From: Polyangium sp. 15x6
GTDB lineage: Bacteria > Myxococcota_A > Polyangia > Polyangiales > Polyangiaceae
Length of the DNA: 32,140 nucleotides
NCBI RefSeq assembly: GCF_029960785.1
Contig: NZ_JASBQE010000125.1
Coordinates: 1 to 32,140 of the forward strand
Direction of reading: 5' to 3'
Position 1 is the first letter of the stretch, and each line of letters starts with the position of its first letter. Below are positions 1 to 32,140 of the stretch, piece after piece. Below the pieces are notes generated by a model, which worked only from the letters and a program-made list of their open reading frames with translations, had not been told where the DNA came from and did not search any database. A program made the translations under genes and the position numbers.

Positions 1-111
1 GCTCTGGTACGGGGTATGCCGAGCCGGCTGGCACGGTTTTCCCGGACCACGTGGCGCGGGATGTATCCGTATGAAATGCACGGTGTTGGGGTCGCGATCG
101 GGGGCTCGTAG
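1..111 (+). CDS. possible C-terminal end of an unidentified plus-strand gene
   Basis: Frame 1 on the plus strand is open from the left edge to TAG at 109-111 and encodes 36 residues including WRGMYPYEMHGVGVAIGG, a more protein-like composition than the overlapping minus frame. It occupies exactly the stretch where B2 loses similarity to B1. It may be the tail of a gene joined to the broken B2. No family was recognised, and 36 codons are too few to be sure. Confidence 0.25.
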   Translation, partial: ALVRGMPSRLARFSRTTWRGMYPYEMHGVGVAIGGS

Positions 112-928
112 ATCCACGGGCTGCTAAGCAAGTGCCCGCCGCACAATCCACGCTGTCGTCGCAGGGCTGTCCCAGGAGGGCTTTGCACGACCCGTTCTCG
201 CACACAGATCCCATTGAGCAAGTTGCGTCATCGGCGCCGCCACAGGGTTTGCAGAGCTTTGTAGTCGGGTCGCAAAGGTGTGAGATGCACTCGACGTCAT
301 CGTTGCAGGGATCGTCGAGGCGGACTCGGCAGTAAGGGCTTCGACAGGCGGAACTCGCGCAATTGGAGTCTGCCTCGCAACTTGAACCGAGTGGGACGGT
401 AGAACCAAGAGGGGAACACTCCCCCATCAGGCTGCACGCCTCGGCCGCGTCGCAGCCAGGGACCTGCAATCCATCGGGCATTCGGGTACAGACTCCTTCC
501 ATCCCTGGATGATTGCACGCATGACAAGGTCCAACGCATACCTCGTTGCAGCAGATGCCGCTAACATCGCATACGGTGCTGTTGCATTGATCACCTGAGG
601 TGCATGGTGCCCCGTCACAGCGAGGTCTGCAGACCTCGTCGGTGCAGTTCAAGCAACCTTTACACTGCGCGGTTTCGTCGCAGAAGCCGCCGCTGCAAGG
701 AGCGCCAACCAATGGCGCGTGACACTGCCCAGCACCCGTAGGCTCATCCAGCGTGCACTCATTGCCATCGTCCTCGCAGGGCATGTGGCCCGTCCCCCCG
801 GAGCCCCCTATCCCACCCGCTTGCGTGTAAGGCAGTGCCTCAAACGGATTGAACGAGCAGCCATCTGCAGCCACGACAATCCCGAAGAAGACGCCACCCA
901 GCGCTAACGACACCCCGTACCGCTTCAT
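1..928 (-). CDS. B2: cysteine-rich exported protein, second copy of the B module gene (3' end disrupted or off-window)
   Basis: Not closed by a stop in the window; the frame stays open from ATG 928 to the left edge (309 codons). The first 25 or so residues (MKRYGVSLALGG, then hydrophobic, then AADGC) align with B1 (3178-2048). A short Gly-rich spacer (GGIGGSGGTG) and about 220 residues of cysteine repeats follow, with the CCNEVCVGPCHAC pattern seen in many myxobacterial surface proteins. The Cys after AADG may be a lipidation site, but -3 Ala and -2 Asp are not a standard lipobox. Identity with B1 is clear up to the codons for GTC at about 128-136 and then stops: the remaining 42 residues are Arg/Ser/Pro-rich with no cysteine, as expected for a non-coding frame. 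The gene is therefore probably truncated by a rearrangement near 127. It follows A2 by 15 bases, so it is likely cotranscribed. Function unknown; presumably surface or periplasmic. Confidence 0.7.
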   Translation of the reverse strand, partial: MKRYGVSLALGGVFFGIVVAADGCSFNPFEALPYTQAGGIGGSGGTGHMPCEDDGNECTLDEPTGAGQCHAPLVGAPCSGGFCDETAQCKGCLNCTDEVCRPRCDGAPCTSGDQCNSTVCDVSGICCNEVCVGPCHACNHPGMEGVCTRMPDGLQVPGCDAAEACSLMGECSPLGSTVPLGSSCEADSNCASSACRSPYCRVRLDDPCNDDVECISHLCDPTTKLCKPCGGADDATCSMGSVCENGSCKALLGQPCDDSVDCAAGTCLAARGSTSPRSRPQHRAFHTDTSRATWSGKTVPAGSAYPVPE

Positions 929-943
929 GGCTCCCCCCTCGCC

Positions 944-1960
944 TCACCACACTCCCTGCACGACGACGCCACCCAGCCCGGGCGCCACCACGAGCGACGC
1001 CCTGGAAACCACCTTCGTGTCCGCAGCCTGCCGCTTCCCCGTCAGCGCGTAGATCAGCGTCGCCGTTCCCACTGCTCCCGCGCCAATGAACGAAAAGAGC
1101 GACGTGTACGCGAGCCCCACCTGCTGCGAAACATTGCGCTCGTAAACTGCTTTGCACGCGTCATAACCCGCGCAACCCACACCGTTGACCGCATCTTGCG
1201 CTCCCGCGTGGGCGATATTCGTCCCGATCGCCGTCCCGATGCCCACCACCACCAGCGCGCCGCTCAGTCCCGCCCCGGCATAAATCAGGCTGCGGCTCCT
1301 CGGCGAGGGCTGCGCCTCTTCCTGTCGGTCCGGGAAGAGCCGCGTCTTTGCCACGGGGGCCATCACGATTCCGACCTGCATCGGTTTCGTGTCCCCCTCT
1401 TCGAGCGTCACCCGCCGTTGCTCCGTGACAAACCCCGGCGCCGAGGCGACGATGTCGTGGCTCCCCGGATCGAGTCTTCGGGGCGCCTCGATTTTACTAT
1501 CCGTTATGGCGACACCATCCACGGCGACCCGGACATTGTCGGACGGGGGCCCCGTCACGCGGAGATGGATCGAGGGGATGCGGGTGTCGAGCGCCTTCAG
1601 GATGTCGGCAGCCTCGGCTTGCGCCGCGACGAATGCCGCATTGCCGTTGGCGGGCAGTTTCAGGACCTCGAGGATGACTTCGCGGGCCTCGACGAGGCGC
1701 CCCAGCTCGCCGTACGCCTTCGCGAGGTCGAGCCCTGTCGTGGGGACGTACATGATCCCGTGGGCTTTCTGAAAGTTTTCGAGGGCGCCAGCGGCGTCGC
1801 CGCGCGCGAGTTTCTCCCGCCCCTCGACCAGCAGCTTCCGGGCGGCATCGCGATCGGCCTGCGAAGGCTGCGCGAGGACCGCGGAGGAGGTGAGGAGCCC
1901 GGCGGCGAGGAGTAGCACGAAGGGAAGGCGCCGGCCGTAGAGCGATGCGCGGTGTCCCAT
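944..1960 (-). CDS. A2: exported TPR/PEGA-domain protein with paired C-terminal TM segments
   Basis: 338 residues from ATG 1960, chosen because an AAGG ribosome-binding site lies just upstream and a clean signal peptide follows (about residues 8-31, ending AVLAQ). Residues 35-125 form a TPR-like helical region (DAAGALENFQKAHGI...LDLAKAYGELG). Residues 130-199 form a PEGA-like beta domain (VAVDGVAI...LDPGSHDIVASAPGF). Two hydrophobic segments follow (about 225-250 and 281-306), with a loop carrying Cys263 and Cys269. It ends LVVAPGLGGVVVQGVW, nearly the same as A1 (3224-4213). Signal peptide, PEGA and TM pair place it in the envelope. PEGA domains are carbohydrate- or surface-associated modules; a specific function is not known. 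It lies between B1 and B2 in one apparent operon, as the second copy of a duplicated A-B unit. Confidence 0.85.
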   Translation of the reverse strand: MGHRASLYGRRLPFVLLLAAGLLTSSAVLAQPSQADRDAARKLLVEGREKLARGDAAGALENFQKAHGIMYVPTTGLDLAKAYGELGRLVEAREVILEVLKLPANGNAAFVAAQAEAADILKALDTRIPSIHLRVTGPPSDNVRVAVDGVAITDSKIEAPRRLDPGSHDIVASAPGFVTEQRRVTLEEGDTKPMQVGIVMAPVAKTRLFPDRQEEAQPSPRSRSLIYAGAGLSGALVVVGIGTAIGTNIAHAGAQDAVNGVGCAGYDACKAVYERNVSQQVGLAYTSLFSFIGAGAVGTATLIYALTGKRQAADTKVVSRASLVVAPGLGGVVVQGVW

Positions 1961-2047
1961 GAAAGACCTTGGGCGTCGAATGAAGTGCGAGGACAAGGGA
2001 AGCGCAGCGGGAACCGGTTTGTGAAGAAAGGGGCGGGGGCTACGCAG

Positions 2048-3178
2048 TCATTGGCAGCGACGGGGGAAGCCGGTGCAGTTGTTGCTGTTGCATTGGCTGC
2101 CGGTGATGCAGTAAGCGCCCTGTGGAAGCAGAAGCTCGCAGACAAAGGTCCCCGTGTTGCACGTGGCACCGGAAACGCAATCACTGTTTGCAGTGCAATC
2201 TGTGCACTTTTGATTCGCGCAGTTAGCATTTGCGCAGTCTGTATGCGCGCTGCAAGTAGCGCCGTTTCCGAGCCGACAAAGCTTGCCTTGGCAAGTGCCG
2301 GACGCACAGTCTCCGTCGATATCGCAAGGCTGTCCCGGGAGCGCCTTGCAGGACCCGCTCTCGCACATCGACCCTATCGGGCACGCCGGAGCACCTGGAT
2401 TCACGCACTGCACACAAAGCTTCGTCGTCGGATCACATAGGTTCGAGAAGCACTCCACGTCGTCGTTGCACGGTTCGCCCGCTTTGGAACGACAGTAGGG
2501 CTTGCGACACGCGCCGCTAGCGCAGTCGCTCCCGTCCGTACTCGTGCAAGTTGCGCCGAGCGCTCCCTTGCCGCCGAGTTTACCGCATGTACCCATCGCA
2601 TTGCACGCGTCGCCGTTGCCATCGCAGCCCATCACCTGCAACCCAACCGGCATCCGCGTGCAAGTCCCCTCCGTCCCGGCCCGGTCGCATGCCTTGCACG
2701 GCCCCACGCATGCTTCGTTGCAGCAGATCTTGGCCGCTTCGTCGCACGTCTCGCTATAGCACTGATCGTCCGTGGAGCATTCGGTCCCGTTACAACGGGG
2801 TTTGCAAAGCTCCGTGGTGCACGTCAAGCAGTTCTGACATAGCCCCATTTCATCACAGAATCCGCCGTTGCAAGAAGTGCCGATTTTTACCGGTGTATTG
2901 CATGCGCATCCGGCGACGGGCTCGTCCAGCGTGCACTCGTATTCATCCTTGGGGCATTGGGCACACATCTCACCCCCGGTTCCGCCATTGCCCCCAATTC
3001 CCCCCGAGCCACCAATCCCACCACCGCCACTTGCCCCGGCACCATTCCCCCCAGCAGCGATATCCTTCGCGTCCTCGTAATCCGGTGTGACAAAAGGATT
3101 GAGCGAGCAGCCGTCCGCCGCGACCACCATCGCTACGAAAACACTCCCGAGCACCAGCGACGCCGTGTACCGCTTCAT
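2048..3178 (-). CDS. B1: cysteine-rich exported protein, first copy of the B module gene
   Basis: 376 residues from ATG 3178; the start is supported by a GAGGGTGA ribosome-binding site and by alignment with B2, which begins MKRY in the same way. Hydrophobic N-terminus (about 5-20) ending AADGC; a lipoprotein is possible, but the lipobox is not canonical. A Gly-rich linker (GGGGIGGSGGIGGNGGTGG) occupies about residues 40-70. The remaining 300 residues are tandem cysteine-rich motifs such as CCNEACVGPCKAC and CDPTTKLCVQC, a pattern shared with Dickkopf-like and EGF-like repeats of myxobacterial surface proteins and likely cross-linked by disulfides. It ends FPRRCQ then TGA. It sits 45 bases downstream of A1 and 87 upstream of A2. 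Function unknown; a surface or periplasmic structural or binding role is inferred. Unlike B2 it is complete. Confidence 0.85.
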   Translation of the reverse strand: MKRYTASLVLGSVFVAMVVAADGCSLNPFVTPDYEDAKDIAAGGNGAGASGGGGIGGSGGIGGNGGTGGEMCAQCPKDEYECTLDEPVAGCACNTPVKIGTSCNGGFCDEMGLCQNCLTCTTELCKPRCNGTECSTDDQCYSETCDEAAKICCNEACVGPCKACDRAGTEGTCTRMPVGLQVMGCDGNGDACNAMGTCGKLGGKGALGATCTSTDGSDCASGACRKPYCRSKAGEPCNDDVECFSNLCDPTTKLCVQCVNPGAPACPIGSMCESGSCKALPGQPCDIDGDCASGTCQGKLCRLGNGATCSAHTDCANANCANQKCTDCTANSDCVSGATCNTGTFVCELLLPQGAYCITGSQCNSNNCTGFPRRCQ

Positions 3179-3223
3179 CCGTTCACCCTCAAGCCAAGGC
3201 AAGGACCGACATCAACGCAAGAC

Positions 3224-4213
3224 CTACCAGGTCCCCTGCACGACGACGCCCCCCAGCGTCGGCGCAACGACGAACGAAGCGCGCGCCGCCTCCTTCGTAT
3301 CCGCAGGCTGCTTCTTCGCCTGGCTCCAGGAGTACAGCGTTACCGCCCCGACCGCACCCGCACCAATGAACGAGACGAGCGATGTCCACGAGAGCGCCTG
3401 CATCGTCGAGGCATGCCCCTCGTAGGCGCTACGACAGTCGGTGCCTCCGCAATCGGTACCCTTCGCCGCATCGAGGGCTCGATCATGCACGACCTTCCCC
3501 CCGATCGCCGTCCCGATTCCCAGAAGCAAGAGCCCCCCACTCACCCCGGCGCCCACATATGTCCACGTCCTGTCCTTCGGCGGCGGTGGCGGCGGCTTCT
3601 TGTTCGCGTCGGGGTCGCCGACCGCACCCCCGCCCACAGCCGTGAGCTTCAGCGGCACCCCGACCTCCGCCCCCGCGGACAGTTCGAGACTCTGACCCGC
3701 CCCCTGAAATCCTTCTTTCCTCGCCTCGAACGAATGCGTCCCCGGCGGTAAGAAAATCGGCCCTGGCAGAAGCTTCTTCTCGATCGACCGCCCATCCACC
3801 AGCACCTCGGCGTCCGCCGGCTCGACCTTCATCGTGACGGTCACGATCTTCGGCTTTGCTTCCTTCAGCAGCGCCTGAGCCGCTGCCACCTCCGCCGGAT
3901 CCGGATTCAGTTCCTCCCGAAGGAAAAACTGCAGGTGCTCCGACCCTGCCAGCGCATCGCCCACCTTCACCTCGGCTCGACCCAGGTTCAGGGCGATCTG
4001 CGGCAACGGCTTGAGCGCAAAAGCCTTCCCGAACGCCGTCCGCGCCTTTTCCCACTGCGCGAAGCCCGCCGCGAGTTGCCCTTCCTTGAAAAGCCGCTTG
4101 ACTTCCGTGTTCACGTCGGGCTGCGGCGATGCCGCAGGTGCCGCCGCAGGTCCCTGCGCAAACGCAGGCACCGTTACGAGCAAGGCCGTCGTGATGAGCG
4201 TGGTCCTCAACAT
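3224..4213 (-). CDS. A1: exported TPR/PEGA-domain protein with paired C-terminal TM segments
   Basis: 329 residues from ATG 4213, preferred over an upstream GTG at 4294 because it opens directly onto a signal peptide (MLRTTLITTALLVTVPAFAQ). TPR-like helices at about 33-120, a PEGA domain at 123-190 (VLVDGRSI...LPPGTHSFEARKEGF), a proline run (KKPPPPPPK, 205-213), and two hydrophobic segments (217-241, 274-296) separated by a loop with Cys255 and Cys260. It ends FVVAPTLGGVVVQGTW. A2 shares this order, the cysteine pair and the tail, so the two are paralogues. It lies 84 bases downstream of kinase 1, same strand, which suggests a functional link such as being an envelope partner or phosphorylation target; this is inference. 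The proline run could be a spacer. Only a weak GGAG lies close to the chosen start. Confidence 0.85.
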   Translation of the reverse strand: MLRTTLITTALLVTVPAFAQGPAAAPAASPQPDVNTEVKRLFKEGQLAAGFAQWEKARTAFGKAFALKPLPQIALNLGRAEVKVGDALAGSEHLQFFLREELNPDPAEVAAAQALLKEAKPKIVTVTMKVEPADAEVLVDGRSIEKKLLPGPIFLPPGTHSFEARKEGFQGAGQSLELSAGAEVGVPLKLTAVGGGAVGDPDANKKPPPPPPKDRTWTYVGAGVSGGLLLLGIGTAIGGKVVHDRALDAAKGTDCGGTDCRSAYEGHASTMQALSWTSLVSFIGAGAVGAVTLYSWSQAKKQPADTKEAARASFVVAPTLGGVVVQGTW

Positions 4214-4297
4214 GCTCCGCCGTTCGTCATGTTTTCCGCGTTGCGATTGTTCCGCAGTTTCAGCGCGTCCACAAGAGGCTCGCTCTGAAAGCACATG

Positions 4298-6274
4298 TCA
4301 GCCCGGCGAGCACTTCCTGAACAGCCCGACGCCCGTGCACTTCTGTGCCGGCGCAGCCTTGTTGCCCGTCGTTTTCGTGGCTGGCGCCTTGTACGTAACC
4401 GTCGGAGCAGGCGCTTTCGCGACCGCTGGTGTCGTCGCGGCCGCGACGGGCGCCTGCGGTGTCGGCGTCGGCGCGGGAGCCGGCGGAGCCACCACAGACG
4501 CCGCCTCCGCCGCCGAGCTGCCTGCCGCCGGCGGCACCTCCGGCTGCGCCGTCACCTCCGCCTTCACCGAAGGCCTCGGCAACTCCTGCCCCACCGGCAC
4601 CGCCGCCGCGCTCCTCGCCGCCTCCGACGGCGCTCCTTCCTTCACGCTCGCCGCTCCCTCCCCCGACTCGGTCTTCCCCACATTCACCACGAGCACCGCG
4701 ACCACCCCGATCGCCGCCACCGCCCCGACCCCCATCACCCCGAACAGCACACCCTTCCTGCGCTTCGGCCTCCCCGCCATCATCGCCGGATCCATCATCG
4801 GCATCGGCGGCGCTGGATATCCTCCCGTGCGATGCGCGAGTGCCCCCGCCGCCGACGTCGTCCCCGAGGGATCCATCGTCGGCAGCCGCGGCATGTGCGC
4901 CTCGGTCACCATCTGCGTTTGCCCGTTCGACGCTTGCTCCGGCACCACGCCTTCCAGCGCCATGTACGACTGCCGGTGTGCCGCGAGTGCCTGCTGCATC
5001 TCCTCCTTCCACGCGGGCGCCGGAGATGCGACCGGCAGATTCGGCTGCAAGAGTTGGGTGCCCGTCGACGCGTCTTCCCCGCGGGCTGCTCGAGGCGCGC
5101 TCGGTCGCATGGCCATGAGCATCCGCCCTTGCAGCGGCAGCGTCGCTGCGAGGTCGCTCTCGTCGTCGTCCTCCGGCGTCGAACCCATCCTCGCGCGCTG
5201 CATTGCGCCCGGCAGCGGCATGGTCGCGTCCATCGGTGTGAACGTCGGCGTGCGCTGCGGACTCGTTGCCTGCGGGATCGGCTGCGAAATCGGCTGCGGG
5301 ATCGCCTGCGGGATCGGCTGCTCCACACCCGTGAACGTCGGCTTGCGTTGCGGACCCGTCGCCTGCGGGATCGGCTGATCCACGCCGGTGAACGTCGGCT
5401 TGCGTGTCATCGGTCGCGGCATCCCTGCGATGCCGAGGAGCGCGCCTGCAAGCTCGTCCGTGCTCGGGAACCGCGCGTCTCGCTTCGCCGCCGTGCAACG
5501 CGCCACGACCTCGTCGAGCTCCGGCGGCACGTCGCGCACCTTGCTCGAAGGCGGCGGCACGGGCGTGATGAGGATGTGCCGGATGACATCCTGCACCGAA
5601 CCCACGAAGGGACGCCCTCCCGTGAGCATCTCGTACAGCACGATCCCGAGCGACCAGATGTCCGTGCGGTGGTCGAGATCCTTTCGCATCCCCACCTGCT
5701 CGGGGCTCATGTACGCGGGCGACCCCACGGCCGTGCCCGTCTGCGTCGCGATGCTGTCCACCGAGTCGAGGTTCTTGCACACGCCGAAGTCGAGGATCTT
5801 CGCGACGAACGTGTCCTCGGGCATGCCCTCCTCGCGGTGGAGGAAGATGTTCGCCGGCTTGAGATCACGATGGATGACCTGCGCGGTGTGCGCGACGGCG
5901 AGCCCACTCGCGACCTCTCCCGCGATGCGGGCCGCGAGCGCGGGCTCGATGCGCCGCTTCTCCTTCAGCAGATCGCCGAGCGTCTGCCCGTGCAGGAGCT
6001 CGAGCACGAGGAACGGCTCTCCTTGCGGCGTCTCGCCCACGTCCAAGATCTGGACGATGTTGCGATGTCGCAGCTTCCCGCACGCCCGCGCCTCGCGCTG
6101 CAGGCGCTGGCGCAGGTCGTTCGTCAGGTGCTCCTTCTGCTGCGGCAAGATCAGCTTGAGCGCGACCCTGCGGTGCGTCGCGTGGTCGAACGCCGCCCAC
6201 ACGGCGCCCATCGCGCCCTTGCCGATCTCCTGTTCGAGCCGGTACTTGCCGCCGAGGAGGTCGCCCGATTTCAT
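4298..6274 (-). CDS. kinase 1: membrane Hanks-type serine/threonine protein kinase
   Basis: 658 residues. Cytoplasmic kinase domain at about 11-275: Gly-rich loop GKGAMG (18-23), ATP-anchoring Lys40 in VALKL, helix-C Glu61, catalytic loop HRDLKPAN (Asp137, Lys139, Asn142), DFG (162-164), SPAYMSPEQ activation segment, and DIWSLG. All catalytic residues are present, so it should be active. A long Pro/Thr/Gln-rich linker (about 285-500) holds repeated units of the type KPTFTGV-QPIPQ and the motifs ATMPL and ATLPL. One TM segment lies at about 506-531, followed by a Ala/Pro/Thr-rich exterior region of about 125 residues ending with two cysteines. No PASTA or other sensor domain is visible. The start (ATG 6274, MKSGDLLGGKYRL) matches kinase 2. 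It lies 179 bases downstream of kinase 2 and just upstream of A1, so it probably heads or belongs to the A/B operon. Confidence 0.95.
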   Translation of the reverse strand: MKSGDLLGGKYRLEQEIGKGAMGAVWAAFDHATHRRVALKLILPQQKEHLTNDLRQRLQREARACGKLRHRNIVQILDVGETPQGEPFLVLELLHGQTLGDLLKEKRRIEPALAARIAGEVASGLAVAHTAQVIHRDLKPANIFLHREEGMPEDTFVAKILDFGVCKNLDSVDSIATQTGTAVGSPAYMSPEQVGMRKDLDHRTDIWSLGIVLYEMLTGGRPFVGSVQDVIRHILITPVPPPSSKVRDVPPELDEVVARCTAAKRDARFPSTDELAGALLGIAGMPRPMTRKPTFTGVDQPIPQATGPQRKPTFTGVEQPIPQAIPQPISQPIPQATSPQRTPTFTPMDATMPLPGAMQRARMGSTPEDDDESDLAATLPLQGRMLMAMRPSAPRAARGEDASTGTQLLQPNLPVASPAPAWKEEMQQALAAHRQSYMALEGVVPEQASNGQTQMVTEAHMPRLPTMDPSGTTSAAGALAHRTGGYPAPPMPMMDPAMMAGRPKRRKGVLFGVMGVGAVAAIGVVAVLVVNVGKTESGEGAASVKEGAPSEAARSAAAVPVGQELPRPSVKAEVTAQPEVPPAAGSSAAEAASVVAPPAPAPTPTPQAPVAAATTPAVAKAPAPTVTYKAPATKTTGNKAAPAQKCTGVGLFRKCSPG

Positions 6275-6453
6275 GGTCTTGCGATCATTCCATGAAAGCG
6301 AGCGCTGTCACAAGAATTTTGTTTGCCGCCCTGCTCCGCTCACGAACCTATCGGTTTTGTCTGAGGTTCCCAAGACGACGCCGCATTGGTCTGGGCGCGC
6401 GTTCAGCGACACCACATGTTCGGGGCGGGTAGCCGCATGGCCCAGCAAGTGAT
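6275..6453. other. intergenic gap between the two kinase genes
   Basis: 179 bases with no credible gene. A weak minus-strand match to a sigma-70-type promoter (TTGTGA at 6313-6308, AATGAT at 6289-6284) lies immediately before the kinase 1 start but would leave almost no leader, so it is not called. No terminator hairpin with a U-tract follows kinase 2. Confidence 0.4.
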
Positions 6454-7818
6454 CTACCGCGCCAAACCGAGGATGACGGCCACACCGATGCCGAAGGCCA
6501 CGAGGGCGCTCACGGCGAGGCCCAGGAGGGGCGGGAACGACCGCTTTTTCGACGCCGGTGCGATGCTCGACCGTGCGACAGGCCTCTCCACGTTCTGCAC
6601 GGACGGCGGCGGCGGGGGGCTCGGTGGGGAGGCGGAGCGCTGTGCTTGCGCGAGCACCGCACGCGCGTCGATCATCAGCGCGGTTCCGCGGGGGCCCGTG
6701 ATTGGTTTCGTGGGCTGCTGCCCGAGAATCGCCGTCCCTGCTTTTCCAGCAGGCCGCGCCTGTGCCGACGAGGGCGACAAGGGCATCGTCGTATCCACCG
6801 CCGGCGCCGCCGTCCATGGCTGCATCGGGAGAATGGGCGCCGGAGTGACCGGCTCCGGGGCCTTGTCCGGCAATGGCATCGTCGCTTCGAGTTTTGCCGG
6901 CACCTCCTGATTCACCGCGGCGGGCGAGGGGAGCGCCATGGCGCGCTCCGCGAGACCGATGTGAACCCGCGACGCGTCGTTCGGGCCCACGTAGGCCTGG
7001 AGCAGGCGCTCGACCACCGCGGCGGATGCGATACGTTTGGCCCGGTCACGCTCGAGGCACATCGCCACGACGTCGTCGAACGCCGGATCCACGTGGCGCA
7101 GGATCTCCGACACGCGAGGGATCTTGCCGGTCGCGATACGAAGGAGCAGCTCCTGCGCCCCGCCTTGAAATGGCCGCGTGCCCGTGAGCATCTCGAAGAG
7201 CACGACGCCGAGCGACCAGACGTCCGTGCGGGCGTCGAGACCTTGCGTGCCCAGAATGGCCTCCGGGCTCATGTAAGCCGGAGATCCGACCGCGCCGCCG
7301 ACGGCCGTCACGAGGGATTCGTTCACCGCCGCAAGGTTTTTGGCCACTCCGAAATCGAGGACCTTCACGACGAGCCCATCGACCCCCGCCTCTTGATGCA
7401 GAAACACATTGGCGGGTTTGAGGTCCCGGTGAATGACGTTCACGGCGTGCGCGGCAGCGAGCGCGCGGGCAATGTCGCGCCCGATCTGGGCGGCGAGGGG
7501 CTGCGGCAGCCGACGCTTCCGACGAAGCAGCTCGGCGAGCGTTTCGCCGGAAAGGAGCTGCATCACGAGGTAGGGCTCCCCCTCGTGCGTCTCCCCCGTG
7601 TCGTAGATCTCGATGACATTTCGGTGCGCAATGGAACCGCAAATGCGAGCTTCACGAAGAAGGCGATGCCGGAGGTCCGCGGAAGGCTTGGTGAGCAGCT
7701 TGATGGCCACGCGCCGCTGGGTGGTCTCGTGCAGGGCTTCCCAGACGACACCCATGGCACCTGCGCCAAGCTGGCGCAGCAGGCGATACTTGCTCCCGAG
7801 TCGATCCCCGGCCTTCAT
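6454..7818 (-). CDS. kinase 2: tail-anchored Hanks-type serine/threonine protein kinase
   Basis: 454 residues from ATG 7818; the longer frame from 7884 was trimmed because MKAGDRLGSKYRL aligns with the start of kinase 1 and AGGA lies upstream. Kinase domain at about 11-270: GAGAMG loop (18-23), Lys40, Glu56, HRDLKPAN (Asp132, Asn137), DFG, SPAYMSPE, DVWSLG; all catalytic residues are present. The linker (about 290-425) is rich in Ala/Pro and carries EATMPL and DTTMPL, motifs also found in kinase 1. The single TM segment is at the very C-terminus (about 430-452, ending GLAR), so there is no exterior sensor and the kinase faces the cytoplasm as a tail-anchored protein. It must receive its signal from a partner or from the cytoplasmic linker. 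Paralogue of kinase 1 and likely in the same transcription unit or regulon. Confidence 0.95.
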   Translation of the reverse strand: MKAGDRLGSKYRLLRQLGAGAMGVVWEALHETTQRRVAIKLLTKPSADLRHRLLREARICGSIAHRNVIEIYDTGETHEGEPYLVMQLLSGETLAELLRRKRRLPQPLAAQIGRDIARALAAAHAVNVIHRDLKPANVFLHQEAGVDGLVVKVLDFGVAKNLAAVNESLVTAVGGAVGSPAYMSPEAILGTQGLDARTDVWSLGVVLFEMLTGTRPFQGGAQELLLRIATGKIPRVSEILRHVDPAFDDVVAMCLERDRAKRIASAAVVERLLQAYVGPNDASRVHIGLAERAMALPSPAAVNQEVPAKLEATMPLPDKAPEPVTPAPILPMQPWTAAPAVDTTMPLSPSSAQARPAGKAGTAILGQQPTKPITGPRGTALMIDARAVLAQAQRSASPPSPPPPPSVQNVERPVARSSIAPASKKRSFPPLLGLAVSALVAFGIGVAVILGLAR

Positions 7819-7976
7819 GCGGAGCGTCCTAACACCGGGGGCTGTTTCTCGACAAGTTTTGTGCAGATCCAAACAGGCGCGCACGACAATGATTTCGACG
7901 CGAGAAAACCCGACAGCCGTGCTCGAGACATGGATGGGCGGATGCGGGGGGAGGGCGAGCGGCGTCTATCGTTGCC

Positions 7977-8309
7977 TCAGGGCGCCACCTGGATGTCCTG
8001 GATCTGCCCGCTCTGGTCCAACGTCACCATGGCACTGTGAAGCTGGGTGGCACCGCGATAGACCTCGAGCGTGTAGGTTCCTGGCGGAACACCTTGGAAC
8101 GAGTATGTCCCGTCATTGGCGGTGCTCGTGACTTTGACCCACTCCGGCTTGGGCTGCGATGGTATGAGCTTGACAATCAGCTCCGCGACGCCTTGACCGT
8201 TGCCTTGGCTCGCGATCCGGCCACGCAGCGTGAGATCTTCGGCGGCCGCGCTCGACGTCACCAGGAGCACGAAGAGCGCGGCGGCGATCCGCCTGCGAGT
8301 TCCAATCAT
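7977..8309 (-). CDS. secreted carboxypeptidase-regulatory-like (beta-sandwich) domain protein
   Basis: 110 residues from ATG 8309 (AAGGG upstream). A signal peptide (about 1-23, RRRIAAALFVLLVTSSAAAE) precedes a single beta-sandwich domain with GRIASQGNGQGVAELIVKL, then DGTYSFQGVPPGTYTLEVY, the signature of the carboxypeptidase D regulatory-like / SpaA-like prealbumin fold. It should be periplasmic or extracellular; this fold usually acts as a structural or binding module, not an enzyme. Another possible start, ATG 8384, overlaps the stop of the upstream gene as TGATG and would allow translational coupling, but it would put 25 hydrophilic residues before the signal peptide. The upstream neighbour is a two-TM protein, probably cotranscribed. 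Confidence 0.75.
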   Translation of the reverse strand: MIGTRRRIAAALFVLLVTSSAAAEDLTLRGRIASQGNGQGVAELIVKLIPSQPKPEWVKVTSTANDGTYSFQGVPPGTYTLEVYRGATQLHSAMVTLDQSGQIQDIQVAP

Positions 8310-8383
8310 GACTCTGCCCTTCTGTTTCATGTGCCGCTGCTTCGGGCAATCACGAGGAGGTCGCTCGAACGGCGCTCGGGTCA

Positions 8384-8887
8384 TCAATTTGCTGGCCTCG
8401 CAGGGAAATCAATCAAGACCTTCGGGAGCTCGTACTCGCCGTTGCGAAAATTCTTGGGATCGATGAACTCGGTGTTCACCAGCGTCGCGTCCTTGATGAA
8501 CAGCACCTTGTACTCTCCTCGGTCTCTGTCCAGACTCGGCACCACGAGTCTGAACTTGCTTCCCCCTCGAATCGTCTCGGTATTGACCACGGCGTAGACG
8601 TCGATGGAGGTATTGTCGTATTGCACCGCGCCCTGGATTCGCAACGGTCTCGAGAGCTCTGCGTTCCGCCATATGGGGTAGATGAGCGGAACGAAGCCGA
8701 GCGCGAACAGCGTCAGCGCCGGGATGTTGGTCTTGAAGGTCCCTACCGGGGTCTGCACTTCGGCGACCTGCTTCGTCTCGCGATCGATATATATTTTCTG
8801 CTTGTAAAGCATCACGATGCCGCCGATCACCATGATGGCGCCGGAGAAGCTCGACAGGTAGAACAGCGGCACGATTGCGGGGTCCAT
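8384..8887 (-). CDS. two-TM hypothetical protein with a C-terminal extracytoplasmic domain
   Basis: 167 residues from ATG 8887, preceded by GGAGAG at good spacing; the longer frame upstream is low-complexity and lacks support. TM1 at about 6-25 (LFYLSSFSGAIMVIGGIVMLY), a short loop with KQKIYIDRETKQ, TM2 at about 45-63 (IPALTLFALGFVPLIYPIW), then a domain of about 100 residues with beta-rich character (IQGAVQYDNTSIDVYAVV, FRLVVPSLDRDRGEYKVLF). No family recognised. It is the first gene of a short minus-strand pair with the carboxypeptidase-regulatory-like gene; both being envelope proteins suggests they act together. Confidence 0.7.
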   Translation of the reverse strand: MDPAIVPLFYLSSFSGAIMVIGGIVMLYKQKIYIDRETKQVAEVQTPVGTFKTNIPALTLFALGFVPLIYPIWRNAELSRPLRIQGAVQYDNTSIDVYAVVNTETIRGGSKFRLVVPSLDRDRGEYKVLFIKDATLVNTEFIDPKNFRNGEYELPKVLIDFPARPAN

Positions 8888-9330
8888 CGGTTCTCTCCAG
8901 GCCGAGGGGCTGGTCGTCACGGCCGACTCGGCGCAGCACCGCTTTCGTGCAGCTTCCGTTCCAGTGGGCGCCGAGACGATCGTTGCGGCTCGGCAGTGGA
9001 GCCACGTTTCGAGAACGAACCTTGCCGCTCGCCAAGCATGCCCTGGGACCACCCGTCGAGTACGTCCAGCATCCTCTGGAGAGGACAATCCCCGTGGCCT
9101 CGTCGGTGCGCTGCGTGACCACGCAACACCTTGCGCACCTCGGCAGCGATGGGCGCGTGCCCCTCGACGTGCACGCCCATCGCTGCCGAGCGCGAGCGTC
9201 TGGAGTCACGTCCGCCGGAGCAAGCTGAGCGTATCGAACTGCGCGCGCTCCTCGACGCTTTCGTTGTCGCGGCCATCCATGTAGCTTCCCCGCAGACCAG
9301 CCAGGGGGGACGCTGCTGCACGAGGATGGA
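8888..9330. other. divergent intergenic region containing a long inverted repeat
   Basis: 443 bases between a minus-strand gene start (8887) and a plus-strand gene start (9331). Open frames here are shadows with Arg/Ser-biased composition. The only structure noted is a perfect 15-base inverted repeat listed separately. Promoters for both flanking genes should lie here, but none was clear enough to call. Confidence 0.5.
9141..9188. repeat. perfect 15-bp inverted repeat in a divergent promoter region
   Basis: Left arm 9141-9155 (CGGCAGCGATGGGCG) and right arm 9174-9188 are exact reverse complements, separated by 18 bases. The arms lie 143 bases upstream of the kelch gene and about 250 upstream of the minus-strand gene. 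There is no T-run on either side. It could be a large operator or an RNA hairpin in a leader; a terminator is less likely because both flanking genes point away. Confidence 0.6.
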
Positions 9331-12219
9331 ATGCGAACACGAATGACGAATGCACGTTGGATGAGGCCCTGGTCCGGGATCGCGCTTTGCGCGCTCGCCG
9401 CGGCCTGCGACGAAGGCGGCTCGCTACCGCAGGTGAACGAGGTTTCGGGCGGGGGCGTCGAAGCAGAGGCCGCGCCGCTCCGCGCGAGGCTCGAGGCGCG
9501 GTTTCCCGAGCAGGCCCGGGAGGTGCTCTCGGCCGACCCGTTCGAGGCCGGCGAGGACGGTTATCGCCGGTCGCCGCCGAGGTCTCTCGGGACATGGGAC
9601 GATTTGCTGGTCACGCTGCCGCGCGAAGGCGAAGGCGCGGTGCACTTTCGCACGCACGACGGCTTCGAGATCGCGGTGCGCGAGGAGGGGCTCACGGGCC
9701 ACGCATTCGATGTCGACGCGGCCGTGGCATATCCGCGCCATGGCGGCGCGTCGTTGTGGGTGCGAAGCGCGGTCGGGGTGGAGGAATGGCTCGCGCTCGA
9801 GGCCGACCACGCCCAGGAGGGCGAGCCGCTCGCGGTTTGGCACGTGGACGGGGCGGCTGCGCGGCAGGATGCGTCGGGAATTCACTTTTTCGATGAGCGG
9901 GGCCGCGCGCGTGTACACGTCACGGCGCCGCGCGCTTTCGCGGAGGGCGGAACGCCGGTTTCCGTGCGCCTCTCGCTCGACGGCGCGACGATCGCGCTCT
10001 ACCTCGAAGGCAAAGCCCCGCCGGGCGCCGCGCTCTTCGTGGATCCGGCGTGGACCACCGTCGCGCCGATGAATACCCCGCGCGATAGCCACGCGGCCAC
10101 CTTGCTCACGAATGGCAAGGTCCTCGTCACCAGCGGTTATACGACCGGCAACCTGCCCACCAAGTTCGCGGAGCTCTACGATCCTGCGACGAACCTCTGG
10201 AGCTTCACGGGATCCATGATCGCGGCGCGTCTCGGCCACACGTCGACGAGGCTCGCCGATGGCCGGGTGCTCATCGCCGGCGGTCTCTGGGAGGTCAGCC
10301 CCGCGGGCGGCGAGATCTACAATCCCGCGACGGGCACGTTTTCCGCGACACCGTCGATGAAAATGGACAGAATGACGCACCGTGCGGCGCTCCTCGGCGA
10401 CGGCCGCGTCCTCGTCGTCGGCGGCTATTACCTCATGAACCAGAACGCCACCGAGATCTACGACCCGGTCGCGAACACCTGGACGACGGGACCCTCGATG
10501 GTCAACTCGCGCGCGTCGCTTGCGCTCGTCACGCTGGCGAACGGCAAGGTCCTCGCCATTGGCGGCTCCGGCACGGGCACGCAGAACGCGGAGCTCTACG
10601 ATCCCACCACGAATGCCTGGAGCTCCGCGGGCATGCTCAACGTACCGCATTCTTTCAACGATGCCGTGCGCCTCACGAATGGAAATGCGATCACCTGCGG
10701 CGACTCCAGTTATGCCGCGTTCTGCGAGCTGTACAATCCGGCCACCAATTCGTGGACACTCACGGGCTCCATGGCCGTCAAACGCGCCGCGCCGACCATG
10801 GTGCTTCTGCCAGGCGGCAAGGTCCTCGTCGCGGGCGGCGGCCTCGGAGCCGCAGGCCCGGCCAGCGCCGAGCTTTACGATCCGAACACCGGCGCGTGGA
10901 GCACGACCGCCTCGATGAACGTCGGCCGGAGCTACCACACGGCGACCTTGTTGCAAAGCGGAGGCGTGCTCGTCGCCGGCGGAAGTCCGCCCAATACGAG
11001 CTACACCACGAGCGCCGAAATCTACACCCTGGTGACCCCCACCCCGTGCGCTGCCGCGGGAAATTGTCCGAACGGGCTCTGCGTCGACGGTTATTGCTGT
11101 GATACGTCCTGCGGCGGCGGCGTCGCCGGCGATTGCCAGGCATGCAACGTCCCGGGCGTGCAGGGAATTTGCTCCCCGGTCGCGGCCGGCACGACGTGTC
11201 GGCCGGCCGCGTCGGCATGTGATGCCCCCGAGACCTGCAATGGCAGCGCCACCACGTGTCCGCCGGATGCAGCTCAGCCAGACGGGGCAGCCTGCAATGA
11301 CGGGAATGCCTGCACGCAGACCGATACGTGCCAGGCCGGCGCGTGCACGGGCGCGACGCCGGTGGTCTGCACCGCGCTCGACAGCTGCCATCAGCCCGGT
11401 ACGTGCAATCCCGCCACCGGCGTATGCAATAACCCCGCCAAACTCGACGGCTCCACGTGCGACGATGGCAATGCGTGCTCGCAGACGGATACGTGCCAGG
11501 CCGGCGCATGCGTTGGCACCAATGCCGTGATTTGCCAGGCGGCATCTCCGTGCCATGTGCCAGGCACGTGCAACCCGATCACGGGCGTGTGCACGAATCC
11601 TGCCAAACCGGATGGCAGCGCCTGCGACGATGGCAATGCGTGCACGCAGACGGACGCGTGCGCGAGCGGGGTCTGCACGGGAATGGCGCCCATTTCGTGC
11701 GAGCCGCTCGACGAATGCCATCTTCCGGGCTCGTGCGCTCCCGCGAGCGGCATGTGCTCGAATCCTGCCAAGCCGGACGGCACGCCCTGCACGGGCGGGA
11801 TGTGCGTCGCCGGCGTCTGCATGAATGACCCGACGGGTGCAGGCGGCGCGGGCGGCGCCGGCGGTACCGGTGGCAATGGAGGAACCGGCGGCTCCGGTGG
11901 CAATGGAGGAACCGGCGGCTCCGGTGGCAATGGAGGAGCTGGCGGCTCCGGCGGCTCCGGTGGCAATGGAGGAACCGGCGGCTCCGGCGGCCTGGGAGGA
12001 TCGGGCGGCGGCGCAGGAGGATCGGCTGGCTCCGGCGGCTCCGACGTTACGTCGTCATCGAGCATCACGGCCTCGTCGGGCGGCGGCGGCGATTTGATTC
12101 AGGAGGAGGGCGCCTGCGGATGCCGTCAGGTCGGCGATGGCCCCCGCACGGCATGGCCGCTCGCCGGATTGCTGCTGCTCCTACGACCGCTGCGACGCCG
12201 TCGCGTGAGCCGAGGCTAG
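9331..12219 (+). CDS. kelch-repeat and cysteine-rich surface protein with MYXO-CTERM-like anchor
   Basis: 962 residues; ATG 9331 has GAGGATGG just upstream. N-terminal hydrophobic segment (about 14-26) ending ALAAAC, a probable but imperfect lipobox. Residues 50-235 are an unassigned region ending at a VDPAW motif. Residues 240-570 hold about six kelch-type blades (NGKVLV-SGGY, AELYDPATN-W), forming a beta-propeller. Residues 573-825 are cysteine-rich repeats (CCDTSCGGGVAGDCQAC; three copies of DDGNACTQTDTC-like units). A Gly-rich linker (about 836-905) is encoded by a minisatellite. The C-terminus has CGCR, a hydrophobic stretch (WPLAGLLLLL) and RPLRRRRVSRG, the tripartite form of MYXO-CTERM signals processed in myxobacteria. 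It is likely displayed on the outer surface. Kelch propellers usually bind proteins or sugars; no enzymatic residues were identified. Confidence 0.9.
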   Translation: MRTRMTNARWMRPWSGIALCALAAACDEGGSLPQVNEVSGGGVEAEAAPLRARLEARFPEQAREVLSADPFEAGEDGYRRSPPRSLGTWDDLLVTLPREGEGAVHFRTHDGFEIAVREEGLTGHAFDVDAAVAYPRHGGASLWVRSAVGVEEWLALEADHAQEGEPLAVWHVDGAAARQDASGIHFFDERGRARVHVTAPRAFAEGGTPVSVRLSLDGATIALYLEGKAPPGAALFVDPAWTTVAPMNTPRDSHAATLLTNGKVLVTSGYTTGNLPTKFAELYDPATNLWSFTGSMIAARLGHTSTRLADGRVLIAGGLWEVSPAGGEIYNPATGTFSATPSMKMDRMTHRAALLGDGRVLVVGGYYLMNQNATEIYDPVANTWTTGPSMVNSRASLALVTLANGKVLAIGGSGTGTQNAELYDPTTNAWSSAGMLNVPHSFNDAVRLTNGNAITCGDSSYAAFCELYNPATNSWTLTGSMAVKRAAPTMVLLPGGKVLVAGGGLGAAGPASAELYDPNTGAWSTTASMNVGRSYHTATLLQSGGVLVAGGSPPNTSYTTSAEIYTLVTPTPCAAAGNCPNGLCVDGYCCDTSCGGGVAGDCQACNVPGVQGICSPVAAGTTCRPAASACDAPETCNGSATTCPPDAAQPDGAACNDGNACTQTDTCQAGACTGATPVVCTALDSCHQPGTCNPATGVCNNPAKLDGSTCDDGNACSQTDTCQAGACVGTNAVICQAASPCHVPGTCNPITGVCTNPAKPDGSACDDGNACTQTDACASGVCTGMAPISCEPLDECHLPGSCAPASGMCSNPAKPDGTPCTGGMCVAGVCMNDPTGAGGAGGAGGTGGNGGTGGSGGNGGTGGSGGNGGAGGSGGSGGNGGTGGSGGLGGSGGGAGGSAGSGGSDVTSSSSITASSGGGGDLIQEEGACGCRQVGDGPRTAWPLAGLLLLLRPLRRRRVSRG
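11881..12000 (+). repeat. 27-base coding minisatellite for the Gly-rich linker
   Basis: The unit GGAACCGGCGGCTCCGGTGG plus CAATGGA (27 bases) occurs at 11881-11907 and 11908-11934 without change. A 36-base variant with a 9-base duplication follows (11935-11970), then a diverged copy (11971-12000). It encodes GTGGSGGNG repeats. Near-identity at silent positions indicates recent slippage or unequal exchange, so linker length may vary between strains. Confidence 0.85.
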
Positions 12220-12253
12220 CTATCACGCGGCAACGTCTGCGCCCTGACGTCAC

Positions 12254-12288
12254 CTGATCGACGGCGGGCATTCGCGGCGAGCGATCAG
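12254..12288. terminator. possible bidirectional terminator between convergent genes
   Basis: Short inverted repeat CTGATCG (12254-12260) / CGATCAG (12282-12288) in the 65-base gap between a plus-strand gene ending at 12219 and a minus-strand gene ending at 12285. The loop is 21 bases and there is no T-tract, so this is only a weak candidate. Confidence 0.25.
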
Positions 12289-13265
12289 CGCGTCTTGGAT
12301 TTGGCCGTCGACTTCTTCGCGGCCGCCTTCTTTGCCGGCGCCTTCTTTGCCGCGGGCTTCTTGGTTTCCAGGAGCGCGCGGAAGCCGTCGGCCAGCAATT
12401 GGTGTCGAGGCAGAAGGGACTTGCGCCGATCGAGCTGCGTCGTTGCGGCGGTGCCCGCCTCGAGCGACGCGACCTCACGCTCGACTTGCTCGATCGCTTG
12501 CGTCAACAGCTCGCTCGGCAGGCTGCGAAGGCTCTCGTTCACCTTCATGTTCCCCGTGATAGCGTCCCTGAGTTGCATCACGGCTTCGTCGGCGACACGT
12601 GCACGCCGGTCCGCCCACGCTTCGAGCAGGAGCGAGAACCGCGCTGCTTCTCCGGCCGCGTCGGCGCCGTGGTAACGTTCGGCCTTGCCCGCGCGGAAGG
12701 CCTGGTACGTCGCGATGGCTTCCTCCGGCACGGCCACCGCGGGATTGAACGTCCACGCCGGCGGGTACGGTCGATGGAGCGACAGGTGCTTCACCGCGGC
12801 GATCGCGAGCCGCTCGTCATCCCCTCGAAGAAGCGCGGCGATGGCGTCGAGCCAGTGCTCCTTTGCCTCGAGCACCTTCGCGAACACCTCGGTTTCGGCC
12901 GCGGCGTGATGAAGGGGGCCGAAGGGCTCGGGCTCCTGCCGAACCAGCTTCGGTTTCTTGCTCGTCTGTACCGTGTCCGCCTCCCAGAGCGTCCCGGGCT
13001 GGGCGTTTTGGAGAAACGAAGCGAGCTTGCCGCTCGTCTTCTCGACCGAGTCGACGTCGTACTTCGTGAGCCCGTCCGCGGAGCAGCACGCGGGATCGAG
13101 CATCGGCAGGTGTTCAGCGTAGAAAGGGCCCTCGACGACCCGAACGAGGCCGATGCCTCGCCGGCAGAATGCACAGACCGGATCGCGCAGGGTCGAGTCC
13201 GGCGCGGCACGAGCGCCGTTGTGTTCGTGGTCGGCGACGGCGAGCGAAGGCAGAATGTTCGACAT
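12285..13265 (-). CDS. hypothetical protein with a CxxC motif and histone-H1-like Lys/Ala tail
   Basis: 326 residues; ATG 13265 follows a strong GGGGAG. No signal peptide or TM segment, so cytoplasmic. The N-terminal part has CAFCRRG (about 31-37) and, near residue 60, ACC, which together could bind a metal, although this is unproven. The middle (about 110-290) is helical with long charged stretches, including LHHAAAETEVFAKVLEAKEHW. The last 30 residues are a repetitive Lys/Ala/Pro tail (KKPAAKKAPAKKAAAKK) like the C-termini of bacterial H1-like DNA-binding proteins; such tails bind DNA or RNA non-specifically. No catalytic motif or family recognised. Convergent with the kelch gene, so an independent unit. 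A similar tail occurs in the unrelated gene at 21042-21754. Confidence 0.75.
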   Translation of the reverse strand: MSNILPSLAVADHEHNGARAAPDSTLRDPVCAFCRRGIGLVRVVEGPFYAEHLPMLDPACCSADGLTKYDVDSVEKTSGKLASFLQNAQPGTLWEADTVQTSKKPKLVRQEPEPFGPLHHAAAETEVFAKVLEAKEHWLDAIAALLRGDDERLAIAAVKHLSLHRPYPPAWTFNPAVAVPEEAIATYQAFRAGKAERYHGADAAGEAARFSLLLEAWADRRARVADEAVMQLRDAITGNMKVNESLRSLPSELLTQAIEQVEREVASLEAGTAATTQLDRRKSLLPRHQLLADGFRALLETKKPAAKKAPAKKAAAKKSTAKSKTR

Positions 13266-13339
13266 GCTCCCCTATACGGCACAACCAGCGATTTTATAAC
13301 GCCGTGAACGTCGGGCTGCGACCGAACGAGGTGCGGGGG

Positions 13340-14110
13340 CTATGGCGGTGGCATGTGCGGTTGCGGTGGGGAGGCGGTCGCCGGCAGGTTCGTCGAGGGG
13401 GCCGCATCCATGAGGGGTACAGGCGCAGAACGTTCGATGGTCGTGGAGGGGGTTCGCGTTGGGCCGGGAAAGAACTCCCGAAGGGCGGACCCGTAGGGGA
13501 GCCTGGCATGTTTTTCGAGCCAACTCTCGCATGCAGAGCTCTCGTCCGTCCACACGGAGTTGTTCATGGATAGGGAGAGACATGCAGCGAACGCCCTTCG
13601 TGCTTTCTGCCATTCAGGCGGCATATATTCAGGCCATGACTCGTCCGTGTCCGTATACTCGATGAGCGGAAGGTCGAGGCTGACATGAGCAGGCTTCTGC
13701 GTGCGCGGACGTGCGGCCTGGTAGGATGTGACGTAATCCTCCCACATGGCTCCAATCTGGTAGGCCGCTCGCACGCGTAGCCGAGCGGGCACGTGCGTCG
13801 TATCCGTGGAAGTTGGGCACCAGGGCTCCGCGATCTCGTAGTGCGTTTCGGCCAAGCTGATCAGGGCGCGCTTGTGCTCGAGCCAATCGTTGAACGTGTG
13901 CCAGTCACGCGTGGGATTGCCCCTGTATTGGGGCCGTTTCAGCTCGAGTGCCCGTTCTGCCGCGGCTTCTGCGACCTCGAGTGCACGCGCATCGGGATCC
14001 ACGAAACTCATCGCGGCGACGGGCGAGGCAAGGGCAATCGTCGCGATGGCCATCAAACAAGCGGCCGTCCGCTGCGCCGGGTGAGAGTGTCTGAAGAATT
14101 TGCTGCTCAT
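13340..14110 (-). CDS. exported hypothetical protein
   Basis: 256 residues from ATG 14110 (MSSKFFRHSH), preferred to the upstream alternative at 14155 because it gives a standard signal peptide (about 1-34, LMAIATIALASPVAAM) and GGGGA lies upstream. The mature part is helical with Trp/Tyr/Glu-rich patches (DWHTFNDWLEHKRALISLAETHYEIAEPW is a helix-rich segment at about 70-98), three cysteines, and a Pro/Thr/Ser-rich end. The helical spacing loosely resembles tetratricopeptide-type proteins, but no repeat could be aligned. Family and function not recognised. Divergent from the 14402 gene. Confidence 0.65.
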   Translation of the reverse strand: MSSKFFRHSHPAQRTAACLMAIATIALASPVAAMSFVDPDARALEVAEAAAERALELKRPQYRGNPTRDWHTFNDWLEHKRALISLAETHYEIAEPWCPTSTDTTHVPARLRVRAAYQIGAMWEDYVTSYQAARPRTQKPAHVSLDLPLIEYTDTDESWPEYMPPEWQKARRAFAACLSLSMNNSVWTDESSACESWLEKHARLPYGSALREFFPGPTRTPSTTIERSAPVPLMDAAPSTNLPATASPPQPHMPPP

Positions 14111-14401
14111 GGAGTCCCCGCACGGAGGGCGAGCGGACCAAATCGGCGCGCCCAACAGGTAGGACCTGGGTTCGCACGGCGTGCTTGGATGCGATCGGCG
14201 TGATGTGCCGCCTTGCTCCAGCGTGTCGCAGAGCCGGAAGCTCCGGGACGTGGACGGATCCGGCAGCGGACACGGTATGTGGTGTGCTGGCGTAGGGTTC
14301 TTGATTTCTCTTGTAGGTCTGCACGGGCTGTGAGATCCTCACGTTTGTGAGCCAGGGTGGTGTCGGCATAGAGTCGTCATTGTCATGATCCAGTGCACGA
14401 G
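14111..14401. other. divergent intergenic region with a small dyad
   Basis: 291 bases between divergent genes, with no gene supported. GTGAG-ATC-CTCAC (14330-14342) is a perfect short dyad about 60 bases upstream of the plus-strand start. It resembles half-sites of CRP/FNR-type regulators (TGTGA...TCAC) but with the wrong spacing, so it is only noted. Confidence 0.3.
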
Positions 14402-14989
14402 ATGACCAGCATTCACACCTTGCATTGGGACGAGATCCCGCCGTGTCTGAACGGCGCGTGGGCGCCTGCAAGCGGGCGTGTTTTCGCTGTGTGGCCAGCG
14501 CCAACGAATCCCGATGTCTGCTTTTCGAAGGCAGGTTTCAATGACTTCGAAGGTTACGAGGGCACTGCAGAGTGGGATGCAGAGTTCGAGGGCATCACCG
14601 AGGCGCTCATGGAGGTATTGAGCGAGACTGGCGGAGCGCCCGTCTTGCGCGAAGGGGCACGCCACGTCCGCGCAACAAGATGGAGAGAGCGGGTTGCCCA
14701 AGCTCTCTTCCGTCGTCAGCCACGTCGCCCGTCAGCGTTCGACGTTCTCGTCGCCACCGCTCATGATGATAACTTGCCCGACTGTACCGTTCAGTTCGGG
14801 CTGGAGCCGAATGCGTTGCTTCGTACGGCTCACGGACACTTGATCTGGTGGGTCTGGCTCTCGGCTGCCATTTCGCTCGACATCAGAGACCTCCTCCGGA
14901 GAACCGTTGGAGAGCGGCGCCTGAAGCAAACGACATTGAACTGGGAATTGGGCCCGCTGGAAGCTCATGAAGATCGCAACGCGATTTGA
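14402..14989 (+). CDS. hypothetical protein, first of three small accessory genes
   Basis: 195 residues from ATG 14402; an in-frame GTG at 14393 is an alternative, and neither has a strong ribosome-binding site. Soluble, acidic in the first half (FNDFEGYEGTAEWDAEFEGITEAL), with an Arg-rich middle (RATRWRERVAQALFRRQPRR) and a hydrophobic WWVWLSAAISLDI stretch at about 147-160 that is too polar-flanked to be a clear TM. Family not recognised. Its end overlaps the start of the next gene by 23 bases, implying translational coupling. GC is visibly lower than in neighbouring genes. Small, coupled, low-complexity-free genes without recognisable enzymes are often immunity or accessory proteins; that is speculation here. 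Confidence 0.6.
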   Translation: MTSIHTLHWDEIPPCLNGAWAPASGRVFAVWPAPTNPDVCFSKAGFNDFEGYEGTAEWDAEFEGITEALMEVLSETGGAPVLREGARHVRATRWRERVAQALFRRQPRRPSAFDVLVATAHDDNLPDCTVQFGLEPNALLRTAHGHLIWWVWLSAAISLDIRDLLRRTVGERRLKQTTLNWELGPLEAHEDRNAI

Positions 14990-15455
14990 CGACGTGCTTG
15001 CCGAACATGGCAGCCTCCTTCATGGCTTGGCCGGTCAAGCGGTCGAGCGCGCATACGTCGTATGGTACGAACCGTGGGACGACATGCACGCAGCCTCGCC
15101 TGTCGTACTGCGGATCGGTCGTCGCAACGTGGAACTGTGGTCGATCTACGTTGCTGAATTCGGCGTGACGTGCGATACGCTCGATCTTGCCCGACCGCCC
15201 TTTTCCTGGGTTGGTCGACCGGATGCCGCGTCCCGGTGGGTCGAAGATCGGCCGGCACCACTTCGGCGGGCACGGGGGCAAATCGTCCGTCGCGTGCGGC
15301 TCCTTGCGACGGATGACCTTTGCGCGGGTATCGAGTTCGTGTTCGACGGGTGGGCGCTGACGGTACTGAATCAGGAGGACGACATGCTCGTCACCGACGA
15401 GCCGCTCGATTCCACCCTGCGATGGGTCGACGTGCGGGATGCGCAAGGGGCCTGA
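14967..15455 (+). CDS. hypothetical protein, coupled to the preceding gene
   Basis: 162 residues; ATG 14967 lies inside the end of the upstream gene (23-base overlap), and a GGAAGC sequence precedes it. Soluble, no signal peptide. It has a beta-rich pattern with many aromatic residues (AYVVWYEPWDDMHAASPVVLRIG, VELWSIYVAEFGVTCDTLDL) and a C-terminal part ending in an acidic segment (NQEDDMLVTDEPLDSTLRWVDV). This compact alpha/beta, Trp- and Asp-rich composition resembles small immunity-like proteins, but no family is recognised and no toxin is nearby. Expressed with the 14402 gene. Confidence 0.65.
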   Translation: MKIATRFDDVLAEHGSLLHGLAGQAVERAYVVWYEPWDDMHAASPVVLRIGRRNVELWSIYVAEFGVTCDTLDLARPPFSWVGRPDAASRWVEDRPAPLRRARGQIVRRVRLLATDDLCAGIEFVFDGWALTVLNQEDDMLVTDEPLDSTLRWVDVRDAQGA

Positions 15456-15558
15456 CGAGGTGCTGCACCGGACTGCATGTCGCACCGATGCTCGGGAGCT
15501 TTGCCGTCGCGATAAACATTCATTGCACGACAACCGAGCGGAGGCGCAGGAACGGAAC

Positions 15559-15888
15559 ATGATGACGAAACAAGAAGCACTGACAATCGCAACGGCTTTT
15601 CGGGATCGCCAGGGATACAAGACGACGATCGATGCCGGAACGGACGCCAGACGGTACGATTCGGTGGAAGGCGTAACAGGCCCCGCTTGGGTGATAGAGG
15701 CTCCGCTTCCGCCCTCTACGTTGGAAGGCACCAATACGATCACCTATGTCGTCTCGGTCGCCGAAAAAACTGTAAAATACATCATCAATTCATCCGGATT
15801 CATCAAGCATCCGGACGAGCTGGATGCGGGTTTTTCGGATGACGAGCTCGACGAGCTCAGGGACATGGGATTTGATGTGCTCGACTGA
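15559..15888 (+). CDS. small acidic hypothetical protein
   Basis: 109 residues from ATG 15559 (MMTKQEALTIA), with AGGAACGG upstream; the longer frame from 15439 has non-coding-like composition before this point. The fold looks alpha/beta: an N-terminal helix (KQEALTIATAFRDRQGYK), beta strands (TYVVSVAEKTVKYIINSSG) and a very acidic C-terminus (DAGFSDDELDELRDMGFDVLD). No signal peptide. Lower GC and AT-ending codons compared with the region suggest recent acquisition. Family not recognised. It lies 103 bases after the coupled pair, same strand, so it may belong to the same accessory cluster. Confidence 0.65.
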   Translation: MMTKQEALTIATAFRDRQGYKTTIDAGTDARRYDSVEGVTGPAWVIEAPLPPSTLEGTNTITYVVSVAEKTVKYIINSSGFIKHPDELDAGFSDDELDELRDMGFDVLD

Positions 15889-15983
15889 GCCCGATCTCGA
15901 GCACGCTCGGGGCAGGGGACGGAGGAACGAAGGCCACGCCAACGGCGAAGCATTTTGCGCCATCTTGCGCCAAGGTGACTTCG

Positions 15984-16054
15984 GTGCCTGGCACATGCCC
16001 CATCAAAGCCGAATCATTTCGTTTGGCATACGTCGTGCTCGGGGCGCCAGGCAC
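15984..16054. repeat. inverted repeat flanking the start of the 16056 gene
   Basis: GTGCCTGGC at 15984-15992 and its exact complement GCCAGGCAC at 16046-16054. The right arm ends one base before the ATG at 16056, so in RNA it could pair with the left arm and mask the start region. GTGCCTGGCAC (15984-15994) is itself a near-palindrome. Confidence 0.4.
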
Positions 16055-16055
16055 T

Positions 16056-16613
16056 ATGAAACGCGATACTTTCTTGCCTCGCTCCCTCCTTCTTGGCGGA
16101 CTCTCCTTGGCCCTGGCGCTTGGCTCGATCGCTTGCGGCAGTGTCGTCCAGGATGACCCAGAGAACAGCGCGCCTACACAGGCGGATCTCTTCGCCTGCG
16201 GCGTGCAGCTCAGCTGCCCTGCATATTGCACGCACCTCTCCTATGGCGACTGCGGCGGAGCGGAATCGCTGGCGTGCCCGGGTGACCTCTGGCTCGAAGG
16301 CGGGAGCGGGGCGATCGAGGTGCACGATCGACCGGGACCTGGCAATTGGATGGGCGACAAGCTCACCTTGCTCTTGGGTGATGGCAGGGCGCTCTTCCAG
16401 GACCGAAGCCGCAGCTGTCAGGGCGGCGAATTCTGCGATTTGGCGAATATGCCGTGGGAGCTCGGCGCGCACCAGCTGTGCGATGTGAAGACCCCGCCTG
16501 ATACGTGCCAGCCGGGAAGCTGCACCGAGTTTCCTGTCCTGGAGAACTGCGTGCCGCTCGAAACCGGCTGGACCTGCGGAGAGGTCGCGACGGCGATGTC
16601 CCCGACACCGTGA
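16056..16613 (+). CDS. cysteine-rich putative lipoprotein
   Basis: 185 residues from ATG 16056, chosen because a signal peptide begins there (MKRDTFLPRSLLLGG... GSIAC). Cysteine at about residue 27 could be lipidated; -3 is Ser, so the lipobox is imperfect. The mature part has about twelve cysteines spaced as in disulfide-rich secreted domains (CGVQLSCPAYCTHL, CQGGEFCDLANMPWELG, CQPGSCTEF), with no repeats. Envelope-located; function unknown. The inverted repeat just upstream may control translation. No strong ribosome-binding site, so confidence in the start is moderate. Confidence 0.6.
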   Translation: MKRDTFLPRSLLLGGLSLALALGSIACGSVVQDDPENSAPTQADLFACGVQLSCPAYCTHLSYGDCGGAESLACPGDLWLEGGSGAIEVHDRPGPGNWMGDKLTLLLGDGRALFQDRSRSCQGGEFCDLANMPWELGAHQLCDVKTPPDTCQPGSCTEFPVLENCVPLETGWTCGEVATAMSPTP

Positions 16614-16735
16614 GCTGGGCACGCTCGCCTGCTCGCGTCACGAATAGAGGACCTTTCCTGCTCTCTCGTCCGAAGTGAGGTCCCTGTCGCCGATTCATGT
16701 TGTGGGGCTCGCAATGTTTCATGTAGCCTCGCTTC

Positions 16736-17266
16736 ATGCGAATTTCCTCCCGCGTACCTGTGGACCAAGGAACTTCTCTTCGCGTGGACCGACGCGGTTT
16801 TCTCGGAGGCGTCTCGGCGCTCTTCGCCGCGTCTCTCGTGCCGGCCTGCTCGGACGATCCCGTCGTGGACGGCCCCCTCGCTCGGTTCCTCTCGCTCTCG
16901 GCGTTGCTCACCGGCTTCGAGAACCTCCCGCGCGCGCATGGGCAGATCTACCTGGATGCGCTGCGCGCCTCGGCGGAGCAATCGCTTGCCCTCGACGAGC
17001 TTTATGCCGAGGCGGGTTATGGCCGCGAAACGAGCCCGGGCTCACTCGCGGACCTCGAGGCGAAAGGCACCTTCGACGATGCACGCCTCCGCGCCGTCGC
17101 CGACGCCATCATCCTCAACTGGTACACGGGCGTCTACGAGGGAGCTTCGGGCCCCGAGGTCGCCACGTACACCGAAGCGCTGACATGGCGCGCGCTGGAC
17201 TACACGAATCCACCGAGCGAATGCGGCGGCCTCACAGGCTTCTGGGCAGAATCACCCGAGGGCTGA
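16736..17266 (+). CDS. Tat-exported small subunit of an FAD-dependent sugar/alcohol dehydrogenase
   Basis: 176 residues. A twin-arginine signal (DRRGFLGGVSALFAASLVPAC, about 18-38) indicates export in folded form. The mature part (SALLTGFENL at about 53-62; RAVADAIILNWYTGVY at about 120-135) resembles the small subunit that accompanies membrane-bound sorbitol/gluconate/glucose dehydrogenase large subunits (sorbitol dehydrogenase family, PF12318-like); it carries the FAD subunit to the periplasm by piggy-back export. It lies 30 bases upstream of the GMC large subunit in an operon, which supports the assignment. ATG 16736 is used; the leader region has GCCTCGC only, a weak ribosome-binding site. 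A Cys after the hydrophobic core could be lipidated, but Tat cleavage is more likely. Confidence 0.8.
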   Translation: MRISSRVPVDQGTSLRVDRRGFLGGVSALFAASLVPACSDDPVVDGPLARFLSLSALLTGFENLPRAHGQIYLDALRASAEQSLALDELYAEAGYGRETSPGSLADLEAKGTFDDARLRAVADAIILNWYTGVYEGASGPEVATYTEALTWRALDYTNPPSECGGLTGFWAESPEG

Positions 17267-17296
17267 CCTCGTGCCACGATCGGAAAGGACAACGTC

Positions 17297-18904
17297 ATGG
17301 GAGATCAACTGACAGCGGACGTCGTCATCGTCGGCGCGGGGATTTCAGGGACCATCATGGCCCATCGGCTCGCCAAGGGCGGGGCCAAGGTCCTCATCCT
17401 CGAATCGGGGCCCCGCGTCGATCGGCAAAAAGCAATCGAGACCTACCGGGGCGCGCTCATCAAGGTCCCCGAATCGCCCTTCCCGAGCTCCACCGCGGCG
17501 CCGGGGCCGCGCGTCATCGACCTCGAGGGATATTACGTCCAGGAGGGCCCGGATCTCTTCAAGAGCTCGTACTTGCGTCTCGTCGGCGGCACCACCTGGC
17601 ACTGGCTGGGGACCACGATCCGGCTCGTGCCGGACGATTTCAAGATGAAGACGCTCTTCGGCGTGGGGGTGGATTGGCCCATCACCTACGACGACCTCGA
17701 GCCCTATTATGCCGAGGCCGAGATCGAGCTCGGGGTCGCGGGGGAAGGGGACCTCGGCTCGCCTCGGACGACGCCGTATCCGATGAAGCCCATTCCGCTG
17801 ACCTACTCGGACAAACGCATCGCGGGGGTCATCGACGGGCTCGGGTATACCGTCACGACGACCGCGCAGGCGCGCAACACGGATACCTACGACGAGCGTC
17901 CCCCGTGTTGCGGCGCCCGGACGTGTATCCCTATCTGCCCCATCGTCGCGCGATACGACGCCTCGGTGCACGTCAAGAAAGCCGAGGACGCGGGCGTTCA
18001 GATCGTCGAGGAGGCCATCGCGCATTTCATCGACATCGGCGCGGACGGCCGCGTGAGCCGGATTCGCTTCAAGCGGCCCGACGGCACCGAGCACGAGGCT
18101 TCCGGCAAGGTATACGTCCTCGCCGCGCACGCCATGGAGACGCCCAAGCTCTTGCTCATGTCGAAGACCGGCGCGCTGCCGAACGGCGTCTCGAACCTGA
18201 GCGATCAGGTGGGCCGAAACCTGATGGATCACCCGATTCAACTGAGCTGGGCGCTCGCGGAGGACTCCCTCGCGCAGAGCCGCGGCCCGCTCTCGACCGC
18301 GGGGATCGACGGGACGCGGGGCGGGGCCTTCCGCAATGCAACGGCCGCGTTCCGCGTCGAATTCGGCAATGACGGCTGGACGTGGCCGACGGGCGGGCCG
18401 ATGACCACCGTGGGCGAGCTCGTGAAGCTCGGCCTGCGAGGTCAAGCGCTCGCGGCCGAGCTTTCCCGGCAGAGCGCGCGCCAGCTCCGCTTGTCGAGCC
18501 TCATGGAGCAGCTCCCGGATCCGGAGAACCGCATCGTCCCGGCGATGGACCAGCTCGACGCGCTCGGCATCCCGCGCCCGCGCATTTCCTACCGCGTCGA
18601 TACCTACACGCGGGACGGCATGGGCAAGGCGATCGAGGTTCACGAGCAGATCTTCGATGCCCTCGGCGCGACGGGCCGAAAGCACGATCCGGAGCCGCAA
18701 GGCGCGGGGCACGTGATGGGCACCTATCGCATGGGCGCCGATCCTGCGACGTCCGTCGTCGACGCCCAGTGCCGCTCGCACGAGCACGATAACCTGTTCA
18801 TGCTCGGCAGCGGCACCTTCCCGACGGCCGGCACGGCGAACCCCACCTTGACGATCGTCGCGCTCACCCTCCGCGCGGTCGCGGCGGTCCAGGCGCAGCT
18901 CTGA
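17297..18904 (+). CDS. GMC-family FAD dehydrogenase large subunit with [3Fe-4S] cysteine motif
   Basis: 535 residues; ATG 17297 follows GGAAAGGA. FAD-binding GAGISG at 13-18 and the linked acidic strand end (VLILESGP). Residues 204-214 read CCGARTCIPIC: the Cys-Cys-x4-Cys-x3-Cys spacing of the [3Fe-4S] motif known in the catalytic subunit of bacterial FAD-glucose dehydrogenase, which passes electrons directly to a cytochrome. The GMC active site is present: His472 (GAGHVMGTYRMG) and Asn515 (FPTAGTANPTLT). It oxidises a sugar or polyol hydroxyl in the periplasm; the substrate cannot be told. It depends on the upstream Tat subunit for export. The usual multi-heme cytochrome c subunit is not adjacent, so the electron acceptor is unknown. 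Confidence 0.92.
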   Translation: MGDQLTADVVIVGAGISGTIMAHRLAKGGAKVLILESGPRVDRQKAIETYRGALIKVPESPFPSSTAAPGPRVIDLEGYYVQEGPDLFKSSYLRLVGGTTWHWLGTTIRLVPDDFKMKTLFGVGVDWPITYDDLEPYYAEAEIELGVAGEGDLGSPRTTPYPMKPIPLTYSDKRIAGVIDGLGYTVTTTAQARNTDTYDERPPCCGARTCIPICPIVARYDASVHVKKAEDAGVQIVEEAIAHFIDIGADGRVSRIRFKRPDGTEHEASGKVYVLAAHAMETPKLLLMSKTGALPNGVSNLSDQVGRNLMDHPIQLSWALAEDSLAQSRGPLSTAGIDGTRGGAFRNATAAFRVEFGNDGWTWPTGGPMTTVGELVKLGLRGQALAAELSRQSARQLRLSSLMEQLPDPENRIVPAMDQLDALGIPRPRISYRVDTYTRDGMGKAIEVHEQIFDALGATGRKHDPEPQGAGHVMGTYRMGADPATSVVDAQCRSHEHDNLFMLGSGTFPTAGTANPTLTIVALTLRAVAAVQAQL

Positions 18905-18926
18905 CGATCATCGCACCCTCACCGCC

Positions 18927-19547
18927 TCAGCGCTGACGGCGCCGGAGTGACGCCAGGCGTACCATCATGAGGCCCCACACGGGGGCGCTCCCAGCGGCAC
19001 CACATCCGCCACCGCCGTCCTCTTCACCTTCTGGAGCCTCGACGGGCGAACCCTTGCCCACCGTCACGGTCATTTTCGTGGCCGCGGCCCTGTCTCCATC
19101 ACTGAGGAGGTCTGCATTGGAGGAATTGCCGGCCCCGAAGAGCGTGAGGGTCACATCGGCCGCGGGCGCGACGAGCGAGAAGTCGAAGCGCAGCTCGTCG
19201 GCTTCGAACGGCTGCGGGGCGGAATGCGTCAATTCGGCCCCGATCTTCTTCATCCCGCTGCTGCCGGTCTCGAGGCTGGCCTCCGCGTCGTTCACAGCGA
19301 TGTCCAGCCCTCCCGTCTTTGCAGCGCCCCCCCGGATGACGAAGCTGTACTGGCCCGTGGCCCCTGGCTCCAGGGTCGTGGGGCCCTCGAACTCCACGGT
19401 GCAAGCCGCTCCCCCCTTGTGACACGTGACGCACGTCGCCTTGTCCTTGCCGGACTGTCCAGCGACGCCCGTGCTGGTGGCGAGAGCGGGAGACGACCAT
19501 AGCGCGAAAGCGGCGAACCAACCTGCGACACGGAACAGAGAATGCAT
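18927..19547 (-). CDS. secreted CxxCH protein with MYXO-CTERM-like anchor
   Basis: 206 residues; ATG 19547 preceded by TTGGAGA. Signal peptide at 1-23 (ends ALATS). CVTCHKGG at about 39-46 is a c-type-heme-like CxxCH. A beta-sandwich at about 48-165 (YSFVIRGGAAKTGGLDIAV, FDFSLVAPAADVTLTLFG) resembles the reelin-like / choice-of-anchor domain of myxobacterial proteins in which CxxCH precedes a beta domain (I recall the name MXAN_6652 family, unverified). A C-terminal GGGGCGAAG, a hydrophobic stretch and RRRQR form a MYXO-CTERM-like tail. Probably surface-anchored. Convergent with the GMC dehydrogenase, so not in its operon, but it could be an electron-transfer partner if heme is attached. A structural Cys pair is the alternative. 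Confidence 0.8.
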   Translation of the reverse strand: MHSLFRVAGWFAAFALWSSPALATSTGVAGQSGKDKATCVTCHKGGAACTVEFEGPTTLEPGATGQYSFVIRGGAAKTGGLDIAVNDAEASLETGSSGMKKIGAELTHSAPQPFEADELRFDFSLVAPAADVTLTLFGAGNSSNADLLSDGDRAAATKMTVTVGKGSPVEAPEGEEDGGGGCGAAGSAPVWGLMMVRLASLRRRQR

Positions 19548-19596
19548 TGAATCTCCAAGGAAGGAGGGGGAGGCCCGGGGTTACCTTGCAGCCGCG

Positions 19597-20790
19597 CTAG
19601 CGAAGCTGGAGGAAGGAGAAGGAGAGTCCCTCCGTGGTGACCGTGGGCTTGCCGCTATCCTCCAGCACGCGCAGGGTGGTGGACGCGGCGCCCGCGCCGA
19701 ACTCGGTGTAGAGGGTGTGGTTCTGCGACTCGAAGAGGAAGACGCTGCCCGAGGTCGCCGGGAAGCTGTCCTTCCGCGCGGCGGTCATCGTGTCGAGTTT
19801 CAGCTCCCACCACTGCCAGCCCGTCCCGCTCGCGATGGTGCGGGGATGGGTGCCTTCCAGGACCGGGGCGACGGTCTCGTCGAGCACGCGCACGTACGCC
19901 GTCCCCTCCGGGCCTGGTACGAGCGTGCCCGCGGTGCCACCACCCACGAGCTCCTCGAGCGTCCGGTAGAAGTCGGGATTGAAGGTGTGTGTCTGGGGAT
20001 CGAACTCGAGCAGGCACGGCGCCGGCGCGTCCTCGCCCACGACCCGGCGCACCGCCGCTCCATACGCCTCCGTCGCGATGTACACCTTGCCGTCGGGGCC
20101 GACGGCGGCGTCATGCGTGTACCCACATCGATCGTCCGTCGTGACGGTGGCCGTGTCGGTCTCCGTGTCGATGGAAACCACGCCCGCCTTGGGGGTGATG
20201 CCCACGCCCGAGACGGGACGCCAACCCACGGGCATGAGGACCTGACCGTCGAGTCGGATGACCGCGCCCGAGAAGGCCATGACCGTATCCGGGATTACCA
20301 GCTCGTCGAGCGGGATGTTGCCTGTGACCGTCATCTCCTTGGGGTTCCAGATGACGACCTGGGCGGTGGCCCCATCGAAGAAGTAGGCCTTGGTCTCGGA
20401 GATGAACTGGAAGTTGGCCTGGTACTCCCCGAGTGACGTCACGCCCAGGCTGTCGAAGCTCATGGTGCCCGACGGCTCCAGCCGCCCTGCGCTGCTGAGC
20501 GTGTAGCGGGTCACCGTCGCGCTCTCGTCGCTCACAGCATAGATCGCGCCGGATTTGGGGATGCCCACGCCCAGCGCGCGGCCGGACACCCGGACGGCGT
20601 TGTCCAGGGAGAGCGACGCAGTCTGCTCCGCCTGGTTCGTCACGATGACGTAGCTGTCCACCGGATCGGCGGCGAGCACCTGCGTGGTGATGGCGTATAG
20701 CGGCCCGTTGTCGTCGCCGTTCTGCCCCTCCGAGTCGCCGCCACAGCCCGTGAACAGGGCCACAGCGAGCACGCCGGCGGCAATCCGCAA
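19597..20790 (-). CDS. Fur-controlled lipoprotein with beta-propeller-like fold
   Basis: 397 residues from TTG 20790 (RIAAGVLAVALFTGC: short n-region, hydrophobic core, Cys at about 16 as lipidation site). ATG 20856 is the longer alternative, but it lies inside the Fur box and gives an unusually long signal. The mature protein is made of repeated beta-rich units (YAITTQVLAADPVDSYVIVTN, GKVYIATEAYGAAVRRVV, GTAYVRVLDETVAPVLEGTH), which suggests a six- or seven-bladed propeller. I am reminded of DUF4374 and of the protein called MxcI near myxochelin genes, but could not verify either. No TonB receptor is adjacent. Likely periplasm-facing and induced by iron limitation; a siderophore-related role is inference. 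Confidence 0.7.
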   Translation of the reverse strand: MRIAAGVLAVALFTGCGGDSEGQNGDDNGPLYAITTQVLAADPVDSYVIVTNQAEQTASLSLDNAVRVSGRALGVGIPKSGAIYAVSDESATVTRYTLSSAGRLEPSGTMSFDSLGVTSLGEYQANFQFISETKAYFFDGATAQVVIWNPKEMTVTGNIPLDELVIPDTVMAFSGAVIRLDGQVLMPVGWRPVSGVGITPKAGVVSIDTETDTATVTTDDRCGYTHDAAVGPDGKVYIATEAYGAAVRRVVGEDAPAPCLLEFDPQTHTFNPDFYRTLEELVGGGTAGTLVPGPEGTAYVRVLDETVAPVLEGTHPRTIASGTGWQWWELKLDTMTAARKDSFPATSGSVFLFESQNHTLYTEFGAGAASTTLRVLEDSGKPTVTTEGLSFSFLQLR

Positions 20791-20847
20791 AGAAGTGAAG
20801 TCACCAACACTCTTCGTCGGGACGGCCTTGTCTGCGTAAATGAAAGC

Positions 20848-20866
20848 GATACTCATTATCATTTTC
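20848..20866 (-). promoter_or_regulatory. Fur box
   Basis: GATACTCATTATCATTTTC on the plus strand matches the Fur consensus GATAATGATAATCATTATC at 15 of 19 positions. It lies in the promoter of the beta-propeller lipoprotein, overlapping the expected start of transcription; Fur with iron would block RNA polymerase here. Confidence 0.75.
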
Positions 20867-20894
20867 AGTACTAGAGGGGCCCGCGGCATGTCAA
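20865..20894 (-). promoter_or_regulatory. sigma-70-type promoter for the 19597-20790 gene
   Basis: A perfect -35 TTGACA (20894-20889 on the minus strand) is followed after 18 bases by TACTGA (20870-20865), a weak -10, then by the Fur box. Transcription would start near 20858, downstream of ATG 20862 and about at ATG 20856, which favours the TTG start at 20790. Confidence 0.5.
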
Positions 20895-21041
20895 GAACAG
20901 AAGGATGTTGGTGAAGCAGCTCGCCTATCGGAGGGCACGCAACACGAGTCCGCGCAGGCAACCGCCCGCGGCGCTCAGGAGCCACCTGCCGCGCGCGGCC
21001 CACATCGGCCGCAAGCCCGAGACGACCGTGAGAGCCCGCGC
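20895..21041. other. gap of 147 bases, no gene seen
   Basis: Between the promoter of the Fur-controlled gene and the 3' end of the frameshifted gene, same strand. No coding or RNA feature, and no clear terminator hairpin. Confidence 0.4.
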
Positions 21042-21754
21042 CTACCGGCCTCGCCGAGGCGCGCTCCGCTTCGCCGCCGTGGCCTTCTTCGCCGCCGTGG
21101 CCTTCTTCGCCGCCCCGGCTTTCTTCGAGAACGGCGCCGCAAAATCATCGTCGGACACGAGGTACTCGCTGACGAGCGAGAACAGCCCTGGGCAGGCCCC
21201 CGGCTTCGTACCCGACCTCGTCCACGCAGCGGCCGCGCGCGTCGCGCTGTCGATGAACTCCTTCCAGCCGGGAACGCGCCGCGAGGGACTCTTGCGCAGC
21301 GAGGCGGCCGGAATCGCGGCGGCGACGATCTGCGGATCCGCGGCCTCTTTGATGCGGGGCTCCACGGCGGGCGGCGCCGGAGAGAACCACGCGGGCGTGT
21401 CGGACACCGAGTGGAACGTCACGAGCGCGCCCTCTCGGAACACGGCGAAGGTGGCCATGTCGATGACGCCATCCATCTCGACCACCGCCACGGGCCGCGC
21501 CCCGCGGCGCGCGAGATCGCCTCGAACAGCGGGAAAACCCGGTGTGTATCCAGCCGCCCCTCGAGGGACGCCCAGTGCAGCGGCCACCCCGCGTACCGCG
21601 TCCAGTCGCGCTCCGGCTTCAGCGACGCGAGCAGGCAAGGCTCACCACTGCCGGCATCGACGAGCTCGGAGTGGTACACCTCGAACGCCGCCCCCGCCTC
21701 CCGGAGTGCTGCCTCGCCGACGGAAGCCGGCGCGATGATGTGCAAGAATCCCAT
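21042..21754 (-). CDS. frameshifted hypothetical protein with Lys/Ala tail (possible pseudogene)
   Basis: Two overlapping frames together make one protein of about 237 residues. The N-terminal frame runs from ATG 21754 (MGFLHIIAPASVGEA) to about 21505; the C-terminal frame from about 21500 to the stop at 21042. Adding one G to the four-G run (plus-strand C21500-21503) joins RAAG to ARPVAVVEMDGVIDMA without gap, and the combined length is an exact multiple of three. The body is alpha/beta with no recognised family; the last 30 residues repeat AAKKAT/AAKR, a histone-H1-like nucleic-acid-binding tail similar to that at 12285-13265. The defect may be real or a sequencing error in a GC-rich homopolymer. 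Cytoplasmic. Divergent from smpB, with 103 bases between the starts. Confidence 0.65.
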
Positions 21755-21857
21755 CGAGTCCTCGTGGCCGCAGGGTGCTGGCTCAGCGGCAATGTACACG
21801 AGGAGTCGGAGCCGTGCACCCGACGATGCCAGCCTCCGTCTCGCCGAAAGACGCTGC

Positions 21858-22340
21858 ATGACAGGACAGAAGCAGAGCGACGAGCACGTCATCGCGCGGA
21901 ACCGCGCGGCGGCGTTCCACTACGAGCTGTCGGACCGGTACGAGGCGGGCATCGTGCTGCGCGGGAGCGAGGTGAAATCGCTGCGTGAGGGGCGCGTGCA
22001 CCTGATCGACGCGTTCGCGGTCGTCGAGCGTGGCGAGGTATGGCTGAAGAACATGCACATCGCATCTTTCTTCCACGCGCGCGCGTTTCCGCACGACGAG
22101 CGCAGCGCGCGCAAGCTGCTCCTCCACGCGCGCGAGATTCGGGAGATCGAGCGCGCCATCGTGCGCGAGGGCTACACGCTCGTGCCGCTCGACCTGCATT
22201 TTCGCAATGGCCATGTGAAGGTGACCCTCGGCGTCGGTCGCGGGAAGAAGGTCCACGACAAGCGCGCCACCATCGCCGAGCGCACGGAGGAGCGCGAAGC
22301 GCTCCAAGAACTGCGTGCCCGCCAGCGCCGCGGAGGGTAA
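21858..22340 (+). CDS. smpB: SsrA-binding protein SmpB
   Basis: 160 residues from ATG 21858 (MTGQKQSDEHVIARNR); the frame upstream is non-coding. SmpB binds the tRNA-like part of tmRNA (SsrA) and delivers it to stalled ribosomes for trans-translation. Hallmarks: N-terminal ARNRAAAFHYEL; GIVLRGSEVKSLREGRV at about 34-50, with the Glu-Val-Lys-Ser core; the central HARAFPHDERSARKLLLHAREI; and the basic C-terminal tail GVGRGKKVHDKRATIAERTEERE (about 130-150), which enters the ribosome mRNA channel. Length is typical. Its RNA partner gene, ssrA, is not in the window. Only a weak ribosome-binding site (GAAAGACG) precedes the start. Confidence 0.95.
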   Translation: MTGQKQSDEHVIARNRAAAFHYELSDRYEAGIVLRGSEVKSLREGRVHLIDAFAVVERGEVWLKNMHIASFFHARAFPHDERSARKLLLHAREIREIERAIVREGYTLVPLDLHFRNGHVKVTLGVGRGKKVHDKRATIAERTEEREALQELRARQRRGG

Positions 22341-22497
22341 CGCGGGGCTCGGGCATTGCGGATCTGATCTTTCGGTACGGTCGATCTCCAGGTTTTCCTT
22401 GATATCTGGACGCTGCCGTGCACGATGCCATTCTTCGATGGTGGCCTCGGGACCCAATGCCACACCCCCGAGGCTCCACCGCCAGAGGTACACGAGA

Positions 22498-24981
22498 ATG
22501 GACGCATCCAGCTTCCGCGACGCAGTCTTTCAGGTTCACCATCACGGCAGGCAACGCGGGCACTACTTCCTGGCGTCCGAGGACGAACGGCTCTCGGACC
22601 GTCACATCCAGGTCAACGGCCAAAGAATGCTGTCTTTCGGCAGCTGCTCTTACCTGGGCCTCGAGTTCGATCCGAGGCTCATCGAGGGCGGGGCCGAGGC
22701 CTACCGCCGCTTCGGCTCACAGACGTCGTACAGCCGAGGGTACTTGTCGTGCCCGCTCTACCACGAGCTCGAAGAAGAGCTCTTTCCGCAGATCTTCGGC
22801 GTCCCCCGGGTGCTCGTTTTGCCGAGCACGAGCATCGCCCACCACGTGGTGTTGCCTGCGCTGCTGACCGAGAAGGACGCGATCGTGTGCGACCACCAGG
22901 TGCACAGGTCCGTGGACGACGCGATCACGCTGCAATGCGCGCGGAGCAACGCGACGAAGGTCATCGTCAAACACGGCGAGCTCGACAGGGCCCTCGACGT
23001 GCTTCGCCAGCTCTCCGTGAAGCACCAGAACGTTTGGTTCGCCTGTGACGGCGTCTACTCCATGTACGGCGACTACCTGCCCGAGAGCTTTTTGCAGGCG
23101 GTTCTGGACGTGGCGCCGAACGTCCGCCTTTACGTCGACGACGCCCACGGCATGAGCTGGGCGGGGGAGAACGGTCGTGGACACCTCCTGTCCCGCTTCC
23201 CGCTCGACGAGCGAATGGTGGTGGTGACGTCGCTGGCCAAGGCGTTTGCCACCGGGGGCGGGGTCGTCGTCGTCAAGGACCCACAGCTCCTCGAGATGGC
23301 GAGGCTGGTGGGCGGGCCATTCTCGTTCTCGGGGCCGCTTCGCCCTGGCGATCTGGGGGCGAGCGTGGCCTCGGCGCGGATCCACCTGAGCCCCGAGCTG
23401 GGCCAACGCCAGGCGGTCTTGCAGAGCCGGATCGAACAGGCGAACGATCTTTGCGATCGGCTGGGCATCCCGCTCGTCATTCGCAACGAAGCGCCCATTT
23501 TTTTCGTCGCGCTCGGCCGCGTCGAGGCCGTCTACCAGATGGCGGAGAGGCTGCGCGACGACGGCTTCCACGTCAACGTCTCGGGCTTCCCCGCCGTGCC
23601 GTCGAGCCGCGGCGGCTTGCGCGTCACGATCAACGCAAACCACGCCGAGCACGAGGTCGACGCGCTCTTCTCTGCCATCGCTTCCCACCTGGAGCCGGTC
23701 CTCGAGAGCGTGGGCGTCACGCGTGCCGAGGTCGACGAGCAATTCGAGGGGGTGCTACCGCCTTTCTTGCGGTCGGCGACGAACAGGATATCGGGCATTT
23801 TTCGCGTCCCCGAGCGAAAGACCGCCGAGCACGACACGGGCTCGGTCGAGATGTTCGACTCCATCGATCAGATCGCCCCCGAGCTCTGGGACTCGCTCGT
23901 CGGAGGCCTCTCGTACATCGACGCCCGCACCATGCGCGCGGTCGAGCGCGTGTTCCACCAAGGCAATGATCGACCGGAGCATTGCTGGTCCTTCCGCTAC
24001 GTTCTGGTGCGCGACGAGTCCGGCGCGCCGCTCGCCGCGGCGCCATTCACGACGTGCCTGATGAAGGACGACACGTTCATGAGCGCTGAGGTCAGCGCCG
24101 CGCTCGAAGCCGAACGGGCGGAGACCCCCTACCTTTTCACCTCTCGCGCCGTCGTCATGGGCTCCCTCGCGTCCGAGGGCGAGCACATGTTCCTCCGCCC
24201 AGGGGAGGACAGAATGAAGGGGCTCGTCAAGCTCGTCGAGGCAGGCGTCGCCGAAATGAAAGCCCAGGGTTCGAGCACGCTGGTCATTCGCGACGTCGGC
24301 GACGACCCCGAAATCGCGCAGGTGCTCACCGGGCAAGGATTCGTCCCCGTGCCGCTCGTGGAGTCCTACATGCTGCAGCTCGATTGGCGCGGCGAAGACG
24401 CCTTCATTGCATCGCTCCCGACAGCCGGCCGGCGCAAGCACGTCCGAGCCACCACCGAACGGTCATCGCTTTTCGACGTCGAGATCTGGGACAGCCAGAC
24501 CGACGTCTCGGACGACGAGCTGCGGCGAATGCACGCGCTCTACCTGAACATCGCCAGGAAGAACTTGCGCATCAACATTTTCCCCCTGCCGGTCGAGCTC
24601 TTGCGGGCGCAGCTCGAGAGCGGCTCATGGGAGGTGATGGTCTTGCGGCGCAAAGGTGGGGGCGCGCCCGTGGCCTGGGGAGCCTGCCGTCACGCGGGCG
24701 AAGCGTACAGGTGGCTTTACTGCGGGGTCGACTACGAGGGATTCAACACCGAGGAGGTGAGCCCCTACCGCCAGTTGCTCTGGCAGATCGTGCGTCGCGC
24801 GGGCAAACTCGGCTGCAAGCGCCTGCACCTGGGGATGGGCACGGGTCAGGAGAAGGTTCGCTACGGCGCGACGGCCAGCCCCACGTTCGCGTTTGTCCGG
24901 GCTGACGATGCGTACGAGGCGACGCAGCTGCAAGAGTACGTCACCCGCCTCGCCATTCGCAGAAGCCGCGCTGGCTCGTAG
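22498..24981 (+). CDS. alpha-oxoamine synthase fused to a FemAB/GNAT-type acyltransferase region
   Basis: 827 residues from ATG 22498 (AGAGGTACACGAGA upstream); the longer frame begins in smpB and is discarded. Residues 1-405 are a PLP fold-type I alpha-oxoamine synthase, which condenses an amino acid with an acyl thioester and releases CO2. Visible motifs: SYLGLEFDP near 52-60, the PLP-nitrogen Asp215 and His217 in DDAHG, and the Schiff-base Lys248 in TSLAKAFATGGG. Residues 430-827 are GNAT-like (FemAB/PF04339-like: AGRRKHVRATTERS, RWLYCGVDYEGFN, KRLHLGMGTGQEKVRYGA). The fusion suggests one protein makes an aminoketone and then acylates it, or selects its acyl donor. Relatives include BioF, Kbl, CqsA and serine palmitoyltransferase; which substrate is unknown. 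No carrier protein or other biosynthetic genes adjoin it. Confidence 0.88.
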   Translation: MDASSFRDAVFQVHHHGRQRGHYFLASEDERLSDRHIQVNGQRMLSFGSCSYLGLEFDPRLIEGGAEAYRRFGSQTSYSRGYLSCPLYHELEEELFPQIFGVPRVLVLPSTSIAHHVVLPALLTEKDAIVCDHQVHRSVDDAITLQCARSNATKVIVKHGELDRALDVLRQLSVKHQNVWFACDGVYSMYGDYLPESFLQAVLDVAPNVRLYVDDAHGMSWAGENGRGHLLSRFPLDERMVVVTSLAKAFATGGGVVVVKDPQLLEMARLVGGPFSFSGPLRPGDLGASVASARIHLSPELGQRQAVLQSRIEQANDLCDRLGIPLVIRNEAPIFFVALGRVEAVYQMAERLRDDGFHVNVSGFPAVPSSRGGLRVTINANHAEHEVDALFSAIASHLEPVLESVGVTRAEVDEQFEGVLPPFLRSATNRISGIFRVPERKTAEHDTGSVEMFDSIDQIAPELWDSLVGGLSYIDARTMRAVERVFHQGNDRPEHCWSFRYVLVRDESGAPLAAAPFTTCLMKDDTFMSAEVSAALEAERAETPYLFTSRAVVMGSLASEGEHMFLRPGEDRMKGLVKLVEAGVAEMKAQGSSTLVIRDVGDDPEIAQVLTGQGFVPVPLVESYMLQLDWRGEDAFIASLPTAGRRKHVRATTERSSLFDVEIWDSQTDVSDDELRRMHALYLNIARKNLRINIFPLPVELLRAQLESGSWEVMVLRRKGGGAPVAWGACRHAGEAYRWLYCGVDYEGFNTEEVSPYRQLLWQIVRRAGKLGCKRLHLGMGTGQEKVRYGATASPTFAFVRADDAYEATQLQEYVTRLAIRRSRAGS

Positions 24982-25235
24982 CAGAGTTTCTCTCGGCCTG
25001 GCGACCCTGACGCGAAAAAGGGATTTCCAGGCATGTTGCTTGTCGTGGTCGTACCCCTGGGCCCAGCACGAACGTCCGCGCCGCAATGGTAAGCGCCGAG
25101 GCGGCAGCGCGCGCGGACTCGACCCCTCGACATGGGAGCGAGCGGGCCGAAGAAGATCCGCGGTCGTCGGGATGAGCCTGGGACCCTGCAATCAGTTGCG
25201 ACGCAGCCAGGCGAAGGAAGGAAAGGGATATCAAG
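24982..25235. other. intergenic region, nothing clear
   Basis: 254 bases between the fusion gene and a small lipoprotein gene, same direction. Open frames here are shadows. No terminator with a T-tract; a promoter for the lipoprotein gene is presumed. Confidence 0.35.
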
Positions 25236-25526
25236 ATGACGGAGATGTCGAAGGTCTTCGCGCTGCTCGGTCTTTCCGCCTCGGTCGCGGTCGTCGGCAT
25301 GGGGTGCATCACGGAGGCCGAAGAACCCGCCGAGATGGAGTCCGCCGCGCTCAGCGCCGACGGCGAGAGCGACGAGGACTCGGCGGGGGGTGAGGCGACG
25401 GTCGCCGTGAACGGCACGTTCGACACCCTCCGGAATGGTCGGCCTCGAGGGCACACCGCCACCCGCCCCCGCAGGCGGATCCAGGCACCGAGAGAAATCT
25501 TGGTGGTCGGAGCCCGCGTGAACTGA
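25236..25526 (+). CDS. small exported acidic protein, possible lipoprotein
   Basis: 96 residues; ATG 25236 follows GGAAAGGGATATC. Hydrophobic N-terminal segment (about 6-23, KVFALLGLSASVAVVGMG) ending in Cys24, followed by an acidic stretch (EAEEPAEMESAALSADGESDEDS). The lipobox VGMGC is imperfect. From about residue 65 the composition turns to Arg/Pro/Gly (RNGRPRGHTATRPRRR), a common sign that the original frame ended or shifted; the true protein may be shorter. Function unknown. Single gene between the synthase fusion and the next hypothetical gene. Confidence 0.5.
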   Translation: MTEMSKVFALLGLSASVAVVGMGCITEAEEPAEMESAALSADGESDEDSAGGEATVAVNGTFDTLRNGRPRGHTATRPRRRIQAPREILVVGARVN

Positions 25527-25581
25527 CTCGATGGTTCCATGTTTGCCCCGTCGAGGCCGCCTCGATACTCTCCGCACGACC

Positions 25582-25974
25582 ATGGAAGCGCCGGATGCGC
25601 CGATATTGCAGAAGGTTTTTGTGTTGGCCCAACGGCTTTCGGCGCGTGCCACATGCACGGACACTGAACTTCGGGAGCTGTGCGATGCGGTCGAGGCGCT
25701 CTTGGCTCGAGCGCTCATGCGAGATCCGATGTGGCCCCGTCACGACTGGCTCGACGGCTTCATTGCCAGCATCATCGAGCGGAGTCCGGATCATCTCCTT
25801 CTTCGCGGCGAAGTGTGGGTGAATGCGGTGCGCACCGAGCCATGCGAGGTCGAGATCAAGCTTGGAGAGCAGCGCCAACCATGCTTGACAATCCGCTTCA
25901 TGGCCGCAGGGGGACCGCGGCGTCGAGGGCCGCCGGTGGACTGGCTCTACGTGTTCGAGGAACGCGGTGCGTGA
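25582..25974 (+). CDS. hypothetical cytoplasmic protein
   Basis: 130 residues from ATG 25582 (MEAPDAPILQKVFVLAQRL); the GTG-like upstream start at 25531 gives an unlikely N-terminus. A helical first half (LRELCDAVEALLARALMRDP) and a beta-rich second half (HLLLRGEVWVNAVRTEPCEVEIKL, PCLTIRFMAAGG). No signal peptide. Family not recognised. Convergent with the ADP-ribosylglycohydrolase gene, 65 bases apart. Codon use is normal for the region. Confidence 0.6.
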   Translation: MEAPDAPILQKVFVLAQRLSARATCTDTELRELCDAVEALLARALMRDPMWPRHDWLDGFIASIIERSPDHLLLRGEVWVNAVRTEPCEVEIKLGEQRQPCLTIRFMAAGGPRRRGPPVDWLYVFEERGA

Positions 25975-26039
25975 AAGACCCCGTGGACAAGCAAATGATG
26001 ACGATGTCGTGGAGACGTGTTCGCCGCGTAGTCAAGCTA

Positions 26040-26924
26040 TCATTTCAGAAGCGATACGAAGGGATCGAATCCAGGGCCGAGTTGTGATGCCTCGGGGAGT
26101 CTTGCGACGAGGGCATCCGGGAGCGACCGTCCCGAAATGGCAGCAACCTGAGCCGCGATGGCAGCGATCGTGTCGGTGTCGCCGCCCAGAGATACCGCTG
26201 TGGAGATGACCGACTCCATGGGCTCGTCCGCAGTCGCCGCCGCGACGAACAGGGCCATCGGCACGGCCTCGACCACATGCCCGGAGCTCCCAAACCGCCG
26301 GGCGGCGTCGTTCGGCGAATCCTGACAGGCGGACAACTCGAGCAACCGGTCGCGGACCGCCGTGTCGGGAAGCTCGTCCGCAACCAGCGAGAGAAGGTTT
26401 CGTGGCACGGCCGCGAGCTGCGCGCAGCGTCGAAGCGCGACGACCACGGCGAGTGCACCGGCGTAGGCTTCGTCGCTGTGATGCGTGATCCGTGACACGT
26501 CACGAATCGTTCGACGGTCCGCCTCGACACGGGGGTCCAGGAAAAACGACAATGGAGCAGCCCGCATGGCAGCGCCCGAGCCCGAGGCGAACTCGCCGCG
26601 GGCCCCCGCAAGGGCCCAGTGGGCGCCTGCCGCAAGGTCACGGAGCGCCTTGACGGTCGCCGACCCGGCGCCGGTGATGCGGCCGGACTCGAACCAGCTC
26701 CGAAATCGCTCGGCGATTCGTTCGGGCTGAACACGCCCTCGGCTCAGCACGATCGCTTCGCATGTGGCGAGGGTCAACCAGGTGTCATCCGAAAGTCGCG
26801 GTGCTTCCGGAAAGACCGGCTGAAGTGGCCCGGCGCGACCCTCATAGGGACCGCCCCAGGCATCGCCGAGAGCCCCCGCGAGGAGGCAGTTCCGTGCGAG
26901 CTTTCGCGCTCCGACGTCGGTCAT
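26040..26924 (-). CDS. ADP-ribosylglycohydrolase family protein
   Basis: 294 residues from ATG 26924. All-alpha ARH-fold hydrolase (PF03747-like), which removes ADP-ribose from proteins or small molecules using two Mg ions. Visible motifs: GALGDAWGGPYEG at 17-29, the metal-binding SDDT at 45-48, SGAAMRAAPL at about 116-125, ITHHSDEAYAGAL at 146-158, and the C-terminal metal site GGDTDTIAAIAAQ at 247-259. The key aspartates are present, so it should be catalytic. No ADP-ribosyltransferase (such as DraT) lies nearby, so the substrate cannot be inferred from context. Cytoplasmic; 53 bases after the cysteine-rich lipoprotein gene, same strand, so possibly cotranscribed, although the functions look unrelated. 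Confidence 0.9.
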   Translation of the reverse strand: MTDVGARKLARNCLLAGALGDAWGGPYEGRAGPLQPVFPEAPRLSDDTWLTLATCEAIVLSRGRVQPERIAERFRSWFESGRITGAGSATVKALRDLAAGAHWALAGARGEFASGSGAAMRAAPLSFFLDPRVEADRRTIRDVSRITHHSDEAYAGALAVVVALRRCAQLAAVPRNLLSLVADELPDTAVRDRLLELSACQDSPNDAARRFGSSGHVVEAVPMALFVAAATADEPMESVISTAVSLGGDTDTIAAIAAQVAAISGRSLPDALVARLPEASQLGPGFDPFVSLLK

Positions 26925-26977
26925 GGCCGAGAGTCTACGCTTTCACGACCGGTGGCGCTCGTCTCGAGGAGCGAGCA

Positions 26978-27640
26978 TCAATTGCTGTCCGGGCACGTGC
27001 CGATGAGCTTCGGGGAGTCACCGCACTCGACTCTGTAATCACACGTGCCGTCCTTGATCTCGCAGCCGCCATAGCGCCAGTAATCCAGCGAGCAATAGTC
27101 CAGGTCGCATAGACGGCCATTCTCATTCTCCGAAGGGGGTGGGTTGCCCGTGCATTCGATCTCGCAGCCGGCGCAGGTGCAGGTCCGCGTGCACCAACCG
27201 TTGCCCAGCGAGCACGTCCCGTCGTTCGCGCCTCCGGCGCCTCCGCCGCCGCCGGCGCCGCCGGCGCCGCCGCTTCCTCCGGCGCCTTCATTGCAGGCAC
27301 TCTCCATATCGCACGGGCTGTAAGGCGGCGCGCCCCCGCTGGCCCAGGGGTCACAAAGGAAATGCCCCGAGGGATCACACGTGCATTTGAGACCGCTCTC
27401 GATTCCCGAATACGCACAGGTCGCTCCCGCCGAGCAAGGGGCGCCCACGCCGCAGCGTCGCCCAGCGAAGGACTCGCCCCCTGAACCCGCGGTGCCAGCG
27501 CCGCCGCTATCGCCCCCCGAACCCGCGGTGCCAGCGCCGTTGCTCGTCCCGACAGGGCCTTGACATGCACTCAGCGCCAGCGCGATGGTAAAGGTCGCCC
27601 ACGCCGCGCGTGCTCTCGATGCTGTCTTGGTCAATTGCAT
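26978..27640 (-). CDS. cysteine-rich lipoprotein with two Gly-rich linkers
   Basis: 220 residues from ATG 27640 (MQLTKTASRARAAWATF), with GGTGG upstream. Signal peptide ends in a canonical lipobox ALSAC (L at -3, S, A), so this is a lipoprotein. The mature part starts with a Gly-rich segment that includes two AGTAGSGG repeats, then a cysteine-rich block (CGVGAPCSAGATCAYSG, CTCDPSGHFLCDPW), a second linker (GAGGSGGAGGAGGGGGAGG) and another cysteine-rich block (CTRTCTCAGCEIECTG, CDLDYCSLDYWRYGGCEI). Some disulfide-rich domain is likely; none was identified. Probably surface-exposed. It lies upstream of the ADP-ribosylglycohydrolase gene. Confidence 0.8.
   Translation of the reverse strand: MQLTKTASRARAAWATFTIALALSACQGPVGTSNGAGTAGSGGDSGGAGTAGSGGESFAGRRCGVGAPCSAGATCAYSGIESGLKCTCDPSGHFLCDPWASGGAPPYSPCDMESACNEGAGGSGGAGGAGGGGGAGGANDGTCSLGNGWCTRTCTCAGCEIECTGNPPPSENENGRLCDLDYCSLDYWRYGGCEIKDGTCDYRVECGDSPKLIGTCPDSN
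27483..27539 (-). repeat. 36-base coding tandem repeat in the lipoprotein linker
   Basis: An identical 21-base block (GAACCCGCGGTGCCAGCGCC plus G on the plus strand) occurs at 27483-27503 and 27519-27539, a 36-base period. It encodes the two copies of GAGTAGSGG after the lipidated cysteine, a sign of recent duplication. Confidence 0.7.
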
Positions 27641-28149
27641 GGGCCATCCACCGAGCAACGCTTGGGCCAGGCAGAATCCGCGGGAATTCCCGCTCCCACG
27701 CTGCGGTCGGCGACATGCGAACCTTCGAGGATGGCGCACAGTGGCTCATTGTTGGACGTTTCGGCACACGTGTCCTCGCACGCTCACACGCGTGAGACTG
27801 CATGCGGGCGACAAGCGCGCGGGAGTGCAGCGGATGGCGGGGCATGAGAATTGGGCAGTCTCGGGTAAAAGCTCGGGCTCGACATACTCCTCGACGTAAT
27901 CCCGCTCCGAGCGATCCGTGCGAGCGAGGTCAGATCGGTCCCCAAAGAGCCGCAAGGCCGCCCTTGCGAGGGTCACGCGAGGGGCTGACGCGTCAGCGGC
28001 CCCGTTGACGTCACCCGCGTGGGATTGACGCGCCAGCCGCATTCCACGCTCCCGCCGTTCGAGCTCCTACCCGTGGAATTCCCGACGCCCGAGCGTTGGT
28101 CCGAGTCCTGCTAATGCGTCCCACGGTAAGAAGTGTCGACGGATGTGAT
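27641..28149. other. divergent intergenic region with a palindrome array
   Basis: 509 bases between divergent genes. No gene was convincing: a 98-codon minus-strand frame (27746-28042) has an irregular composition and no ribosome-binding site. The notable content is three TGACG palindromes near 27984-28035, listed separately. Confidence 0.4.
27984..28035. promoter_or_regulatory. three evenly spaced TGACG palindromes, putative operator array
   Basis: GCTGACGCGTCAGC (27984-27997, perfect), TGACGTCA (28006-28013, perfect) and TGACGCGCCA (28026-28035, one mismatch). Centres are 19 and 21 bases apart, close to two helical turns. They lie about 115-165 bases upstream of the 28150 start. The regulator is unknown. 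Confidence 0.45.
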
Positions 28150-29154
28150 ATGAAAAACGATACAGACGAATCGGCCTCGGGGACGAATCGATGGGCTCTC
28201 GGGGCAGCGATGGGCATCGTTCTCTTCACGGGCGCGGGGTGTACGGTGGGGATCCCGCTCGACGCGAACATGCGTATCGACGTCGACTCCCCTTCCGGAG
28301 GGAAATACTCGCAACACGGGAAGCCGCTCGATCAAGGCGACATGACCGACAAACTCCAGCAAGAGCCAGCGAATGGCGACAGGATCAGCAGAGCGAAGGA
28401 GAGGGCGATCTTCGGTGGTTTGCTGATGGGTATTGGCTCCGGGTGTGCCAGTTGGCTTGCCGGGCAGTACATCGTCACAAACCGTTTCGAGCCCTATCAT
28501 ACTGGTTTTGCAATCGGCGCCGCCGTGTCCTTCGGCATTGCAATTCCTCTCCTCATCTCGAGCAGCGGGAACATCGCCGAGGCGGTGGACGTGCACAACA
28601 AGCTCGTCGATGAGCGCGAGATGCTCCTGCAGGAACGCGAGCAGGAGATCGAAAAAGCGAAGTGGGCGCCACTGCCCGAGGGCTTCGGATTCGACTTCAA
28701 GGAAGGGCCGGAGAAAGCCGCGTCGTCGTGCCAGAACGCCGGGCATCAATGGACCGAGAAAGATGGGACGTTCCTCTGTAGCGGCGTGCCGTCCTTCGAG
28801 CTCAAGAGGGCCTCGGCGGAGCTCTCCTTCGCGGACGGGAAAATCTCGCGATTGCGCATTCTCGTGCATCCGCAAGACGACAGCAGGAGCTGGGCCGGCG
28901 CGATGGACACGACCGAGACCGTGCTCAAAAGAATGTACGGCGAACCGAAGTCGAGGAGCTTCACGTTTCCCGCCGAGTGCGCGGGGAAGGATTTCATGGC
29001 TTGCGTGACGGACGGGAGGGTCAAGGGCCAGGCGTCGTGGACGAAGAAAAAAGCGAAGCGTTCGGTCACCATGGCGATCGTCAATGACGCGCCACCGATG
29101 CTCGTCGTCGATATCACCCGCGTGCCCCCGGCCGCAGCTTCCCCCGCTCCCTGA
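28150..29154 (+). CDS. membrane-associated lipoprotein-like hypothetical protein
   Basis: 334 residues from ATG 28150 (MKNDTDESASGT), preceded by GGATGTGAT. A first hydrophobic stretch (about 18-31) ends in GAGC, a possible lipobox (Cys at about 31). Two further hydrophobic segments follow (about 91-111, GGLLMGIGSGCASWLAGQYIV; about 118-138, TGFAIGAAVSFGIAIPLLI). Then a short coiled-coil of charged residues (REMLLQEREQEIEKAKW, about 157-173) and a C-terminal domain of about 150 residues with FELKRASAELSFADGKISRL and ETVLKRMYGEP. Two cysteines flank that domain. Envelope-located. No family recognised. The upstream palindrome array may control it. Confidence 0.75.
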   Translation: MKNDTDESASGTNRWALGAAMGIVLFTGAGCTVGIPLDANMRIDVDSPSGGKYSQHGKPLDQGDMTDKLQQEPANGDRISRAKERAIFGGLLMGIGSGCASWLAGQYIVTNRFEPYHTGFAIGAAVSFGIAIPLLISSSGNIAEAVDVHNKLVDEREMLLQEREQEIEKAKWAPLPEGFGFDFKEGPEKAASSCQNAGHQWTEKDGTFLCSGVPSFELKRASAELSFADGKISRLRILVHPQDDSRSWAGAMDTTETVLKRMYGEPKSRSFTFPAECAGKDFMACVTDGRVKGQASWTKKKAKRSVTMAIVNDAPPMLVVDITRVPPAAASPAP

Positions 29155-29174
29155 AAGAATCGATGGGCTCGGCG

Positions 29175-29234
29175 GATCGCCGTGGAGCGGCATCGGGTCG
29201 AAATCGCGCGCCCGATGCGCCGAACACGGCGATC
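29175..29234. terminator. two-tier hairpin between convergent genes, likely bidirectional terminator
   Basis: Outer stem GATCGCCGTG (29175-29184) pairs with CACGGCGATC (29225-29234), 10 of 10. Inner stem GCATCGGG (29190-29197) pairs with CCCGATGC (29211-29218), 8 of 8, with a 13-base loop and small unpaired bulges between. It fills the 89-base gap between the genes ending at 29154 and 29244. No T-tract follows; high-GC bacteria often lack one. Confidence 0.5.
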
Positions 29235-29243
29235 ACCCGAGGT

Positions 29244-30437
29244 TCACGCGGAAATCTGCTCGATGAGGTCGGCGGCGACGGCCGTGCCATTCATCGCCAC
29301 GGTGCCGGCAATCGCGGCCGCGCGAGCAGCGACTCCGGGATCGAGGGCGCCCTGCAACGCGGGCAGGAGGGACTCCGCGCGGAGGGCTCCACGAGCCACG
29401 GACGTCCCGATCCCGAGCGCCCGGACGCGCGAGGCCCAGTAGGGCTGATCGGAAAACATCGGGACGATCAACTGCGGGACGCCCGCGCGCGCCGCGATCG
29501 TGGTCGTACCCGCACCGCCGTGGTGCACCACCGCGGCGACCTTCGGGAACAGCGCCTGGTGATTGACGTCGCCGATCGCGATGCAATCGGAGGCGCCGTC
29601 GACCAGACCGAGCTCAGCCCACCCTTGCGATAGGACGACGCGACGCCCCGCAGCCCGCACGGCCTCGATGACGATGCGGCCGGTCTGCTGGTCCGCGGGC
29701 ATGCTGCCGAAGCCAATGTAGACGGGCGGCTCGCCGGCGGCGAGGAAGGCTTCCAGCGCGGATTCGAGCAGCGTCTGGTCGGGAAGGATCCAGGCTCCCG
29801 TCTGCGTGACCAAAAGGCCGGGCGTCGCCGGCCGCGGCCCGAGCACCAGGTCCGTGGCGAGCCACGGATCCTTGCCGAGGATATGGCCGAGGACATCGCT
29901 CAGCGGACCCAGGCCGAGGCGCGCCCGATGGGCGTTGAGCCGCTCGAGAAGGCGCTCGTTCCAGCTCCGCGATTCGTCCTGCCAGCGCCTGCGATTTTCT
30001 TCCGGGTCGCCCCCGGGCTCCCCGGCGGGCGCATGATCCGGCGACGGCAGGGCCACCGGCGCGTACACGGCGATCATGGACGGGATGCCCATTCGCTCCG
30101 CGATGGACCGTGCGGCGTACTGATGCGCGCCGCCGGCCACGATCACGTCGCATCCCTCGGCGGCCGACGCGGTCGCGTCGAACTGGTCTTTCACGAGGTG
30201 CTCGAGCAGCGCGCGGAGCTGCTCCGGCGTCGGTGCTTGCGCGGCGGCGGCTCCGCTCGGCGCACGCATTGCGATGCCGATCGGGGTCGCCGTGAAGCCC
30301 AAGTTGCCCACCCAGTCGAGAAAGTTCGGCGGCACGCACAGCTTCACGTCGTGTCCCCGACGCCGCACCTCGGCGGCCAAGGCCACGACTGGTTGCACGT
30401 CACCGCGCGTCCCCACTCCCGTCAGCAATACCCGCAT
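29244..30437 (-). CDS. GT1-family (macrolide/UGT-like) glycosyltransferase
   Basis: 397 residues from ATG 30437 (MRVLLTGVGTRGDVQP), with GGAAGGGAGAGGGACG upstream. GT-B fold: the N-terminal domain (about 1-190) includes the start motif RGDVQPVVALA typical of YjiC/OleD/GtfB-like enzymes, and the C-terminal domain (about 215-397) binds an NDP-sugar through the signature VVHHGGAGTTTIAARAGVPQ (about 302-321) and then DQPYWASRV. It transfers a sugar from a nucleotide donor to a small acceptor such as a macrolide, sterol or flavonoid, in the cytoplasm. No signal or TM segment. The neighbours do not indicate the acceptor: no polyketide or sugar-nucleotide genes are seen. Single gene; the strong ribosome-binding site suggests good translation. 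Confidence 0.92.
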   Translation of the reverse strand: MRVLLTGVGTRGDVQPVVALAAEVRRRGHDVKLCVPPNFLDWVGNLGFTATPIGIAMRAPSGAAAAQAPTPEQLRALLEHLVKDQFDATASAAEGCDVIVAGGAHQYAARSIAERMGIPSMIAVYAPVALPSPDHAPAGEPGGDPEENRRRWQDESRSWNERLLERLNAHRARLGLGPLSDVLGHILGKDPWLATDLVLGPRPATPGLLVTQTGAWILPDQTLLESALEAFLAAGEPPVYIGFGSMPADQQTGRIVIEAVRAAGRRVVLSQGWAELGLVDGASDCIAIGDVNHQALFPKVAAVVHHGGAGTTTIAARAGVPQLIVPMFSDQPYWASRVRALGIGTSVARGALRAESLLPALQGALDPGVAARAAAIAGTVAMNGTAVAADLIEQISA

Positions 30438-30548
30438 CGTCCCTCTCCCTTCCACCACGCGCGCCGCGTGGATCGGGTCAGCGCCCCGTTCCGCTTCATA
30501 ACCTGGAACGGGATGCGGGGCGAGGACGCCGTGCGACGCCTCATCCGT

Positions 30549-31658
30549 TCAGGCCGAGACGGCCGGACCCGCCGGGGAGGCGAGCTTGCGCATCACGAGT
30601 GTGAGAATTTCCCGGACCCGCGCGTCGGACAGGGTCGACAACCCTTCCCCGACATACCATTCGATCGAACTCTGATCCGGCAAGGCGGCGTGCTTCGCGC
30701 CGCCGAACAGCCAGATGCCGTGTTCCTCTGCCAGCTCGTTGCGTATGGCCGTCAGGCGCTCGCGGCCGACCGGGAAATACACGTGAAGCATGTTGACGTG
30801 CGGCCGCGCCGGATTGACTTGCAGTTGCGGAAAGTCGCGCAGCACGTCGTACAACCTTTCGGTGCGTTCGAGGTAGGCAGGCATCTTCGCCAGCCGCTCT
30901 TCGAAGCGCATCGCCGCCGACACGACATAGGGCGAGCGGCGATAGACGTTTCCGCCCATGCGTTTCATCCACGTATCGGCCTTCGCGATGAAATCCGCGC
31001 TGCCGAGCAGCATCGCGCCCGCATGCGCGCCGATGCCCTTGTAGAATGAAACGTAGACCGAATCGAAGCCTTGCGCGATCTCCTTCAGCGAGCGCTTGTA
31101 GCCGGCCGAGGCTTCCCATAATCTCGCGCCGTCCATGTGCAGATGAATGTTCCGTTGCCGGCAATACGCTTTGAGCGCTTCGAGCTCCGCCCAGTCCGGC
31201 AGCTGTCCGCCGATCTCGCGCATCGGCAGTTCATAGAGCGTCGCGCCGATCCGGTCGGGCCAGGCCTGGAGGTCGGCGACGGTCCACGTGCGGAAAGGAT
31301 CGCCGACGTGCAGCGACTTGAAATGGTCGAGCAATTGATGGTTGCTGCGCTCGTGCAGTAGCACATGCGCGGTCGGATGCAGTGCGACCGTCTTGCTGCC
31401 GGCGGCTTCACAGGCGAGCCGCAAGGCAACGGATTGCACCATGGTGCCGGTGATGCAGAAGACGGCCTTTTCGAAGCCGAGCAGATCGGCTATTTTCCTT
31501 TCGAAGTCCTGCACCAACGCGCCCTCGCCGTAGGCGTCATGGGCGATGTCGTTCGCTTCGCAAAAGCGCGCCATGGCGGCGAAGTCCTCGGCGGCGGTGG
31601 TCGGCTTTTCTCCCGAGAAAAACGTGTGGCAACGCTGACGCAGTTCCGTTGGGTTCAT
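30549..31658 (-). CDS. threonine-aldolase-like PLP enzyme (beta-eliminating lyase family)
   Basis: 369 residues from ATG 31658 (MNPTELRQRCHTFFSG); the longer frame from 31781 is discarded as it has no matching composition. Fold-type I PLP enzyme of the beta-eliminating lyase/low-specificity threonine aldolase family, cleaving beta-hydroxy amino acids to glycine and an aldehyde. Visible features: DAYGEG at 41-46, HMDGARLWE with the PLP-stacking Asp176 at 174-182, and the Schiff-base Lys207 in SFYKGIGAHAGAMLLG. It ends with Ala-rich residues. Sampled blocks of this gene are about 57-63% GC, against about 77% in the upstream glycosyltransferase block, which suggests acquisition from a moderate-GC proteobacterium. 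Cytoplasmic. Single gene. Exact substrate not determinable. Confidence 0.85.
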   Translation of the reverse strand: MNPTELRQRCHTFFSGEKPTTAAEDFAAMARFCEANDIAHDAYGEGALVQDFERKIADLLGFEKAVFCITGTMVQSVALRLACEAAGSKTVALHPTAHVLLHERSNHQLLDHFKSLHVGDPFRTWTVADLQAWPDRIGATLYELPMREIGGQLPDWAELEALKAYCRQRNIHLHMDGARLWEASAGYKRSLKEIAQGFDSVYVSFYKGIGAHAGAMLLGSADFIAKADTWMKRMGGNVYRRSPYVVSAAMRFEERLAKMPAYLERTERLYDVLRDFPQLQVNPARPHVNMLHVYFPVGRERLTAIRNELAEEHGIWLFGGAKHAALPDQSSIEWYVGEGLSTLSDARVREILTLVMRKLASPAGPAVSA

Positions 31659-31813
31659 GTTGAGCCCACATACCAGCACAAATCGTGGCGTGACATCTAC
31701 CCCCAACGTCTTGGAGACGCGTGCGACCGGACGCAGCCAATGCAGCATGACCGGGAGCGACGGGACGGGATGAACAGCCACGTATGGCCCGATCGAGCTC
31801 GAGCTCGGCTGAA

Positions 31814-32140
31814 TCAGCCCTTGCGGCGTCTGCGCAGGACGAGCGCGAGGGCGGCGATCGCAGGGAGCGCGAGGGTCGGGGAGGGGGTTCGCGTCGGGGC
31901 CGGTTGAAATGCGCAGAGACCCGTAGCGATGGCCTCGCCTCCGGGGGCGGCTGGCGCGACCCCCGAGCTGCCGCCAGTGCCGCCGGTGCCAATGCCGCCA
32001 GTGCCGCCGGTGCCAATGCCGCCGGTGCCGCCGGTGCCGCCGGTGCCGCCGCCGCCGGTGCCGCTACCGCCACCGCCGCCGGTGCCGGTGCCGCCGGTGC
32101 CGCCGCTGCCGCTACCACCACCGCCTCCGGTGCCTCCGGT
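31814..32140 (-). CDS. C-terminal part of a Gly-rich surface protein with MYXO-CTERM-like tail
   Basis: Open from the right edge to TGA (31816-31814), 108 codons, no start in the window. It begins with Gly-Gly-Thr/Ser/Ile repeats (GGTGGTGTGG) of about 60 residues, then a short spacer (SSGVAPAAPGGEAIATGLC), one cysteine, a Pro/Thr spacer, a hydrophobic segment (LALPAIAALALVL) and RRRRKG at the end. Cys, TM and Arg cluster is the layout of MYXO-CTERM signals; a single cysteine makes it a variant. A surface-anchored protein is likely; its functional domain is outside the window. Confidence 0.8.
   Translation of the reverse strand, partial: TGGTGGGGGSGSGGTGGTGTGGGGGSGTGGGGTGGTGGTGGIGTGGTGGIGTGGTGGSSGVAPAAPGGEAIATGLCAFQPAPTRTPSPTLALPAIAALALVLRRRRKG
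31970..32017 (-). repeat. 24-base coding minisatellite
   Basis: The unit GCCGCCAGTGCCGCCGGTGC plus CAAT is repeated exactly at 31970-31993 and 31994-32017, with diverged copies continuing to the right edge. It encodes IGTGGTGG units of the Gly-rich stalk. Repeat number may vary. Confidence 0.8.

Follow-up and report, generated by a model that had tools for sequence, protein, structure and literature searches.

The stimuli of Hanks kinases are, to our knowledge, rarely known. A tested precedent exists in mycobacteria, where the lipoprotein GlnH and the membrane protein GlnX activate the kinase PknG; GlnH senses outside and GlnX is proposed to pass the signal to PknG (PMC6069109, accessible text). 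In the available part of another source PEGA is grouped with peptidoglycan-binding domains (PMC7159879), and for the myxobacterial TraA the transfer of alleles and recombination between them are discussed (PMC6372800, in its accessible part). Among the listed literature on PEGA with kinases, Myxococcota, tetratricopeptides or the periplasm, on Sorangium cellulosum eukaryotic-like kinases, on kinomes and on bacterial longin/Rag proteins, available as titles and abstract openings with few subscription papers, no arrangement was described like the A-B pair or the GTPase-partner pair presented here. We analysed a window of 32,140 nucleotides from Polyangium sp. 15x6, in which two kinds of gene, A and B, stand in the repeated order A1-B1-A2-B2 behind the two Hanks kinases K1 and K2, all on the minus strand.

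The locus and its proteins

The initial annotation had placed A1-B1 and A2-B2 in the same order behind kinases, and the coordinates as well as the alignments of A1 with A2 and of B1 with B2 agree with this. The intergenic gaps from K2 through B2 are 84, 45, 87 and 15 bases. K1 and K2 scored 179.8 and 170 bits with Pkinase (cut-off 31.7) and are thus Hanks-type Ser/Thr kinases, in a genome with at least 150 Hanks kinase-domain matches (150 of 339 candidates scored). Downstream of B2, on contig C5, follow a Rag-like GTPase gene and the gene for a possibly longin-fold partner. The ORFs 7977-8324 and 8384-8899, upstream, were left out of the system; no convincing counterpart was found in the stretches from the sister genomes G152, G149 and G150 (best local matches at most 65 residues).

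Table 1. Features of the locus; positions refer to the window unless another contig is given.
Feature	Position	Strand	Description
K1	6454..7818	-	Hanks Ser/Thr kinase with C-terminal membrane helix; Pkinase 8.5e-53, helix near residues 430-448
K2	4298..6274	-	Hanks Ser/Thr kinase, membrane helix 512-530, Pro/Ala-rich tail ending in a cysteine pair; Pkinase 8.8e-50
A1	3224..4213	-	Exported TPR-PEGA-like protein; two membrane helices, cysteine pair, aromatic C-terminus
B1	2048..3178	-	Cysteine-rich predicted lipoprotein
A2	944..1960	-	Second A protein, of a lineage other than that of A1
B2, 5' part	127..928	-	Start of a second gene for a cysteine-rich lipoprotein, cut by an insertion sequence
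B2, 3' part	contig C5, about bases 131-361		Remainder of B2
Insertion sequence end	1..126	.	DDE transposase with DUF772 type

A1 and A2 are 36% identical over 321 columns (2e-40), and both carry an export signal, judged by eye. Their alignment, together with a structure model of A1 only, revealed several common features: helices of TPR type, a sandwich resembling PEGA, a cysteine pair set between two hydrophobic helices, and a similar C-terminus. In the A1 model the helices 34-122 have block pLDDT values of about 94-98, and comparison with the designed TPR 1na3 gave Z 14.3 (rmsd 1.8, 85 residues), which identifies a TPR fold; the other top rows were mostly TPR proteins. The Pfam TPR families scored A1 and A2 under their cut-off. 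The PEGA domain (PF08308, gathering cut-off 20.8 bits) reached 12.7 bits in A1 and 15.1 bits in A2, and we therefore call both PEGA-like; two paralogues in the same genome passed this cut-off (C98 type, 34.6 bits; C219 type, 36 bits). Thus the signal peptide, the TPR region, the cysteine pair between membrane segments and the shared C-terminus annotated earlier for A stood, and only the PEGA assignment fell below the Pfam cut-off.

In a class-wide sample the C-terminal residue was aromatic in 41/41 A proteins, a count that may be favoured by the profile used to find A, as it includes the C-terminus, and two or more cysteines were found in the loop region of 31/41. The aromatic ending was considered as a candidate Bam-type outer-membrane signal. 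Redox sensing is a candidate role for the cysteine pair, whose side of the membrane is uncertain; if the signal peptide is cleaved the pair would face the cytoplasm, a poor fit for a disulfide.

B1 and B2 are 48% identical in the alignment (5e-88), and B1 has a lipobox-like export signal by a home-made rule. Neither protein had a Pfam match at E up to 1, and thus neither was recognised as a solute-binding lipoprotein. With Myxo_Cys_RPT (TIGR04201, cut-off 25 bits) B1 gave 17 bits in one stretch and the B2 part gave no match. B2 had earlier been read as a gene of 309 codons, which we corrected, because window positions 1-126 are the end of an insertion sequence and B2 is cut there. Positions 1-124 recur five more times in the genome at 100%, each time no more than about 5 bases from where a contig ends, and twice at 76-77%; one of these two, a 77% copy, lies beside a DDE transposase ORF (DUF772 1.4e-20, DDE_Tnp_1 8.8e-9); the flanks of the copies diverge right after CTG[CT]TA. 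Contig C5 opens with the other end of an element of this kind, followed by the remainder of B2, about 77 codons; in G152 B2 is uninterrupted.

Origin of the repeat and replacement of the cassette

The repeat had been described as a tandem duplication of a two-gene module. This proved too simple, as A1 and A2 belong to different lineages, whereas B1 and B2 are alike within genomes. Our trees come from quick searches and carry SH-aLRT support only. In the A tree the proteins of the A2 slot, four in number, group in a single clade (98, starred), whose sister is a pair of A proteins from another genus (100, starred); judged from this tree, the A2 lineage is older than the genus of the window. A1 is nearer to the C98-type A group (88, unstarred). 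Three lineages occupy the A1 slot, two of them sister (99, starred) to A proteins of a second GTPase locus, and the B genes of G150 also go with that locus (99, starred) in a B tree that warns of long branches for second-locus and G149 genes. Within genomes B1 and B2 are 83, 79 and 60% identical in three sister genomes and 59% in that of the window, and they are most alike within three of the four genomes (G152, G149, G150). This closeness, and the same gene order occurring twice, would suit a recent event in the lineage of the window in which one A-B unit was simply duplicated in tandem. Such an event is very improbable, since A2 groups with the A2 of three other species and the two A proteins of another genus, and A1 lies nearer to the C98-type group; for A it is rejected by the tree. 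For B alone, recent duplication or gene conversion survives as a possible origin.

The A-B-A-B cassette was found at this place in four of the six genomes of the genus. The two others, G148 and G151, keep K1, K2, the next gene, the GTPase and its partner with no A-B between them, and this core can thus do without the cassette. Between species, identity is 78-93% for K1, K2 and the conserved genes that follow the cassette (K1 85-88% in G152, G149, G150 and G148; K2 78-83% in G152, G149 and G150). A1 is 82% identical in G152 but only 34% in G149 and 44% in G150, and B1 is 63% identical in G152 and 36-37% in G150 and G149. The silent sites of A and B are saturated in the comparison with G149 and G150 (NG86 dS 1.07 or more; one pair, B2 with G149, gave no value), whereas K1, the K2 kinase domain, the GTPase and the partner gave 0.23-0.40. 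As A1 and B1 are at 34-44% and their silent sites are saturated, sequence comparison indicates that the A-B alleles at this locus have been replaced between species, with the flanks conserved. Positive selection was not supported as the cause of the divergence. The NG86 dN/dS, a crude measure here and with the YN00 estimate lacking for several pairs, was below 1 wherever computable and the silent sites are saturated, which makes replacement or old allelic lines the better fit. At the C236-type GTPase locus A and the lipoprotein are kept at 78-90% between species; replacement is therefore not a general trait of GTPase loci.

Linkage of A to kinases, lipoprotein genes and the GTPase

The class-wide sample was chosen by A and comprised 40 stretches, hand-picked for spread over genomes before the neighbours were seen. 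They came from the best-ranked A matches, with at most 18 candidates scored per genome, so that the number of A matches is a lower bound; some matches near contig ends were passed over. A Hanks kinase gene lay directly upstream of 17/38 sampled A genes and of 4/201 control genes (Fisher 3e-12). A lipoprotein gene came next after 17/38 A genes and 17/213 controls (Fisher 1e-7), with lipoproteins called by the home-made lipobox rule and control genes by a simple GC-based caller; locus L132, which overlaps L111, was left out of the lipoprotein-signal survey. No kinase stood directly upstream of 21/38 A genes, and over the class more than half of the A genes have neither kind of neighbour. These counts are not phylogenetically independent, because clustering at 40% identity chained 62/77 A genes into one cluster.

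In the genus of the window a cysteine-rich ORF follows A in 22/22 genes (main, second, C98-type and C219-type loci). Behind the other A genes of the window's genome no cysteine-rich ORF was found, and A is far commoner than the cysteine-rich B. The protein encoded behind A varies: it has cysteine-rich repeats in genus g1, is about 550 residues long in g47 and is a Laminin_G_3 lectin-like lipoprotein in G070. Among eight order-wide B1 matches seven are B genes adjoining an A gene, and the eighth (G130, L118) follows a kinase and has no A next to it. At the C219-type locus the nearest kinase is about 5 kb away and none is adjacent. The coupling to kinases that had been proposed for A-B therefore stands as a tendency of the A family, but not as a need of the kinases. 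A separation of A from B and from kinases, which would speak against the initial annotation, is seen in part, since A outnumbers the cysteine-rich B and more than half of the sampled A genes lack a kinase directly upstream.

These loci bear on the possibility that A-B is an independent envelope pair, an adhesin or a lipoprotein carrier or anchor, with no tie to kinases and near them only through the abundance of kinase genes. The C219-type loci, the kinases kept without A-B in G148 and G151 and the A genes lacking a kinase directly upstream would fit this. We nevertheless find it rather unlikely, given the excess of upstream kinases over controls and the recurrence in several genera of loci with a kinase, A and the GTPase pair.

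The GTPase on contig C5 scored 26.2 bits with Gtr1_RagA (PF04670, gathering cut-off 22) and is thus of Rag type; its N-terminal stretch is strongly hydrophobic and is read as a putative membrane anchor. The partner gave no useful sequence match, and Foldseek returned nothing at E 0.001 or better, with unrelated chains on top and the best longin-kind match at E 0.059. Structural comparison gave Z 7.0 over 138 residues with the Loki longin domain, the best of its kind, and Z 6.3-6.7 with chains of the C9orf72-SMCR8, GATOR1 and FLCN complexes, all below the safe range of the aligner. An A gene was present at 23/29 partner loci (at the window's own locus on the adjoining contig) and none nearby at 6/29; three distant partner loci outside the family had neither A nor a kinase.

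Proposed role and comparison with known systems

We tentatively propose from the sequences that A-B may be an exchangeable extracytoplasmic sensor cassette feeding Hanks kinase signalling, a function that we hold to be plausible though short of probable. The topology, A-B binding, kinase contact, signalling direction and GTPase link that we infer are as follows. A would be an exported protein held in the inner membrane by its helix pair, with the TPR and PEGA-like domains serving as an adaptor in the periplasm. B, a cysteine-rich lipoprotein stiffened by disulfides, would be held near A and bind a partner or ligand. Binding at B would be relayed through A to the membrane-spanning K1/K2, of which K2 has a predicted extracytoplasmic tail. 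At loci of this type the signal may also reach the Rag-like GTPase and the partner encoded just downstream. The kinase and GTPase parts are constant, and it is the A-B cassette that is replaced between species.

The initial annotation had instead regarded A-B as a duplicated output, in which the kinases phosphorylate or switch A and the pair remodels or anchors the envelope. The tree opposes the word duplicated, and A and B carry export signals and are therefore easier to read as the input side. A does stand directly behind a kinase gene in 17/38 sampled cases, and PEGA is counted among peptidoglycan-binding domains (accessible part of PMC7159879). However, the predicted place of TPR, PEGA and B is outside the cytoplasm, which would leave only the short loop between the A helices to meet a kinase domain. 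The cassette is also much more variable than the kinases, as one would expect of an input more than of an unchanging output. We consider an output role distinctly improbable.

For the sensor cassette we counted the class-wide linkage of A to kinases and lipoprotein genes, the share of partner loci with A (23/29), the varying protein behind A, the saturated A/B divergence against a constant core, the three A1-slot lineages, two of which group with the second GTPase locus as the G150 B genes do, and the GlnH/GlnX-PknG precedent. Against it we counted the core without A-B in G148/G151, the partner loci without A, the C219-type locus without an adjacent kinase, the conserved C236-type locus, the side of the cysteine pair and a longin Z of 7.0 at best. 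It is unlikely, though conceivable, that A-B is a polymorphic surface recognition module telling self, prey or surface apart. A-B alleles, or none, would then be plugged into a constant core of kinases, GTPase and longin-type partner and exchanged between the two GTPase loci of the genus, with the B copies homogenised. If true, bacteria would here have a receptor system whose outer parts can be exchanged and which signals through Hanks kinases and a Rag-like GTPase.

The class-wide membrane partner A, with its aromatic C-terminus and often a kinase before or a lipoprotein gene after it, is a concrete candidate for the missing kinase input, and the replaced cassette offers natural allele pairs for testing that input. 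Two signalling currencies would be linked in bacteria if the Rag-like GTPase and its longin-type partner were tied in as well.

The locus resembles PknG-GlnX-GlnH in that a Ser/Thr kinase is encoded with a membrane protein and a lipoprotein. According to the accessible text GlnH belongs to the solute-binding proteins and GlnX is predicted to have four-helix-bundle sensor domains (PMC6069109). Here, in contrast, B is cysteine-rich and without a Pfam match, A combines TPR and PEGA-like parts with a helix pair, and each kinase has a membrane helix of its own. In the type VI threonine phosphorylation pathway TagQ-TagR-PpkA-TagF, as far as the available part of the source describes it, an outer-membrane and a periplasmic protein act upstream of a membrane Hanks kinase (PMC10482370), which the proposed arrangement here may resemble. 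The GTPase partner gave a middling structural match with TagF (Z 6.8, 211 residues, below Z 8); a point of difference is the Rag-like GTPase at this locus. The recognition receptor TraA is also a polymorphic myxobacterial cell-surface protein (PMC6372800, accessible part), but replacement here was seen between species and not strains, and B, which has no Pfam match, is only a candidate for the self-binding that sets partner choice in such receptors. Group 1 Rup GTPase neighbourhoods, in the accessible text of PMC4316618, encode a small GTPase together with membrane-linked proteins of unknown kind and a module for signalling output, as this locus may do; in most cases a diguanylate cyclase/phosphodiesterase or else a histidine kinase provides the output there, and here Hanks kinases and A-B cassettes are found.

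Gene order behind the kinases and the interrupted B2

The window comprises the entire contig C28, one of the 275 contigs in which this 13.4 Mb genome is assembled. On its minus strand the two Hanks Ser/Thr kinase genes K1 and K2 are followed by A1, B1, A2 and the 5' portion of B2, where A denotes TPR/PEGA-like exported predicted membrane proteins and B cysteine-rich predicted lipoproteins. The gaps from K2 through A1, B1 and A2 to B2 are 84, 45, 87 and 15 bases. A1 and A2 share 36% identity, and B1 and B2 share 48% in a pairwise alignment. The repeated A-B order behind kinases, as described in the initial annotation, was confirmed with corrections, one of them being that B2 is broken, most likely by an insertion sequence.

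The AlphaFold2 model of A1 (mean pLDDT 79.9) contains a TPR block (residues 34-122) and a PEGA-like sandwich (124-189), both confident; two long helices come next and the chain ends in a beta hairpin, these parts being modelled with lower confidence. In an alignment of 39 A sequences the cysteine pair (C255 and C260 in A1) and a glycine at the third position from the C-terminal end (G327) were at least 90% conserved. Among 14 aligned B proteins 17 columns were invariant, 15 of them cysteine. The gene at 9331-12219, divergent from the kinase cluster, encodes an exported Kelch-propeller protein that also has a cysteine-rich part and Gly-rich repeats.

Coordinates of features at the kinase locus and on the adjoining contig C5.
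Feature	Stretch	Position	Strand	Remark
K1 kinase	window	6454-7818	-	
K2 kinase	window	4298-6274	-	
Insertion sequence end	window	1-126		interrupts B2; more copies at the ends of other contigs in the same genome
GTPase and partner genes	L044 (C5)	374-3214		convergent with B2

Reading toward the contig end, the homology of B2 is lost at about codon 267. Positions 1-124 recur in five further genomic copies at 100% identity, all of them no more than about 5 bases from a contig end, and in two more at 76-77%, one of which adjoins a transposase ORF with DUF772 and DDE_Tnp_1. The final ~77 codons of B2 were found on contig C5, behind sequence that likewise recurs, in part at contig starts and ends. 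Therefore C28 most likely adjoins C5, with the insertion sequence sitting in B2. In the sister genome G152 an open B2 is present.

The locus extends beyond the window: behind B2, C5 carries two convergent genes and then two further kinases. Of the convergent pair, one member codes for a GTPase with a Gtr1_RagA match (6e-6) and a hydrophobic N-terminus. No Pfam match was obtained for its partner, the protein encoded beside it, for which a structure was predicted at pLDDT 81.7. The best structural alignments of this model were mostly to longin-domain proteins, all with Z below the safe level of the aligner (Loki roadblock-longin 7.0, C9orf72-SMCR8 6.7, GATOR1 6.6, FLCN-FNIP2 6.3); TagF, at Z 6.8, was also below that level. 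Foldseek returned nothing for the partner at E 0.001, the best longin-type match being at E 0.059. Partner loci were found at 29 places in 15 of the 183 genomes of the order; an A gene lay in or adjoining the stretch read at 23 of them and at none of the other 6.

Divergence of the cassette between species

The A-B-A-B cassette lies between the same neighbours in three other genomes of the genus (G152, G149 and G150). In G149 an extra A fragment, which lacks the usual C-terminus and may be left over from a copy since replaced, adjoins K2 between K2 and A1 (L095 8369-9388). In G148 and G151 K2 is followed by the GTPase partner after 128 and 108 bases, with nothing in between.

Identity to the genome of the window, for G152, G149 and G150 respectively, was 88, 86 and 87% for K1, 83, 78 and 78% for K2, 88, 85 and 85% for the partner and 93, 93 and 92% for the GTPase; the corresponding values were 82, 34 and 44% for A1, 63, 37 and 36% for B1, 70, 44 and 44% for A2 and 64, 37 and 37% for B2. 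At three other loci the nearest relative was G150 (median identity 91%, 25 genes), followed by G149, G148 and G151 at 87% (25, 23 and 24 genes), and G152 was the most distant at 80% (23 genes). Thus, among the cassette-bearing species, closer relatives have more different cassettes. The silent sites agree with this pattern: against G149 and G150 NG86 dS was at least 1.07 for A and B genes (one pair gave no value), 0.23-0.40 for K1, the K2 kinase domain, the GTPase and the partner, and 0.51-0.63 for the K2 tail. Two observations count against a general rule of replacement, as A and B genes are mostly better conserved at the C98 and C219 loci, and an A gene and a lipoprotein are kept at 78-90% at the C236-type GTPase locus. 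B2 at C219 falls into two classes (70% versus 46-49% identity).

In quick tree searches (SH-aLRT support in brackets) the four A2-slot proteins formed one clade (98), sister to two A proteins of another genus (100), and three lineages occupied the A1 slot: the protein of the window's genome grouped with that of G152 (100), that of G149 with one from the second locus of G148 (99), and that of G150 with one from the second locus of G152 (99). Both B genes of G150 joined the B of that same second locus of G152 (99), matching the placement of G150 A1, so A1 and B seem to have moved together in G150; the B tree gave no sign of such joint movement for G149. B1 grouped with B2 of the same genome in G149 and G150 (98 each), and identity between B1 and B2 within a genome was 83% in G152, 79% in G149 and 60% in G150. 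In the genome of the window it was 59%, and 61-64% to the B genes of G152; B1 and B2 are no closer to each other than to those of G152, and homogenisation is therefore unsupported here.

The A family across the class

Of 116 genomes in the class, at least 101 had a match to the A profile at E 1e-25 and, among the matches listed, many cover nearly the whole profile. At loci selected for carrying A, B or the GTPase partner, the next gene after A was a lipoprotein-like ORF in 59/77 cases (45/453 control genes), a kinase lay directly upstream in 30/81 (10/453) and the last residue was F, W or Y in 72/77 (37/464). For 40 class-wide stretches chosen by A, with 41 A genes, the respective counts were 17/38 (17/213), 17/38 (4/201) and 41/41 (19/258), and in 31 of the 41 A proteins the loop region contained two or more cysteines. 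Fisher values serve as a guide only, because family relatedness leaves the counts dependent. A is thus a widespread family of the class, reaching far beyond the cysteine-rich B. At the genus level A was paired with B in 22/22 cases in four locus types, and this pairing, together with cassette replacement at the locus of the window, is what sets the present case apart.

Several neighbours were observed besides. On L061 (C47, 3181-11399) the gene immediately after an A-like gene encodes a protein of 2386 residues, 309 of them cysteine, whose first part gave MopE-type matches and weak Dickkopf-like ones. L118 carries a B-like cysteine-rich gene behind a kinase gene, with no adjoining A gene (8103-9512, G130). 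A lipoprotein adjoining an A gene matches the lectin-like Laminin_G_3 fold at 4.7e-7 (L111 6637-7674, G070), and a PP2C-type phosphatase gene lies near A genes on L110 (7314-8093, G165).

A proposed input role

The interpretation as a kinase-coupled envelope system with a duplicated output was supported in part; we favour an input role for the A-B cassette. Going past what gene content, export motifs and evolution show, we infer a mechanism in which B would act as the sensor, A would relay from B, the kinases would respond to A and the GTPase would perhaps be a second responder. The weak point is the topology of A, as a cleaved signal peptide would put the cysteine loop on the cytoplasmic side. 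The nearest tested logic is that of PknG-GlnX-GlnH (PMC6069109), and the TagQ-TagR-PpkA pathway of type VI secretion offers a second parallel (PMC10482370). The A-B system is best read as a variant of kinase-linked sensing at the envelope, unusual in that its cassette is exchangeable.
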